Origin: an uncultured Bacteroidales bacterium
Lineage (GTDB): Bacteria > Bacteroidota > Bacteroidia > Bacteroidales > FEN-979
Length of the DNA stretch: 64,000 nucleotides
Assembly (NCBI GenBank): GCA_903885595.1
Contig: CAISJJ010000250.1
Location: 1 to 64,000 of the forward strand
Reading direction: 5' to 3'
The notes under the pieces: generated by a model
The model's input: the letters and a program-made list of their open reading frames with translations, nothing else
Told to the model about the DNA's origin: nothing
The model's database searches: none
Shown: positions 1 to 64,000 of the stretch, one piece after another
How the letters are laid out: the number at the start of each line of letters is the position of its first letter
Numbering within the stretch: the stretch's first letter is position 1
Position numbers and translations under genes: made by a program

Positions 1-132
1 ATCTATTATTCTTATGGAAAATCGAAGACAATATTCCCCGAGAATACACTTGAACAAACCAACTCTTCATTCGGATTTGGCTTCAGCAACAATTTTGCCA
101 GTTTATCCCTGGCTTATCGGTTCGGAAAATAA
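1..132 (+). CDS. C-terminal fragment of a probable outer-membrane beta-barrel protein (truncated by window edge)
   Basis: Frame 1 is open from base 1 to TAA at 130-132: IYYSYGKSKTIFPENTLEQTNSSFGFGFSNNFASLSLAYRFGK*; alternating pattern with terminal aromatic-rich strand. Confidence 0.5.
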   Translation: MYYSYGKSKTIFPENTLEQTNSSFGFGFSNNFASLSLAYRFGK

Positions 133-139
133 ACGGTTT

Positions 140-679
140 TCAGAATAATTTTTGCAGTTCTTTTTTTATCTCTTCAATGGCTGTATCCACTGGTAGTTTA
201 CCCCTTGCAACAGACATTTCAAAAATCTCTTTAACAAGCTCTGAGGAGGGGGCTGATTCCATGGTTCTGGCAGATGCCTGGTTTATCATTGAAATGGTCT
301 CCTCTTTTGCATTCCTGATCAGTTCCCAGGCATGCTGGGAAACATACAATTGTTGAGACAGGTTATATTCAAATTCTTCACGAATCGTTCTTGCAAGTAT
401 AGACTGCAATTGTAAAGCAGATAAATCAGGGCCATTGAGCCGCATTACCATGTTCGACGGATGTATCCGTTCAAGGAACAGGACAAACCGTTCATAAGCC
501 TGTAAACGCAATGGAAGAATTGTTACATGATCCTGGCTGTTCCCTGCACCGGGAGCAGGTTTCCGGGTTTGCTTCAGGTAATACCACAAAAGGAAAAAAG
601 CGCCTCCGAAAACAAAAAGAAACCGGAGAAATCCTCCGATGAGGTGAAAAAGAGATGGATGAACCATTGGATGATACAT
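140..679 (-). CDS. conserved hypothetical protein with N-terminal transmembrane helix
   Basis: 179-aa ORF with one N-terminal hydrophobic segment then a soluble helical domain; resembles a Bacteroidota-specific conserved hypothetical. Confidence 0.7.
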   Translation of the reverse strand: MYHPMVHPSLFHLIGGFLRFLFVFGGAFFLLWYYLKQTRKPAPGAGNSQDHVTILPLRLQAYERFVLFLERIHPSNMVMRLNGPDLSALQLQSILARTIREEFEYNLSQQLYVSQHAWELIRNAKEETISMINQASARTMESAPSSELVKEIFEMSVARGKLPVDTAIEEIKKELQKLF

Positions 680-818
680 AAACTGAAATTTGTTTCAAAG
701 TTACGAAAACCAGTGAAAAGTCAAAAGAGGCTCTCTTTTTTTCCTATTTCCTAACCTGCACTCACTAATTTTTTCTAAATTTGTTCTTTTTTTACAAAAA
801 CTTCATTCTCACTATTTT

Positions 819-2021
819 ATGACAACACTCGCTAACAGAATTCAGTATCTGGCCGAAAGTGAAACCCTGGCCATGTCGCGCAAGAGCCGCGAACTCAAAG
901 CTGAAGGGCACGACGTAATTAACCTGAGTCTGGGGGAGCCCGATTTCTATACTCCCGACTATATTAAAAATGCAGCAAAGGAGGGTATTGACCAGAATTT
1001 TACCTTTTATTCGCCGGTGGCCGGATATGAAGATCTGCGCAAGGCAATTTGTACCAAACTGAAACGAGACAACAATCTTGATTACGACTGCAACCAAGTC
1101 GTTGTCTCTACCGGCGCCAAACAATCGATTGCCAATGTCATGCTCAGCCTCATTAATCCGGGAGATGAGGTTTTGGTTCCGGCGCCCTATTGGGTTTCCT
1201 ATAAAGAAATAATCAAGGTGGCCGAAGGCAAGGCGGTTTTTATCCCGGCCACGATCGAAAATAATTTCAAGGTCACCCCTCAGCAGCTGGAAGCTGCAAT
1301 AACGCCCAAAACAAAGTTGCTGATCTATAGCTCACCGTGCAATCCGACTGGTTCAGTTTACACCCGTGAAGAGCTGAAGGGCATTGCCGAGGTAATGGTT
1401 AAATACCCGGAGATTACCATTGTTGCCGACGAGATATATGAACATATCAATTTTGTCGGGAAGCATGAGAGTATCTGCCAGTTTGATTTTATTAAGGACC
1501 GTGTTGTACTTATCAATGGCGTTTCAAAGGGGTTCGCCATGACCGGATGGCGAATTGGTTTTATTGCTGCCCCGCTTGTTATTGCAAAAGCCTGTGACAA
1601 ACTCCAGGGCCAATTTACATCAGGGGCCTCATCCATTGCCCAGCGTGCAGCATTGAAGGCATTCATCACTGAGCCTTCCAGCACGCCCGACATGAATACC
1701 ATGCAACAGGCTTTTCGCGAACGCCGCGACCTGATGCTGCAATTATTATCCGAAATCCCAGGAATGAAATTAAATCACCCTGATGGTGCCTTTTACATTT
1801 TTCCTGATATTTCCTGGTATTTCGGTAAGACCGACGGAAAAACCACCATTAATAACGCGAATGATTTGTGCATGTACCTGCTCAATAAGGTTTTTGTTGC
1901 CCTGGTTCCCGGCGACGCGTTTGGCGACCCGAATTGCCTTCGCTTCTCCTATGCAACAAGCAAGGATAAACTCACCGAAGCGGTTAGAAGGATTAAGGGT
2001 GCGTTGGCTGAACTAAAATAG
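819..2021 (+). CDS. aspC: pyridoxal phosphate-dependent aminotransferase (aspartate aminotransferase type)
   Basis: 400 aa; SLGEPDFYTPD, SSPCNPTGSVY, VADEIYEHI, NGVSKGFAMTGWRIGF PLP-lysine motif (class I/II aminotransferase). Confidence 0.93.
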   Translation: MTTLANRIQYLAESETLAMSRKSRELKAEGHDVINLSLGEPDFYTPDYIKNAAKEGIDQNFTFYSPVAGYEDLRKAICTKLKRDNNLDYDCNQVVVSTGAKQSIANVMLSLINPGDEVLVPAPYWVSYKEIIKVAEGKAVFIPATIENNFKVTPQQLEAAITPKTKLLIYSSPCNPTGSVYTREELKGIAEVMVKYPEITIVADEIYEHINFVGKHESICQFDFIKDRVVLINGVSKGFAMTGWRIGFIAAPLVIAKACDKLQGQFTSGASSIAQRAALKAFITEPSSTPDMNTMQQAFRERRDLMLQLLSEIPGMKLNHPDGAFYIFPDISWYFGKTDGKTTINNANDLCMYLLNKVFVALVPGDAFGDPNCLRFSYATSKDKLTEAVRRIKGALAELK

Positions 2022-2050
2022 CGAGGTAGCGAAGTAGCGAGGTAGCGAAA
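2019..2050. repeat. TAGCGARG octamer array (4 units) overlapping the aspC stop codon
   Basis: TAGCGAGG TAGCGAAG TAGCGAGG TAGCGAAA; first TAG is the stop codon. Confidence 0.9.
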
Positions 2051-2146
2051 TTGCATAATGACAAAAGGTAAAATAATGTTGATACGTTGATTTTGATTTA
2101 TTTTATAATTTATTGATAATAGAAATTTAAAACTAAACCTGAAAAT

Positions 2147-3937
2147 ATGATAGTCAGTAAAAAAGTTGAAACCTGGGTGAAAGAATGGTCTGATCTCTGT
2201 CAACCCGATGCAATCCATTATTGTGATGGATCAGAAATGGAGAATCAGAAATTACTGGATATGATGGTCAGCACCGGCATGGCTATAAAACTGAACGAGG
2301 CAAAACGCCCGGGAAGTTATTATTTCCAGAGCGACCCTAGTGATGTGGCACGCGTTGAAAATCGCACCTTTATTTGTTCTGCAAGGAAGGATGATGCCGG
2401 ACCGACAAACAACTGGATGGACCCCGCGGAAATGAAGAAAATCCTGACAGAGGAGTATCGTGGTTGTATGAAAGGACGTACAATGTACGTAATTCCTTTC
2501 AGTATGGGACCGCTTGGTTCTAAAATAGCCCATATCGGGATTCAGATCACCGATTCACCCTATGTGGTTGTAAATATGCGTATCATGACTCGGATGGGTA
2601 AGGCCGTTCTTGACATACTGGGAGATGGTGATTTTGTTCCCTGCATCCATTCTGTTGGCGCTCCATTGCAACCAGGGCAAAAGGATGTAAAATGGCCCTG
2701 TGCCCCTATCGAGAAGAAATATATTTCTCATTTCCCCGACACCAACGAAACATGGTCGTTTGGCAGTGGTTATGGCGGCAATGCCCTTCTTGGCAAAAAA
2801 TGCTTTGCCCTGCGCATTGCATCCAATATGGCGCACCGTGAAGGGTGGCTCGCCGAGCATATGCTGATCATGGGCATCACAAATCCCCAGGGAGTTAAAA
2901 GATATGTCGCTGCTGCCTTTCCCAGCGCCTGCGGAAAGACAAACCTTGCGATGCTAATTCCTAATATTCCGGGATGGAAGGTGGAAACCGTCGGAGATGA
3001 CATTGCCTGGATGAAATTTGGGGCTGACGGCAGGCTCTATGCAATTAACCCGGAAGCCGGTTTCTTTGGCGTTGCTCCGTTTACATCCATGGAAACCAAT
3101 CCCAACGCCATGTTATCCTGCAAGGCCAATTCGATTTTCACCAATACCGGCCTCACGCCTGACGGAGACATCTGGTGGGAAGGCATCGGCTCAGAAATTC
3201 CTGAGGGAACCATTACCTGGACCAATGATATCTACAACAAGGAAAGTGGCAAACCTGCAGCCCATCCGAATGCAAGGTTCACCGCACCTGCAAAACAATG
3301 CCCGGTAATAGACAAAGACTGGGAAAACCCTAACGGAGTGCCCATTTCAGCATTCCTGTTCGGAGGCCGTCGGCCAGGTACAGTGCCTTTGGTTTACCAG
3401 TCTTTTGACTGGAATCATGGAGTGTTTATGGGCTCGATCGTTGGATCGGAGGTTACAGCCGCGGCCATCGGATTAAAAGCTGGTGTGCGCCGCGACCCTT
3501 TTGCCATGCTTCCTTTCTGCGGATATCATATGGGTGATTACTTCGGACACTGGGTGAATATAGGAAACAATGCCCCTGATGTCTCAAAACTTCCAAAGAT
3601 TTTCAACGTTAACTGGTTCCGCAAAGGACCTGACGGTAAATTCCTGTGGCCAGGTTATGGCGACAATATCCGTGTGCTGAAATGGATCTTTGAACGCGTG
3701 GAAGGTACAGCCGGCGCAACTGAAACACCGATCGGACTCATACCTGAGAAGGAATCCATCAACATCAGCGGACTTAGTGGCGTCGCTGATAAAATGGATG
3801 ATATTCTAAAAGTCAATCAAAAGGAATGGCTCGATGAGTGCGAACTGATTGCTGAGCACCAGGCTCAATTTGGCGACAGGTTACCGAAAGAAATGTCGGA
3901 ACAGTTTGAAAATTTGAAATCAAGATTAAACGGGTAA
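2147..3937 (+). CDS. pckG: phosphoenolpyruvate carboxykinase (GTP)
   Basis: 596 aa; [15 protein letters not shown] kinase motif and GTP-PEPCK features such as [12 protein letters not shown] and [19 protein letters not shown]. Confidence 0.95.
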
Positions 3938-3943
3938 AAATGT

Positions 3944-4504
3944 ATGCCCGAAGAATTTAAGATATACACCAAAGGTGGCGATAAGGGAGAAACCTCCCTG
4001 CTGGGAGGTACCCGTGTCTCAAAGAGCCATGATCGGGTTGAAGCCTACGGTAATATTGATGAGCTGAATTCATTTATCGGGTTGATCCGTGATCAGGATA
4101 TTAATGCCCGCTACAAAGAGGTGCTGATCAGGGTTCAGGAAGATCTTTTTGTTGCCGAGGCTTTAATTGCGCGTGATCCTGAAAAGCAGACACGTGAATT
4201 ACCTGTGTTCACTGAGGATGAGATCACGATGCTGGAGAAGGAGATTGATGCAATGAATGAAGAACTTCCGCCATTAACCAATTTTATTCTCCCGGGGGGC
4301 CACACGGTCGTGTCGTTTTGCCACATTGCCCGCACAGTTTGTCGACGGGCTGAACGCTCCCTGATCAAATTAAACCTGATCAGCCCCGTCGAAGACATAA
4401 TAATCCGGCTCTTAAACCGTTTATCGGATTATTTGTTCGTTCTGGCTCGAAAAGTTGGCAAAGATACCGGTGCAATTGAATCACCCTGGATTACGAAAAA
4501 ATAA
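3944..4504 (+). CDS. cob(I)yrinic acid a,c-diamide adenosyltransferase (PduO type)
   Basis: YTKGGDKGETSLLGG.RVSK.. N-terminus and FILPGGH...HIARTVCRRAER motif. Confidence 0.93.
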   Translation: MPEEFKIYTKGGDKGETSLLGGTRVSKSHDRVEAYGNIDELNSFIGLIRDQDINARYKEVLIRVQEDLFVAEALIARDPEKQTRELPVFTEDEITMLEKEIDAMNEELPPLTNFILPGGHTVVSFCHIARTVCRRAERSLIKLNLISPVEDIIIRLLNRLSDYLFVLARKVGKDTGAIESPWITKK

Positions 4505-4507
4505 CAC

Positions 4508-4537
4508 TTGACTTTCTGATTTTTTTTTTATACTTTT
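4508..4537 (+). promoter_or_regulatory. putative Bacteroidota promoter (-33 TTGAC / -7 TACTTTTG)
   Basis: TTG at 4508 and TACTTTTG (TAnnTTTG consensus) at 4530-4537, upstream of ORF at 4563. Confidence 0.5.
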
Positions 4538-4562
4538 GCAAAAAATCCCAAAAAAGAAATAA

Positions 4563-4784
4563 ATGTATTGGACACTCGAATTGGCCTCAAAACTGGAAGA
4601 TGCTCCCTGGCCTGCCACCAAGGATGAGCTGGTCGATTGGGCAATCCGATCTGGCGCACCACAAGAGGTAATTGAAAATTTAAAGGAAATCGAAGATGAG
4701 GGGGAATCGTACGAACGGATTGAAGATATCTGGCCCGATTACCCTACCAAGGACGATTTCTTCTTCCATGAAGACGAATATTAA
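4563..4784 (+). CDS. DUF2795-like small acidic protein
   Basis: 73 aa MYWTLELASKLEDAPWPATKDELVDWAIRSGAPQEVIENL...; matches the small DUF2795-type Bacteroidota protein as I recall it. Confidence 0.75.
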   Translation: MYWTLELASKLEDAPWPATKDELVDWAIRSGAPQEVIENLKEIEDEGESYERIEDIWPDYPTKDDFFFHEDEY

Positions 4785-4807
4785 TCGAATTACGAATTAC
4801 GAATTTA
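4785..4807. repeat. heptamer repeat AATTACG between convergent genes
   Basis: tcgaattacgaattacgaattta; ends in the rsmD stop codon. Confidence 0.65.
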
Positions 4808-5353
4808 AGGTAGCTCGTTTTTTCTCGTAAAAATGGTAAAGTTCACACTGCCATATTTTCGTTGCTGGGAAAACTGTGAATGCTGTTCAAAACGATAGCG
4901 TGATGAATGTTCCACAATCAACAGCCCGTCATCTTCCAGCAAACCTGAATTAAAAATCAAATCAGGTATTGATTCAATCCCTTCCAGGTCATAAGGCGGG
5001 TCAGCAAAAACCAGGTTGTATTTCGACCACATCCGTTTGATAAATACAAAGCTATTTGACTTAACTGGCTGGATATTCTTTGCTCCAAAATTTTCTGCGG
5101 TTTTTTTTAAAAAATCAATACATTTTTGATTCGAATCAACTGCAGTAACTTCAATCGCCCCCCGTGAAAGAAACTCAAAAGCAATACTCCCGGTACCGGT
5201 AAATAGATCCAGTACCCTCAGAGATTCAAAATCAACCATGTTGGCAAGTACGTTGAACAGCCCTTCCTTGGCGAAATCGGTCGTGGGTCGTACCGGCAGG
5301 TTCATGGGTGGCTGCAAACGCCTGCCCCTGTATATTCCGCTTACAATCCGCAT
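4805..5353 (-). CDS. rsmD: 16S rRNA (guanine(966)-N(2))-methyltransferase RsmD
   Basis: MRIVSGIYRGRRLQPP...RPTTDFAKEGLFNVL, DLFTGTGSIAFEFLSRGA, FADPPYDL motifs. Confidence 0.93.
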   Translation of the reverse strand: MRIVSGIYRGRRLQPPMNLPVRPTTDFAKEGLFNVLANMVDFESLRVLDLFTGTGSIAFEFLSRGAIEVTAVDSNQKCIDFLKKTAENFGAKNIQPVKSNSFVFIKRMWSKYNLVFADPPYDLEGIESIPDLIFNSGLLEDDGLLIVEHSSRYRFEQHSQFSQQRKYGSVNFTIFTRKNELP

Positions 5354-6234
5354 GAGAAAAAATTCAGCAAAGGATAATAGGACTGGGGTGGCAACTGGTT
5401 CAGGATGTAACTGTATTTAAACACTTCATTCCTTTTCCCAAATTCAACATGGCGCACGTATTTGAAGAGTAATTCAAATAATCCTGAACCTTTCTCGACA
5501 TTTCCCAGCAGGACAAGGGGCATCATCTCGGGATTAAAGTTAAGTTGTTCAAGGACAAAAACGAGATAATAAGCTACGTCTTCGGGGTTCTGAAAAGGAA
5601 AAGTATTGAAATAACTCATCTGGCGTCCGTCAAAGATCATCAGGTCAAAGAATTTTTCGCGAACATGGATGAATACCCGGTTTGCATTGATACGATTCTT
5701 GTAGTTGACCCAGATACTTTCAATCAGCACACTTGAAAAATGTACAACCTTCATATTGGGATAATGACCTCTGATTGCATTCAGTATGGGTACCGGGATT
5801 GCAAATACCTGATAAGAATCCATGGGGAGTAAATGATCAGCAAAGGCTACCTCCTCTTCCTTCTGTTGAAAACTGAACTTCAGGTAGTTTTCTTTTTCGC
5901 CTGCATCAAACAACTGGGCAGGAATCAGGGTGCTTTTTTTTCCCTCATAAGCAATTTTAACAGATTTATAATGATTCTTGAGCCAGGGCATCGCGTTCAG
6001 CACACTTTTCAGAAAATCATCGAATGATTGTTTGGAATTCGGATTGGTTTGCTGAGATTTAACTTCACTCCTGATCAATTGCTGGACCCCGAGATATTTA
6101 TTTCGTTTGAAATCGAGAATACAGTATGCAAAGCCTGACTCACTGAAAAGAACAGCTAACCCATAATTGTGGGTCTCCTGCAGATTGAATGACTCATCCA
6201 ATTTGTTAATTGCAACAGTAAACTGATCAGCCAT
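5341..6234 (-). CDS. DUF3822 family protein
   Basis: 297 aa, overlaps rsmD start; the pairing is typical of Bacteroidota DUF3822 proteins. Confidence 0.75.
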   Translation of the reverse strand: MADQFTVAINKLDESFNLQETHNYGLAVLFSESGFAYCILDFKRNKYLGVQQLIRSEVKSQQTNPNSKQSFDDFLKSVLNAMPWLKNHYKSVKIAYEGKKSTLIPAQLFDAGEKENYLKFSFQQKEEEVAFADHLLPMDSYQVFAIPVPILNAIRGHYPNMKVVHFSSVLIESIWVNYKNRINANRVFIHVREKFFDLMIFDGRQMSYFNTFPFQNPEDVAYYLVFVLEQLNFNPEMMPLVLLGNVEKGSGLFELLFKYVRHVEFGKRNEVFKYSYILNQLPPQSYYPLLNFFSCGL

Positions 6235-6243
6235 AAATAATTT

Positions 6244-7515
6244 CTAAACGATGATCAATACACCCATCGTAAATGCAATGATAAGAAGAAATCCCGAAAT
6301 CAGGTACACCCATGCTCCTTTCGCGGCAAAAAAGCATCCGTATACCATCTTCAGCACATTGTTGCTGATGATTGCCTGGAAGGTTGCCATTGCAACAACT
6401 TCCAGTTTTACCCCATATTTCCCCTGAAAAAGATTTATTAAAAAAGGATCAATATCAGTCAACCCGACAATATAGGAAAGCGCATTCAACCCTGGGGTGC
6501 CAAACCGGGTAAGCACTTCATAAGTAATAAAGGTGAAGGCTACATAGAGTGCGGTAAATATTAGGGCTACTTTGAATTCGAGGGGGTTTTTATCTGCCTG
6601 GAGTTCATCATCGCGCGTGGTAACCACCCGGTTTTTATATAACAGCACGAACAAGCCGATCATCAACGATAATAAAAACAGTCCCGTGAAATATGGCCAG
6701 ACAATGTCAAAAAGTAAAGGGCTGAAGATAAGAATCAGAATCAGGATACGCAGATACATCAATGCTGTTGCAAAGATGATCCCCGCCATATACTGGTTCA
6801 GATGCTGCGGTTCTTTCCTGCTTTTTTTTGCAAGGATAATGGTGGTTGCCGTGCTTGAATAAAGACCACCGAGAATACCTGAAAGAATGATGCTTGCATT
6901 TGGGAAAATGAACTTCTTTAAAAGATAGCTGCTATATGAAATAGACGAGATCACCACAATTGCAAGCCAGATTTTATAAGGAGTGAGGCTCAAGCCTTTG
7001 ACGATAGGGCCATCAGGTAAAATTGGCAGGATTACCCCGGCAATGATCAGGAATTTCGCCAGGGTGATAAATTCATACCTGTCGAATTTTTGTGAAATTG
7101 TAGCAAATGTTTCCTTTAACTCAGTAAATATCAGCACCGTGACCACAATAAGCAGCACCATCCACTGAGGCTGGGTAATAACCAGTGGTCCAATGCAGTA
7201 GGTTATCAGCGCCACGAAAATGGTGGTAGCTCCGTAATCTTTCAAATCCCTGATGTGATAATAATAAGATATTCCCATCACCATTGCTAAAACCAGGCCA
7301 CCGCCCATGAACATTATTCCCTGAGGCCAGTCAAGAAGGTAGAGTATATATCCAAGTATGCCGATAAAGGTAAAGGTCCTGTCTGTCCCAAAAGTACGCT
7401 CTGATTCATGAGCCTGGCTGTGCAACCGTCGCTGCGACAATCCGATCAGCAGCGAAAATACGGTAACCAGAACGAAGTTTATAAGTGTCTTGGGAATGGT
7501 TCCTATGAGTTCCAC
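6244..7515 (-). CDS. MgtC/SapB-DUF4010 family integral membrane protein
   Basis: 423 aa polytopic; N-terminal GLSQRRLHSQAHESERTFGTDRTFTFIGILGYI (MgtC-like) plus DUF4010-like C-terminal half. Confidence 0.85.
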   Translation of the reverse strand: MELIGTIPKTLINFVLVTVFSLLIGLSQRRLHSQAHESERTFGTDRTFTFIGILGYILYLLDWPQGIMFMGGGLVLAMVMGISYYYHIRDLKDYGATTIFVALITYCIGPLVITQPQWMVLLIVVTVLIFTELKETFATISQKFDRYEFITLAKFLIIAGVILPILPDGPIVKGLSLTPYKIWLAIVVISSISYSSYLLKKFIFPNASIILSGILGGLYSSTATTIILAKKSRKEPQHLNQYMAGIIFATALMYLRILILILIFSPLLFDIVWPYFTGLFLLSLMIGLFVLLYKNRVVTTRDDELQADKNPLEFKVALIFTALYVAFTFITYEVLTRFGTPGLNALSYIVGLTDIDPFLINLFQGKYGVKLEVVAMATFQAIISNNVLKMVYGCFFAAKGAWVYLISGFLLIIAFTMGVLIIV

Positions 7516-7549
7516 GGGCTTTTACAGTTTACGATTTTTGATTTACGAA

Positions 7550-8016
7550 TTATGAATTTTGATTCAGCATTTTATAAGCCGGGACTTCCTTCAAAAAGGT
7601 ATAAGTCCTGGTCTGATGATCTATTTTGCAGGCATAATGTGTCAACCCATTGGTAACCAATATATATTCAACTGTCAACGTCATGTTATACATGGCGACC
7701 TGGTCAAAAACAGCCTGTGTGATCTCAATTGTTGGCGCTTTGCACTCGACCACAAGACATGGATTTCCATCGGCAAGATAGGCAAGTATGTCAAACCGCT
7801 TCTTCAGCCCATTATAGGTAATAGCTGCTTCAACCACGATAAGCGATGCCGGGTAGCCAAGTTGCCTGATCATGTAATTCAGAAAATGCTGCCGAACCCA
7901 TTCTTCCGGCGTGAGCCTGACATACTTTTTCCTTATTTCGTCAAAAATTTCTCTTTTCCCGTTTTCCGCTTGGCGAACACGGGCATCATATACCGGTAAA
8001 TTGAGTTCCTGCATGG
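7550..8016 (-). CDS. stand-alone HsdR N-terminal-like (type I restriction nuclease fold) protein
   Basis: MQELNLPVYDARVRQAENGKREIFDEIRKKYVRLTPEEWVRQHFLNYMI...RFDILAYLADGNPCLVVECKAP; PD-(D/E)xK-like D..ECKAP motif; start assigned at MQELNL inside the 166-aa ORF. Confidence 0.8.
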
Positions 8017-8103
8017 CGCTTCCAATACAAATGTACATGACATTTTTCAATTTCTGACAGATGAAAGAAAATCTGACAAATCCTGTATCTTTGCAGGTAT
8101 CTC

Positions 8104-8118
8104 CACCCTGTCAGGGTG
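8104..8118. repeat. palindrome CACCCTGTCAGGGTG upstream of amn
   Basis: perfect inverted repeat in the 5' leader; related words recur at 28673-28708 and 52218-52231. Confidence 0.6.
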
Positions 8119-8139
8119 TCAAGTAACATTCAACATACG

Positions 8140-8913
8140 ATGAAAACTAAAAAAGAGATTGTTGATGATTGGTTGCCACGTTACACTGGTACCAATCTCG
8201 ATGAATTTGGTGACTTTATCCTGCTGACTAATTTTAACCGTTACCTTGATCTTTTTTCTAAATGGTATAATGTTCCGATCATTGGCAAAGACAAAGCAAT
8301 GCCGAGTGTGACAAACGGACGTATCACCCTGATCAATTTCGGTATGGGCAGTCCCAATGCAGCTACCATCATGGATCTGCTGAGCGCTATCGGCCCGAAA
8401 GCTGCCCTGTTCCTGGGTAAATGCGGTGGCCTTAAGAAAAAATGCAAGGTAGGCGATATGATCATTCCGATAGCTGCCATCAGGGGCGATGGAACCTCAG
8501 ATGATTATTTTCCGGAACGAGTTCCTGCCCTACCTGCCTTCAATCTTCAAAAAATAGTTTCAACCGTAATTCTGAATCACCGGAAAAACTACTGGACCGG
8601 AACGGTTTATACAACCAACCGAAGGGTTTGGGAATATGATGAGCAGTTTAAAGAGCACTTGCGCATTACCAGGGCGATGGCAATTGATATGGAATCGTCA
8701 ACCCTGTTTATGGTTGGATTTGCCAATGAGATCCCAACCGGGGCACTCCTGCTTGTTTCAGACCAACCCATGGTTGGCCGGGGTATTAAAACCCAGGTCA
8801 GCGATAAAAGGGTAACCGAAAAATATGCAGAAGAGCATCTGCACATAGGCGTGGATGCAATGAATGACCTCATTGACAAGAAGCTATCAGTTAAGCATCT
8901 AAGGTTCGATTAA
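8140..8913 (+). CDS. amn: AMP nucleosidase
   Basis: MKTKKEIVDDWLPRYTGT...; nucleoside phosphorylase-like fold GMGSPNAATIMDLL, LGKCGGLKKKCKVGDMIIPIAAIRGDGTSDDYFP, DMESSTLF. Confidence 0.9.
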   Translation: MKTKKEIVDDWLPRYTGTNLDEFGDFILLTNFNRYLDLFSKWYNVPIIGKDKAMPSVTNGRITLINFGMGSPNAATIMDLLSAIGPKAALFLGKCGGLKKKCKVGDMIIPIAAIRGDGTSDDYFPERVPALPAFNLQKIVSTVILNHRKNYWTGTVYTTNRRVWEYDEQFKEHLRITRAMAIDMESSTLFMVGFANEIPTGALLLVSDQPMVGRGIKTQVSDKRVTEKYAEEHLHIGVDAMNDLIDKKLSVKHLRFD

Positions 8914-8934
8914 GAGAACGATCATTAAATCCAT

Positions 8935-9951
8935 ATGGCAGGTAAGGGCGATATCAGTTTTGACCAGTTGTTGGGGGATCTGAAAAACCAGATCTATTAC
9001 CCTGTTTATCTGTTACATGGAGAGGAATCATATTTTATTGATGCTATTTCCGACTTTATTGAGCAAAACGTTCTGAATGAGCTTGAAAAAGAGTTTAACC
9101 AGACCATAGTGTACGGGAAAGATTCAAACGTTCTGACCTTGATGAGTTATGCCAGGCGTTTCCCCATGATGGCAAATTATCATATACTGATCGTGAAGGA
9201 GGCACAGGATCTGGATAAAATTGAAGATTTCCAGCCATATATGGAAAATCCATTGACCTCAACGATCCTCGTGTTATGCCATAAATACGGAAAACTTGAC
9301 AAGCGAAAAGCGCTTTATAAAGCTATCGAAAAAATTGGGGTTGTTTACGAATCGGCGAGGTTATATGACAATAAAATTCCCGACTGGATCAATGATTACC
9401 TGAGGCAACGCAAGTATACAATTTCTCCTAAAGCAGCCACCATGCTCACCGAGTTTCTTGGTGCCGACCTGGGCAAAATCGTCAATGAGATTCAGAAACT
9501 ATTAATCAACATACCAGCCGGTTCGGAAATCAATGAAGAATATGTTGAGAAAAATATCGGGATCAGCAAGGATTATAATGTCTTTGAATTGCAAAAAGCA
9601 CTTGCCAAAAAGGATATACTGAAAGCGAACCAGATCATCCTGTATTTTGCTGCCAACCTCCGTGAAAACCCATTGGTAAAGGTGATTCCGATTCTGTACT
9701 CCTACTTTTCCAAAATTCTGCTTTATCATTACCTCCCTGATAAATCAAAAAACTCGGTTGCTTCTGCCCTTTCCATTAATCCGTTTTTTGTTTCCGATTA
9801 TCAGCAGGCCGCAAAAAGTTTCCCGGTTGGAAAAACAGCCTCCATTATTTCGTTGCTTCGGGTATACGATCTCAAGGCCAAGGGTGTTGAGAACGCTTCG
9901 GCTGGAGATGGAGAACTAATGAAAGAATTAATTTTCAGAATATTGCACTAA
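8935..9951 (+). CDS. holA: DNA polymerase III subunit delta
   Basis: YPVYLLHGEESYFIDAISDFIE N-terminus; DLGKIVNEIQKLLI; classic HolA architecture. Confidence 0.92.
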   Translation: MAGKGDISFDQLLGDLKNQIYYPVYLLHGEESYFIDAISDFIEQNVLNELEKEFNQTIVYGKDSNVLTLMSYARRFPMMANYHILIVKEAQDLDKIEDFQPYMENPLTSTILVLCHKYGKLDKRKALYKAIEKIGVVYESARLYDNKIPDWINDYLRQRKYTISPKAATMLTEFLGADLGKIVNEIQKLLINIPAGSEINEEYVEKNIGISKDYNVFELQKALAKKDILKANQIILYFAANLRENPLVKVIPILYSYFSKILLYHYLPDKSKNSVASALSINPFFVSDYQQAAKSFPVGKTASIISLLRVYDLKAKGVENASAGDGELMKELIFRILH

Positions 9952-9970
9952 GATTAACACTACTAATCAT

Positions 9971-11770
9971 TTATCCTTCCACACGGTAGTTGAATTCGGA
10001 AGACCGGTATGTTTCTTCAATGATCTTGCTATATTTTTCCATGATGAATTTACGCCTGAGTTTCAAAGTAGGTGAAATTTCACCTGATTCCGTGGACCAT
10101 AATGCATCTAAAAGTCTGATTTTCTTTATTTTTTCAGTTTGATCAAGATCAAGGTTAAATCGTTCCACTTCATGTTTGATCCGGCGGATAATTTTTGGAT
10201 TTTTCACCGCTTTTTCCCTTGAAACAAAAGCAATATGTTTGACTTCACACCAGTTTTTCAGATGTTCAAAATTCGGAATGATTAGGGCTGCTGCATAATT
10301 CCGGTTCTCCCCTACCACCATGATGTGTTCAATAAACGGTGATTCCTTGATCTTTTGTTCGATGGGCTGCGGGGCGATATATTTACCTCCCGAGGTTTTG
10401 AAAATTTCCTTTTTCCGGTCAGTTATTTTCAGAAATTTACCATCTTCGATTACACCAATATCGCCTGTATGAAACCAACCATCGGCATCAATCACCTCTG
10501 CTGTTTTTTCAGGACGGTTGAGATAACCCATCATAATGTTAGGTCCTTTGCATAATACCTCTCCATCTTCAGCAATTTTCATCTGGTTCCCTGTCAGCAA
10601 CGGTCCAACTGTGCCGAATTTCATGCAACCTGGTTCAAACCGGTAACAAGTTACGCCAGGAGAGGTTTCCGTGAGGCCATAAGCCTCCAGGATGGGTATC
10701 TTTGCAGCCCAGAAAATGCGCGCCAGCCGCGGATGCAGTGAAGCGCTGCCCGACACGATGAATTTTAGTTCTCCACCCAGCGCCGCACGCCATTTGCTAA
10801 AAACAAGCAGGTTGGCAATCATGAGTTTAACATCATAAATCCAACCCCGTGAATGGTCCAGTTCATATTTATGTCCCTGCCTCAGCGCCCAGAAAAACAA
10901 AATTTTCATCGGGAGGGGCAGCTTGCGCCCTTTGGTGACAATTTTGTTGTAAATTTTCTCGAAAACCCTGGGAACCGATGCAAATCCATGAGGTTTCACC
11001 TCTCTTATATACTCTCCCAGCTGGTCAATATCCTGAACGTAAAATATTGAAACGCCAAAGGACTGGTAAACATACCCTGCTGTTCGCTCATAAACATGAC
11101 AGAGCGGCAGGAAACTGATTGCACGGTCATGCATTTTAAGCGGCGGAATTTCTGCAAGGGCTTTGTAATTGGTTACAAAATTATTGTGCGAAGACATGAC
11201 TCCTTTCGGCCTTCCGGTAGTCCCGGAAGTATAAATGACCGTTGCCATGTCGCCTGGAAGAATGGATTGTTTGATTTTCTCTAGATCCCTGGGATCCGGG
11301 TACTTTTTGCCCAATTCAAGGATCTCATGCCAATTCCGGATCCCTTTGATGGGTTCGATTGAAAAAACTGCTTTCAACCCGGCGATCTCAGGTAATACCT
11401 TTTTTATCCTCTCATAAATTTCCTTGTCAGAGAATACCAGGTATTCAATTGCCGAATCATTAAAGATATAACGATAGTTTTCTTCACTGATGGTCGGATA
11501 AACCGGAATCTGAATAGCGCCGGTCTGAAGGATGCCCATGTCAAAAAAATTCCATTCAGGACAATTATTCATTACGGTGGCGATTCGGGTTCCTTTTGAA
11601 ACCCCAAGCGCCAGTAAACCCAAACTAATGAGGTCGCTGTATTGGATATATTCTTTGGCGGTAAAACGCACCCACTCCCCATCCTTTTTGATGTTGAAAA
11701 GGTCAGGAATGGAATTGTATTCATCCTTGTATAATTCCAGTAGATCGAATATCCTTGTGATTTGTTTCAT
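9971..11770 (-). CDS. long-chain acyl-CoA synthetase (AMP-binding)
   Basis: YTSGTTGRPKGVMSSHNN, YGLTETSPGV, GWFHTGDIG, ITDRKKEIFKTSGGKYIAPQPIE. Confidence 0.93.
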   Translation of the reverse strand: MKQITRIFDLLELYKDEYNSIPDLFNIKKDGEWVRFTAKEYIQYSDLISLGLLALGVSKGTRIATVMNNCPEWNFFDMGILQTGAIQIPVYPTISEENYRYIFNDSAIEYLVFSDKEIYERIKKVLPEIAGLKAVFSIEPIKGIRNWHEILELGKKYPDPRDLEKIKQSILPGDMATVIYTSGTTGRPKGVMSSHNNFVTNYKALAEIPPLKMHDRAISFLPLCHVYERTAGYVYQSFGVSIFYVQDIDQLGEYIREVKPHGFASVPRVFEKIYNKIVTKGRKLPLPMKILFFWALRQGHKYELDHSRGWIYDVKLMIANLLVFSKWRAALGGELKFIVSGSASLHPRLARIFWAAKIPILEAYGLTETSPGVTCYRFEPGCMKFGTVGPLLTGNQMKIAEDGEVLCKGPNIMMGYLNRPEKTAEVIDADGWFHTGDIGVIEDGKFLKITDRKKEIFKTSGGKYIAPQPIEQKIKESPFIEHIMVVGENRNYAAALIIPNFEHLKNWCEVKHIAFVSREKAVKNPKIIRRIKHEVERFNLDLDQTEKIKKIRLLDALWSTESGEISPTLKLRRKFIMEKYSKIIEETYRSSEFNYRVEG

Positions 11771-11796
11771 ACTATCCTAACGAAAAAAATATTTAT

Positions 11797-13563
11797 TTAT
11801 TCGAACAGTTTTGCAATTTTATCTTCATATTTTTTTGCGATCACATTACGCTTCAGCTTCATGGTCGGTGTGATTTCGCCGGAATCGAAGGTCCATTCGG
11901 TATCAAGCAGATCCCAGCTTTTAATTTTTTCGGTGTCCCCGAAACACTTGTTATACTTATCTACCTCCGTCTGAAAACGTTTCCTGATGCGGGGTAAATT
12001 GATCATTTCAATGTTCGTTGTGTATGGAATTTCTTTGACGGTACAATATGATTTCAGAAAATTAAAATCAGGAACGATAAGCGCACCCGCGAATTTTTGA
12101 TTTTCCCCAACAACAACAAGCTGGTCAATAAACAATGATTCCTTGAAAGTATCTTCGATCGGCTGCGGACTGACATATTTGCCAAAGGATGTTTTGAAGA
12201 GTTCCTTTTTCCTGCCCGTGATTTTCAGATGACCTTCCGGTTCAATGCGCCCAAGGTCACCGGTGTGGAACCATCCGTCAGGTCCTATCGCATCAGTTGT
12301 CATTTCCGGTTCTTTAAAATAGCCCAGCATGACATTTGGCCCTTTGCATAAAATTTCTCCATCATCGGCAATTTTAACCTGAACTCCCTTTAAAACCTTG
12401 CCAACTGTGCCAAACTTTAATCCGTTTTCGGTAAGGTCATTCACTGCAATAACCGGCGAAGTTTCTGTTAACCCGTACCCCTCCAGCACATTGATCCCGG
12501 CACAGGTAAACATCCTGGCCAACCGCGGTTGTAATGCGGCTCCACCAGAAATCACAAGGAGGTGCTTTCCTCCCAGTGCATCGCGCCATTTAGCATATAC
12601 AAGCTTGTCGTAAATTTTACGTTTCAGTTCATAAAACCATCCATTTGCGCCCTTTAGTTCATACCTCAATGCCAGGTGAAGCGCCCAGAAAAATATCCAG
12701 CGTTTTATACCTGTGAGTTTATGACCCGTGGCGAATAGTTTATCATAGATCTTCTCCAATAACCGGGGCACCGTGGACAAGATGTCCGGTTTAACATCTT
12801 TCATGTTATCGGTAATGGTCCCTAAATTCTCGGCATAGTAGATCGAAAATCCAAGGAACTGATAAACATAATTCAACATCCGTTCATACACATGGCATAA
12901 AGGCAGATAGCTCACTGCTTTTGCCTCTTCACCAAAAGGAGGGATATAGGCACAAACCTTGAAATTCGAAATAATGTTATGGTGTGTAAGCATGACACCT
13001 TTCGGATTGCCGGTAGTTCCTGACGTATAAATTATGGTGGCAACATCATCAGGTTTGACTGTTCCTTTTCTCAGCGTGAGGCCTTGTTTATCGGCATTTT
13101 GCCTGCCAAGTTCAATGAGTTCATTCAGATGCTTATGCTCATGATGGTCTTTGTATGTAAAAATCCCTTTGATATTGGTCATCTCGGGTAAGATATGATC
13201 AATTTTTCTCAGGAGTTCCTGTCCGGAAATGAAAACATAGGTCACCTCAGCATGACTCAGAATGTATTTATAATCCGATTCGCTGATCGTAGGATAAATC
13301 GGGACATGTATCGCCCCAACCTGGAGGATGGCCATATCCACAAAATTCCATTCAGCCCGGTTAGAGCTGATTTGTGCAATTTTATCACCCGGTTGAACGC
13401 CCAAAGCCAGGAATCCGTAACTTATATTGTCGACGATCTCCCTGTATTGTTTTATGCTGTATTTACACCATTCCCCATTTTCCTTGGATGCCACGACATC
13501 CTCTTTAGGTTTAAATGTAGCTTCATGATAAGGTAAAAGATCAAAGATCCGGGTAACTTCCAT
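11797..13563 (-). CDS. long-chain acyl-CoA synthetase (AMP-binding), paralogue of the downstream gene
   Basis: YTSGTTGNPKGVMLTHHN, YGLTETSPVI, GWFHTGDLG, ITGRKKELFKTSFGKYVSPQPIE. Confidence 0.93.
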   Translation of the reverse strand: MEVTRIFDLLPYHEATFKPKEDVVASKENGEWCKYSIKQYREIVDNISYGFLALGVQPGDKIAQISSNRAEWNFVDMAILQVGAIHVPIYPTISESDYKYILSHAEVTYVFISGQELLRKIDHILPEMTNIKGIFTYKDHHEHKHLNELIELGRQNADKQGLTLRKGTVKPDDVATIIYTSGTTGNPKGVMLTHHNIISNFKVCAYIPPFGEEAKAVSYLPLCHVYERMLNYVYQFLGFSIYYAENLGTITDNMKDVKPDILSTVPRLLEKIYDKLFATGHKLTGIKRWIFFWALHLALRYELKGANGWFYELKRKIYDKLVYAKWRDALGGKHLLVISGGAALQPRLARMFTCAGINVLEGYGLTETSPVIAVNDLTENGLKFGTVGKVLKGVQVKIADDGEILCKGPNVMLGYFKEPEMTTDAIGPDGWFHTGDLGRIEPEGHLKITGRKKELFKTSFGKYVSPQPIEDTFKESLFIDQLVVVGENQKFAGALIVPDFNFLKSYCTVKEIPYTTNIEMINLPRIRKRFQTEVDKYNKCFGDTEKIKSWDLLDTEWTFDSGEITPTMKLKRNVIAKKYEDKIAKLFE

Positions 13564-13688
13564 AATAATTTCTATTACATGACGTACAAATGAGAATTTT
13601 AATGCAATGATAAAGAAAAAACAACGTGTTAGCGAAAAACGAGGTTATGAAAGAAGAAAATATACAACACCGTGTGCCGGTATGCATA

Positions 13689-14450
13689 TCAGAGAATTTT
13701 GTGAAAATTTACTGCACTGGCCTGTGCAGTAGGCATCAGAACGAGTTCGTTTATATTGACATGTGAAGGGAGCGTGGTGACATAAAAAACTACATTGGCT
13801 ACATCATTCGCCGAAAGTGGAGTAAATCCATTGTAAACCATCTCGGCCCGCTCCTTATCCCCTTTGAAACGCACCAATGAAAATTCGGTGTTGGCGGCCC
13901 CTGGCGCAATATGTGTGACTTTTATGTTATGAGCGAGCAGATCGATGCGTGTACTTTTACTGATGGCGTCGACAGCAAATTTTGACCCGCTGTAAACATT
14001 ACCCATAGGATACACCTCTTTGCCTGCCACCGATCCTATATTAATGATGTGTCCCTGGTTGCGGGCCACCATCAGCGGCGCAACAGAACGGGTCATATAC
14101 AATAATCCTTTGATATTGGTATCGATCATGCGATCCCAGTCTTCAACCACCCCTTTATGAATGGGATCGAGTCCGACTGCAAGGCCTGCATTGTTAATCA
14201 GGATATCTATCTTTCTCCAGTATTCCGGAAGTGTTTCAATCGCTTCTTCCACCTGTTTATGCTTCCTTACATCAAAAACCAGCGGGAACACTTCAACATT
14301 CCAGCTATTAATCAGCTCTTTGGTCAGTTCATCCAATAATGCTTCCCGGCGGCCTGTAATGATCAGGCTGTGTCCGTTCTCTGCGAATTTCCGGGCAATC
14401 GCCGCTCCAAAACCTGAAGTGGCGCCGGTAATGAATACGATTTTTTTCAT
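13689..14450 (-). CDS. SDR family NAD(P)-dependent oxidoreductase (YdfG-like)
   Basis: FITGATSGFGAAIARKFAENGH, NNAGLAVGLDP, YSGSKFAVDAISKS. Confidence 0.9.
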   Translation of the reverse strand: MKKIVFITGATSGFGAAIARKFAENGHSLIITGRREALLDELTKELINSWNVEVFPLVFDVRKHKQVEEAIETLPEYWRKIDILINNAGLAVGLDPIHKGVVEDWDRMIDTNIKGLLYMTRSVAPLMVARNQGHIINIGSVAGKEVYPMGNVYSGSKFAVDAISKSTRIDLLAHNIKVTHIAPGAANTEFSLVRFKGDKERAEMVYNGFTPLSANDVANVVFYVTTLPSHVNINELVLMPTAQASAVNFHKIL

Positions 14451-14471
14451 TTGGGTTGGTTAAATATTAAA

Positions 14472-14543
14472 TAGCGAGGTAGCGAGGTAGCGAGGTAGCG
14501 AGGTAGCGAGGTAGCGAGGTAGCGAGGTAGCGAGGTAGCGAAA
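14472..14543. repeat. TAGCGAGG octamer tandem array (8 perfect units + TAGCGAAA)
   Basis: directly visible, (TAGCGAGG)x8 then TAGCGAAA, just beyond the purL 3' end. Confidence 0.97.
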
Positions 14544-14550
14544 TTATCTT

Positions 14551-17500
14551 CTATATTTTTGAATTTTGATCTTTGATCTTTGATTTTTCCTTTACCCATT
14601 CCCGTGCATTCACAAACGCTTCAATCCAGGGTGCTACTTCATCTGTTTTCCTGTCACCGGGATAGTATGCCCACTGCCAGGACAGCACTGAATCTTCCAG
14701 GTGCGGCATGATAGCCAGGTGACGCCCGTCGTTCGATGCGATACAAGCGGCATCGAATTGCGAACCGTTTGGGTTCCCGGGATATTCATGACAGCTGAAT
14801 TTCGCCGGAATATGATACTGATGCTCCGGTCCGGGGAAATTGAACTTACCCTCGCCATGGGCAACCCAGATCCCCAGTTTAGATCCCGCAAGTGAATGCA
14901 ACATCACTGAATGGTTTTCGACAACATCCAATCCAACAAAAGCGCATTCATATTTATGCGAATCATTCCATGACATCTTTGGGTGCTGGTTCATTTCAGC
15001 TTTTGGATGGTAAATTTCCGGATATATCAGACCCAATTCAACCAGCAACTGGCAACCGTTGCAAACCCCAAGGCTCAGGGTATCCTCTCGCCTGAAATAG
15101 TTTGTCAGGGCCTGGTTAGCTTTTTCATTAAAGAGAAATGCCCCTGCCCAGCCTTTGGCCGATCCGAGTACGTCAGAATTTGAAAACCCGCCAACAAAGG
15201 CAATCAGGTTTACATCTTCCAGATTTTCACGCCCGGAGATGAGATCGGTCATATGCACATCCTTCACATCAAATCCGGCCAGGTACAATGCCCAGGCCAT
15301 ATCGCGATCGCGGTTTACCCCTTTTTCCCTGATAATGGCCGCTCTGATTCCCGTTTTCGTACGCCGGCGTGAATCGATCGCATATTGTCCAAAAGTACCG
15401 GTAAATGATTTGGTAAACCTGAACTGTAATGGTTGCTGTTTGTAATGTGTAAACCGCTCAAGGGCAGGCTTTGCGCCTGATTGTCTGCGGTCAAGCAGGT
15501 AAGAAGTTCTGAACCAGGCATCACGCATTGAATCTATGTCGAATGAATGATGGTCGGAGCCATTGGTAATGGCAATGGTTCTTTCCTGGTTGATTGAACC
15601 AATCCTGACGAAATCAATCCTTGCCAGTTTCATGATATCCTGAACTGCTTCCACATCCGTGACCTGGATGACGATCCCCGGATTCTCACTGAAAAGCAAC
15701 CTGATGTTATCGCGTTCCTCCATCTGGGTCAGGTCAGCATCCATGCCAAAATCAACATTAGCAAATGTCATCTCCAGCAAGGTCGTGATCAGTCCTCCTG
15801 CAGAAATGTCGTGACCGGCCAGGATCAGGTTATCGCGGATCATCAGCTGCACGGCCTCAAAAGCCCTGATAAAATATCCTGAATCTTTTACCGTGGGAGC
15901 TTCATTCCCGATTGTATTGACCACCTGGGCAAAACTGCTTCCGCCCAGTTTCAGGGAATCCCTTGAAAAATTGATGTAAAGCAACTGGGAACCAGGTTCA
16001 TTGATCAGAACCGGGCTGATCACTTTCTTCACATCCGAAACTTCAGCAACCGCAGAAATGATAACGGTTCCGGGCGATAATACCATCGTTCCATCCGGGT
16101 ACTTCTGGGTCATTGACAATGAATCCTTGCCAGTCGGAATGTTGATCCCCAGTTCAATTGCAAAATCACTGACGGCCTTGACTGCGGCATAAAGCCGGGC
16201 ATCCTCACCCGGATTTCTACATGGCCACATCCAGTTTGCTGAGAGTGAAACGCCTTTCAGTCCATGGGTCAGTGGCGCCCAAACCAGGTTGGTAAGCGCT
16301 TCGGCAATCGAAAGACGCGATCCTGCTGCCGGATCGATCAAGGCTGCAACCGGTGCATGGCCAAGGGAAGTTGCGATTCCCCTGACGCCGGTATAATCGA
16401 GCGCCACAACCCCCAGGTTATTCAGTGGGAGTTGAACTGTTCCGCATGTCTGCTGCATTGCAATTTTTCCGGAAACAGCACGGTCAACCTTGTTGGTAAG
16501 CCAATCTTTGCAAGCCACTGATTCCATTTGTAAAACAGCTTCAAGATAGGTTACAAGCAGGTTTGGTTTATAGGGTAGTTGTGAATAGATTGTCGGATAG
16601 GACAAGTCCCGAAGGATCGTTTTGGGAGGTTTTCCAAAGAAATCCTCCAGTTTAAGATTAATGGGTTTGCTGTCGTTTTTCCGGTCGTGGAAAACAAGCA
16701 GTTGATCGGCCGTTGTTTTACCGGCTTCGTATAACGGCGCCCGCTCACGGAGTGCAATTCTTTCAAGCATGGAGAGGTCTTTCTCACCGATCACGAGCCC
16801 CATTCGCTCCTGTGACTCATTACTGATGATCTCCCGGGCTGATAAAGTTGGATCTCCCACAGGAAGTGCATCAATATGGATGGTCCCGCCGGTATTCTCC
16901 ACAAGTTCTGAAAGGGAATTGAGGTGTCCTCCTGCTCCATGGTCATGGATCGATACGATGGGATTGTGGTCCATTTCGGTCATGGCCCTGATGGCATTGA
17001 AGACCCGCTTCTGCATCTCGGGGTTCGATCGCTGCACGGCATTCAGTTCAATGGAATTGCCGTATTCGCCGGTTGCAACCGATGAAACAGCTCCTCCTCC
17101 CATGCCGATCCGGTAATTATCGCCACCGAGAACGATGATATGCTGCCCCCCTTCGGGGTTTTCCTTGAGGCTGTCTGCTTTCCGTGCAAACCCGATTCCG
17201 CCGGCCTGCATGATAACCTTATCAAATCCGAATGTCTTCCCGTTTTCTTCATGCTCAAAGGTCAGCAGCGATCCGCAGATCAGGGGTTGTCCGAATTTAT
17301 TGCCGAAGTCACTCGCGCCATTGGATGCCTTTATAAGGATCTCCTCAGGAGTCTTATATAGCCATGGTCGGGCTTCAATCGCTTTTTCCCATGAACGGCC
17401 ACCCTCAAGCCGGGGATAGGAGGTCATATACACAGCTGTTCCGGCCAGGGGAATGCTCCCCTTCCCGCCGGCCATCCGATCGCGGATCTCGCCTCCGGAG

Positions 17501-18348
17501 CCGGTAGCAGCGCCATTGAATGGTTCGACTGTGGTAGGAAAGTTATGGGTTTCAGCTTTCAGGGATATGACAGAACTGATATCCCGGATGGTGAAAAAAT
17601 CGGCTACATGCTGCCGTACGGGTGCAAATTGCTCTATTTCAGGTCCCAGGATAAATGCGACATTGTCTTTATAGGCAGATACGATGAAGTTTGGATGTTC
17701 CCTGGCGGTTTTTTTAATCATTGAAAAGAGCGATTCAGGCATTTCCTTCCCATCAATGATGAAAGTCCCGTTGAAAATTTTATGCCTGCAATGCTCTGAA
17801 TTAACCTGTGAAAACCCAAAGACCTCGCTATCGGTAAGTTTCCTGTTGAGCTTATGAGACAGGCCGATGAGGTATTGAATCTCTTCGTTGCTCAGCGCCA
17901 ATCCTTCCCTGGTATTGTAGGCGGCAATATCCTCAATAAACAGAACCGGATCCGGATTGTGCAGGATATGAAATATCTCCTGATTCAGTCCTTCATAAAC
18001 ATGTTGGAGCATGGGATCGAATTTCGGGACACGGGACACGGGACGCGGGAATGAAGAAATTTTACCTTCTTTTCCATCTTCACTCGTAAATCGTAAATCG
18101 TAAATCGTAAATTCTTCTATACGAAGTATTCCCGCAATTCCCATGTTCTGCGTGATCTCCACTGCATTGGTACTCCAGGGGGTGATCATTTCCCGCCGGG
18201 GGCCAATAAAGCTACCCTTCAAAACAGATTCGGCGATGCATTCTGCATCGCCGAACAGCCAGATTAATTTATTCAGGTCTTTTTCGCCAGGTTTTTCATG
18301 GCTTTCCACTGCATAAAAATGCTCGGAATTTTTAAAATATGTTATCAT
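14551..18348 (-). CDS. purL: phosphoribosylformylglycinamidine synthase (single-chain)
   Basis: 1265 aa; SEHCRHKIFNG, LKAETHNFPTTVEPFNGAATGSGGEIRD, DHGAGGHLNSLSELVE, C-terminal glutaminase GVCNGCQLLVELGL...PEIYHP. Confidence 0.95.
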   Translation of the reverse strand: MITYFKNSEHFYAVESHEKPGEKDLNKLIWLFGDAECIAESVLKGSFIGPRREMITPWSTNAVEITQNMGIAGILRIEEFTIYDLRFTSEDGKEGKISSFPRPVSRVPKFDPMLQHVYEGLNQEIFHILHNPDPVLFIEDIAAYNTREGLALSNEEIQYLIGLSHKLNRKLTDSEVFGFSQVNSEHCRHKIFNGTFIIDGKEMPESLFSMIKKTAREHPNFIVSAYKDNVAFILGPEIEQFAPVRQHVADFFTIRDISSVISLKAETHNFPTTVEPFNGAATGSGGEIRDRMAGGKGSIPLAGTAVYMTSYPRLEGGRSWEKAIEARPWLYKTPEEILIKASNGASDFGNKFGQPLICGSLLTFEHEENGKTFGFDKVIMQAGGIGFARKADSLKENPEGGQHIIVLGGDNYRIGMGGGAVSSVATGEYGNSIELNAVQRSNPEMQKRVFNAIRAMTEMDHNPIVSIHDHGAGGHLNSLSELVENTGGTIHIDALPVGDPTLSAREIISNESQERMGLVIGEKDLSMLERIALRERAPLYEAGKTTADQLLVFHDRKNDSKPINLKLEDFFGKPPKTILRDLSYPTIYSQLPYKPNLLVTYLEAVLQMESVACKDWLTNKVDRAVSGKIAMQQTCGTVQLPLNNLGVVALDYTGVRGIATSLGHAPVAALIDPAAGSRLSIAEALTNLVWAPLTHGLKGVSLSANWMWPCRNPGEDARLYAAVKAVSDFAIELGINIPTGKDSLSMTQKYPDGTMVLSPGTVIISAVAEVSDVKKVISPVLINEPGSQLLYINFSRDSLKLGGSSFAQVVNTIGNEAPTVKDSGYFIRAFEAVQLMIRDNLILAGHDISAGGLITTLLEMTFANVDFGMDADLTQMEERDNIRLLFSENPGIVIQVTDVEAVQDIMKLARIDFVRIGSINQERTIAITNGSDHHSFDIDSMRDAWFRTSYLLDRRQSGAKPALERFTHYKQQPLQFRFTKSFTGTFGQYAIDSRRRTKTGIRAAIIREKGVNRDRDMAWALYLAGFDVKDVHMTDLISGRENLEDVNLIAFVGGFSNSDVLGSAKGWAGAFLFNEKANQALTNYFRREDTLSLGVCNGCQLLVELGLIYPEIYHPKAEMNQHPKMSWNDSHKYECAFVGLDVVENHSVMLHSLAGSKLGIWVAHGEGKFNFPGPEHQYHIPAKFSCHEYPGNPNGSQFDAACIASNDGRHLAIMPHLEDSVLSWQWAYYPGDRKTDEVAPWIEAFVNAREWVKEKSKIKDQNSKI
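18025..18112. repeat. in-frame heptamer repeats inside purL: CGGGACA-type and CGTAAAT x4
   Basis: cgggacacgggacacgggacgcggg (18025 onward) and cgtaaatcgtaaatcgtaaatcgtaaat (18085-18112). Confidence 0.9.
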
Positions 18349-18356
18349 GTTAATGA

Positions 18357-18418
18357 AAATTCAAAATGCAAAATTCAAAATGCAAAGTGCAAAAATTCGG
18401 TATTCGATATTCGATATT
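18357..18418. repeat. heptamer array AAAATTC/AAAATGC followed by GRTATTC x3
   Basis: aaaattc aaaatgc aaaattc aaaatgc aaagtgc aaaaattc ggtattc gatattc gatattc. Confidence 0.85.
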
Positions 18419-18422
18419 CATT

Positions 18423-19358
18423 TTAATTTGTCAGAAAGCGCTCTGCTTCAATTGCCGCCATACACCCGGTGCCTGCTGCGGTTATTGCCTGGCGGTAATG
18501 ATGATCCTGAACGTCGCCTGCTGCATATATACCAGGAACGCTGGTTTGTGTGGTTCCCGGTTTTGTAATAACGTAATATTGGTCATCTAACTCAAGCTTG
18601 CCGACAAACATTTCAGTATTGGGTTTATGGCCGATGGCCACGAAGAATCCCGTCACCTGTAAGTCTCTGGACTCGCCGGTTTTAACATTGCGAACGCGAA
18701 CCCCGGTAACGCCGCTTTCATCACCCAGGACATTCTCCGGGGCTGCGTTCCATACCATTTCAATATTTGGTGTATTAAGAACCTTATGCTGCATGGCTTT
18801 TGAAGCGCGCAGTTCATCACGGCGGTGGATCATATAGACTTTTTTGCAGAGTTTTGCAAGATAAGTAGCCTCCTCAGCAGCAGTATCGCCTCCACCAACG
18901 ATGGCCACATCCTGACCCCGGTAAAAGAATCCATCACATGTTGCACAACCTGAAACGCCCATGCCCATGAATTTCTTCTCCGATTCCATTCCCAACCATT
19001 TGGCGGATGCTCCGGTTGCGATAATCACGGTTTCTGCAACAATGGTTTTACCATCATCCGCCCTGACAATAAATGGCCGGTTGGAAAAATCGACTTCTGT
19101 AACAACACCGAACCTAACCTGAGTTCCAAACCGTTCGGCTTGTTGCTTGAATTCTTCCATCATTACCGGTCCGGTTATTCCTTTGGGATACCCTGGAAAA
19201 TTATCAACCTCGGTTGTAATGGTTAATTGTCCTCCCGGTTGCATTCCCTGGTACATCACGGGTTTAAGATCTGCCCTGGCAGCATAAATAGCTGCTGTAT
19301 ATCCGGCCGGACCTGATCCAATGATCAGGCAGCGGACATTTTCCTTATTTTCGTTCAT
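18423..19358 (-). CDS. trxB: thioredoxin-disulfide reductase
   Basis: CLIIGSGPAGYTAAIYAARA, SGCATCDGFFYRGQDVAIVGGGDTAAEEA, GIYAAGDVQDHHYRQAITAAGTGCMAA; start assigned at MNENKENVR. Confidence 0.95.
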   Translation of the reverse strand: MNENKENVRCLIIGSGPAGYTAAIYAARADLKPVMYQGMQPGGQLTITTEVDNFPGYPKGITGPVMMEEFKQQAERFGTQVRFGVVTEVDFSNRPFIVRADDGKTIVAETVIIATGASAKWLGMESEKKFMGMGVSGCATCDGFFYRGQDVAIVGGGDTAAEEATYLAKLCKKVYMIHRRDELRASKAMQHKVLNTPNIEMVWNAAPENVLGDESGVTGVRVRNVKTGESRDLQVTGFFVAIGHKPNTEMFVGKLELDDQYYVITKPGTTQTSVPGIYAAGDVQDHHYRQAITAAGTGCMAAIEAERFLTN

Positions 19359-19427
19359 AAAATTTATTTTGAACCACAAAAATAGAAAAAAATGGCACAT
19401 CCCCGGAATTTGAATTTGAAATGAAGG

Positions 19428-19457
19428 TTGGATGGATCAAAATTTTACTTAAGTTTG
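19428..19457 (+). promoter_or_regulatory. putative promoter for tRNA-Pro (-33 TTG / -7 TAAGTTTG)
   Basis: TTG at 19428-19430, 19-nt spacer, TAAGTTTG at 19450-19457 (TAnnTTTG consensus); about 35 nt before the tRNA. Confidence 0.6.
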
Positions 19458-19491
19458 CAGCCTCAAATCCGGGAATGATTCCGGAATCAAT

Positions 19492-19565
19492 CGGGGTGTG
19501 GCGCAGTTGGCTAGCGTACTTGCATGGGGTGCAAGGGGTCGGAAGTTCGAGTCTTCTCACCCCGA
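19492..19565 (+). tRNA. tRNA-Pro (anticodon GGG)
   Basis: CGGGGTG...CACCCCG acceptor stem, anticodon arm CTTGC-ATGGGGT-GCAAG (GGG), T-arm GAAGTTCGAGTCTTC; no encoded CCA. Confidence 0.93.
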
Positions 19566-19577
19566 CTTAGAAAGACA

Positions 19578-19614
19578 AGGGTTTCAGACTATTCAGGTTT
19601 GAGACCCTTTTCTC
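19578..19614 (+). terminator. rho-independent-like terminator after tRNA-Pro
   Basis: AGGGTTTCA...TGAGACCCT stem followed by TTTTCTCTTT. Confidence 0.7.
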
Positions 19615-19653
19615 TTTATACAAACACTTTACAAACAAAATGTGATTTTCCCT

Positions 19654-20826
19654 CTAATGGCGATTGGATCCATTTGCTTTGACAAACAGAATATCAGTAT
19701 TCAATTTTCTGTCGGTAACTTCTCCCGCAATGATAATATCTTTATCCCTGTTTAAAATCATTGTGTTGCAGGTTTCGTTTAAACCCCCTCCGACCATTTG
19801 CCTCCATTCCATTTTCCCTTTTTGGTTCATTTTCATGATAAAGATAGCAGAAGAATTCTTTTCAAAATTATATAAAGTTCCTCCTATAAAAAAACCCTCT
19901 CCATCACTCGAAACAATGGAAGTTTTTCCAACACAGCCATCCATCTTCAAATCTTCCTGCCAGTTTAATTTTCCTCCGGATGAGATCTGTGCAAACATCA
20001 GATAATTCCTGCAAATTTTTTCTTTCTTGGATATCCCTGAAACAATAATATTCCCCTTGTTGTCCTCAATGGCATCGAAACCTACTTGACAATGAGGTGA
20101 TTCAATTACTTTTTTCCAGATCGTATTTCCATTCCCGTCCATTTTCACCAACGATAAATTTTTAGTCATTTTCTTGCAGTTGCCACAGGTCCCAACCAAA
20201 AGGATGGCATGATCCTTTAATGCGATCAGGTGGTAAGCCTCGGCAGGCTGGGCATCACCGATCGTTTTGGACCAAACCAACCCGCCATTGCCATCAAACC
20301 TGACAACCAGCATTTTGTCACCACCATTACCGGTGGAACTGCTGTTCCCGGCAACGATTATAGAATTATCTTTCAGTGATAATAACTTATACCCTGTCTC
20401 CCCGCTGGTATCACCATGTAATTTTTCCCAAAGCAAATCGCCATCCTGACTAATCCTGCATAGAAAAAGATCAAACGAACTGCTGTTGTTAGCTTGTTCC
20501 CTTCCGGTCAAAACATAGGTATGGTCAGATGATTCTTCAACATCAAATATTTCAAGCCATCTTGATGAATTGATTCCAAGTTCCTTCTTCCAAATTATCT
20601 GTCCATTCTCATCCACTTTAAGAATGAGTCCTTTCATGATTGCCTCCCCGGCAGACACCGTCTGACCGGCGAGCAAATAATTTCCATCCGTGGTTTGAAT
20701 AATAGCATTTACCTTATCCATAAACCTGTTATCATGGATCGTTCTATAAATTTCCTGTCCCGAAACAGAATTCATAAATACCATGATCAAGACTGAAAAA
20801 ATGATGTTTGCTTTCATAAAACACAT
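19654..20826 (-). CDS. secreted hypothetical protein with repeated beta-propeller-like motifs
   Basis: signal peptide then repeats of type DGNGGLVWSKTIGD / DGNGNTIWKKVIE / DENGQIIWKKELG. Confidence 0.7.
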   Translation of the reverse strand: MCFMKANIIFSVLIMVFMNSVSGQEIYRTIHDNRFMDKVNAIIQTTDGNYLLAGQTVSAGEAIMKGLILKVDENGQIIWKKELGINSSRWLEIFDVEESSDHTYVLTGREQANNSSSFDLFLCRISQDGDLLWEKLHGDTSGETGYKLLSLKDNSIIVAGNSSSTGNGGDKMLVVRFDGNGGLVWSKTIGDAQPAEAYHLIALKDHAILLVGTCGNCKKMTKNLSLVKMDGNGNTIWKKVIESPHCQVGFDAIEDNKGNIIVSGISKKEKICRNYLMFAQISSGGKLNWQEDLKMDGCVGKTSIVSSDGEGFFIGGTLYNFEKNSSAIFIMKMNQKGKMEWRQMVGGGLNETCNTMILNRDKDIIIAGEVTDRKLNTDILFVKANGSNRH

Positions 20827-21008
20827 TTTAAGGCTTATTATGAATAAATATTGATACCATTATAATGACTCGTCAAGCATTTTAGCTGGAAGAAATATAA
20901 TGAAAAAAAAGACATTATTTTAGTATACGAAGGGTTAATTTGGCACCATTGGATTTTTCACAAGGAGACGTACCGAAAAAAAAAGGAAAGAACCCGACGA
21001 TGGCCAGT

Positions 21009-21758
21009 TCACCTTACACTGTCCATCCTATGCAAATGCATGCCGGTTAAAGGGAACTCCAATTCAGTTCCGTGATGTGAGATGCGGCAGCGATGGGCTT
21101 TTCGATCTACCGATAAAAGATTCGAACGGTTGATAATGATCGAACGGTTGATCCTGAAAAATCGTGAAGGATCGAGCAATTCTTCAACCCTGCCGATATT
21201 CATTGAAACAACAGCCTTCGTGCCGTTGATCAGGTATATTTCTGTGTAACTCCAGTCAGCCTGGCAGAACACCACTTCCATTGGGTTTATCATAATAAAT
21301 CCATGCCGCGTATTGAACCTGATCTTTTCATGCTGGCTCAGGTAGGAAAACAACCTGTCGATCTTTTCCCTGAGGCGAAGATGCCAGATATCGGTTTTGT
21401 ATCGTTGTAATGCGGCAAATAATTCATCTTTATTGATGGGTTTGAGCAGGTAATCAAAAACACCATGTTTAATAGCAGGAAGAGCATATTTATCTGATGT
21501 TGCCATTAAAATAACAGAGGGTGAAATGTATAGTCTTCTTAAATCGAAAAGACGGTTAAAACCAGATTTGTCAATCAATGCCGCATCGAGCATGATCAGA
21601 TCAGGAATAGATTCGATAAATAACCGCGAAGCCTCAGTCAGGCTTGAGATGTAGCCAAGAATATCAAACTCGGTAACCGACCGGAGGTTAATATCCAGAA
21701 TTTCCCTCGTTAAAGGATCCTCATCGATGATCAGGACGGTGATCTTTTCTGATTTCAT
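21009..21758 (-). CDS. LytTR-family response regulator
   Basis: receiver domain VLIIDEDPLTREIL...MLDAALID...LLKPINKDEL followed by LytTR domain; start assigned at MKSEKITVL. Confidence 0.88.
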   Translation of the reverse strand: MKSEKITVLIIDEDPLTREILDINLRSVTEFDILGYISSLTEASRLFIESIPDLIMLDAALIDKSGFNRLFDLRRLYISPSVILMATSDKYALPAIKHGVFDYLLKPINKDELFAALQRYKTDIWHLRLREKIDRLFSYLSQHEKIRFNTRHGFIMINPMEVVFCQADWSYTEIYLINGTKAVVSMNIGRVEELLDPSRFFRINRSIIINRSNLLSVDRKAHRCRISHHGTELEFPLTGMHLHRMDSVR

Positions 21759-21874
21759 TGTCGAATGATACGGCAACATTAACCCGGAACACAAAGCTAT
21801 AAAAAAACCATGTAAAAGTCAACTGAGCTAGTGCTAATTTTACGGCTAACAATTATTACACTGCTCTTAGCTAT

Positions 21875-21910
21875 GAAAAAAAGGCTGCCCCGAAAATTAC
21901 GAAACAGCCT
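21875..21910 (-). terminator. rho-independent terminator
   Basis: minus-strand AGGCTGTTTCGTAATTTTCGGGGCAGCCTTTTTTT. Confidence 0.8.
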
Positions 21911-21932
21911 CTTTAAAAATCAGAAATGATTA

Positions 21933-22985
21933 TTATATTTTAACTATCTTACTGATGACAACCTTTTTGTCGAAAGTGAAACGCAAATAATAAATACCAG
22001 GGGTCATTCCATTCGCTACCCCGTCAAGTTCTCCGGTGTGCAATCCCTCGGGCTGAACCTGATTCTTAACAAGTTGTAACCTATTTTTTCCCGTCATATC
22101 GTACAACTCAATCGAAACAGGGAGTTCTTTTCTCAGAAAATAGTTATAGGAAATTTGTTCACTGAATGGATTTGGGAACAGGATTACAGAAACATCCGAT
22201 TTATCTACCTGGTTTTGTGGCTCATCCACATTTGTGAGTGCATTGTTTTCGTCACGCTGTTCAAGATTTACAAATGCAGTTTTGGTTACGGTGGGCTCAA
22301 GCGTACTTGTTTGATATTCCATGGAACTAAGACTTAAAACCGGGTATCTCATTCCGGGAGCATACCATAAATATCTGACAGATTTAGAAACAGTTGATCC
22401 GCACATGTTGCGGTCTAATCCATCCCTTGTGATTTTTACACGTAAAGCATTTTTTATAACACGATCGGGGAATATCAGGGTCCCAAAAGCATCTGCACTC
22501 ACAATATAATCGCCACTGACATCAATCCGGGATACTTCCTTGTAAATGGCAATGCCTTCATAAGTATCGGAAAACTGTTCGCCAAAGGAAAACGGATATT
22601 TCATTTTTACGATCGGATCGGAATATACAAGTGTCATTTCCTTTTCAATGTTAAACAAGCCCTTTTCTTCGAAGCCATTCTCACTGAAATTATAAAAATA
22701 TTCATATCCGGTGTCATTAAGCAACAGGTTAAAGTCACTGACTCCCGACAGGTTCTTAGAAGGAACAGATTTAATTATGCTTTCAGGACTCTTACCCGTA
22801 TATTGAATTTTCGAGAAATCCCAAATCTGATTCGCACCGGCATTACCAGGATCAGTATATTGTATTTCGCGATAAACATTTACATCGCCTGATAACAAGG
22901 CATTGTTTTTATAAGTCAACGCGGTTTGTGCCCACAAACTCATCGAAATTACCAGAAGGACGGAAGAAAGTATTACCTTTTTCAT
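21933..22985 (-). CDS. secreted protein with type IX secretion C-terminal sorting domain
   Basis: signal peptide; C-terminus VILFPNPFSEQISYNYFLRKELPVSIELYDMTGK...GIYYLRFTFDKKVVISKIVKI. Confidence 0.88.
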   Translation of the reverse strand: MKKVILSSVLLVISMSLWAQTALTYKNNALLSGDVNVYREIQYTDPGNAGANQIWDFSKIQYTGKSPESIIKSVPSKNLSGVSDFNLLLNDTGYEYFYNFSENGFEEKGLFNIEKEMTLVYSDPIVKMKYPFSFGEQFSDTYEGIAIYKEVSRIDVSGDYIVSADAFGTLIFPDRVIKNALRVKITRDGLDRNMCGSTVSKSVRYLWYAPGMRYPVLSLSSMEYQTSTLEPTVTKTAFVNLEQRDENNALTNVDEPQNQVDKSDVSVILFPNPFSEQISYNYFLRKELPVSIELYDMTGKNRLQLVKNQVQPEGLHTGELDGVANGMTPGIYYLRFTFDKKVVISKIVKI

Positions 22986-23232
22986 AGTTTAAGATTTTTT
23001 AATTAATAATCAGCCTTTCTATTCATAGGTATCAATCATGATAGCATGAAACTGGTTTTTATGAATACCTTTAGCCTCTATTTTTTACAAAAATACTGTT
23101 TTTTTTGTTGGATTATTTCATCATTTTGTTAAATTTTCTGCAAAAATGAATAACCGATTCATTGACAATGGCCTGAAATTGTTATTCCGAAAAAATAATA
23201 TCTTTACACGCGATTAATAAACAGGAAAAATC

Positions 23233-24069
23233 ATGAAGTATATCGGAGCTCATGTGAGCGCTTCGGGTGGCGTTGAAAACGCACCTGTCAATGCGCATGA
23301 CATCGGGGCAAAGGCATTTGCGCTCTTTACCCGAAATCAGAGACAATGGAAATCATCACCGCTCACCAAAAGCAGTATTCAGCGGTTCAAAGAGAATTGC
23401 GAAAAATTTGGGTTTGAGGCAAGGCATATCCTGCCGCACGACAGCTACCTGATCAACCTGGGCCATCCTGAACAGGAAGGTCTTGACAAATCGCGTGAAG
23501 CTTTTCTGGATGAAATGACCCGTTGCGAACAACTGGGCCTCGACCGGCTTAATTTCCACCCTGGCGGGTCATTGGGAAAAATCAGTGATGAAGCGTGTTT
23601 GGAACGTATTGCCGAATCAATCAATACTACCCTGGATAAAACCCATGGTGTTATTGCTGTAATTGAGAATACGGCAGGACAAGGCACAAACCTGGGTTTT
23701 AAATTTGAACAAATCAGGTGCATCATTGATCTTGTAGAAGACAAATCACGGGTTGGCGTTTGTATCGACACATGTCATTCCTTTGCTGCGGGTTACGATC
23801 TGACTTCGGATGCCGCATTTAATGAGACGTTCAGGCATTTCGACGAGACCATCGGTTTTCAATATCTGAAGGCAATGCATATCAACGATTCGAAAAAAGG
23901 TTTGGGAAGCCGGGTCGACCGGCATGACAGCCTGGGGAAAGGAACCCTGGGGCTGGAAGTTTTCAGGCGGCTGATGCACGATCCCAGGTTCGATGACATC
24001 CCACTCATCCTGGAGACACCGGATGAAACAATCTGGAAAGAAGAAATACAGCTTTTATACAGTCTTTAG
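23233..24069 (+). CDS. nfo: deoxyribonuclease IV
   Basis: [76 protein letters not shown]. Confidence 0.96.
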
Positions 24070-25164
24070 ACTATTCATCAGCTCGTCTGATAATTTCCAG
24101 AGTTTTTTACCATTTTCCGGGTTTGATGCCTGTTCATCTATCTCTTTCCTGCTCATCAGGAATATATAATCGAATGATTTTCCTTCAAAATCATTCGAAG
24201 CAGCAAGATAAACCACCGGAACAGCAGCTTTGGCCGGCGATTTGAAGAAAACACCAAATACCAGTTTCAACAGCGGTATGAAAATCTTCGGGGCTTCACG
24301 TGCTATGTTCGAATTAACAGGTCCGGGGCACATAGAAAAAACCGAGCAGGTTGTGATTCCATCCGGATTCATCCTGCGCGACAATTCGTAAGAAAAAGTA
24401 GTCAGCAAAAGCTTATAATAACCATACAATTCAATCGATTTACCAATACTATAATCTTTATAGATACCGAAATCATTCCACTGAAAATTTTCCGGATTCC
24501 GGTGACTTTCAGAAGCTACGAATATGATTCTGGGGATTTTTGATTTTCGATTGGCACTGCCCTGATCCGCTTCGTTTCGGTTTTCGGTTATCGTTTTTGA
24601 TGGTTGAATAGTAGTTTTAGGGTTTGACTGGTTGCCTGAATGATCGATCACAGGCATTCCTGAGAAAATCCCAAAACATTCATTTTCAATAAGCAGGTTC
24701 ACAAAGATAAATTTCGAGAAATAGTTTACCATAAACATCTCTTCAAGTCCCTGCCTGGTTTTCCGGCTTTGTTTCGGAACAATCCCGGCATTGCATACCA
24801 GGACATCAATTGGAGTGTATTTGGCTTTGATTTCGGTAACAAGATTATGGATACTGACAGTATCCGAGAAATCAACATGCAGCATGTGAATGTCCTTGTT
24901 CCCAGAAATTTTCTTTACCTTTTCTCCCTGACCGGGAATACCGCTTCTGCATGCCATGATAACCCTGGCTCCCCGCCTGGCCAGGTCAGTAGCAACAGCA
25001 AATCCAAGGCCTGAACTTGCCCCATCGACCAGGACGGTCTTCCCGTCTAAGCGGTCTGAGAGTTTAAGTGTTCCGGCAGGTATTTGTTTGCGAAATAGGT
25101 CAGCAATACCTGTCAGGGTGGCGGTTACCGGATTATCATATTTCCTATGCTTGTTGATTGCCAT
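24055..25164 (-). CDS. SDR family oxidoreductase
   Basis: [62 protein letters not shown]; start assigned at MAINKHRKY; stop region overlaps convergent nfo 3' end. Confidence 0.82.
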
Positions 25165-26512
25165 ACAGTTCTGATATAAAAAGCTGATAATGTGTTGTAT
25201 GCTTGTCGATATCCGCCTCACTGAGCCCGAAATCAGCCAGTGAATACCTGTGTTCTCCATGCTTTTGGTGCGGATGATCCAATTCATGCTGCCGAAAGCG
25301 TTCGGTAAGCGCGGGAGTTAGTCCCCCGTTCAACTGGTATATTTTCGAAAGTTCACTGATTGAATCGGTGACAAAGTCTTTATAATAGATATCGGTGAAT
25401 TTCAAATTGTTGTTGCCATTCAGCCTATAATCAAGCGCTTTGTCAAGCATATACCCGGTTTTGCGCACCCAGTGATCAGCGACCTGGGTTACATCGACAT
25501 GATTGCTGAATATCATACGATTATAGGTGACCATGCTCAAAAATGAAGGAACGGATTCATAAATTTTCCGATGAGGCCACAGAAAATGAACTTTCCCGAA
25601 GTGTTTCTCGATGAGATCGGGAAATTCAAGATGATGTGGTGTTTTCAGCACCCATCGCTTTGCCGGCTTAATGCATTGCAGGAATTTTAATAACTTGGCT
25701 GCATACGCGTATGCATCAGACTGATCTGTGTGTTCCAGCCAATCTGAATAGGACGGGACATGCATCATCGATTCGGGTGTCGTACTGAGGAAGCTGATGT
25801 CAAGCATCAGGATGTCCTCTTCCGGTTGCATGGCATCAATGGGATGAATGGCAAAAAACCCGGGCGACATGAACTTCAGGGCTTTAACAGAAGTATTTGC
25901 GATGGCAATACGTTTGTCCTTTGGACTTGGATAAAATGGAAGGGGTTGGTGGATGGGTGAATGGGTGAAAGGGTTAGCCGTTGACTGAGTACCATCATGG
26001 GTTGTATGATCTTGAATTAGTGACAGATCGTATAAATCCAGGTTGATCGGAACCGGGTTTATCACCTCCCAGCTTGGGATCACACGATGGTCGGGATCTT
26101 CGGCAAGGAGGCGCTGCATTTTTGTGGTGCCTGTTCGTTGCAGGCCGACAATGATCCATGCAGGATAAATCTCCTGGTCAAGAATCTGTGGGTATTTGTT
26201 AAAAAAATATTCAGCGCGCAAACGAATACTCAATAAGCTGACAAAACGCTGCCAGGTTATGAATCGCCCGATCGGATGGAGGTTAGCCTCTTCGTTCACT
26301 GCCTGCAGCAACCTTTCAAGGGGTTCATCATGAAAATCATTTCCAAAATTATCCAACCCGGTAATTCTCCTGGCAGATCTGATAAGGTCATCCTTATCAA
26401 GCCTGATTTTAGTCCCTAATGAATAAGTTCCTTGCCAGCATTGATTGATTCCTCTGAACCAAAACGGACTTTTACGGAAGTTTTGTTGCACTGCAGGCTG
26501 TTTTTCAATCAT
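25145..26512 (-). CDS. sulfotransferase family protein
   Basis: AWIIVGLQRTGTTKMQRLLAEDP (PAPS 5'-phosphate loop), RWVLKTPHHLEFPD, LWPHRKIYESVPSFLSM. Confidence 0.88.
   Translation of the reverse strand: MIEKQPAVQQNFRKSPFWFRGINQCWQGTYSLGTKIRLDKDDLIRSARRITGLDNFGNDFHDEPLERLLQAVNEEANLHPIGRFITWQRFVSLLSIRLRAEYFFNKYPQILDQEIYPAWIIVGLQRTGTTKMQRLLAEDPDHRVIPSWEVINPVPINLDLYDLSLIQDHTTHDGTQSTANPFTHSPIHQPLPFYPSPKDKRIAIANTSVKALKFMSPGFFAIHPIDAMQPEEDILMLDISFLSTTPESMMHVPSYSDWLEHTDQSDAYAYAAKLLKFLQCIKPAKRWVLKTPHHLEFPDLIEKHFGKVHFLWPHRKIYESVPSFLSMVTYNRMIFSNHVDVTQVADHWVRKTGYMLDKALDYRLNGNNNLKFTDIYYKDFVTDSISELSKIYQLNGGLTPALTERFRQHELDHPHQKHGEHRYSLADFGLSEADIDKHTTHYQLFISELYGNQQA
25953..25976. repeat. in-frame octamer repeat ATGGGTGA x2 + AAGGGTTA inside the sulfotransferase ORF
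   Basis: ATGGGTGA ATGGGTGA AAGGGTTA; encodes NPFTHSPIH. Confidence 0.85.
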
Positions 26513-26622
26513 GATCTTTTCCCTTCATCAACTCCTCATTTAAATCGAATCATCTGAAATTTCGAATGTGGTTTATTTCTCTTATTGAGCCAGTCATACC
26601 AGTTAAAAGCAAAACCTTTCGT

Positions 26623-27819
26623 CTATTTATCAATTTTGTAATTCTGGTTGTTAATTTTAACAATGCGGCAGGCCGGTTCAACCTGTTCCGCACCATCAGC
26701 CAGCCGGTACCAGCGCCACAACATGGTACCTTCAGCATGGCCACAGGTGTTGATCCAGTTAGGCAGTGCCGGAACCTGGTGCGCCACGATGACCCGCACC
26801 GATCCATCCGGTTCATAATGTGCAGAGGCCTTATTGATACATATGGTGAAATACCTGTAATCGAGCGACTCCATCCAGTAATTGTTCAGCTGGAAATTCC
26901 ATGAATCACAATCAGGAGGTTTCACTTCGATCACCAGGGTTTCATCTGGTGCCAGCCGCCAATGACTGTGGTAATATATGATGCGGCCATCGCCTCCGGC
27001 TGCATTTGAAACTTCCGGATCGAACAGCGGCAGCCTGTTTGTATGCTTCTGGTATCCTTTCGCCCATTTTGCAAACATTAACGATGCCCCGGCAACAAAC
27101 ATCGAGGCTGTTTTCAGGCCCTCATCTATCATGGCAGGAGTAACCGGATCAGGGGCAATTCGTCCATCAAGATTTTCAATGGATACTTCTGCGGCAGTTT
27201 CCGTAAACCGGTTTAAAAAGGTTTGTCGGACCATCACCATGCTTGTATCATCTTCAGTTTTCAACCAGTTTTTCCCCCGGGGAGATTTACTCAGGATGAT
27301 TTCAAAACTTCCGTCAGGCTCCAGTTTGAGCCCTGAATGCTCAAGGGAGCCGCATGGAGCCATTCCTCCAGTGGTTCCGTAATTTCCGTTTTGTGTAAAA
27401 AAACCGAGATAATGAACGGTATTTCTTCTGCCGGTCAGGCGATAATCGTATTTTCCAATGATCTGGGCATTAAAATAATAGTTATCCGGATTATCTGCTC
27501 CCAGTTTGACTGTTTCATGCGCCATCCGGCGAAGAACAGGGAATGCGGGGTCGCTGTATTCCACAAATGCCTCCAGTCCTCCACGCGTAAGCCGTGTAAG
27601 ATAACGCAGCCCTTCGGCCTGGTTAAACGCATCACGCGGGGTGCCAGGGTACATGAGTGAAGCGCCGGCCAATTTCAGGTTATCACAGAACTCCTCCCAT
27701 GCTTTCCCTGATTTAACCCTTTCTTCATGGATATCGGTTTCGGTTTTCCCCCGAAGTTTTAATCCGGTCAACCGGATGAATTTTAACATTCCTAAAAAGA
27801 AAAAAAGCAGGTTCCTCAT
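26623..27819 (-). CDS. DUF1214-type domain protein
   Basis: 398 aa; C-terminal DETLVIEVKPPDCDSWNFQLNNYWMESLDYR...VRVIVAHQVPALPNWINTCGHAEGTMLWRWYR. Confidence 0.75.
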   Translation of the reverse strand: MRNLLFFFLGMLKFIRLTGLKLRGKTETDIHEERVKSGKAWEEFCDNLKLAGASLMYPGTPRDAFNQAEGLRYLTRLTRGGLEAFVEYSDPAFPVLRRMAHETVKLGADNPDNYYFNAQIIGKYDYRLTGRRNTVHYLGFFTQNGNYGTTGGMAPCGSLEHSGLKLEPDGSFEIILSKSPRGKNWLKTEDDTSMVMVRQTFLNRFTETAAEVSIENLDGRIAPDPVTPAMIDEGLKTASMFVAGASLMFAKWAKGYQKHTNRLPLFDPEVSNAAGGDGRIIYYHSHWRLAPDETLVIEVKPPDCDSWNFQLNNYWMESLDYRYFTICINKASAHYEPDGSVRVIVAHQVPALPNWINTCGHAEGTMLWRWYRLADGAEQVEPACRIVKINNQNYKIDK

Positions 27820-27868
27820 TTTGACTAGAAATAGCTATTATTGCAGAATCGGCAAAGATAGAAAAAAC

Positions 27869-28666
27869 ATGACTGAGGTAAACGGACAATATGGCAATTG
27901 GGCGCTGGTGGCAGGTGCCGCCGAGGGAATCGGGGAAGGTTTTTGCACCGTACTTGCGGCCACAGGATTCAATATCATTTTGGTGGATCAAAACGCCGTG
28001 GCCATGCATGATCTGGCCATAAAAACCGAAAAGACATTTCAGGTTAAAACCCTTGAGGTAAATATCGACCTGGCCGACGAGAATGCCGCTGACAGGTGCA
28101 TGTACGTTGCTGCATCGAATGATTGCCGGTTTTTAGTTTATGTCGCAGCCTTTAGCCGGGTATGCCGTTTTACGAACCTTAATCGTGCCGAACTCGATGG
28201 ATTCCTGTCGGTCAACACAAGAACCCTCCTCCACCTGGTCCATGGATTCTCGAACAGGTTGATATCGGCCGGAAAAACAGGCGGGATCATCATTGTTTCA
28301 TCGCTTGCCGGATTGATCGGACCACAATACGTTGCGACTTATGCTGCAACGAAAGCCTTTGGCATCAGGCTTACCGAAGCGCTTCATCAAGAACTGGGGG
28401 AACACGGGATTGCAATAACCGTATGCTGTGCCGGAACCGTATCGACGCCAACCTACTGGAAAAGCAAGCCAAATTTTGAAAAAATGAAACCACCTGTGAT
28501 GCAGGCCATTGATGTAGCGCGATATGCTATCGGGCAGCTCGGAAAAAAGACAATGTGTATCCCCGGAATGACGAACCGGTTACAATATTTCTTCCTGATG
28601 AATTTGATCCCCCGCAGAATGGCATCCCGCCTGGTGAACAATGCTATGAAAAAAATGTATGGATGA
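27869..28666 (+). CDS. SDR family oxidoreductase (KAR/17beta-HSD12-like)
   Basis: GNWALVAGAAEGIGEGFCTVLAATGFNIILVDQ, IIIVSSLAGLIGPQYVATYAATKAFGIRLTEAL; start assigned at MTEVNGQYG. Confidence 0.87.
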   Translation: MTEVNGQYGNWALVAGAAEGIGEGFCTVLAATGFNIILVDQNAVAMHDLAIKTEKTFQVKTLEVNIDLADENAADRCMYVAASNDCRFLVYVAAFSRVCRFTNLNRAELDGFLSVNTRTLLHLVHGFSNRLISAGKTGGIIIVSSLAGLIGPQYVATYAATKAFGIRLTEALHQELGEHGIAITVCCAGTVSTPTYWKSKPNFEKMKPPVMQAIDVARYAIGQLGKKTMCIPGMTNRLQYFFLMNLIPRRMASRLVNNAMKKMYG

Positions 28667-28667
28667 A

Positions 28668-28712
28668 AAAAACCACCCTGACAGGCTTGTGGACCCTGTC
28701 AGGGTGGTTTTT
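28668..28712. terminator. bidirectional terminator-like hairpin between SDR and gltA
   Basis: AAACCACCCTGACAGG gcttgtgga CCTGTCAGGGTGGTTT, perfect inverted repeat flanked by A and T runs. Confidence 0.85.
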
Positions 28713-28713
28713 A

Positions 28714-30066
28714 CTAGATGCTTCGTTCTTCCAGGGGAATATAATCCCGTGAGGGTTCGACTGTTTTATATGCAGGGCGGATAATCCTGCGACCGCTGAT
28801 CAACTCTTCAAGCCGGTGTGCACACCATCCGCTGATGCGGGAAATTGCGAATAACGGAGTGAAGAGTTCCTTGGGTATCTTCAGGCATTCGTAAACGAAT
28901 CCGGAGTAAAAATCGACATTCGGGGAGATGAGTTTGTCCTGGGTGCCTTTGAATTCATAGAAAATTCCAGGGCCGATACGTTCGATGGATTCATAGAGTT
29001 TCATCTCATCTTCCCTTCCTTTTTCAATGGAGAGCAGTCTGGCCTTTTCTTTTAACAGGATCGCCCTTGGATCGGATACTGTATAAACGGCATGGCCAAA
29101 ACCATATATTTTCCCTGATTTATCGTGAACCTCCTTGCGGGTAATCTTTCGCAAATACTCGGCGACTTCATCATCATTCTCCCAGTTCTTAACATTGCTC
29201 TTAATATTCTCCATCATCTCAATTACCTGGATGTTTGCACCACCATGCAGTGGTCCCTTGAGCGAACCAATGGCTGCAACAATAGCCGAATAGGTATCAG
29301 TACCGCTTGAACTTACAACCCGTGTGGTGAATGTTGAGTTATTACCTCCGCTGTGTTCAGCATGGAGCACCAGTGAAAGGTCAAGCAATTCTGCTTCCAG
29401 CGCAGTGTAATCATTCCCTTTTAGCATGTAAAGAAAATTTTCTGCTGTGCTGAGTTTTTTATCCGGGTACCTTACTGTAAGCGTATCATAATAGATCAGG
29501 TGCCTCATGGCATTATAAGAATACACCGCAATGGTTGATATCTTGGCAATCAGGCTGATGGATTGTCTCAAAATATTCTCAATCGACGTATCATCGGCCT
29601 TTGCATCCAGGGTATATAATGCCAGGATTGAACGTGCAAGCATATTCATAATGTCCTTGCCTTTCATTGTCAATATCATGTCCCTGTTGAAATTTTCAGG
29701 CAGAGCACGGAGTTCAGCCATGCCAGCCGAAAACATTTCGAGTTCCTCATTCAAAGGAAGACGGCCAAAAAGAAGCAAAAAAACCGTTTCATCGAAACCG
29801 GGGCGTTTTGCTGTCTGGGATCCACGTACCAAATCCCGGATATCAATCCCCCGGTATATTAATTTACCATCGATTGCCTCAAGTTTGCCATCGATTTTTT
29901 CATATCCGACTACGCTGCCCACACGGGTGAGACCAACAAGTACACCTGTGTGATCGGCATTGCGAAGTCCTCGTTTTACATCAAATTGTTTAAATAGGCT
30001 CTCTTCTATTTTACAGGAATCTTCTGTCAGTTTAGCCAGATCCTGAAGGTAGTCTGCTATTATCAT
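28714..30066 (-). CDS. gltA: citrate synthase
   Basis: IDGKLIYRGIDIRDLV, LSLVLHAEHSGGNNSTFTTRVVSSSGTDTYSAIVAAIGSLKGPLHGGAN, YGFGHAVYTVSDPRA. Confidence 0.94.
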   Translation of the reverse strand: MIIADYLQDLAKLTEDSCKIEESLFKQFDVKRGLRNADHTGVLVGLTRVGSVVGYEKIDGKLEAIDGKLIYRGIDIRDLVRGSQTAKRPGFDETVFLLLFGRLPLNEELEMFSAGMAELRALPENFNRDMILTMKGKDIMNMLARSILALYTLDAKADDTSIENILRQSISLIAKISTIAVYSYNAMRHLIYYDTLTVRYPDKKLSTAENFLYMLKGNDYTALEAELLDLSLVLHAEHSGGNNSTFTTRVVSSSGTDTYSAIVAAIGSLKGPLHGGANIQVIEMMENIKSNVKNWENDDEVAEYLRKITRKEVHDKSGKIYGFGHAVYTVSDPRAILLKEKARLLSIEKGREDEMKLYESIERIGPGIFYEFKGTQDKLISPNVDFYSGFVYECLKIPKELFTPLFAISRISGWCAHRLEELISGRRIIRPAYKTVEPSRDYIPLEERSI

Positions 30067-30073
30067 ATTATTT

Positions 30074-32335
30074 CTATTTTAAGGTTTGCATATAATTAAG
30101 GGCGCTACCGGCATTGAACCATCGGATCTGCTGGTCGCTGTAACTATGGTTAATGGCAATTTCTTCCGCTGATCCATCGCTGTGATGCAGTTCCAATCTT
30201 AACGGTTTTCCAGGCAAAAAAGTATCAAGGCCGGTCAGGTTTAACACATCATCCTCCATGATCTTGTTGTAATCAGAAGGCGAAACGAATGTCAGTGCCA
30301 GCATTCCCTGTTTTTTCAGATTGGTTTCATGAATGCGGGCAAAAGATTTCACAAGAACTACCCTGACTCCGAGATGACGTGGTTCCATCGCCGCATGTTC
30401 GCGCGAAGATCCTTCGCCATAATTTTCATCACCGACAATTATTGTCGGGATACCTTTGGACTTGAAGAACCGCGCAGTTTTTGATACTTCGCCATATTCT
30501 CCTGTCTCGGGATTTTTTACGGCATTGGTTTTTTCATTGAAATAGTTAACAGCTCCCATCAGCAGGTTATTCGAAATATTATCGAGATGTCCGCGGTATT
30601 TGAGCCAGGGGCCGGCCATGGAGATGTGGTCGGTTGTACATTTTCCCTTTGCCTTTATGAGCAGGCGCATACTTTCGATATTTTTACCGTTCCAGGGTTC
30701 AAATGGTTCAAGAAGTTGCAGCCGGTCAGATGCCGGACTCACACTTACTTCGACTGCTGATGCATGTACAGGAGGCGCAAGATAACCTGCATCCTTCACC
30801 TCAAAACCATCTACCGGCAGTTCAAACCCGTGTGGTTCATCAAGTTTCACTTCCTGCCCATTTTCGTTAACCAGTGAATCCGTTAACGGGTTAAAGGTGA
30901 GACTCCCTGCCAGTGTCAAGGCAGTAACTATTTCTGGTGATGCAATAAAGCTGTGGGTTCCTGCATTCCCATCATTTCGTTTGGCAAAATTCCGGTTAAA
31001 TGAATTCAGAATAGAGTTTTTGCGGTCGGGATTATCAATTTTCCGCGCCCACTGTCCGATACAAGGGCCACAGGCATTGGCCATAATTATGCCTCCTATG
31101 GCATGGAAGACTTCCAGAAGACCATCACGTTCGCAGGTGAAGCGAATCTGCTCTGATCCCGGGGTAACAATAAATTCCGACTTGACTTTCAGGTTTTTCT
31201 CAGAGGCTTGTCTCGCCACAGAGGCCGCACGGGAAATATCCTCATAGGATGAATTGGTACAGGAGCCGATCAGGCCAACTTCCAGCGTTTCCGGGTAATT
31301 ATTTTCTTTCACGAATGCTTTGAACTCTGAAATCGGGTGTGCCACATCCGGTGAAAAAGGGCCATTAATATATGGTTCAAGCCCGGAAAGGTCTATCCTG
31401 ATGAATTGATCATAATAGAGCTCCGGATTCATTCTGACCTCGGAATCGGGGCAAAGATATTCGGAATAGTTATCAGCCATCGCGGCAATTTCTTTTCTCC
31501 CGGTGGCCTCCAGGTAGCTCCTCATTTTTTCATCATATGAGAACAGGGAACATGTGGCCCCGATTTCGGCTCCCATATTGCAGATGGTTCCTTTCCCCGT
31601 GCAGGAAAGCGATGCTGCTCCTTCACCATAGTACTCAACAACATACCCGGTTCCCCCTTTTACAGTCAGGAGCCCGGCAATTTTCAGGATCACATCTTTG
31701 GCTGATGCCCAGCCTGATAATTTCCCGGTTAGTTCAATACCGAGGATTTTCGGCATTTTCAATTCCAGAGGCATGCCCGACATAACATCGACGGCATCAG
31801 CACCCCCAACGCCAATAGCCACCATCCCAAGACCACCTGCATTTGGGGTATGTGAATCGGTTCCGATCATCATTCCTCCGGGAAATGCATAGTTTTCAAA
31901 GATAACCTGGTGTATGATCCCTGCGCCGGGTTTCCAGAAACCGATTCCATATTTTGCTGAAACCGTTTCCAGAAAATCATACACCTCCTTGTTTTGTGCC
32001 AGGGCTGTCGTTAGATCTGTTTTTACCCCAAGCTGTGCCTGGATAAGATGATCGCAATGTACTGTTGAGGGAACCGCAGCAGTCGGTCGGCCGGCAGTCA
32101 TAAATTGCAACAGGGCCATCTGTGCTGTAGCATCCTGCATTGCAACCCTGTCGGGCAGAAAATTGACATAATCAACACCCCGGTGATACGGTTTTTGCGG
32201 ATCAGGATCAAATAAATGGCCGTAGAATATTTTTTCAGTAAGGGTCAAGGGTTTGTCAAGTAATGATTTCGCATGGGAGACCCTATTCGAAATTTTTTCA
32301 TAACTTTTTTGTATTAACTTAGTGTCCAGCAACAT
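30074..32335 (-). CDS. acnA: aconitate hydratase
   Basis: 753 aa; [78 protein letters not shown]. Confidence 0.94.
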
Positions 32336-32452
32336 AAATAATTTATTTGAGAATTAAACTAAATGAAACATTCAGGAGTTTAAATGTAATAGTTATTATT
32401 AAAAATAACGTTATAAATTTATGAAAAATTTCATCTATTAACAAAATTACAT

Positions 32453-35400
32453 ATGTTGGCTTTGGAATCTCTTCTGGAACAATGGCAAACCATCAGGAAT
32501 CCGGATATAAACAGCCATCAACTGGCATTGAAAATTATTGAAGAGACAGAAAATATTTTTGCCTCAAACCAGGAAGATTCTCTGAAACAAACATTCTGGT
32601 TTGATTGGCTGAACCTCACGAAAAAGACCGTGTTTCTTCAGGCCCTTGGAACCCATACAGACCGTATCCGATGGTCGGAGGTTGTTTTTCGCATCATACA
32701 GTCAACGAATTATAATCTGAAGGACATGATGGAACAGCGTGTTGCTGAACATCCCAATCATGTCTTATTTAAAGATATGTCATCGGCTACCGCGATCGAC
32801 TGGAACTATGAACAATCATATCGTCATTTTCGTGAGATTGCCAGCCTCTTTTTTAAGTCAGTGCAGCATGCACCGCGTGTTGCATTTTACAGCGAAAATT
32901 GTTTTGAAGGAGCATGTACCGACCTGGCTTGCTTGATGTTCGGCATATTTGACACGCCGCTCAGCCCTCATTTTAAGATTGATGTCTTATTGCCGATTTT
33001 CAATGAACTAAAAATCAATATTGCCCTGGCTGATACAGAAGAACGATTGTCGGTCCTTGAAAAAATCAATGAGAAAGCAGATAACCGGTTCACGATATTT
33101 TCATTGCAACCCGTCTCCCATAAGATGCACCAAATCCCATACATGGTTGCAGAGGCTAAAAAAATTTCCCGGTGGGACATGGATGTGATCCTTAACCGTC
33201 AACCTGCCATGAAAATCAACCAGGTCGCCACAACCATGTTTACTTCCGGCAGCACCGGTTTACCGAAGGGGGTTTCATTTTCTATATATAACATTATTTC
33301 AAAGCGTTTTGCACGCGCTGCAGCATTGCCTGAGGTTGGAGATGAAGTATTTCTTTGCTATCTGCCGTTGTTCCACACCTTTGGGCGTTACCTCGAGATG
33401 ACTGGTGCCATATTCTGGAACGGAACCTATATATTTTCAGGCAACACCTCCTCGGAAACGTTGTTGTCGCTCTTTCCCAAAATGAACCCGACCGGATTCA
33501 TCAGTATTCCACTCCGATGGCAGGAGCTCTATGAACGATGCCAGGAAAGAATCAGCCATGTCGAAAGCAGGGAGCTCAGGGAACAAGCTGTTCGTGAAAT
33601 TGTTGGAAGCCGGTTGCATTGGGGTTTATCAGCTGCGGGATACCTTGATCCGTCTGTATTCCGTTTTTTCAATGAGTATGGAATTTACCTGAACAGCGGT
33701 TTCGGAATGACAGAAGCTACCGGGGGAATTACCATGACTCCTCCCGGCAAGTACAAAGATTTCACGGTTGGCATACCGTTACCTGGTGTCAGAACAAGGT
33801 TAACCACCGATTCTGAGCTGGAGCTCAGCGGTCACTACATTGGCCGGTATCTTGAATCAGCAGGTCCGGATGATATAATCCCTTACCCTGTTTCGGCTTC
33901 AGAAGATCATTGGTTGCCCACCGGTGATGTGTTTAAAATAGGAAACGACGGTTTTTATCAGATCATTGACCGGGTGAAGGATATCTATAAAAACAACCGG
34001 GGTCAAACCGTTGCACCACAGGTTATTGAGAAGAAATTCTATAAAGTTCCCGGCATAAAAAATGTATTTTTGGTTGGCGACAACCGGCCTTATAATGTTT
34101 TACTGATCGTGCCTGATAAGGATGACCCAATTTACCATTCACTTCAGGGCGACAATCTGAAAGAATACTATCACCAGATTGTCATGACAGCCAATAACGA
34201 TGTAGCCACATATGAGCGTGTAATCAATTTTACAGTTCTTGATCGCGATTTTAGTCATGAAAAAGGTGAACTTACGCCAAAAGAATCGTATAACAGGAAA
34301 GTGATTGAGACCCATTTCAAAGAGGTCATTGAGATCCTTTACCAGAGTAATACCCTGCGTATCGATTCTGGTGAATTTACGATACAGATTCCAAAATGGT
34401 TTTTCCGCGATCTGGGAATCCTCGAAACCGATATCATTTATGAACGCAATCGGTTGGTTAACCGCCGGAACAATGCAACATTGCTCATCAGGAAAATGAA
34501 AGGCGACTGGTTTCAGATCGGACATTTAAAATATCAAATTGTTTCAAACATCCTCGATATCGGTGTGTTGACCCGTCAGCCAAAGATCTGGATCGGGAAT
34601 CCTGCCATGATCGCATTTTGCCCCGTTAAAGAAGGCTGGGATCTGCCATTGAATTCGATTTCTGAAAGCATTTCCTTACCAGGATTCAAACAACTTGATG
34701 AGAAACACTTCCCAATTCTTAAATCTATCCGCGATCAACATCTGATTGATACCAACAACCTGATTTTCCGTACCTATTTCCGGGATGTTGAAGAGGCCTT
34801 CAAGGCCACCGAAGAGCTGGGTAAAATTCTCACCAATGCCGAGCCCCGGCTGGCCATTGCCATCAGGCACAGGCTTGAAGCGCTGGCGTACCATCCCGAT
34901 GAAGAGATCCGCTGCCTGGCATACCGTCTAATCCTTCTCAAAGCTCCGGCTCCGGAGGACATTCAGAATATGCCAGCATTCATTGAATCGGGCCTCACTT
35001 TTCTCAACGAAAAATCGATCCGTGAGATTGCCTTGAGTAATTTCGGAAAGCACAGACTCGATGCGCTTAAACAACGGTTATACTGGTACCGGACGCACCT
35101 TAACTGGCCTGTATCAAAAAAACAACGACGCGCCTTTGAAGATGTCCTGGGCATGTTATATAACTTCGCCGTGCTGCATCTTGCATATTATGTGCCTGTG
35201 AGGGCTGAATTATCGCGATGGATACTACATAAACAAGACCGCTACCTTTCGAAAAAAGCAGAGCATTATTTCAATTCACTCGCCGGGGTTTTTGAGAGAG
35301 ATATTGAAAGTAAATCGATAAGTTATTCGCTGCCGGAATGGGAAGAAAAGCTGGTGTTTGAACATGGGATTTCTGAAACGGAGAAGCGACGGATTTCTAA

Positions 35401-37042
35401 AATTTTTCAGTCCAGCACGTTTCTGCAGGAGAGTATCATTCTTACATTCAATGAGCAGGATTTTGACCTTGCAGATGTTCCGGCAAAAGGTATCTGGATC
35501 TTGCGATTACTTGCTTACAAGGAATTTAAACACTACCGTTTGTCAATCAACACCGTAGAAGGCAAACATTTTGACCTGCATATGGTGTTCAGTGAAAATC
35601 CTGCTTACAGGCCACAACCAGATACTTTTTACTGGCTTGCTTCACTTGCCGGATTCCCTTATGGACCAGCCGTTGCGCCGTTACTTGGCAGCAGCAGGCC
35701 CAGCCTCGGAGTCCTTACAACCCAATACATCGGAGGCTTAACGGCATGGGATAAAATCAGGGAGTTGTCGGAGATTCACCGTTCATCCGGTTATATCAAA
35801 GGAAACGCCTGGAGGAAAATCTACATCAAATCGTTTGCAGTTATTTTCAAAGCATGGCATCACAGTGGTAAACAAATTGTACCCGGCGCTATCTCACCGG
35901 CCAATGTGGCTGTTCCCGAAATGGATTTCCGTGAAAGCGCTGTCGTATTGTCCCTTGCCGGGTGGTCTCCATATAAAAACACGTTATCGCTGGTGAACCC
36001 AATGCTTCAGGATTATTATTGCAAAACTGCATCCATTTACCCCTGGTGCCGCCAACAGTTAGATATTACCTGGATTTTCGATGCCTGTATCGAAGCGCTT
36101 GGTAAAGAAGAGGCATTCATTTTCTTTCGGGCATTGCAAGATGATATAAAAGACAAATCGTTAACCTGTTTTGATTCATCTGACCTTCAAACACACCTGA
36201 ATCAATATATTGAAAAGACGATGAACCGGTATTACATGCCAGTTGCGCTTTATAGCGCCATCGACCATTACCAGGACTGGTATAAAATGAACCCGCTGAC
36301 AACTGCTGCAGCCAAGGAACAGACCCTCGTTGAACTGCTCGAGCTTTACAAATTACAACAGTATGCAGAACTTTTGAGATACTTTTTTTACAGGCACACC
36401 TATTTTTCCGATGCCTCTGAGAATATCGTGGTTGCATTTGACAGGCTTATTTCCAGGATGGAAGAACAGCCTGACGGACTGGCCATCCAGTTGATCGAAC
36501 TTTCAGACCTGCAGTCGGAACTGAATAAAACAGATGACAAGAACATTTTCAGCAGAATGGTATTTCCAAGACTACACGGAGAACAGGGCATTGATTTTAT
36601 GAAAGTGGGCGAGAGCAAAAAGAAACATCTTGTGGTTCGATTCACGATACAGGATAAATCGGGAAAACGATATATCCTGCGAGAGCCTATCGAAGCCCGG
36701 GAAACAGGTCAGCTTTATCAACTTTTTTATCGTGAAAAATACCCTAAGGAAATTGCAGATAACGATCATCAGTATGTTCTCACCGATGAGACTGATAAAA
36801 TCGTAGGAGGCATTACATTCAGGATCATTGAAGATCACAACATCCTGCTCGATGGTATTGTCGTCACATCCACCCTGCAGGGAAAGGGAATCGCCTCGGG
36901 CATGATCGAACATTTTTTTGCCAGTATGGCGGCACGCGGAGTTAAGGTTGTCAAAGCACATTTCCTTTTTGGCAACTACTATCTCAAACATTTTTTTGAA
37001 GTTGACAGGAAATGGGGTGCGCTGATTAAAAATCTGAAATAG
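32453..37042 (+). CDS. large multidomain protein: N-terminal AMP-binding synthetase + uncharacterised middle + C-terminal GNAT acyltransferase
   Basis: 1529-aa single ORF; MFTSGSTGLPKGVSFS, SGFGMTEATGGITMTPPGKY, LPTGDVFKIGNDGFYQIIDRVKDIYKNNRGQTVAPQVIE; C-term LDGIVVTSTLQGKGIASGMIEHFFASMAARGVKVVKAHF (GNAT motif A). Confidence 0.9.
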   Translation: MLALESLLEQWQTIRNPDINSHQLALKIIEETENIFASNQEDSLKQTFWFDWLNLTKKTVFLQALGTHTDRIRWSEVVFRIIQSTNYNLKDMMEQRVAEHPNHVLFKDMSSATAIDWNYEQSYRHFREIASLFFKSVQHAPRVAFYSENCFEGACTDLACLMFGIFDTPLSPHFKIDVLLPIFNELKINIALADTEERLSVLEKINEKADNRFTIFSLQPVSHKMHQIPYMVAEAKKISRWDMDVILNRQPAMKINQVATTMFTSGSTGLPKGVSFSIYNIISKRFARAAALPEVGDEVFLCYLPLFHTFGRYLEMTGAIFWNGTYIFSGNTSSETLLSLFPKMNPTGFISIPLRWQELYERCQERISHVESRELREQAVREIVGSRLHWGLSAAGYLDPSVFRFFNEYGIYLNSGFGMTEATGGITMTPPGKYKDFTVGIPLPGVRTRLTTDSELELSGHYIGRYLESAGPDDIIPYPVSASEDHWLPTGDVFKIGNDGFYQIIDRVKDIYKNNRGQTVAPQVIEKKFYKVPGIKNVFLVGDNRPYNVLLIVPDKDDPIYHSLQGDNLKEYYHQIVMTANNDVATYERVINFTVLDRDFSHEKGELTPKESYNRKVIETHFKEVIEILYQSNTLRIDSGEFTIQIPKWFFRDLGILETDIIYERNRLVNRRNNATLLIRKMKGDWFQIGHLKYQIVSNILDIGVLTRQPKIWIGNPAMIAFCPVKEGWDLPLNSISESISLPGFKQLDEKHFPILKSIRDQHLIDTNNLIFRTYFRDVEEAFKATEELGKILTNAEPRLAIAIRHRLEALAYHPDEEIRCLAYRLILLKAPAPEDIQNMPAFIESGLTFLNEKSIREIALSNFGKHRLDALKQRLYWYRTHLNWPVSKKQRRAFEDVLGMLYNFAVLHLAYYVPVRAELSRWILHKQDRYLSKKAEHYFNSLAGVFERDIESKSISYSLPEWEEKLVFEHGISETEKRRISKIFQSSTFLQESIILTFNEQDFDLADVPAKGIWILRLLAYKEFKHYRLSINTVEGKHFDLHMVFSENPAYRPQPDTFYWLASLAGFPYGPAVAPLLGSSRPSLGVLTTQYIGGLTAWDKIRELSEIHRSSGYIKGNAWRKIYIKSFAVIFKAWHHSGKQIVPGAISPANVAVPEMDFRESAVVLSLAGWSPYKNTLSLVNPMLQDYYCKTASIYPWCRQQLDITWIFDACIEALGKEEAFIFFRALQDDIKDKSLTCFDSSDLQTHLNQYIEKTMNRYYMPVALYSAIDHYQDWYKMNPLTTAAAKEQTLVELLELYKLQQYAELLRYFFYRHTYFSDASENIVVAFDRLISRMEEQPDGLAIQLIELSDLQSELNKTDDKNIFSRMVFPRLHGEQGIDFMKVGESKKKHLVVRFTIQDKSGKRYILREPIEARETGQLYQLFYREKYPKEIADNDHQYVLTDETDKIVGGITFRIIEDHNILLDGIVVTSTLQGKGIASGMIEHFFASMAARGVKVVKAHFLFGNYYLKHFFEVDRKWGALIKNLK

Positions 37043-37102
37043 ATTTTTATTTCTAATTTTACAACCTGTAATGGAAGGTCATTGGTGTGAATAAATAAGT
37101 TG

Positions 37103-37134
37103 GCAAGTTGGCAAGTTGGTAAGTTGGTAATCGG
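37103..37134. repeat. GTTGGYAA octamer array (4 units) in the leader upstream of icd
   Basis: gttggcaa gttggcaa gttggtaa gttggtaa; boundaries approximate. Confidence 0.8.
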
Positions 37135-37200
37135 GTAGACTGGTGAGCGGCCTTTCGGATTTGATTGAATCCTAATTTAATTTTAATAAAACACACTTTT

Positions 37201-38466
37201 ATGAACGGAGAAAAAATCACTCTGATAAACGGGAAGTTGTTTGTTCCCAACTATCCGGTAATCCCTTTTATCGAAGGCGACGGAACAGGTCCTGACATTT
37301 GGAATGCAAGTGTCCGCGTGATGGATGCCGCTGTTGAAAAAGCATACGGCGGAAAACGAAAAATCATCTGGAAAGAGGTATTGGCAGGAGAGAAAGCATT
37401 CAAAGAAACCGGTGAGTGGCTGCCTAGGGAGACCCTTGACCTAATCCACGAGTACCTGGTTGCCATCAAAGGGCCACTTACAACCCCGGTTGGAGGAGGC
37501 ATCCGATCTTTGAATGTTGCCCTGCGTCAAATCCTCGATCTTTATACCTGCCTGAGACCGGTCAGATATTTTAAGGGAGTGCCTTCCCCGGTAAAACATC
37601 CCGAAACAACCGACATGGTTATCTTCCGTGAAAACTCCGAAGATATATATGCCGGAATTGAATGGATGCAGGGAACCTCTGATGCTGAAAAAGTTATCAG
37701 ATTTCTCATCGACGAGATGGGTGTAAAGAACATCCGTTTTCCCGACTCCTCATCCATCGGCATAAAACCCGTATCGAAAGAGGGAACCGAAAGACTTGTC
37801 AGGGCAGCTATTCTTTATACGCTCGAACATAAACGGCCCTCTCTTACACTTGTTCACAAGGGGAACATCATGAAATTCACTGAAGGTCAGTTCAAGCAAT
37901 GGGGTTATGAGCTTGCCGAACGTGAATTCGGAGACAAGGTATTTACCTGGATGACCTACGACAAGATCAAGGCAAAGGATGGAGAAGCTGCTGCAGATTT
38001 TGCACAAAAAACAGCCGTTTCACAGGGAAAAATCATCGTAAAGGATGTTATCGCTGATGCATTTTTGCAACAGATTCTAACCCGTCCGGCTGAGTATTCC
38101 GTGATCGCCACATTGAATCTCAATGGTGATTACATTTCCGATGCACTGGCTGCAATCGTTGGCGGTATCGGCATTGCACCCGGCGCGAACATCAATTATG
38201 TGACTGGTCATGCAGTTTTCGAAGCAACACATGGTACAGCACCCAAATATGCCGGCAAAGACCAGGTTAACCCGGGTTCCGTAATCCTGTCAGGGATGAT
38301 GATGCTGGAATATATGGGATGGATGGAAGCTGCAAAACTTATTATAAAGGGGCTGGAAGGAGCCATTCAGAAAAAAAGGGTAACCTACGACTTTGAGCGG
38401 CTGATGGAAGGTGCCACCAAACTTACATGCTCAGGGTTCGGCACCGAGATTATTGCCAATATGTAA
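37201..38466 (+). CDS. icd: isocitrate dehydrogenase (NADP), E. coli-like type
   Basis: [83 protein letters not shown]; start assigned at MNGEKITL. Confidence 0.95.
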
Positions 38467-38478
38467 AAAAGCAGGCAA

Positions 38479-40074
38479 TTATTTTTCGAACCTGAGTTTG
38501 CTGAAATAAAAAACCAGTCGTTTATTATTCGATTCAATCGCAATGTTTTTAATTTCCTGGTATCCATAACTGATAAAATAGTTTGCATACCAGGGAATTA
38601 ACCTGCTTTTTGCTTCCGAAAGCAGTTTATCTTCCGGGTATAACATTTCCATTGAAGCAAAATCAAGTTTCTCTACCACTTTATTGCCCTGTATGATCTT
38701 TGAACCAATTTTTCCATCGGTCATGTAACATAAAACCTGGTCATTGCTGTCGGGGAACACCACCACTTTCGGAATCAATTCATGCGATACGAGATTTCTG
38801 ATTTCCAAGGTATTATCCCAAATCAGCCGTCCATCAATATCAAAGCCGGCAACGATGGCATTGGCAAAGCGATATCCATCAAAAACTGAATAGGAATTTG
38901 TATAGGGCCTGCCATAATAATCAAAATCAGTATAATTCTCGGTACGATATTGGGGTGAGAAAACTTCTGCAGCCAGGATATACTGATCATTGAAACTCAT
39001 GATTTCCTGGAGCATCAAAGTCAAATCGAGAGAGTATTCAGCCAATGGTTTGTTTTTCTTCGTAGCTTTCTTTTTCAGACTCATAATCTCCTGATCTCCA
39101 AGCAAGGAATTGGCATTTTGTAACTCAAGGAAGTTGTAGAAACTGATGGATTTTTGCACTCCGTTTCTGACAACACTTGCAAAGAAACCCGTTGATTGGT
39201 CCGGATTCTTGTTTTTCTGGGACGAATTTGTTGCTACCTGGCCATAACTTCCGAGCATTAAATAATCTCCCGGCAGGGGTGAAATAACTTTGAAATGGTT
39301 CAATGACCTCGGGCTGTCTGGCAATCCAATAAAGGTTTCGCCTTTTATCAACCCAGATGTATCATACCGGACCAGGTAGTTTTCAACACCTTTTTTCGAT
39401 ATCTGACGGCTCACAATGGCGGCAACTTCAGGCAAAGCGGTGTCAGGTTTCAGCCACCTGACAGAAATCAGGTCGCCCTGTCCAAGCGGGAAGATTCGTT
39501 CATTCCCTTGCTTTAACCTGATATTCATTATTTTACCTGCCTGGCCCTTTACATTTATTCCAAGCCACGCCCGTCCGTGTTGAATGCCAAATGCAGCCAC
39601 CTCAGCGTTTTCCTGCAAATTTCCTTTGTTCAAAACAAATTTGCCCTTATTCAATACAACCCGCAAAATCTCAAATTTATTTTCAGTGCTCCTCGATTTG
39701 CCTGTTGCAACAAAGAGCAGGGCCAGAGTGTCTGAACCATCCTGATGAAAACGATAATCCTGTTCATTGAGGAGGGGGACGCTTTTTACCCAAACTTGCT
39801 GCATGTTTGTATCGTAGCAGGAGAAATACCATTTCACATTAGAGGCATCAGCAATTTCCTGGCTCCTGAAAAATAAAATCAGGCCATTTTTTCCACATGG
39901 GATAATGCGGTATGTTTCGTTGGAGGAACGGGCAGGAATTTCAATGCGCAACGGTTTATCCGTGTAACCCGGACCACTGGTTCCCTGGGCCTGCATGTAT
40001 CCGCCGGATAAACCAACCATCAACAACACGATGTATTGAAAAGTACGCATGAAAAAGTTACTATGGAAGTACAA
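38479..40074 (-). CDS. secreted hypothetical protein
   Basis: 531 aa with N-terminal signal-like segment; no family recognised. Confidence 0.7.
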   Translation of the reverse strand: MYFHSNFFMRTFQYIVLLMVGLSGGYMQAQGTSGPGYTDKPLRIEIPARSSNETYRIIPCGKNGLILFFRSQEIADASNVKWYFSCYDTNMQQVWVKSVPLLNEQDYRFHQDGSDTLALLFVATGKSRSTENKFEILRVVLNKGKFVLNKGNLQENAEVAAFGIQHGRAWLGINVKGQAGKIMNIRLKQGNERIFPLGQGDLISVRWLKPDTALPEVAAIVSRQISKKGVENYLVRYDTSGLIKGETFIGLPDSPRSLNHFKVISPLPGDYLMLGSYGQVATNSSQKNKNPDQSTGFFASVVRNGVQKSISFYNFLELQNANSLLGDQEIMSLKKKATKKNKPLAEYSLDLTLMLQEIMSFNDQYILAAEVFSPQYRTENYTDFDYYGRPYTNSYSVFDGYRFANAIVAGFDIDGRLIWDNTLEIRNLVSHELIPKVVVFPDSNDQVLCYMTDGKIGSKIIQGNKVVEKLDFASMEMLYPEDKLLSEAKSRLIPWYANYFISYGYQEIKNIAIESNNKRLVFYFSKLRFEK

Positions 40075-40082
40075 ATGTAATG

Positions 40083-40116
40083 AAAAAAAGAAGCCGCCTT
40101 TTTGGGACGGCCACTT
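40083..40116 (-). terminator. putative rho-independent terminator
   Basis: minus-strand GAAGTGGCCGTCCCAAAAAGGCGGCTTCTTTTTTT. Confidence 0.6.
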
Positions 40117-40139
40117 CTCCTGATTTAAGAATACCAGCT

Positions 40140-41750
40140 TTATTGTACAATCAGTTTTCGCACAAGGGCGCTTTCCGTTCCCGGGATAAAAACCTGTACA
40201 AAGTAAACTCCTCTGGATAATGAATTGACGTTCAACGAATAAAACTGCTGATCGGTTGACACTTCCAAAACCGTGTTACCTACGACTGAAATGACCCGTA
40301 TCTCCTTTTTACCGCTCATACTGAAATTCAATAAACTTTTCACGGAGGAAGGGTTCGGATATATGGAAAATTTATCCTTTATTCCCTCCCTGTCATTCAT
40401 CCCGGTTGATGGATCGCCGGTGATCACAATGTCATCCAGCTCCCACGTGGAGGCTTCAGTCGCCGTTGAAGTATATTTAAACCCAATGTAAACCTGCGCC
40501 CCGGTTACTCCGCTTACATCGATGGTTCCTGAAGGGGTCCATGCATAATTACCCGCCGACCAGGTGGCTGCCAGTGGGGCCCAGGTAAAGCCACCAGGAT
40601 TTGAAGTGCCGTCATAGTCATTTGATATCACCGCTTCCAATGGCGGACCAGTGTATTTGTATGCCGACTGGAACGTCAGGGCCTCATGACGATAGTCGTC
40701 AAAATTCATGGCCGGGGAGATCAGCCAGTCTTCATTGACATTTGATTGTCCGGCATATCCGCTCATCTTTGCGCAGGGACTTCCGTCAATTCCATGAATT
40801 GAGTCGATCTGCCAGATTTCAGTCCCGGTAACATTTTTCAATATCCAGTTCCCAAATGTTTTATCAGTAAAGTGAATACTTTCAATTATAACGGTATTCG
40901 AAGTTGTCGCAGTTGCAGCTGGTGGGGTTCCATCTGTTTTAAAGTCAATGAGGGTTCCGGAATTGGTATATGGGAAAATTTTAAAAAAATACTGTTTACC
41001 GGGAGGCAAGTTTGTAAATAATGCTGACTGAGCACCTTGTAAAATATTCAGGGCTCCCTGGCCATCGGCAAGATTCGGATCATCGGGAACAGGTGTTCCG
41101 TCAACAGGGTTGAGAATATTATTCTGTTCGCTGGCTAATATCAGATACGCTGCAGGTAGCTGGGCTCCAATTGCATCGGTCCAGGCAAGATTGATTGTAA
41201 ATGGTGAAAGCACTGCTGAATAATTGGTTGGATAATTGGTGGGTTCAGGCAATGGTCCGCCACTGTAGGCTGTCCAGATGATATTATCGATCGTGACCTG
41301 GCCTGAATTTGAACTGTCAGCTTGCTTAAGCATAAGGATAAAATCGCCGGGAACATTCACCACCACCGGTCCCGTATTAACAACCGTGCCCTGGTTTGTA
41401 GAAATGACGTTCTTGACAAGTAATCCATTGATGAAAAGATCAAGGTTAACTGCACCGGAAAATGTTTGCTTATAATCAAAACTGATCGTACCACAGCCGT
41501 TGTGTAAAATTCCGGAAACCATTTTTGCCGTTGGATTCCTTTTTTTCCCAAGTGTTGGCGAAGGTGCAACGATCACAGAATCACCGCGGCATTGGGAATA
41601 TGACCAGGAAGAACCATCCATTCCTGTAAACGTTCCGTCATGATAAGCATTAGCTGTTTCAGGGTAATTCGTGAAATTTTCATTGCCTTGCCCAATTGCC
41701 CAAAAGCCTGAAAGTATGAAAACTATTAAAAACAGTAGCTGTTTTTTCAT
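40140..41750 (-). CDS. secreted choice-of-anchor J-like protein with type IX secretion sorting domain
   Basis: NEDWLISPAMNFDDYRHEALTFQSAYKY...GFKYTSTATEASTWELDDIVITGD; C-term FSIYPNPSSVKSLLNFSMSGKKEIRVISVVGNTVLEV...GVYFVQVFIPG. Confidence 0.88.
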   Translation of the reverse strand: MKKQLLFLIVFILSGFWAIGQGNENFTNYPETANAYHDGTFTGMDGSSWSYSQCRGDSVIVAPSPTLGKKRNPTAKMVSGILHNGCGTISFDYKQTFSGAVNLDLFINGLLVKNVISTNQGTVVNTGPVVVNVPGDFILMLKQADSSNSGQVTIDNIIWTAYSGGPLPEPTNYPTNYSAVLSPFTINLAWTDAIGAQLPAAYLILASEQNNILNPVDGTPVPDDPNLADGQGALNILQGAQSALFTNLPPGKQYFFKIFPYTNSGTLIDFKTDGTPPAATATTSNTVIIESIHFTDKTFGNWILKNVTGTEIWQIDSIHGIDGSPCAKMSGYAGQSNVNEDWLISPAMNFDDYRHEALTFQSAYKYTGPPLEAVISNDYDGTSNPGGFTWAPLAATWSAGNYAWTPSGTIDVSGVTGAQVYIGFKYTSTATEASTWELDDIVITGDPSTGMNDREGIKDKFSIYPNPSSVKSLLNFSMSGKKEIRVISVVGNTVLEVSTDQQFYSLNVNSLSRGVYFVQVFIPGTESALVRKLIVQ

Positions 41751-41865
41751 AAGTAATTAAATTATTGATGATTATTAAAAAACTTGAATGGTTTAGATCA
41801 GTATAAAATCAATTTACAAAATTCCGATATTTTTTCGATTTTACAGGTACCTGTAATATCTTTTG

Positions 41866-41901
41866 TAAAAAAAGGGCTGATCCTTTTCCTGAATCAGCCC
41901 T
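41866..41901 (-). terminator. rho-independent terminator of dnaK
   Basis: minus-strand AGGGCTGATTCAGGAAAAGGATCAGCCCTTTTTTT. Confidence 0.85.
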
Positions 41902-41925
41902 AGAGCATTGTTAAACACGAGCGGA

Positions 41926-43845
41926 TTATTTGTCTTTTACCTCTTCGAAGTCTACATCTGTCACCTCATCGCTTCCGGCATTTTTTTGTCCTTGCTGATT
42001 TTGACCAGGTTCCTGCTGTGGACCACCCTGTGGACCGCTTTGTGAAGCATTTTTATACATCTCTTCACTGGCAGTTTGCCACATCGAATTGAGGTTGGCC
42101 ATAGCTGCATCGATTGCAGTAAAATCACGGTTCTTGTGTGCATTCCTGAGATCTTCAACCGCCTTTTCAATAGCTGCTTTTTTATCAGCAGGAAGTTTAT
42201 CTCCAAACTCTTTCAGTTGCTTTTCGGTCTGAAACACCAAACTGTCGGCCTGATTCAATTTATCAACCTCTTCCTTCACTTTTTTATCTGCATCTGCATT
42301 GGCTTGCGCTTCTTCACGCATGCGGCGGATATCAGCTTCAGAAAGACCTGAGGATGCCTCGATCCTTATCTGTTGCGATTTCCCGGTAGCTTTATCCTTA
42401 GCTGTAACATGTAAAATCCCATTGGCGTCAATATCGAAAGTAACTTCAATTTGAGGGATTCCTCGCTGAGAGGGGGGAATACCATCGAGATGGAACCGGC
42501 CGATGCTTTTGTTCTGGTTGGCCATCGGACGTTCACCCTGAAGAATGTGAATTTCCACCGAAGTCTGACCGTCAGCTGCTGTTGAAAACACCTCCGATTT
42601 CCGGGTAGGAATTGTTGTATTTGATTCAATCAGGCGGGTCATCACACTGCCAAGTGTTTCAATGCCAAGTGACAATGGAGTTACATCCAGAAGCAGTACA
42701 TCCTTAACCTCACCGGTAAGCACACCACCCTGAATCGCTGCTCCAATGGCAACAACTTCATCAGGATTTACACCCTTTGAAGGTTCCTTGCCAAAAAGAT
42801 CGCGTACCAGTTTTTGCACTGCGGGAATTCTGGTTGAACCTCCCACAAGGATGACTTCATCTATCTCTGAAGCTTTCAAACCTGCGTCCTGCAATGCTTT
42901 CTGGCAGGGGGGAATGGTCGATTGCATCAGGCTGTCAATAAGTTGCTCAAATTTGGCCCGGGTCAATTTCTTCACCAGATGCTTGGGAACTCCGTCAACC
43001 GGCATGATATAAGGCAGGTTGATCTCTGTTTCCATAGAACTGGATAATTCAATTTTTGCTTTTTCAGCAGCCTCTTTTAACCGCTGCTGCGCCATCGGAT
43101 CTTTTCTCAGGTCGAGACCTTCTTCCCGCTGAAATTCGTCGGCAAGCCAGTCGATAATAACATGGTCGAAATCATCCCCGCCAAGGTGCGTGTTTCCATT
43201 GGTCGATTTAACCTCAAAAACACCTTCTCCCAATTCAAGTATTGAAATGTCGAAGGTTCCGCCACCAAGGTCAAACACAGCAACTTTAATATCCTTATGC
43301 TTTTTATCAAGTCCATAGGCAAGGGCTGCTGCAGTAGGCTCATTGATGATACGCTTTACCGTGAGTCCCGCAATTTCGCCGGCCTCCTTGGTTGCCTGAC
43401 GCTGCGAATCGCTGAAATAAGCCGGAACAGTAATTACGGCCTCTTTTACTTCATGACCAAGATAGTCTTCAGCTGTTTTCTTCATTTTCTGAAGAACCAT
43501 TGCTGAAATTTCCTGTGGGGAATATAGTTTTCCTGATATATCAACCCGGGTTGTATTGTTATCACCCTTTGTAACCTTAAAGGGCACCCGTTTAATTTCC
43601 TTTTGTACCTGATCCCAGGTTTCACCCATAAACCGTTTGATCGAAAAAACAGTATTTTTCGGGTTAGTGATTGCCTGCCTCTTAGCGGGATCTCCGACCT
43701 TACGTTCGCCGCTATCAGTAAATCCGACAACCGAAGGAGTTGTGCGCCTCCCTTCGCTGTTTGGAATAACAACTGGTTCGTTGCCTTCCATCACAGCCAC
43801 ACAGGAGTTGGTGGTTCCAAGATCAATACCAATAATTTTAGCCAT
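41926..43845 (-). CDS. dnaK: molecular chaperone DnaK
   Basis: [52 protein letters not shown]; start assigned at MAKII. Confidence 0.97.
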
Positions 43846-43961
43846 ATTAAAATCTCCTTTCAAATAAACAATAATTTCATTAGAATTTGATCGGAATAAG
43901 TCAATCATTGTGCCAAAACATTTTTATGTCAGCAAGGTGACAAAAAGACAGGAGAGCGGAA

Positions 43962-44025
43962 AAGCGAGGTAGCGAGGTAGCGAAATAGCGAGGTAGCGAA
44001 ATAGCGAAATAGCGAGGTAGTGAAA
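43962..44025. repeat. TAGCGARR octamer array (8 units, GG/AA variants)
   Basis: AAGCGAGG TAGCGAGG TAGCGAAA TAGCGAGG TAGCGAAA TAGCGAAA TAGCGAGG TAGTGAAA, ending 4 nt before the stop codon of the minus-strand gene at 44030. Confidence 0.95.
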
Positions 44026-44029
44026 ATTG

Positions 44030-45037
44030 TCAGAAGCCCAGGCCGCTGGTATGAACGTTTACCTTAAGTTCTGCTTTGGTCAAATCACTGATACCAAGGG
44101 AATCAGACAATTTTATGAACCTAGAAGAAAAGAGTCCAATACCGTTCACTATGTTTGTAAAGGAAGGTTTTTCCTGCACAAGTGAAAGAGATGGTTCTGT
44201 CACCTCCATGTAGGTATTGAGTTCGGAGGCTGCCACAGTAAAAATAAAGTAACAATGATGTGCGACTCGATGATGGACAAGCGTATCGGGTTTAATATTC
44301 GTCCCAACCACTGCATAAAAAGCACTGCCGGGATAATAAAGATCAAATGGAAGTGTACTTTGATCATCAATCGCCTTGACATTATTAAAAACTATCCAAT
44401 CCATCGATCTAGGATAGAGACTGTCAGGCTTGTTTTTTAGCGATTCATAATAATAAAAGCGTACTAAAAGTTGGTAACGTTTTCCATTTTTTGCAGGACT
44501 CCATTTCACTTCAAACATCTGATTCGGGGGGAAACTAGCAACAGACATTGGTTTAGATATCTCAAAATCATGCACCAAGGCTGTCTTTGCGGTTATCGCC
44601 TTGCCAGACTTCTTGTTCATAATGTTTAATTCGTAAATATAATTTTGATTCAATTTAGCTGTCGTATAGTACATTAGTTGATCAGGATAGTAAAACACCG
44701 AATCCCCTTTTCTTTTATTATGAATGGTGATTGTATCGCAGGAATATGATTGAATAAATATGGTATCATTAGTTTCATTCACGAGAAATTCTTTAAGGCT
44801 GACTTCCAGTTTATCAGGATAGTTACTGGAATCCGGAATTTTGGAAAACATCAGCGCGTCGCCTTCACCTAAAAAGGCCTTGGTTATCTTTAGAAAAGTT
44901 GTATCATCTGTTTGATCAAGCAAACAATATACTACCGTTACATCTTTCCAGTCGGCATTAACATTCAAATCCTTATTGCACGAGTAAAGTGCACCAATGA
45001 ACAGCAGCAGCAGAAATAAATAGCGTACGGGGCGCAT
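44030..45037 (-). CDS. hypothetical lipoprotein
   Basis: MRPVRYLFLLLLFIGALYSCNKDLN lipobox; no further family recognised. Confidence 0.72.
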   Translation of the reverse strand: MRPVRYLFLLLLFIGALYSCNKDLNVNADWKDVTVVYCLLDQTDDTTFLKITKAFLGEGDALMFSKIPDSSNYPDKLEVSLKEFLVNETNDTIFIQSYSCDTITIHNKRKGDSVFYYPDQLMYYTTAKLNQNYIYELNIMNKKSGKAITAKTALVHDFEISKPMSVASFPPNQMFEVKWSPAKNGKRYQLLVRFYYYESLKNKPDSLYPRSMDWIVFNNVKAIDDQSTLPFDLYYPGSAFYAVVGTNIKPDTLVHHRVAHHCYFIFTVAASELNTYMEVTEPSLSLVQEKPSFTNIVNGIGLFSSRFIKLSDSLGISDLTKAELKVNVHTSGLGF

Positions 45038-45056
45038 GCGGGTTGAATTTTGATAA

Positions 45057-45089
45057 TTGGCAAAAGTACGTAAAATTATTGTAGTTTTG
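45057..45089 (+). promoter_or_regulatory. putative promoter for panB (-7 TAGTTTTG)
   Basis: TTG at 45057 and TAGTTTTG at 45082-45089, upstream of ATG at 45107. Confidence 0.5.
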
Positions 45090-45106
45090 CTATTCAAATT
45101 AATATT

Positions 45107-45931
45107 ATGTCAACAGCCATATCATTCAGGAATGTGACCAAAGTCACCACCCATGTGATCCAGGAAATGAAAAACAAGGGTGAAAAAATAGCGATGCTCA
45201 CGGCATATGATTATTCCTTTGCGCGAATCCTTGACCTGACGGGTATTGATGTGATTCTGGTTGGCGATTCGGCCTCGAATGTTATGGCGGGCCATGCCTC
45301 AACCCTGCCCATCACCCTGAACGAGATGATTTACCACGGATCGTCGGTCGTACGGGCTGTTAAACGTGCTTTGGTAGTAGTCGACCTGCCGTTTGGAACC
45401 TACCAGGGTAATTCAAAGGAGGCGCTCAATTCAGCCATCCGCATCATGAAGGAGGCCGGAGCAGATGCGGTGAAACTGGAAGGAGGCAAGGAAATTATCG
45501 AATCAGTCGACAGGATTTTGTCTGCCGGTATTCCGGTGATGGGTCATCTCGGACTGACTCCCCAGTCGATTCATAAATTTGGAACCTATGTGGTTCGTGC
45601 AACCAGCGAAGAGGAGGCAGCAAAGCTTCTTGAAGATGCACACCTGCTCGAAAAAGCTGGTTGTTTTGCCATCGTTCTTGAAAAAATACCGGCAAAACTC
45701 GGGGGCATCGTAACCAAAGCCCTTAGAATCCCTATTATAGGAATCGGCGCAGGCAAGGATGTAGACGGGCAGGTATTGGTGCTGCACGATATGCTGGGAA
45801 TCACCATGGAATTTTCACCCCGGTTTCTCCGGCGGTATCATAATCTTTCGGAGGAAATTCGTGGCGCTGTGAACACCTATATCCATGATGTGAAAACCCT
45901 CGACTTCCCAAATGAGAAAGAGCAGTATTGA
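45107..45931 (+). CDS. panB: 3-methyl-2-oxobutanoate hydroxymethyltransferase
   Basis: [73 protein letters not shown]. Confidence 0.95.
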
Positions 45932-46628
45932 TCAGGATATTTTATACGAAGACAACCACCTGCTTATCCTTAACAAGCAACCGTCTGACATTGTTCAGGG
46001 AGATAAAACAGGTGACGAACCCCTCAGCGAAATACTGAAAGGCTATATAAAAAAGAAATACAACAAACCGGGAGATGTATTCCTTGGTGTTGTACACCGC
46101 CTTGACCGGCCGGTAAGCGGGGCGGTGGTATTCGCCCGTACAACGAAAGCATTATCCCGGCTGAATATGCTGTTACGGGATGGCAAAATGAATAAAACCT
46201 ATTGGGCCATCGTGAAGAACAAACCGCCAGAAATGGAAGCCCATCTTACACAATACCTGACCCGTAATGAAGAAAAAAACAAATCTTCTGTTTATGATAA
46301 ACCAGTAAACGGTTCACAAAAAGCCGAATTGATCTATAAAGTTATTGGGAAAAGCGACTTATATTACCTGTTATCCATACAACTTCTTACAGGTCGTCAT
46401 CATCAGATCAGGGCACAACTTGCCGCAATGGGATGCCCAATTAAAGGTGATCTGAAATACGGATACCCAAGATCCAATCCAGGTGGGTTCATACACCTGC
46501 ATGCACGTTCAATTGAATTTCTCCATCCGGTGAAAAAAGAACTCCTTTTGGTTATTGCAAATCCACCTGCCGACAAACTTTGGGATTTCTTCAGTTTGCA
46601 TGACAACCAGCAAATGATTTTTACATGA
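45912..46628 (+). CDS. RluA family pseudouridine synthase
   Basis: [54 protein letters not shown]. Confidence 0.92.
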
Positions 46629-47419
46629 GCAAAATCCACGCCTCCCCGGATACAACATTCTCATTGCAGAGTCAGGCAATTCCCAAATCAGCCTACACTC
46701 AGTCTATCTTTACAGCCAGTCAGTTACATCACAGAAAATTCGAAGTAAAGGTCGCAAGGCCCAATCACCCTGACTGGATACTGGCCATCATTATTTTCTG
46801 CATTATACTTATCACCTGGGCCCGGGTTTTTTATTATAATCGCATGCAGCAGATATTCAGGGCGCCATTTTCAAAACGTTTCATAAATCAACTGTCCCGT
46901 GATGGTAACCTTTTTAAGGAAAGGGTCGCGGTAGCCATGGGGGTAGTCTTTCTTTTAGCGTTTTCACTACTGCTCTATGAAACCAATCAACAAATCCTGG
47001 GGTTTACATTTCCCCATGTTAGCGGTTTGATGCTATTCTGGTTTCTCCTGATCATCTTCATTGTCTTTCAAACTGTCAAAGTGGCACTGATCCGATTTCT
47101 GGGAATTATTTTTAAAACCAGGGATGTAACTTACAGGTATTTGTTGAACATGCTGATTTTCTCGCTATTCACCGGACCTGTATTGCTTGTTGGATTAATT
47201 CTAGACCTTTACCTGAAATCAATTTTCATTTTATATTTATGCCTGATTATCGTAACATTAATATATGCCTTTAGGTTTGTGAAAGGGTTTTTTATCGGAA
47301 TTTCGCTGACGAAGTTTTCGTACTTATTTTTATTTGTGTATCTTTGCAGCCTCGAAATTTTACCCCTGCTGGTTATTATCAAATTCATGGTCAATCACGC
47401 GAACTCCGCAGGTGGCTAA
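46625..47419 (+). CDS. DUF4271-like integral membrane protein
   Basis: 264 aa polytopic, between RluA and HemD genes as often in Bacteroidota. Confidence 0.75.
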   Translation: MSKIHASPDTTFSLQSQAIPKSAYTQSIFTASQLHHRKFEVKVARPNHPDWILAIIIFCIILITWARVFYYNRMQQIFRAPFSKRFINQLSRDGNLFKERVAVAMGVVFLLAFSLLLYETNQQILGFTFPHVSGLMLFWFLLIIFIVFQTVKVALIRFLGIIFKTRDVTYRYLLNMLIFSLFTGPVLLVGLILDLYLKSIFILYLCLIIVTLIYAFRFVKGFFIGISLTKFSYLFLFVYLCSLEILPLLVIIKFMVNHANSAGG

Positions 47420-47455
47420 GTATTTCGGGATGTTGAACCCAAATACCTTACGGCC

Positions 47456-48208
47456 TTGAAAGTAAAGAATATTCTCGTTTCCCAGCCTCAGCCAATTGAT
47501 TTTGAAAAATCACCCTATGGCGAAATTGCACGGAAATTCAATGTCAATATTACTTTTCGCAAGTTCTTCATAATTGAAGGAATTCCGGCAAAGGACTTTC
47601 GCAAGGACCGGGTAAACATGCTGGATTATTCAGCGGTGATCTTTACTTCGCGCAATGCAGTGGATCATTATTTCAGGATGTGCAAGGAGATGCGGATTGA
47701 AGTGCCTGAAACCATGAAATATTTCAGCATTTCTGAATCCACCGCCTATTACCTTCAAAAATATGTTCAATTCAGAAAGCGAAAAATTTTCCATAGCAAG
47801 GAAAGTTCTGCCAACCTGATGGAACTGATCAAAAAGCATAAGACCGAGAAATTCCTGCTTCCCTGCTCTGATATTCATAAACAGGAAATCCCTAAAATGC
47901 TTGAAGAAAATAAAATTCAATACAAGAAAGCCATAATTTACCGTACATTGGCCAACGACCTTTCCGATCTGGATATCAGCAATTTTGACATGCTTGTATT
48001 TTTCAGCCCGTCGGGCATAAAATCACTTTTTAAAAACTATCCCGATTTCGTGCAGGGTGATACAGCCATTGGGGCATTTGGCAACTCCACCCACAAAGCC
48101 ATAAAGGAGGCAGGTTTGACACTCAATGTGGAAGCACCAACCCAAACAGCGCCTTCAATGACCATGGCCATTGACCTTTTCCTCCAAAGCGAGTGCAAAA
48201 AGAAGTAA
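47456..48208 (+). CDS. hemD: uroporphyrinogen-III synthase (TTG start)
   Basis: MKVKNILVSQPQPIDFEKSPYGEIARKF, VIFTSRNAVDHYF, LVFFSPSGIKSLFKNYP, IGAFGNSTHKAIKEAGL. Confidence 0.85.
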   Translation: MKVKNILVSQPQPIDFEKSPYGEIARKFNVNITFRKFFIIEGIPAKDFRKDRVNMLDYSAVIFTSRNAVDHYFRMCKEMRIEVPETMKYFSISESTAYYLQKYVQFRKRKIFHSKESSANLMELIKKHKTEKFLLPCSDIHKQEIPKMLEENKIQYKKAIIYRTLANDLSDLDISNFDMLVFFSPSGIKSLFKNYPDFVQGDTAIGAFGNSTHKAIKEAGLTLNVEAPTQTAPSMTMAIDLFLQSECKKK

Positions 48209-48266
48209 TCATTACATTTTAATATCTTCGTGCCTTGTACTATTTACAGGGAAACCGGGATAAATC

Positions 48267-48659
48267 ATGAGGAAAACTTTTTCCAAAGATGAGCGACTCA
48301 GCAGTCATCGGATCATCAGCAAGTTATTTGCCAGCGGTTCAACTTTTCACCTTAAACCTTTCCGGGTTACCTGGATGTTGACCTCTTTGGATGTATCATA
48401 TCCGGTTCAGGTACTTATGAGCGTTCCAAAATACAACTTCCGGAAAGCCGTGCACCGCAATCTGATCAGGAGGCGAATGAGGGAGGCTTACCGTATCAAC
48501 AAAAACATTATTTATAATTCCCTTGCAGAAAAAGAAAAGCAAATGGTGGTCTGCTTCACCTATACAGCCAAAGAAATAGTATCTTTCGACCTGATCCAAG
48601 GAAAAATAATCTTACTTTTACAACGTTTAAAAGAAGAGAATGAAAAAGTTACTGGGTAG
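48267..48659 (+). CDS. rnpA: ribonuclease P protein component
   Basis: [39 protein letters not shown]. Confidence 0.92.
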
Positions 48660-48861
48660 TTTTTTCATTTTGCTGATTCGTATTTACCAGGGGGCCATAT
48701 CGCCTTATCTCATGCCGTCGTGCCGTTACACACCCAGTTGTTCGGTTTATGGAATCGAAGCCATCCGGAAGCATGGTCCGTTCCGGGGTGGCTGGCTGGC
48801 GTTTAAGCGTATTGGCAGATGCCATCCCTGGGGAGGAAGCGGGATTGATGAAGTACCCTGA
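48640..48861 (+). CDS. yidD: membrane protein insertion efficiency factor YidD
   Basis: [62 protein letters not shown]. Confidence 0.95.
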
Positions 48862-48899
48862 GCAATTACCAATTACCAAATAATAACGCAGGCAGAACG

Positions 48900-50645
48900 A
48901 TGGGAAAAACATATTTTTTAAATGTAAGACAAGCTGGATTTGTTGGGTTGGTATTTATGCTGCTATTTCCGGGGTTGCAGGGAACATACGCCCAAGCGCC
49001 AAATCAACAGGGTTTTGAGATCATGAAAAATCTTGATATTTATTCTAATATGATCAAGGAACTCAACCAGGATTATGTGGATGAAATCAACCCCGGGGAA
49101 CTCACACAAACCGGAATCAACGCCATGCTGGAATCCCTGGATCCCTACACAAATTTCATCCCCGAGTCACAGGTTGAGGATTACAAGTTTATTACCACAG
49201 GGCAATACGGCGGAATTGGCGCTTTAATTCACCAGCAAGGTGATTTTGTCGTGATATCGGAACCATATGAAGGCTCCCCTGCTCAAAAAACAGGCCTGAA
49301 GGCAGGAGATAAAATATTGGCTATTAATGGGAAACAGGCAAAAGGAAAAACATATGATGATGTCAGCTCTTATCTCAAGGGGCAGGCAGGTACAACCGTT
49401 ACCCTGCAAATTGAACGGGATGGAGAAAGCAAACCCATTGATAAAGTCATCACCCGCGAGATCATCAAAATTGACAATATCCCCTATTATGGCATGGTGG
49501 ATCAACATACCGGATATATCAAGCTGACTGGGTTTACCCAAAATGCTGCCAAAGAAATGCGTCAGGCCTTTTTTAAACTCAAGGAGGGAAATGACCTGAG
49601 GGGAATCATCCTTGACGTGAGAGGCAATGGTGGCGGTTTGCTGAATGAAGCGGTTGATATTGCCAACCTTTTCGTTGAACGGGGACAGGAGATTGTGAGC
49701 ACCAAGGGAAAAATGGCAGATAAAAACCGGATACATTCAACCCTGAATCCGCCCGTTGATCTGACCATTCCTGTTGTCGTGCTGGTGGATCATTCAAGCG
49801 CTTCTGCAAGTGAAATCCTTGCAGGATCTTTACAGGATCTTGACCGTGCTGTTGTCATCGGCCAGCGCACATTTGGAAAGGGATTGGTTCAAAATGTTGT
49901 TCCCCTGTCCTACAACGCCCAGATGAAAATTACAGTGGCAAAATATTACATCCCAAGCGGAAGATGCATCCAGGCGATTGACTATGCACACAAAAAGAAA
50001 GACGGAACATTCGGCAAAATTCCTGATTCATTGATCCGTGCTTTCAAAACAAAAAATGGCCGGACTGTTTACGATGGAGGAGGCATAAATCCCGATGTAC
50101 TCACCAAACCACGGAGATTCAGCAATCTTGCCCTTGCCCTATATGGAAAGTATCTCATTTTTGATTTTGCTACATTGTATGCCCGCGAACATCCTTCAAT
50201 TTCATCGGCCAACACTTTTGAGATCAATGATTCTATTTACAGCAGCTTCATTGAATACATCAAGGGTAAAGATTACAACTATACAACAAAAAGCGAAAGA
50301 GCGCTTGAGGCATTGAAAAACGAAGCAATGAAGGAAAACTATTTTGATGCCATGCATGAAGAATATGACCACCTGAAAAGCCGTATGGATGGAGATAAAC
50401 TTGATGATCTGAAAAAATATAAAGAACAAGTGACTGAACTCCTTAAAATGGAAATCGTGACCCGGTACTTTTACCAGAAAGGTAAAATCGAGGCGACGCT
50501 GAAGGATGATCCCGATTTAGCTACAGCTGTTGCCACTATTAATGACCCTGAGAAGTATTCGGCAATCCTTTCCGGGAAATATGTTCAGACAAAACCTGAA
50601 ATTCCGGTCAATGCAGATGATGAGGATGAAAGCATTGATGAATAA
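48900..50645 (+). CDS. S41 family C-terminal processing peptidase with PDZ domain
   Basis: GGIGALIHQQGDFVVISEPYEGSPAQKTGLKAGDKILAING; GIILDVRGNGGGLLNEAVDIANLF; VVLVDHSSASASEILAGSLQDLDRAVVIGQRTFGKGLVQ. Confidence 0.94.
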   Translation: MGKTYFLNVRQAGFVGLVFMLLFPGLQGTYAQAPNQQGFEIMKNLDIYSNMIKELNQDYVDEINPGELTQTGINAMLESLDPYTNFIPESQVEDYKFITTGQYGGIGALIHQQGDFVVISEPYEGSPAQKTGLKAGDKILAINGKQAKGKTYDDVSSYLKGQAGTTVTLQIERDGESKPIDKVITREIIKIDNIPYYGMVDQHTGYIKLTGFTQNAAKEMRQAFFKLKEGNDLRGIILDVRGNGGGLLNEAVDIANLFVERGQEIVSTKGKMADKNRIHSTLNPPVDLTIPVVVLVDHSSASASEILAGSLQDLDRAVVIGQRTFGKGLVQNVVPLSYNAQMKITVAKYYIPSGRCIQAIDYAHKKKDGTFGKIPDSLIRAFKTKNGRTVYDGGGINPDVLTKPRRFSNLALALYGKYLIFDFATLYAREHPSISSANTFEINDSIYSSFIEYIKGKDYNYTTKSERALEALKNEAMKENYFDAMHEEYDHLKSRMDGDKLDDLKKYKEQVTELLKMEIVTRYFYQKGKIEATLKDDPDLATAVATINDPEKYSAILSGKYVQTKPEIPVNADDEDESIDE

Positions 50646-50745
50646 TCCTGACAAAACAAAATGCCATATAATAAGAATTAAATCATGCTTCCTGATGTCA
50701 ATGAGCCGATCCCGACTGACAGGAGTGTAAATTAAACGATATCAA

Positions 50746-51234
50746 ATGAATGAGGTTACCTACTCTTTTAACTACCTGGTATATAATTCCATAGAAGAAT
50801 TAGCCTTTGCCGACAGGGAATTGCTTGAAAAGGCAAAAGCAGCAACTCATGGTTCTTTTGCCCCCTATTCGCATTACCATGTGGGAGCCGCTGTACGACT
50901 GGCAAACGGCATCATTTTTTCCGGAAGCAACCAGGAAAACATGTCATTTCCCGCTGGCTCCTGCGCTGAGAGAGTAGCAGTATTTGCTGCTGCTGCCAGC
51001 TATCCGGATATTCCGATGGAGGCTCTTGCAATCAGTGCAAAAGCTGACTCATTTGACGTTACCGATCCTGTGCCTCCATGTGGGATTTGCAGGCAGGCCA
51101 TTTTAGAATATGAGTTGAAGTTCAATAATAAAATCCACCTCATCCTGGGTGGCCAAAATGGTCATGTGTACGTTATTGAGGGTATGGGGACCTTGTTACC
51201 CCTGGCATTTATTGAAAAAGGACTTAAAAAATAG
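50746..51234 (+). CDS. cdd: cytidine deaminase
   Basis: FAPYSHYHVGAAVRLANGIIFSGSNQENMSFPAGSCAERVAVFAA; PCGICRQAILEY. Confidence 0.94.
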   Translation: MNEVTYSFNYLVYNSIEELAFADRELLEKAKAATHGSFAPYSHYHVGAAVRLANGIIFSGSNQENMSFPAGSCAERVAVFAAAASYPDIPMEALAISAKADSFDVTDPVPPCGICRQAILEYELKFNNKIHLILGGQNGHVYVIEGMGTLLPLAFIEKGLKK

Positions 51235-51235
51235 T

Positions 51236-51276
51236 TCAAAGATCAAAACTCAAAATTCAAAATTCAAAATTTCAAA
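51236..51276. repeat. heptamer-type CAAAATT/CAAAGAT repeat at the 3' end of cdd
   Basis: tcaaagatcaaaactcaaaattcaaaattcaaaatttcaaa. Confidence 0.8.
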
Positions 51277-51311
51277 CTGACAGCCAAAATCCTTACAAGA
51301 AAATTCTCCCC

Positions 51312-52202
51312 ATGAAAAAATCTTACACTGTTTTATTGATGTTCCTCCTCTTGCCCTTTCTGGCAATGAAGAGCGACAAACCGGCATACAAGATGTACAA
51401 TGCCAAAGGCAGGACAGCCGAATACAATGACATTCTTAAAGCAGCGTTAAATGCTGATATTGTTTTCTTTGGCGAGATGCACAACAATCCTATCTGTCAT
51501 TGGCTGGAGCTTGAACTGACAAAAGACATGTATGCCGAAAAAAAAGACAAACTGATACTCGGGGCTGAAATGTTTGAATCCGATAACCAATTGCTGATTA
51601 ATGAGTATATTTCAAAATTGATCAGGAAGAAGGATTTTGAATCTGAAGCAAAGCTATGGCCGGGCTATAAAAGCAACTATGCTCCTATTGTCGACTTCGC
51701 ACGGGAAAATGGGATAAAATTTGCTGCAACAAACATTCCACGTCGTTTTGCGGCACTGGTTAATCTGAAAGGATTTGAAGGCCTCGACAGCATAAATGCA
51801 CTGGAGCGGGGATTGATGGCGCCACTGCCGGTTAAATATCCCGATACGCTGGAATGCTATGCCAGTATAGCAAAAAGCATCGGAGATGGTCAGCCTGCAC
51901 ATCTCACTGCTAACCTGGGGAAAGCACAGGCGATGAAAGATGCTACCATGGCACACTTCATCATGAAATACGGGGCTTACGGGCAAAAGACACTCCTGCA
52001 TTTTAACGGATCATATCACAGCGATGATTACCAGGGGATCGTATGGTATGTGAACCAGGCCATTCGGAAAACAAGCTATGAATTGAAAATCCTCACTATC
52101 ACATGCCTCGAACAGGAGAATATAGATACCATTTCAAAACCGGATGCAGCAAAAGCTGATTATATCATCATGATTCCCGCTTCGATGACCAAATCGCAAT
52201 AA
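51312..52202 (+). CDS. ChaN family lipoprotein-like protein
   Basis: ADIVFFGEMHNNPICHWLELELTKDMY; LGAEMFESDNQLLINEY; LHFNGSYHSDDYQGIVWYV. Confidence 0.88.
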   Translation: MKKSYTVLLMFLLLPFLAMKSDKPAYKMYNAKGRTAEYNDILKAALNADIVFFGEMHNNPICHWLELELTKDMYAEKKDKLILGAEMFESDNQLLINEYISKLIRKKDFESEAKLWPGYKSNYAPIVDFARENGIKFAATNIPRRFAALVNLKGFEGLDSINALERGLMAPLPVKYPDTLECYASIAKSIGDGQPAHLTANLGKAQAMKDATMAHFIMKYGAYGQKTLLHFNGSYHSDDYQGIVWYVNQAIRKTSYELKILTITCLEQENIDTISKPDAAKADYIIMIPASMTKSQ

Positions 52203-52245
52203 CTCATTTTCGCCCATGCCCTGACAGGGTGCAGGTTCGACATAA

Positions 52246-52647
52246 CTATGCGAATGTATAATAGGCATTGATCAGAAAATTCCAAAGCGTCACAACCAGC
52301 GTGGCTGCCAATTTTGAGATATAGAAATTCACTTTGAACTTACCTGACATGGCCCAGATGATCAGCAGGTTGATCATCAATCCGATCAGCGCAATAATAA
52401 AAAATCGCGTAAATTCAAGTACAATGTTTGGATTGGTACTGTGAAAAGTCCAAATGCGGTTCATAATATAATTGGATGTTGCCGCCATTACGAAGCCACA
52501 AGTATTTGCTAGATATTTCTGGATTTTAAAATATTCCTTGCAGACGAATGTAATACCGAAATCAACAAAAACACCTGAAAAACCAACCAGGCTGAATTTG
52601 ATGAATTTAAGAAAAAAAACTTCGGTGAAAAAAGATGGAAGGTCCAT
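52246..52647 (-). CDS. GtrA family membrane protein
   Basis: 133 aa, FLKFIKFSLVGFSGVFVDFGITFVCKEYFKIQKYLANTCGFVMAATSNYIMNRIWTF. Confidence 0.9.
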   Translation of the reverse strand: MDLPSFFTEVFFLKFIKFSLVGFSGVFVDFGITFVCKEYFKIQKYLANTCGFVMAATSNYIMNRIWTFHSTNPNIVLEFTRFFIIALIGLMINLLIIWAMSGKFKVNFYISKLAATLVVTLWNFLINAYYTFA

Positions 52648-52656
52648 GAATCAATA

Positions 52657-54435
52657 TCAGAGTTGAATGATCAGAATCTGTTTTTTTTCCTCCCTGATGA
52701 TTTCCACGCTAATCGTCGTACCAAGTTTTAGCTTTTGAAGACGGGACATGTATTCATAAATATTCCCGACTTGCATACCATTTATGGCGATGATAATGTC
52801 GCCTTTCTTCATGGCTCCCTTATCGGCAGGCCCGTCTTTGGTAACACCATCAATGCGCAGGCCTTTTTTCTCTGTGCCGGCAAAATCAGGCATGATACCC
52901 AAAGTTACTTTCAACCGACGTCCCGAACGACCTGCATTCTCTTTTTTACCCGATTCTTTAAATGTCAGTGCTTTCGGCAGGTTGTCAACCCCAAGGATAA
53001 CACTTGCTGCAAAGTCGCCAATTTTCATTTCAGCATCAAAATCAAGCTTTTCAACATCATCGAAGGGTGTGTGATAATCGGTGTGAACCCCGGTATTAAA
53101 ATAAAACACTGGTATATCAGAGGAATAAAACGCGGCATGATCAGAAGGGCCATATCCATCAGGAGAATGAACGACTGCAAAAGACAATTTTTGCTCCAGG
53201 GATTTTAAAATTGAATCTGCCTCAACTGAAGTAGCTGTTCCACTAACTGAAATCGAGTTTTTCTCCTTCTCAAACCGGCCAACCATATCAAAATTAAACA
53301 TGGCTTTCATTTTTTTTAATTCCACAGGAGGATGGTTCACAAAATATTTAGATCCTAAAAGTCCGATTTCTTCTGAGCTGAAAGTGACAAAAATAATGCT
53401 TCGTCTACTATTTCCTTTTTCCTGGGCAAGTCGTTTGGCAAGTTCCATTACCATCGCAGTCCCTGAGGCATTATCATCGGCTCCGTTATGGACCGCATTG
53501 GTGTCGGGCATTCTTGATCCGGACCCCTTACCGCCAAAACCGAGATGATCGTAATGGCCACCAACCACAAGATATTCATTTTTCAATATTGGATCACTGC
53601 CTTCAAGCATTGCCATTACGTTGGCTGTACGTTGATGTTCAAGTGCCAGATCGACGGTTCCGATAACTGTTTCACCGGTTTCAAAGCTTTTTGGAGCCTT
53701 GGAGGATACCAGGATACGTTCAAGACTGTCGATGGTGACACCACTTTTTCTCAGAAGCCTGTCTGCAAATTCGCGGGTGATGCTTATGATGGGAATCCCT
53801 CCCTTTACTTCATTATTTTCAATCACAAGCGGCATGAGTTTATCCTCTTTGTCGACACCTTTGGGAGTGACAAGCAATAACCCGGCTGCCCCCTGGTCTT
53901 TAGCTGTTAAAACTTTACTCCGCTCATCACCGTATTGGATGAATTTACTATCGGGATTGTCAAGATCTGGGTCAGCCCTGAAAATCATTACCCATTTGCC
54001 CTTTACATCCACTCCCTTATAATCGCTCCATTTGAGACTGTCGAGATCTATGTCGAACCCATATCCTGCAAAAATAACAGGGGAGTGCACTGTTGCACTG
54101 GTTGAAAATGAAAGCGGAATGAAGTCCTTTTTAAGTGTGGCATTGTAATCTCCAACAACAAGTGCATTTTCATCCCCCAGTTTCACATCGGTTACGATTT
54201 CGAACCATTGAAATCCATCTTCACCAAGAAGTTTCAACCCGGCCAATTTAAAATGATCCCGGATATAGTTAGCGGCCGTGTTAATTTCTTCCGAACCGGG
54301 CTTACGGCCCTTCAGCGAATCGGATGCCAGGAAAGTCACATACTCCTGAAGATCGCTGGCTGAGGTTCTGATTTCCTGTGAACAAACAACATTTGATAAT
54401 AAGATAAAAAGAAAGATGATGATATTTCGGTTCAT
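52657..54435 (-). CDS. M28 family metallopeptidase with PA-like and C-terminal PDZ domains
   Basis: VVGGHYDHLGFG, HNGADDNASGTAMVMELAKRL, FVTFSSEEIGLLGSKYFV, HTDYHTPFDDVEKLDF; PDZ GPADKGAMKKGDIIIAINGMQVG. Confidence 0.94.
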   Translation of the reverse strand: MNRNIIIFLFILLSNVVCSQEIRTSASDLQEYVTFLASDSLKGRKPGSEEINTAANYIRDHFKLAGLKLLGEDGFQWFEIVTDVKLGDENALVVGDYNATLKKDFIPLSFSTSATVHSPVIFAGYGFDIDLDSLKWSDYKGVDVKGKWVMIFRADPDLDNPDSKFIQYGDERSKVLTAKDQGAAGLLLVTPKGVDKEDKLMPLVIENNEVKGGIPIISITREFADRLLRKSGVTIDSLERILVSSKAPKSFETGETVIGTVDLALEHQRTANVMAMLEGSDPILKNEYLVVGGHYDHLGFGGKGSGSRMPDTNAVHNGADDNASGTAMVMELAKRLAQEKGNSRRSIIFVTFSSEEIGLLGSKYFVNHPPVELKKMKAMFNFDMVGRFEKEKNSISVSGTATSVEADSILKSLEQKLSFAVVHSPDGYGPSDHAAFYSSDIPVFYFNTGVHTDYHTPFDDVEKLDFDAEMKIGDFAASVILGVDNLPKALTFKESGKKENAGRSGRRLKVTLGIMPDFAGTEKKGLRIDGVTKDGPADKGAMKKGDIIIAINGMQVGNIYEYMSRLQKLKLGTTISVEIIREEKKQILIIQL

Positions 54436-54460
54436 ATGTTAATAATTTTATAATTCATTG

Positions 54461-54530
54461 GTCACATGGAATATCCATGATTAACATTTACGGTTTGCAT
54501 GAACATTGTGCTTATTGACATTTCATAATA
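54461..54530. repeat. copy 1 of a ~72-bp dispersed element (upstream of the M28 peptidase gene)
   Basis: ggtcacatggaatatccatgattaacatttacggtttgcatgaacattgtgcttattgacatttcataa aligns by eye with 55970-56043. Confidence 0.6.
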
Positions 54531-54562
54531 AATATAAAGAGATGATGTGACAATGTGAAGAT

Positions 54563-54592
54563 TTGAGTTTTGATCTTTGAATTTTGAGTTTA
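54563..54592. repeat. CAAAGATCAAAACTCAAAATTC-type heptamer words at the mnmA 3' end, including its stop codon
   Basis: tttgagttttgatctttgaattttgagttta abutting TTA stop at 54590-54592. Confidence 0.75.
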
Positions 54593-55714
54593 ATTTGCCA
54601 GTTCCTTAATTATTCCACCTCCCAGCACAATTTCGTCCTCATAAAACACTGCTGATTGCCCGGGTGTAATTGCATCATTCGGATGAAAAAAGGTGACTTT
54701 GACATCCCCGTTTGCCCATGGTTCGATACGTGCTTCGCGTTCTTTTTGTGCCGACCTGATTTTTGCAGTACACTCCATTGTTTCTTCCAATTTCGCCAGT
54801 GCAATCCAATTAAGATCTGTAACAATAAAGGAGGCATTGTATGTTTCTTCGCGAATCCCTACAATAACTGTGTTGGCCTCTTTATCAAGCCCAATGACGT
54901 AAAGTGGTTCAGAATAGGCAATCCCGAGCCCCTTTCGCTGACCAATCGTATAGTTCCAGATTCCCTTGTGATGGCCCAGTATCTTTCCTTTTGAGTCAAT
55001 GATATTTCCCGGATTATCGTCCACCTCCAGCAAGTCTTTGTAATCACCACTATAAAAATCCTGGCTTTCCTCAAGGTCTTCGGTGGTAATCCCGACCTTA
55101 AGCGCCAGTTCCTTTATTTCAGGTTTTGTAAACCTTCCGATCGGGAGCATAACATGCTGCAGTTGTTCCTGTGAAAGGCGATGGATAAAATAAGTTTGGT
55201 CCTTCTTAAGGTCAGTCGCTTTTTTTAATACATAGCGCTGGTATTTTTCACTGAATTCAACACAGGCATAATGCCCGGTAGCGAAGTAATCAAAACTGAT
55301 CCCTGCTTTTTCAGCCATTCGGGGTAACATGCCGAATTTGATCAGCTGGTTGCACTGTATACATGGGTTTGGTGTACGTCCGGCCAGGTATTCAGATTTA
55401 AAATACTCAAGAACCGCCTGTTTGTAATCACGTGAACAGTTGAATACATGGTAGGGTATGCCCAGCTTTTCAGCTACTTCCCGGGCTTGGCGAATTTCTT
55501 CCTCTTCGTCGGAACCATAACAGGCATGCTTGCCAGTTGATTTATACTGACCGTCCCAGATGGCCATGGTGACACCAATTACCTCATAGCCATGCTCCCT
55601 GAGCAGGAATGCCGCTACCGACGAATCAACGCCACCACTCAAACCAACAATAACGGTTGATTTTTTTGTCAAGTTATTACAGATTGGTATAACAATAAAT
55701 ACTAAAGTATGCAA
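54590..55714 (-). CDS. mnmA: tRNA-specific 2-thiouridylase
   Basis: VGLSGGVDSSVAAFLLREHGYEVIGVTM; GRTPNPCIQCNQLIKFG; KKDQTYFIHRLSQEQL; start may lie internally. Confidence 0.94.
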   Translation of the reverse strand: MHTLVFIVIPICNNLTKKSTVIVGLSGGVDSSVAAFLLREHGYEVIGVTMAIWDGQYKSTGKHACYGSDEEEEIRQAREVAEKLGIPYHVFNCSRDYKQAVLEYFKSEYLAGRTPNPCIQCNQLIKFGMLPRMAEKAGISFDYFATGHYACVEFSEKYQRYVLKKATDLKKDQTYFIHRLSQEQLQHVMLPIGRFTKPEIKELALKVGITTEDLEESQDFYSGDYKDLLEVDDNPGNIIDSKGKILGHHKGIWNYTIGQRKGLGIAYSEPLYVIGLDKEANTVIVGIREETYNASFIVTDLNWIALAKLEETMECTAKIRSAQKEREARIEPWANGDVKVTFFHPNDAITPGQSAVFYEDEIVLGGGIIKELAN

Positions 55715-55969
55715 AGTTAGCGATTATTTAATAATCACCATCCTGTCGGTGATCTGGCTGTAAGCAATTAATGTTTCATGTGTTAGAGACTGTTTAATTT
55801 TTAACATCCTATTCATTTTTCTTTAGTCATTTTTCACTGGCAATTATCCATTGTACGCTATTCATTGGGTTAACGACTAATGTAAAATGATAAACTAATA
55901 GTTTTCAAGTTGTTGCAAATTTCAAAATGAATTTTAAACAGATTCTTAATATTTATTTTTTACAAAGCG

Positions 55970-56043
55970 GTCATATGGAGTACCCATAAATTAACATTCA
56001 TGGTTGATATGACGTTCTCCTTATTTATGGGCATTTCATATGC
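55970..56043. repeat. copy 2 of the ~72-bp element with imperfect 20-bp inverted repeats
   Basis: arms CATATGGAGTACCCATAAAT (55972-55991) and ATTTATGGGCATTTCATATG (56023-56042). Confidence 0.7.
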
Positions 56044-56080
56044 AAATTAGAGGAAATTGTCTACATTTACTAATTATAGG

Positions 56081-56111
56081 TTGATTTGTCATTATTCTGA
56101 TCGTATTTTTG
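56081..56111 (+). promoter_or_regulatory. putative promoter for the LruC-domain gene (-7 TATTTTTG)
   Basis: TTG at 56081-56083 and TATTTTTG at 56104-56111, upstream of ATG at 56144. Confidence 0.55.
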
Positions 56112-56143
56112 CAACTGAGTCCATACTATAAACTGATATACCC

Positions 56144-59100
56144 ATGAGAACATTTAAACGAATCATCTATCCGGTCATGTTATTGTTTTTAATAACCGGT
56201 TCATTAATATTTCAAACAGGATGCAAGAAAAAGACTCCGGACAACCCACCGGTACTTCCGACCCATTTTACCGAATTAAAGGTAGATCCTGCATTTCAGT
56301 TTGAAAGTTTTATTAACATTACTGTTAATATCGGCGTTGCGAATCCTGGAAGTCAAACGCTTTTTGTCATCCAGGTTTTTGAGGATGATCCATCAAAAAA
56401 TGGCAAACTGATTTCCACCGGGGCCACAGATGCCAGCCTTCAATATAAAACGACGCTGCGGGTGCCTTCGCGTCTGAAATCATTATATGTTGGAAAAATA
56501 TCCCCGACAGGGATCAACGAATATTTATCAGTTCCAATCACCGGAAATGCACTGAATTATACTTTTGGCCTTACAAAGGCTGTTGAAGGCACACTGGGCA
56601 ATGATTGCGATACCGGAACTCCGATAACCGGGAATGGGACTATTACCATCAATTCAGGAGAGGTCAGGGTGGTTAAACCAGGAGTTAACATTACCAGTTT
56701 ATATCTTACAGTGAATACCGGGGGACTCCTCCGGGTGTGCGGAACTGCAAATATAAAATCGCTTTCAGGACAAGGCACGATTATCGTCTCTCCTTCAGGA
56801 ACGATAACCTGTCCTGCCGAAAACACCTATGCAGATATTGACAATTACGGTACAGCCAATTTTGCACAATCGGGAAGTAATAAAACTTTTAACATTAAAG
56901 AAAACTCTACTTTACATAACTGGGGAACACTGACCTTTTCGAATGGGTTAAATGTAAAAGGATTATTGATCAATGAATACCACACCACGGTAATTAATGA
57001 TGCACAAACCCAGGATCTCGGCCGGATTATCAATTACTGCCAGATGTTTGTAAACAGCTCCAAGAGTACGGCAATGCAAATCGTGACCGGAACAACTGCC
57101 GCACCAGGTCTTGTAAACGGCCAGAACGCCTATCTTAAAGTGACCGGGGAAATCAGCTTCAGCGGACAGGGCTATGGCAGCCTTGGACTTCAAAGCCTTA
57201 TTGAAACGGGAACATTCAATATTTCAGGTAACGTAGCAGGACCCTCTTCACTGGGATCGCAGATACATGCTACCGGGACAGGCAAGAGTCAGACATCTGC
57301 CAGCAGTGTTTTTACAGGATATATCGATTTATGGTCTACTAATTTCAACCCTCAGCTTGGGAATTATGGTCCGAATGTCACCAAACATACTACCGGAATT
57401 ATTATTCCTGCCCAGGACTGCAGCGCCCCATTACCTCCGGTTATAACAAGTTCACTGGTCGCTGCCGGGATTGTTGGAACTCCCATCATTCCTTATGTGG
57501 TTACCGCTACCGGCACCAATCCGATCACCTATGATGCCACCAATTTGCCTGCCGGACTAACCTACAATGCAGGCGACCACACCATCAGCGGAACACCAAC
57601 AACCGTCCAGGTAAAAAATGTTGACCTTACAGCTGATAACATGGTAGGCACTGACAATAAAACATTGATTTTCACCATTACCTCTCCCGGTTCGCCGCCA
57701 GTCATAACCAGCTCCTTAACAGCCGATGCCACTGTCAATCAATCGTTTACATATATAATCACAGCCAGCGGCACGGGTAACATTACGTACAATGCATCCA
57801 ATCTGCCTGATGGATTATCTTATGATCCTGCAACCCATCAGATCACAGGTTCCCCAACAACTGCAGGAACATACAATATTCCGATATCGGCAACAAATGC
57901 AGCCGGGACTGATAACAAAATATTGGTACTGACTGTTGGAACACCACCAACCATTACCAGTTCATTAACAGCGTCTGGAACCCAGGGTCAGCAATTTTCA
58001 ACCTATACCGTGACCGGAACCGGTTCAGGCCCCATCACCTATAACGCCAACAACCTGCCACAGGGACTGAGTTTTAATCAAATCACCAATACCATCAATG
58101 GCACGCCCGGGCAGGAAGGAGTAACCAATGTTACTCTTACAGCGGCAAACGGGTATGGCAATGATTCCAAAATCCTGGTTATAACTATAAATGCCGGAGT
58201 TCAGGGACCGGAAATCACCAGCCCGCTGACTGCTTCAGGAACCAAAAATCAACCTTTCAGTTATACTGTAACTGCATCGGGAACCCAGCCCATTGTTTTT
58301 ACGGCTTCAGACTTGCCGGCAGGACTCACTTTTGATCCTGAAACTCAGGTTATCAGTGGGATTCCGACATCAGCCGGGGTAACTGATGTAACCCTGACTG
58401 CAACAAACAGTGGTGGAGATGATACCAAAATCCTGGTAATTACAATAGTTAATCCTGAGATTGTCGATACCGATGGAGATGGTGTAGCCGATCCGCTGGA
58501 TGCCTATCCTACTGATCCAACCAGGGCCTTCAATTCATATTATCCAAATGAAATTGATTTTGCGACCTATGCCTTTGAAGACTTATGGCCTTCCTATGGT
58601 GATTACGACTGCAACGACCTGGTCATGAATTTCAATTATAAGATTGTCACCAATGCCCAGAATAAAGTTGTTGACCTGATTGCCAAATTCAAAATCAAGG
58701 CTGCCGGCGCCTCATACGACAATGGATTTGGTGTGGCCTTAAATACTGAACCCGCCAACATTGCAAGTGTAACAGGATGTATCAAGGTAGGTTCAGTAGT
58801 TAACCTGGATCCCAAAGGGTATGAAGCAGGACATACCGACGAAACAGTTATCATTCCTGTTGATGCCGTTAACACCTTGCTTGGAGGCGCTATAATCAAT
58901 ACTGTTCATGGGGGATATACCGTACAAACCGAAATCCAGACTGTTACAGTTCACCTTTCAACACCCCAGGCCAGTATCGGGACTCCACCTTACAATCCGT
59001 TCATATTTGTGAACCAGGATCGTGGAAAAGAGGTGCATTTGAAAGATCATCCTCCCACGCAACTGGCAAATACAGTTTACTTCGGTTCCGATGTGGATGC

Positions 59101-59311
59101 ATCAAATCCTGACCTGGGATTCTATTACCGCTCAACCACAGGATTGCCCTGGGGTCTTGAAATTCCGGTCGATTTTGAATACCCCATCGAAAAAGCCGAC
59201 ATCGTTCAAACATACCTTCACTTTGCGGAATGGGCGCAATCCTCAGGTGTCCAGTATCAGGACTGGTATATGGACAAACCGGGGTACCGTAATCCAGCCA
59301 ATATTTACTAA
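56144..59311 (+). CDS. large surface lipoprotein with four Ig-like (He_PIG-type) repeats and C-terminal LruC domain
   Basis: lipobox LIFQTGCKKK; four repeats of P.ITS.L.A.GT...ITY.A.NLP.GL.......I.G.P; DTDGDGVADPLDAYPTDPTRAFNSYYP; YAFEDLWPSYGDYDCNDLVMNFNYKIVTN LruC start. Confidence 0.9.
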   Translation: MRTFKRIIYPVMLLFLITGSLIFQTGCKKKTPDNPPVLPTHFTELKVDPAFQFESFINITVNIGVANPGSQTLFVIQVFEDDPSKNGKLISTGATDASLQYKTTLRVPSRLKSLYVGKISPTGINEYLSVPITGNALNYTFGLTKAVEGTLGNDCDTGTPITGNGTITINSGEVRVVKPGVNITSLYLTVNTGGLLRVCGTANIKSLSGQGTIIVSPSGTITCPAENTYADIDNYGTANFAQSGSNKTFNIKENSTLHNWGTLTFSNGLNVKGLLINEYHTTVINDAQTQDLGRIINYCQMFVNSSKSTAMQIVTGTTAAPGLVNGQNAYLKVTGEISFSGQGYGSLGLQSLIETGTFNISGNVAGPSSLGSQIHATGTGKSQTSASSVFTGYIDLWSTNFNPQLGNYGPNVTKHTTGIIIPAQDCSAPLPPVITSSLVAAGIVGTPIIPYVVTATGTNPITYDATNLPAGLTYNAGDHTISGTPTTVQVKNVDLTADNMVGTDNKTLIFTITSPGSPPVITSSLTADATVNQSFTYIITASGTGNITYNASNLPDGLSYDPATHQITGSPTTAGTYNIPISATNAAGTDNKILVLTVGTPPTITSSLTASGTQGQQFSTYTVTGTGSGPITYNANNLPQGLSFNQITNTINGTPGQEGVTNVTLTAANGYGNDSKILVITINAGVQGPEITSPLTASGTKNQPFSYTVTASGTQPIVFTASDLPAGLTFDPETQVISGIPTSAGVTDVTLTATNSGGDDTKILVITIVNPEIVDTDGDGVADPLDAYPTDPTRAFNSYYPNEIDFATYAFEDLWPSYGDYDCNDLVMNFNYKIVTNAQNKVVDLIAKFKIKAAGASYDNGFGVALNTEPANIASVTGCIKVGSVVNLDPKGYEAGHTDETVIIPVDAVNTLLGGAIINTVHGGYTVQTEIQTVTVHLSTPQASIGTPPYNPFIFVNQDRGKEVHLKDHPPTQLANTVYFGSDVDASNPDLGFYYRSTTGLPWGLEIPVDFEYPIEKADIVQTYLHFAEWAQSSGVQYQDWYMDKPGYRNPANIY
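57432..58455 (+). repeat. four tandem Ig-like domain repeats within the LruC lipoprotein gene
   Basis: protein-level repeats of about 80-85 aa starting PPVITSSLVAAG, PPVITSSLTADA, PPTITSSLTASG, PEITSPLTASG. Confidence 0.85.
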
Positions 59312-59335
59312 TAACGTTTGTTTTCTGTGGGTTGA

Positions 59336-59369
59336 AAATCCCCGTGCAGCGATGCCGGGGATTTTTTTT
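59336..59369 (+). terminator. rho-independent terminator
   Basis: AAATCCCCGtgcagcgatgcCGGGGATTTTTTTT. Confidence 0.9.
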
Positions 59370-59433
59370 ATGAGGTCAGGAGATGGTACTTGGAGAACAA
59401 AAAAACCTTGAGATTATAAGTAATTGTGTCGTT

Positions 59434-60714
59434 TTATGCTAGCCGGTATTTCTGTATACGGAATATAAAAACCAGATAACAAACCACTGCAAAAACGCCA
59501 ATACCCGAAATCAGGAACATCGCCTGCAAGCCGATTGAATACCATAATAACCCGGCCATACTGCTTGCGATCAGGGTGCATATACTCGCAGCACTATTAT
59601 AAAAACCCAGGGCCGTTGCTGTGTCAGCTTTTGCTGCAAGATTCGAAAGCAGCGCTTTTGAAATTCCTTCAGTGCAGGCTGCATAAACTCCGTAAAAGAA
59701 AAACAAAATCCCGAAGAAAGCCAATGAACTCACAAATCCCATGCATGAATAAACAAAGGCAAACAGCACCAATCCGGCAATCAGCATGGTTTTTAACCCG
59801 ATTTTGTCGGCAAGGGCTCCTATCGGATAAGAAAACAGGGCATACACCAGATTATAAAAAATATAAACACCGATCATGGTTGTATCGGAAAAATGCTGCT
59901 CCTTTAAGGCCAGGAGTAAAAAGGCATCGGAACTGTTGAACAGGGTAAATACCAGTAGTCCGGCAATCAGGAAACGAAAAGATGGAGAAGCTACCTGCCA
60001 GTACCTGAGATAAGAAAAAAAACCAATGACAGGTGGCGGTGTGGTGAGGTGGTGAGGTGGCGAAATTTCCTCTTTGTAACCTTGTGACCCTTGAACCCTG
60101 TGGTCATGGCCCCGGGTAACGCTGTGACGCTGTGACGCTGTAACCTTATCCTTCAGCAGGAACGTAAGCCCGATGGCGATGAGGCCGGGAAAAAAGGCAA
60201 TAAAGAACATCCATTTGTACTGACCGGGATAAAAATACAAGAAAATCAAAGCCAGGATGGGACCAATTGATGCGCCAACAGTGTCCATCGACCGATGAAA
60301 GCCAAATACTTTTCCCTTGTGTTCCTTAGTGGTTTCGTCGCTGAGCATTGCATCGCGGGCACTCGTTCGGATCCCTTTACCAAAACGATCAAGCGTTCGT
60401 GCAAAAAATATCCAGAAAGGAAATGTAAACATGGCCATCATTGGCTTGGAAAGTGCACTTAAAGAATAGCCCGCCCTGATGAATGGCACGCGTTTTTGCC
60501 AGGAATCAGAAAGGTGGCCGAAATACCCTTTGCTCAAGCCCGCTGTAGCTTCGGCGAATCCCTCAAGAATTCCGATCAGAAGCACTGAAAACCCGATCGA
60601 TTTAAGGTAAACCGGCATGATTGGATAAAGCATCTCACTGGCGACGTCGGTAAATAAGCTCACAAAAGAGACTAACAGTACCGTGCGGGTGAGAATTTTA
60701 GGTTTATTGGACAT
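59434..60714 (-). CDS. MFS transporter
   Basis: 426 aa; 12-TM-like; GYFGHLSDSWQKRVPFIRAGYSLSALSKPMMA, RTLDRFGKGIRTSARDAMLSD, PIGALADKIGLKTML. Confidence 0.9.
   Translation of the reverse strand: MSNKPKILTRTVLLVSFVSLFTDVASEMLYPIMPVYLKSIGFSVLLIGILEGFAEATAGLSKGYFGHLSDSWQKRVPFIRAGYSLSALSKPMMAMFTFPFWIFFARTLDRFGKGIRTSARDAMLSDETTKEHKGKVFGFHRSMDTVGASIGPILALIFLYFYPGQYKWMFFIAFFPGLIAIGLTFLLKDKVTASQRHSVTRGHDHRVQGSQGYKEEISPPHHLTTPPPVIGFFSYLRYWQVASPSFRFLIAGLLVFTLFNSSDAFLLLALKEQHFSDTTMIGVYIFYNLVYALFSYPIGALADKIGLKTMLIAGLVLFAFVYSCMGFVSSLAFFGILFFFYGVYAACTEGISKALLSNLAAKADTATALGFYNSAASICTLIASSMAGLLWYSIGLQAMFLISGIGVFAVVCYLVFIFRIQKYRLA
60031..60147. repeat. three octamer-like repeat blocks inside the MFS coding sequence
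   Basis: gtggtgaggtggtgaggtggcgaaattt; ttgtaaccttgtgaccctt; gtaacgctgtgacgctgtgacgctgtaacc. Confidence 0.85.
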
Positions 60715-60730
60715 AATCAGTAATTCATAA

Positions 60731-60842
60731 ACTCAAAAATCAAAAATCAAAAATCAAAACCTCAATTCAAAAAGCAAAACGCAAAATCAAAAATCAAAAA
60801 TCAAAACCACAACTCAAAAATCAAAAGCACAATTCAAAAAGC
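60731..60842. repeat. degenerate (CAAAAAT)n heptamer array upstream of the MFS gene
   Basis: ctcaaaaatcaaaaatcaaaaatcaaaacc...gcaaaatcaaaaatcaaaaatcaaaacc... Confidence 0.9.
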
Positions 60843-61023
60843 AACGATTGTGCCTGGTATTAGGATTCGGATAAATAAAATCATAATAACTTTTTATATA
60901 TCAATATTTTAATTCGATATTCTCTTTCTTGTTTTCACTCATACTTCAACATTCGTTAATCAATATTCGATATTCTCATTTGTGATTCTTACTTCTAAAA
61001 TCTTCAGTTTTCCCGTTCCACAT

Positions 61024-63480
61024 TCAATTTTCAATTTTAAGATATTCCTTCGCAACCGCACTGAGTTTATTGTTCCAGTGATTACTTGCTGCTTTTGCAT
61101 ACGCAATGGTTTCATCATCGCTATACCGGAGTTTCTTAAGTAATGTGAAAGCATTCATCCGGGTTTCGAATTCAAATTTCGGACTGCAGTAACTGATGAG
61201 TTCTGTTAAAAATTCCTTATTCCCGCCACTTATACTTATTTCAAGCCATTTCATCCTTATATTTTTTCCTCGCCATCCTTCCATATCCCGGGTAATTTCC
61301 AAATATGCTTCTTTGCTTTTTGGAAAGGAGCCACATAAAGCGTCCAGTGCCAGTTCAACATTCAGATAACTCGAATCATACAACATCCCTTCTGTTGTAC
61401 TCTGCAAAAGATCAGGGACCGGATTCAGATTTTTAAGTGCCGCCTTGCGAACATTGGCATCCTTGTCGCGCAATGCCTGCCGGAAAAGCTCCATCACCTC
61501 CGGGGAATACTCCGCTGACAGTTGCCCGAGAATTTCCGTCTTGATCAGCCAGAATGATTCCGTATGAAATGCCTTTACCTGCAGATCCACTTTTTTATCA
61601 GCAGGGGCACTTCGCAATGCAAGCCACGCATCATACCGGTCAATCATATTTTCAGCTTTTAAAGCCTGGGCGGCTATTTGTTCAAAACTTCGCTCAAATG
61701 TTACCTTTTTCAGGATTTTCCGGTTGGGATCAAACAATACGAACTCGACCAGCTTCCGGCCAGGATTGGGGAGAATGACCTCGGTATATTGTTTCTCGAT
61801 CCGGGTTTTTATTTTGTCTGATGAGCCGTCGGTGTAGTGCACCTCAAACTGGATGGGCATTTGAAAAAGTCCGCTGAGTTCATTCACCACCTGGGTTTGC
61901 CATACTTTAAAACAGGTACTGTAATTTCCAAAAGAATCAATCACAACAGAATCCGATACTTTGTACTCAGGCTCTCCTCCTCTTAAAATCCATTGATCGA
62001 AAAACCAATTGTACGGTTTGCCGCTTGTTTCATAAACACAACGGATGAAATCGTTGGTTTCGGCATAGCCAAATCCATATTTTTCAAGATAATGCCTTAT
62101 CGCATCCATGAACTCCCGATCGCCCATTATATCCCTGAGCATATCAAGCACAAGCGAACCTTTCTGGTATATCCGCTGCACGCCTCCGCGGGTTCCTCCG
62201 ACAGGGAAACTGTTTTTCGCAGCAGCATCGAACGCCAGCAGCATCTCGTCGTTACGGAGGTTCTGGTAAAAGTCCTCGCCATAAACACTTTTTTCAAACA
62301 TTTTTGCATAATAGGTTCCAAAGCTCTCGGTAAGCCAGACATCCCTGTTTACAAAATGGGCCACATAATTCCCAAACCACTGATGGGCCAGCTCATGGGC
62401 ATTCACATTCACATAGTTGCGCTGCCACCAGGCACGGGGATCAATCTGCATAAAATCACCAAACACCGTGCTGGTCGTGGTTTCCATGGCTCCATACATG
62501 TAATCGATCACCGGGGCTTCACGGTAAACTGGGTATGGATAGGGAACCCCCATCTCCTTTTCGAAGAAATCGAACATCTGCCCCGTATATTTATAGGTTG
62601 TGGCAACGCGGTCGGGCATATCGGAATAGAACCAGTACTCAAGGGGCACCCCGCGGGAAGTTTCATCACTCAAATAATCATAATCGCCAATCACCAAAGC
62701 CGTGGAGAAAAAAGGGTGGTCTTTTTCCATGGCATAATGCCAGGTGCTGGTGCCATCGGCATTTGCCTCAATACCCATTCGCTCACCATTCGAGAACACC
62801 TTGTATTTATTATCAAAGGTGATAAACAAATCCATCGTGATCCGTCCCTCCATAAAAGGTATCCAGCCATGCGGCCGGTGAGCCCAGATTTGCCTTCGCT
62901 TACCGGTCTCTTCCGGTCTCCACCCGATAAAATAGATTGCGCCGGCGGGTGGCGCAGCAGTATATGAAATTGAGATCGTATCAAATGGTTCCACGTTGTG
63001 TGTTCCGGGTTCCGGATTTTGAGATTCTGAATCAGCAATCGCTGTTTCGGATTCGTCATTTTGTATTTCTGATCCGGCGTTACCTGATCCGCGCTTCTGT
63101 TTCATAACCGACCCGGGATAGACTATGAGGTTTATTCCCGATTGACGGAATTTTACATCCTTGCTATTGATTGTTACGGAAAATATCTGAAAATCAGGTG
63201 TGTAAAATACGACAGAGTCGGTTTGATACCGGTTTGGCACAATGGTGAATTCCGCAAGTCCGGTAATTTTATTCTGTTCGGGCTGAAATGAGACCCGGGC
63301 GGTAAGGTGCTTCAGGGTGACCGGCATATCGGGTGGTATCGAAGCTGGATCAGCATAATAGGTGACGGTTTTCTCCTGTGCAGTCACCCCGGTCGTAAAA
63401 GAGAAGAGTATCAGTATTGAAAGTATCAGGGTAACAGGGAAAATCAAATTACGTGATTCTCTTATAAATCTGTAGGACAT
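61024..63480 (-). CDS. M1 family metallopeptidase
   Basis: MYGAMETTTSTVFGD, VNAHELAHQWFGNYV...WLTESFGTYYA (HExxH-18-E), GSLVLDMLRDIMGD. Confidence 0.94.
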   Translation of the reverse strand: MSYRFIRESRNLIFPVTLILSILILFSFTTGVTAQEKTVTYYADPASIPPDMPVTLKHLTARVSFQPEQNKITGLAEFTIVPNRYQTDSVVFYTPDFQIFSVTINSKDVKFRQSGINLIVYPGSVMKQKRGSGNAGSEIQNDESETAIADSESQNPEPGTHNVEPFDTISISYTAAPPAGAIYFIGWRPEETGKRRQIWAHRPHGWIPFMEGRITMDLFITFDNKYKVFSNGERMGIEANADGTSTWHYAMEKDHPFFSTALVIGDYDYLSDETSRGVPLEYWFYSDMPDRVATTYKYTGQMFDFFEKEMGVPYPYPVYREAPVIDYMYGAMETTTSTVFGDFMQIDPRAWWQRNYVNVNAHELAHQWFGNYVAHFVNRDVWLTESFGTYYAKMFEKSVYGEDFYQNLRNDEMLLAFDAAAKNSFPVGGTRGGVQRIYQKGSLVLDMLRDIMGDREFMDAIRHYLEKYGFGYAETNDFIRCVYETSGKPYNWFFDQWILRGGEPEYKVSDSVVIDSFGNYSTCFKVWQTQVVNELSGLFQMPIQFEVHYTDGSSDKIKTRIEKQYTEVILPNPGRKLVEFVLFDPNRKILKKVTFERSFEQIAAQALKAENMIDRYDAWLALRSAPADKKVDLQVKAFHTESFWLIKTEILGQLSAEYSPEVMELFRQALRDKDANVRKAALKNLNPVPDLLQSTTEGMLYDSSYLNVELALDALCGSFPKSKEAYLEITRDMEGWRGKNIRMKWLEISISGGNKEFLTELISYCSPKFEFETRMNAFTLLKKLRYSDDETIAYAKAASNHWNNKLSAVAKEYLKIEN

Positions 63481-63555
63481 AAATACATATTTATTATGTT
63501 TGCTTACGGTTCATATCCCGATGGGAAGTGAAGAATTCAAAATTAACAAAATTCA

Positions 63556-64000
63556 ATGAAGAAAATCCTGCTCAGCGAAAAACTCATCCTATACTTTGTT
63601 TTGCTGGGCCTCGGCGCCATTGTAATCGTCAGCACGGTCTCTTTCTTCGGTACAAAAACCGCCTTGATGAACCGTACTTTCGATCAGCTCACTTCTCTCC
63701 GCATCACAAAAAATAATCAGGTTGAACAATTCTTCAACGACCGGATCCGTGACATGCAGCTTCTTGCCGGTGATGATGATACAAAAATGCTGGCTACTGC
63801 AATTTCCCAGAATGGACAGGAAAACAAGCGCAGGAGTATACAGGATGACAAACTGACAGATGTGGCGGTGGAACGGATCAATGACCAGGTTGACCGGTAC
63901 CTTTCAAAATACAAATTGTTCCAGTACCATTTCATTGGTTTTTATCTTTTTTCCGATCCTGAAGAAAGTATTGGTCAATGTTTTTCTGATTCCATTTTTT
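63556..64000 (+). CDS. N-terminal part of a membrane sensor/signal-transduction protein (truncated by window edge)
   Basis: MKKILLSEKLILYFVLLGLGAIVIVSTVSFFGTKTALMNRTFDQLTSLRITKNNQVEQFFNDRIRDMQLLAGDD; TM plus start of a periplasmic sensor domain; ORF open to window end. Confidence 0.7.
   Translation, partial: MKKILLSEKLILYFVLLGLGAIVIVSTVSFFGTKTALMNRTFDQLTSLRITKNNQVEQFFNDRIRDMQLLAGDDDTKMLATAISQNGQENKRRSIQDDKLTDVAVERINDQVDRYLSKYKLFQYHFIGFYLFSDPEESIGQCFSDSIF

Follow-up and report, generated by a model that had tools for sequence, protein, structure and literature searches.

Which role is played by a single protein of 1529 amino acids that joins an AMP-forming synthetase module to a GNAT acyltransferase and is encoded among genes of the tricarboxylic acid (TCA) cycle? 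The question is raised by a contig of an uncultured Bacteroidales bacterium, of which a stretch of 64,000 nucleotides (the window) was analysed. A first-pass annotation had proposed that the protein generates an acyl donor and transfers it to a target, possibly a TCA enzyme. It had also placed the gene between a divergent acn and an icd downstream on the same strand, and this arrangement was confirmed, with spacers of 117 bp and 158 bp, respectively.

28714-30066, minus strand: gltA, citrate synthase of the PRK14032 type (NF010635)
30074-32335, minus strand: acn, aconitate hydratase of the mitochondrial type (TIGR01340)
32453-37042, plus strand: whole open reading frame, 1529 aa, acyl-adenylate domain, beta-rich/helical region, kinase-like domain and GNAT domain
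37201-38466, plus strand: icd, NADP isocitrate dehydrogenase (TIGR00183), ATG at 37201

The position of acn is kept within the window's family. It is followed by gltA, the sole citrate synthase match in the source genome.

A giant gene conserved across phyla

The frame is free of internal stops. Its AMP-binding N-terminal module and C-terminal GNAT domain were recovered as annotated, together with the motifs TSGSTGLPKG, GMTEATGG, TGDV and QGKGIASGM. Of 36 genomes in the window's family, 28 carry a full-length, stop-free homologue, and such homologues also occur in other families and phyla, one-contig genomes among them; this rules out a fusion, an assembly error or a frame error as source of the open reading frame. 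The first-pass annotation had reckoned with two genes joined by such an error and with a loss of catalytic residues from both terminal domains across the homologues; neither was found. The same architecture, in about 1500-1650 aa, occurs in Bacteroidota, Acidobacteriota and several other phyla at identities of 28-81%, nearly always in one copy per genome, and was identical in all 53 diverse representatives compared. Most residues of the catalytic motifs do not vary among these representatives, whose identities go down to about 28%, so chance is not an issue. Within the genomes searched, the middle region was seen solely in long open reading frames of the same kind. Literature searches for the combination of an AMP-forming domain, a kinase-like fold and a GNAT domain gave no relevant description.

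The AMP-forming domain

32732-33823, plus strand: AMP-binding large domain, residues 94-457 (Pfam PF00501, E 3e-45)
33242-33271, plus strand: A3 P-loop TSGSTGLPKG, residues 264-273 (motif conservation in 53 representatives)
33704-33727, plus strand: A5 motif GMTEATGG, residues 418-425 (motif conservation and alignment)
33920-33931, plus strand: A7 motif TGDV, residues 490-493 (D492 invariant in 53 representatives)
33998-34348, plus strand: C-terminal subdomain AMP-binding_C_3, residues 516-632 (Pfam PF23562, E 1e-10)
34265-34300, plus strand: A10 loop GELTPKESYNRK, residues 605-616 (gapless alignment with the window's two FadD paralogues)

The closest solved sequence to the AMP-binding domain was 6oz1, an adenylation domain from an oxidoreductase of the carboxylic acid reductase type. 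With AMP-forming acyl-CoA synthetases (FadD, the A domain of carboxylic acid reductase) the protein shares AMP-binding and AMP-binding_C_3 and the motifs A3, A4, A5, A7 and A8; unlike these enzymes it has an altered A10 motif and extra domains fused to the synthetase part. In all 53 representatives, the ANL motif residues of A3, A5, A7 and A8 are either invariant or replaced conservatively; in A3, T264, S265, G266, G269 and K272 are invariant and position 267 is S or T. Alignment with the FadD paralogues (GEISPTLKLRR and GEITPTMKLKR) revealed that the canonical A10 lysine is replaced by Ser612. The column holds Ser or Thr in all 53 representatives, and two residues upstream of it Lys610 is invariant. 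In characterised AMP-forming CoA ligases the A10 lysine is required for the adenylation half-reaction (PMC4053389). To call the adenylate-forming module complete was thus an overstatement, and the synthesis of an own acyl donor was not supported, the invariant K610 notwithstanding. The shifted lysine and the retained synthetase motifs pose a testable question: does the domain still adenylate, or has it turned into a sensor?

In a coupled machine as annotated earlier, the AMP-forming domain would make an acyl-AMP or acyl-CoA, and its acyl group would then be transferred to a target protein by the GNAT domain. The invariant residues of A3, A4, A5, A7 and A8 argue for such coupling, and K610 could take over the part of the canonical lysine. 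The residue pattern further suggests an open acyl pocket, because Gly418 occupies the column that we take, from what is established for acetyl-CoA synthetase, to be the site of the acetate-restricting Trp; the donor could therefore be a fatty acyl group. Against this stand the loss of the A10 lysine in every member and the lack of a recognisable carrier or tether domain between both active sites in Pfam scans, and we regard the coupling as possible but rather unlikely. Alternatively, the GNAT domain may acylate its own AMP-forming domain, e.g., at K610, and shut the acyl-CoA supply beside citrate synthase. Pat acts in trans on Acs, switching the synthetase off, and an invariant lysine at the A10 loop would suit a similar control. 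However, the lysine that serves as the classical target is missing, and self-regulation of this kind is very unlikely.

The middle region

34361-35407, plus strand: beta-rich segment followed by a helical region, residues 637-985 (AlphaFold model)
35405-36442, plus strand: protein-kinase-like domain, residues 985-1330 (AlphaFold pLDDT 88.7, pTM 0.87)

AlphaFold folding covered residues 637-1529, and residues 985-1330 were also modelled as a domain. A Pfam scan of residues 637-985 gave no significant match; over both middle parts only scattered chance-level matches were returned, with no Pfam kinase family in the kinase-like part and no carrier (phosphopantetheine) family in residues 637-1330. 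The predicted structure of residues 985-1330 displays the elements of a kinase fold, an N-lobe sheet with helix C and a helical C-lobe. As a Foldseek query it obtained 266 matches at E <= 0.001, and Bud32/PRPK was matched with TM scores by target of 0.58-0.61. With the AlphaFold model as query, Foldseek also gave a PI3K/Vps34-like match that spanned the helical and the kinase parts of the middle region. The giant protein has the kinase-like fold in common with Bud32/PRPK and PI3K/Vps34-type kinases, and with PI3K also the order of a helical region and then a kinase. Unlike these kinases, it has neither the HxD and DFG aspartates nor a Pfam kinase sequence match. The HxD column is A, I, S, F or L in the window's clade, the DFG column is hydrophobic in nearly all representatives, and the catalytic-loop Asn is retained in 48 of 53; in the divergent clade, with an Asp near the HxD column in eight rows, the register of these motifs is less certain. 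An active kinase was rejected, as the catalytic aspartates are missing. Because the HxD and DFG aspartates are absent, the modelled domain is probably a pseudokinase. AceK, the isocitrate dehydrogenase kinase/phosphatase, is a known protein with a kinase fold that regulates an enzyme of the TCA cycle. AceK was not among the listed Foldseek fold matches, and unlike AceK the giant protein has a degenerate kinase centre, its likely chemistry being acyl transfer.

The GNAT domain and its relation to Pat

36590-37039, plus strand: GCN5-like GNAT domain, about residues 1380-1529 (Pfam PF00583; GCN5 top by profile)
36851-36898, plus strand: beta4 acid D1467 and CoA P-loop QGKGIAS, residues 1476-1482 (alignment of 53 representatives)

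The C-terminal domain (Pfam Acetyltransf_1 at residues 1426-1515, E 4e-9) proved to be a GNAT as annotated, GCN5-like, with the CoA P-loop intact and a beta4 acid present. Position 1467 is D or E in 50 of 53 representatives; QGKGIA conforms to the motif A P-loop (R/Q-x-x-G-x-G/A), and G1479 is likewise found in 50 of 53. GCN5 histone acetyltransferase was the best solved relative, by profile in one clade and by single sequence in the other, and ranked among the top Foldseek fold matches (TM 0.64 by target); E. coli PatZ (9it0) was among the fold matches. The fold is shared with GCN5/PCAF, but in the alignment the beta4 acid is offset by two residues from the GCN5 catalytic glutamate, there is no bromodomain, and the context is a bacterial multidomain protein. 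A GNAT similar to N-acetylglutamate synthase was rejected for the divergent clade: three of its members gave no match to such a Pfam family, and among solved structures GCN5 again came first. The domain is predicted to perform acyl-CoA-dependent transfer.

Small amines can also be acylated by GNAT domains. The protein might be a metabolic enzyme without a protein target: it would activate a carboxylate, and the acceptor would be a small amine or an amino acid produced close to the TCA cycle. Small-molecule GNATs are common, and diaminobutyrate acetyltransferase and similar enzymes were among the weak solved matches. Yet the closest solved relatives are protein acetyltransferases of the GCN5 type, a solenoid/pseudokinase insert of about 700 residues would be unusual for a small-molecule enzyme, and biosynthetic partner genes were not recurrent among the neighbours. 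Such an enzyme is quite unlikely.

Bacterial GNAT lysine acetyltransferases are divided by domain arrangement into types I-V, with an NDP-synthetase domain N- or C-terminal, a small ligand-binding domain, a GNAT alone or a tandem GNAT (PMC8556138, PMC6456759); by its domain scan the giant protein fits none of them. With Pat/PatZ (YfiQ) of type I it shares an acyl-CoA-synthetase-like N-terminus, the C-terminal position of the GNAT and a link to acetyl-CoA metabolism. The N-terminal part of Pat is an NDP(ADP)-forming synthetase domain of about 700 aa and catalytically dead, whereas the domain scan assigned that of the giant protein to AMP-binding/AMP-binding_C_3, with most motifs kept. The giant protein has about 1530 aa, Pat about 880; about 750 further residues, including the kinase-like fold, are present in the former only.

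Linkage with citrate synthase

Citrate synthase was the top recurring neighbour family, present at 37 of 99 loci and in 18 of 53 groups formed at 60% identity. With grouping at 50%, 5 of 19 groups were linked (binomial P 1e-6, for an assumed chance level of 1% estimated for this adjacency), and in the order sample a citrate synthase was encoded by 24 of 24 carriers versus 144 of 270 non-carriers (Fisher P 7e-7), both tests ignoring shared ancestry. The link to the TCA cycle is therefore not limited to this window, nor did the homologues lack it, as the first-pass annotation had considered. The part of its proposal that concerned acn and icd stood mostly within the window's family: outside of it acn was not recurrent and icd marginal (P about 0.01-0.09), hence a general linkage to these two genes was rejected. 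Three members of the window's family without the giant gene also miss acn, and icd was not found in them. In one genus of this family (g4), acn lies next to icd at a distance of 98 bp, with no trace of the giant gene between them, thus the two enzymes work without the giant protein.

The linkage might be a by-product of ancestral gene order, the function of the protein being unrelated. No TCA gene is nearby in 62 of 99 loci, and the largest linked block stems from one clade with the shared order hpnC/D/E-gltA-X-pyrG. But the linked citrate synthases are of two non-orthologous types, about 26% identical (PRK14032 type versus Si/eukaryotic type), and their placement varies: across acn, directly upstream on the same strand at 19-391 bp, or convergent downstream. 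The linkage recurs in separate branches, with nine changes on the tree, and every carrier of the order sample encodes the enzyme. Mere inheritance of gene order is highly improbable. Conserved over several phyla and repeatedly adjacent to gltA, the protein therefore looks like an apparently undescribed regulator of the citrate synthase step.

Proposed function

At nearly even chances, we favour a regulatory acyltransferase of the Pat kind that acts at the point of entry into the TCA cycle, with citrate synthase as most likely target. We infer that the acyl group goes to a protein, which protein this is, and that the synthetase domain has a regulatory role. The GCN5-like GNAT would attach an acyl group to one or more lysines of a partner protein; the simplest such group would be acetyl, taken from acetyl-CoA. 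Citrate synthase is the most likely partner, and aconitase or isocitrate dehydrogenase may be targets, too, in the window's family. The N-terminal domain would bind ATP or AMP plus a carboxylate or acyl-CoA and control or feed the GNAT, while the helical region and the pseudokinase-like domain may provide scaffold and docking surface. The working principle would resemble that of Pat/PatZ, a synthetase-like sensor combined with a GNAT, except that the synthetase part belongs to the AMP-forming family and not to the NDP-forming one. Acetylation has been reported to alter the activity of citrate synthase and isocitrate dehydrogenase in E. coli (PMC11254643). The most specific version is unlikely in its entirety: bacterial protein acyltransferases would have a sixth architecture, spread over several phyla, in which the moved lysine serves adenylation, the pseudokinase docks citrate synthase and the GCN5-like domain acylates it, gating carbon entry into the cycle.

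Control of citrate synthase decides on the entry of acetyl-CoA into the TCA cycle. If the proposal is true, a new layer of this control would exist in Bacteroidota, Acidobacteriota and related phyla, travelling with two types of citrate synthase. It would extend the known architectures of bacterial acyltransferases and supply a natural pairing of a pseudokinase with a GNAT.

The reading frame and its distribution

The first-pass annotation had described one long frame with a synthetase module at its start and a GNAT acyltransferase at its end, flanked by acn and icd, and this description was accurate according to frame reading, Pfam and gene coordinates.

32453-37042, + strand: stop-free reading frame, 1529 aa
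residues 94-457: AMP-binding (Pfam)
residues 516-632: AMP-binding_C_3 (Pfam)
residues 1426-1515: GNAT (Pfam)

The Pfam scan of the 1529-aa protein gave no match between AMP-binding_C_3 and GNAT. Upstream lies the divergent acn across a spacer of 117 bp, followed by gltA; icd starts on the same strand with an ATG at 37201, 158 bp downstream. At 37096-37140 the spacer before icd holds a short run of tandem 8-base repeats (AAGTTGGC/AAGTTGGT).

Within the window's family, 28 of 36 genomes encode a full-length homologue, as do 24 of 294 sampled from the order, 21 of 396 of the phylum, one-contig genomes among them, and 22 of 247 from the phylum of an Acidobacteria-labelled record; this distribution across family, order, phylum and other phyla rules out an artefactual frame. 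The best 80 loci in the species-genome collection carried the titles Bacteroidales, Chlorobi/Ignavibacteria, Kapabacteria, Zixibacteria, Acidobacteria, Aminicenantes, Calditrichaeota, Gemmatimonadetes, Krumholzibacteria and Deltaproteobacteria, these taxa being record titles, several of them MAG labels, with one record of the window's family mislabelled as Alphaproteobacteria. The genome G720 (locus L131) encodes two copies, one near the window's clade and one divergent.

Domain composition

An AlphaFold model of residues 637-1529, built with 59 aligned homologues, had a mean pLDDT of 88 and a pTM of 0.83, and matched PI3K/Vps34 kinases and GNATs in Foldseek. Within residues 637-985 a beta-rich segment is followed by a helical one. 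A shorter AlphaFold model, of residues 985-1330 (mean pLDDT 88.7, pTM 0.87), matched kinases generally, with 266 matches at E <= 0.001 and a TM of 0.58-0.61 by target length to Bud32. Nearly all carrier genomes searched have a single copy of this kinase-like middle, and it sits inside a frame of at least ~1500 aa wherever such a frame was readable, the exceptions being short or contig-edge frames. Fifty-three representatives, one for each 60 % identity group, were aligned. In the kinase-motif columns, where the register of the divergent clade is less certain, the HxD aspartate position is A/I/S/F/L in the window's clade, the DFG aspartate position is hydrophobic and the catalytic-loop Asn is retained in 48/53 representatives. 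The domain is probably a pseudokinase.

In the AMP-forming domain, T264, S265, G266, G269, K272, H308, E421, D492, R507, K513, K610 and R615 are invariant in all 53 representatives. A Trp restricts the acyl pocket of Acs to acetate; Gly418 aligns with this site, so the domain could take acyl groups larger than acetyl. The window also has a tandem pair of genes for long-chain acyl-CoA synthetases (FadD) at 9971-13563 (- strand); these have normal A10 lysines and are useful adenylation-domain controls. The A10 loop of the family, GELTPKG(S/T)xxR, aligns without a gap to those of both paralogues (GEISPTLKLRR, GEITPTMKLKR), and the catalytic-lysine column is thus Ser/Thr in all members. The invariant K610 stands two residues before this column. 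The A10 lysine of characterised AMP-forming CoA ligases is an active-site residue whose acetylation blocks adenylylation (PMC4053389). The earlier proposal that a single polypeptide makes an acyl donor and also transfers it is possible, but weakened by the Ser/Thr replacement. The GNAT domain of the representatives retained the CoA P-loop and, in 50/53, the beta4 Asp/Glu; in the window's clade and the divergent clade alike, the closest relatives of known structure are acetyltransferases of the GCN5 type.

Association with citrate synthase

The order acn-homologue-icd is retained in nearly all carriers of the window's family, with gltA usually beside acn. Beyond this family, clustering of the neighbours at 99 loci ranked citrate synthase first (37/99 loci, 18/53 groups); the runner-up families (9 groups) all came from one clade, there adjoining gltA. 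At 50 % grouping, 5/19 groups were linked to citrate synthase (P 1e-6 if chance linkage is taken as 1 %, ancestry not fully corrected), and the linkage label needs 9 changes on the tree, with the same incomplete correction. The linked enzymes are of two types, ~26 % identical: the PRK14032 type of the window and the Si/eukaryotic type (L080, L155, L212). Relative to the homologue, gltA lies across acn, directly upstream on the same strand (19-391 bp), or convergent and downstream by 1 or 110 bp (L212, L092). At two loci a eukaryotic-type icd accompanies gltA upstream of the homologue, together with a gene presumably of the YjbQ/UPF0047 kind.

L080, 4764-7797: eukaryotic-type icd, Si-type gltA, ~136-aa gene
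L087, 2621-5654: eukaryotic-type icd, Si-type gltA, ~136-aa gene

In many relatives (e.g., L053, L068) icd is followed by two further genes, a conserved one of ~370 aa and one of ~2,400 aa, neither of which is in the window.

Within the order sample citrate synthase was found in 24/24 carriers versus 144/270 non-carriers (Fisher P 7e-7); none of the 24 carriers was seen without it. A single citrate synthase was present in 22/25 carriers. In the window's family, three genomes without the protein (G009, G023, G024) also lacked acn and icd matches; G003 lacked acn and kept icd. In genus g4 of this family (L225 5727-5808, L226, L227) acn and icd are adjacent and divergent, and the 98-bp spacer between the coding regions holds no trace of the 4.6-kb gene. 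This junction is a natural empty site from which the gene is cleanly absent; the enzymes therefore work without the protein.

Possible function

The protein falls outside all five types into which bacterial GNAT acetyltransferases have been sorted (PMC8556138, PMC6456759), and searches of the open-access literature found no account of this architecture. Acetylation changes the activity of citrate synthase and isocitrate dehydrogenase in E. coli (PMC11254643). The simplest account is that the protein would be a regulatory acyltransferase for entry into the TCA cycle, working in a Pat-like manner.

Follow-up and report, generated by a model that had tools for sequence, protein, structure and literature searches.

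How does DNA of a kind that normally fills the gaps between genes come to lie inside the reading frame of a membrane transporter? This question is raised by a locus in the window, the 64,000-nucleotide contig stretch from an uncultured Bacteroidales bacterium analysed here, where an earlier note had described intergenic-type repeats in the central loop of a gene of the major facilitator superfamily (MFS). Related to it are three others. Is the segment really an insertion, where do its repeats come from, and does the same happen in other genes and other species?

The MFS gene and its loop

The features concerned are the following:

59,434 to 60,714, minus strand: MFS transporter gene, 426 aa, intact, with a Pfam MFS_1 match and close matches in the window's genus and family
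60,031 to 60,147, minus strand: period-8 insert in frame, at about aa 190-229, recognized by a lag-8 test, loop alignments and an AlphaFold2 model

The assignment of the gene rests on the Pfam profile (MFS_1, E 3.4e-41) and on a helix-bundle fold with a central loop. In the AlphaFold2 model of the protein (pLDDT 84, pTM 0.82), residues 193-226 fall below a pLDDT of 50 and lie between the helices 166-184 and 244-259, so that the insert is predicted to sit in a disordered linker between TM6 and TM7, which is the central-loop location that had been proposed. The peptide quoted in the earlier note was found at about aa 190-229 of the ORF.

Loop length sets the window apart from its distant kin. 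Nearly all of the distant Bacteroidota orthologues aligned have 41-42 aa at this position; it is 43-90 aa long in most members of the window's genus and family, although some species of the genus have a short loop. The window's loop counts 71 residues over the span aligned in the orthologues, and the period-8 blocks add ∼29 residues relative to the distant ones. From these alignments, 60,031-60,147 is best read as an in-frame insertion that the distant orthologues lack. A clean pair of an empty and a filled site was not found for this insert, and the nearest relative found has at most 80% protein identity. The window and nearly all relatives retain the reading frame; one match (L002) shows a TGA, its 1248 bases being one codon longer than its 419-aa ORF. 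There is no sign that the window's gene is a pseudogene, and the loops are of unequal length, so that neither of the two outcomes named in the earlier note as refuting its reading applies. With its longer loop, its intact frame and its predicted disorder, the locus agrees with the earlier picture of intergenic-type repeats carried in frame by a tolerant loop.

Might the arrays be an artefact of assembly or binning? The hotspot genomes are drafts, the named ones all being metagenome-assembled, and in G004 a contig break at the array divides the MFS gene between two contig ends. Set against this, arrays occur at the same gene positions in many separate assemblies, several of the contigs exceed 100 kb, and the frame is kept; we regard an artefact as scarcely credible.

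Three period-8 blocks

Within the 117-nt insert, 63 positions match at lag 8, as compared with a mean of 28.7 and a maximum of 48 in shuffled sequence. None of 5000 shuffles reached 63, even if each is allowed its highest count among lags 4-12. The period-8 signal is carried by three blocks, which bears out the statement that further period-8 blocks follow in the segment:

about 60,114 to 60,147, minus strand: block 1, GTYACAGC octamers, GGTNACAR-like, identified by TRF (60,119-60,141) and from the sequence
about 60,073 to 60,103, minus strand: block 2, degenerate GGTNACAR octamers (AGGGTTCAAGGGTCACAAGGTTACAAAG), identified from the sequence and family counts
60,042 to 60,065, plus strand: block 3, TRGYGARR family, its last unit ending in AA as is typical, identified by the sequence of TAGCGARR arrays

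In coding order, block 1 reads GTTACAGC-GTCACAGC-GTCACAGC-GTTACC, block 2 AGGGTTCA-AGGGTCAC-AAGGTTAC-AAAG, and block 3, also given on the minus strand, TTTCGCCA-CCTCACCA-CCTCACCA. On the plus strand block 3 becomes TGGTGAGG-TGGTGAGG-TGGCGAAA followed by TTT, and is of the TRGYGARR type. The earlier note had likened the coding strand to the reverse complement of an array end. That likeness is real, because block 3 is a TRGYGARR block with an AA terminal unit and TGG variants of this unit are present in other arrays too. It applies to block 3 only: blocks 1 and 2 belong to a GGTNACAR-like family and not to TAGCGAGG.

Different octamers at one loop

The window is one case among several. When the MFS-loop DNA of the genus is pooled, the match frequency at lags 8/16/24 is 0.48/0.47/0.46, and about 0.26 at other lags. 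Even loops without an obvious array retain 0.34/0.34/0.33 at these lags, as decayed arrays would be expected to give. The units themselves vary among orthologues of the genus and family: GGTNACAR octamers occur at the loop in G017, G012 and G008, ATCANCAC octamers in G004 and G012, and CAGTTCAC octamers in G020 and G019, while G013 has GCGGACAR followed by ATCANCAC. Going by these sequences, a single MFS loop has been colonized by different octamer families in several species, a broader phenomenon than had been thought.

In the four GGTNACAR-type loops, examined by eye, N is C or T in each unit whose TNA is in frame, unless the unit reads CCA there, so that no stop results. Outside those four loops, N is mostly A or G in GGTNACAR arrays (89 of 109 units).

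Could the loop peptides be functional, for example as regulatory linkers under selection? That many species use the same sites would agree with this; however, the different families encode unrelated peptides at one MFS site (VTGLQGD, RTGGQAD, SPVHQFTS), and the loop is short in some species of the genus and predicted to be disordered, all of which makes a selected peptide function very doubtful.

The genomic pool

Arrays of 7- and 8-bp units were surveyed on contig stretches and by pattern counts. Those in the window include:

2,019 to 2,050, plus strand: TAGCGARR array directly 3' of a gene, its first TAG being the stop codon of the ORF that ends at 2,021
14,472 to 14,543, plus strand: TAGCGAGG array, intergenic, 9 units
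37,097 to 37,130, plus strand: AAGTTGGC octamer array, intergenic
43,970 to 44,025, plus strand: TAGCGARR array, intergenic, 7 units
60,722 to 60,844, plus strand: AAAATCA heptamer array, intergenic, directly upstream of the MFS gene

Arrays of period 7 and 8 are much commoner in the contigs tested than arrays of other periods, multiples aside. They are mostly intergenic, and their families are scattered over both strands and restricted to particular lineages. With overlapping matches counted, G000 has 256 TAGCGARR triplets and its relatives have 0-82, and GGTNACAR is found 309 times in G008, 280 in G017, 106 in G003 and 82 in G018, with 0 in many others. Proteins tend to carry a family of which their own genome has many copies: for five families with a copy at a hotspot, the genomes with that copy are among the higher-ranking ones by pool abundance (permutation p about 5e-6, a value that is indicative only, since related species were taken as independent and the pool counts include the hotspot array).

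These counts weigh on a simple local origin, in which each loop array would have grown by replication slippage from a chance seed in the gene, with no exchange between loci. Array lengths do differ by whole units between close genomes, and heptamer over-representation has been published together with a proposal of polymerase slippage (Mrazek 2007, as described in PMC4679880). Yet one genome may contain hundreds of copies of the same few families, which other genomes lack, and loop families tend to match the genome pool, where independent seeds would give unrelated units. We consider a purely local origin improbable.

The TAGCGARR arrays of G000 and its relatives are polar: AA ends the last unit in 34 of the 37 arrays counted, block 3 being one of them, as against about half of the first and middle units. 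A search for mobile-element boundaries at the 37 arrays revealed no shared flanks beyond A-rich ends and no target-site duplication.

Heptamers in PurL and arrays in other genes

A second gene of the window contains arrays in frame:

14,551 to 18,348, minus strand: purL, FGAM synthase, 1265 aa, matched by sequence to the PurL structures 1t3t and 6lym
18,084 to 18,112, minus strand: ATTTACG heptamer array, in frame, in the PurL linker (from the sequence)
18,025 to 18,050, minus strand: CGTCCCG/TGTCCCG heptamer array, in frame, in the PurL linker (from the sequence)

Both arrays sit in the linker between IEEF and DPMLQH, where most species of the window's family have heptamer arrays, with ATTTACG, CGTCCCG, GTCACGC, CACTTGT, GTCAATT, AAATCCG and AAAGTAC as the families present. 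The linker gives 0.55/0.48/0.46 at lags 7/14/21 (0.546 at lag 7) and 0.239 at lag 8. The genomes of other families that were aligned have 38-39 aa here, without arrays.

Although unit sequences vary between species, the MFS loop has only octamers and the PurL linker only heptamers. Such constancy is not what random fresh insertion predicts; it suggests that sites may be rewritten in place by arrays of the same period.

A separate observation concerns palindromes resembling REP or GTAG elements, which are found at the heptamer site of the PurL linker in L269, L257, L264 and L267 (G021, G004, G002 and G022, respectively).

A weaker, third case adjoins the MFS gene:

62,986 to 63,120, minus strand: heptamer insert, possible and decayed, within ORF 61,024-63,480, an M1-type peptidase-like gene (from pooled lag 7)

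The pooled value at lag 7 is 0.345, with most other lags at 0.22-0.27. Some relatives carry GTCACGC or CGTCCCA heptamers at this site, and the window has a longer, degenerate linker. Additional arrays were found in the middle of ORFs on sampled contigs, the gene names being putative and obtained by reading the translations. They concern a putative glycyl radical enzyme (G000:C7:30669-35222, L239) and its putative activase neighbour, both with arrays in frame (heptamers and octamers); a putative Mfd and a putative NifS-SelD fusion in G017; a putative DegT-type aminotransferase in G018; and a putative short-chain dehydrogenase in G013. The putative Mfd (G017:C18:203563-206967, L201) combines a heptamer array with a PLTPSPTREGESSPSLAGEGFRVG stretch that resembles a translated REP palindrome.

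Turnover between close genomes

How do these arrays change? One genome pair, compared at a handful of sites, gives a first view. A 69-kb stretch without detected arrays is 96.3% identical between G006 and G010. Elsewhere, between flanks that are about 94-96% identical, arrays in gene gaps show length differences of 42 nt (6 heptamers) and 14 nt (2 heptamers) or have been wholly replaced. The two PurL arrays have equal length and few substitutions. This pattern fits slippage and replacement in gaps and selection for the frame in genes. The turnover tree is nearly a star, and gains are therefore not separable from losses.

The same pair is informative about phase variation, in which intragenic 7- or 8-bp arrays would switch a gene on and off by frameshift as units are gained or lost. 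A period that is not a multiple of 3 would suit such a switch, and a heptamer case is reported in Haemophilus HMW1A (PMC8262952). But in the MFS gene and in PurL the arrays have degenerate units and are interrupted, the targets include PurL and other conserved enzymes, nearly all MFS orthologues are in frame, and in this pair it is the gap arrays that vary and the PurL arrays that keep their length. A switching role seems highly improbable.

Proposed explanation

The reading that we favour, with a probability of roughly 70%, is that dispersed 7- and 8-bp arrays spread by slippage and by copying from one array to another, and that within proteins they persist in disordered loops able to tolerate them, provided that the frame remains intact. 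It builds on the periodicity, the extra in-frame sequence relative to distant orthologues, the recurrence at the same loops, the tendency to match the pool and the changes by whole units. The MFS insert would consist of 8-bp tandem arrays whose source is the pool of 7- and 8-bp families dispersed through the same genome. Slippage would add new units in whole-unit steps, and we infer that unit sequences move between arrays, most likely when a nascent strand in one array pairs with a second array, on which its extension continues. Arrays would accumulate where harm is small, that is, in gene gaps and disordered protein loops, and in proteins selection would retain only copies that stay in frame and are free of stops. 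The loop peptide itself is probably without a specific function and would decay by point mutation.

Several points stand against this explanation. The MFS insert has no clean empty counterpart, the single period at each of the two sites does not follow from random fresh insertion, the hotspot genomes are drafts, and the near-constant terminal AA unit of the TAGCGARR arrays (34/37) is not explained by plain slippage. Polar arrays with a near-fixed terminal unit could instead be the signature of a genome-wide process that actively writes and rewrites 7- and 8-bp arrays, with a fixed period per site and exchange of units between sites, a concerted evolution of micro-arrays possibly served by a dedicated enzyme. 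We see this as unlikely.

Relation to known repeats

Heptamer repeats have been described before, with TAACTGA in Beggiatoaceae, Cyanobacteria and five Bacteroidetes (PMC4679880) and GGGAATC/GGGGAYT in Xanthomonas and Nostoc (PMC4692102). Like them, the present arrays are dispersed, mainly intergenic, head-to-tail tandem repeats, lineage-specific, with few copies in ORFs and no known mobile element. The 7-bp unit of the heptamer type (STRR/LSSR) is found elsewhere in the genome, but the MFS arrays are of 8 bp. Unlike the known repeats, these arrays comprise both octamers and heptamers, with many families side by side and turnover from species to species, and they recur in frame at the same internal loops of conserved proteins; the ORF cases in PMC4679880 are few and mostly at protein ends or in hypothetical proteins. 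In the open-access papers searched, we found nothing closer than PMC4679880 on octamer or heptamer repeats in Bacteroidetes, and no description of octamer and heptamer arrays that repeatedly colonize the same internal loops of conserved proteins.

The parallel that the earlier note drew with Rickettsia palindromic elements holds as a concept. These elements of about 150 bp lie in frame in housekeeping proteins (Ogata 2000, as described in PMC10969869), and both cases have a tolerated repeat in frame in unrelated, conserved proteins. It does not extend to membership: in place of a ∼150-bp palindrome with defined ends, there are here 117 nt of period-8 units, without visible element ends, within a system of tandem 7/8-mers whose inspected TAGCGARR arrays showed no mobile-element boundaries. 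REP and GTAG-tagged palindromes (PMC3733652), of which lookalikes occur at the PurL linker in some relatives, are likewise single palindromic elements, and the arrays are 7/8-bp tandems.

Implications

If our reading holds, short non-triplet tandem repeats would act like selfish inserts in ordinary enzymes, repeatedly at the same permissive loops. The finding also calls for caution, as odd low-complexity loops in Bacteroidota proteins may be debris from the DNA level and not function. For those who wish to follow how repeats spread, homogenize and decay, the MFS loop and the PurL linker would provide a natural series.
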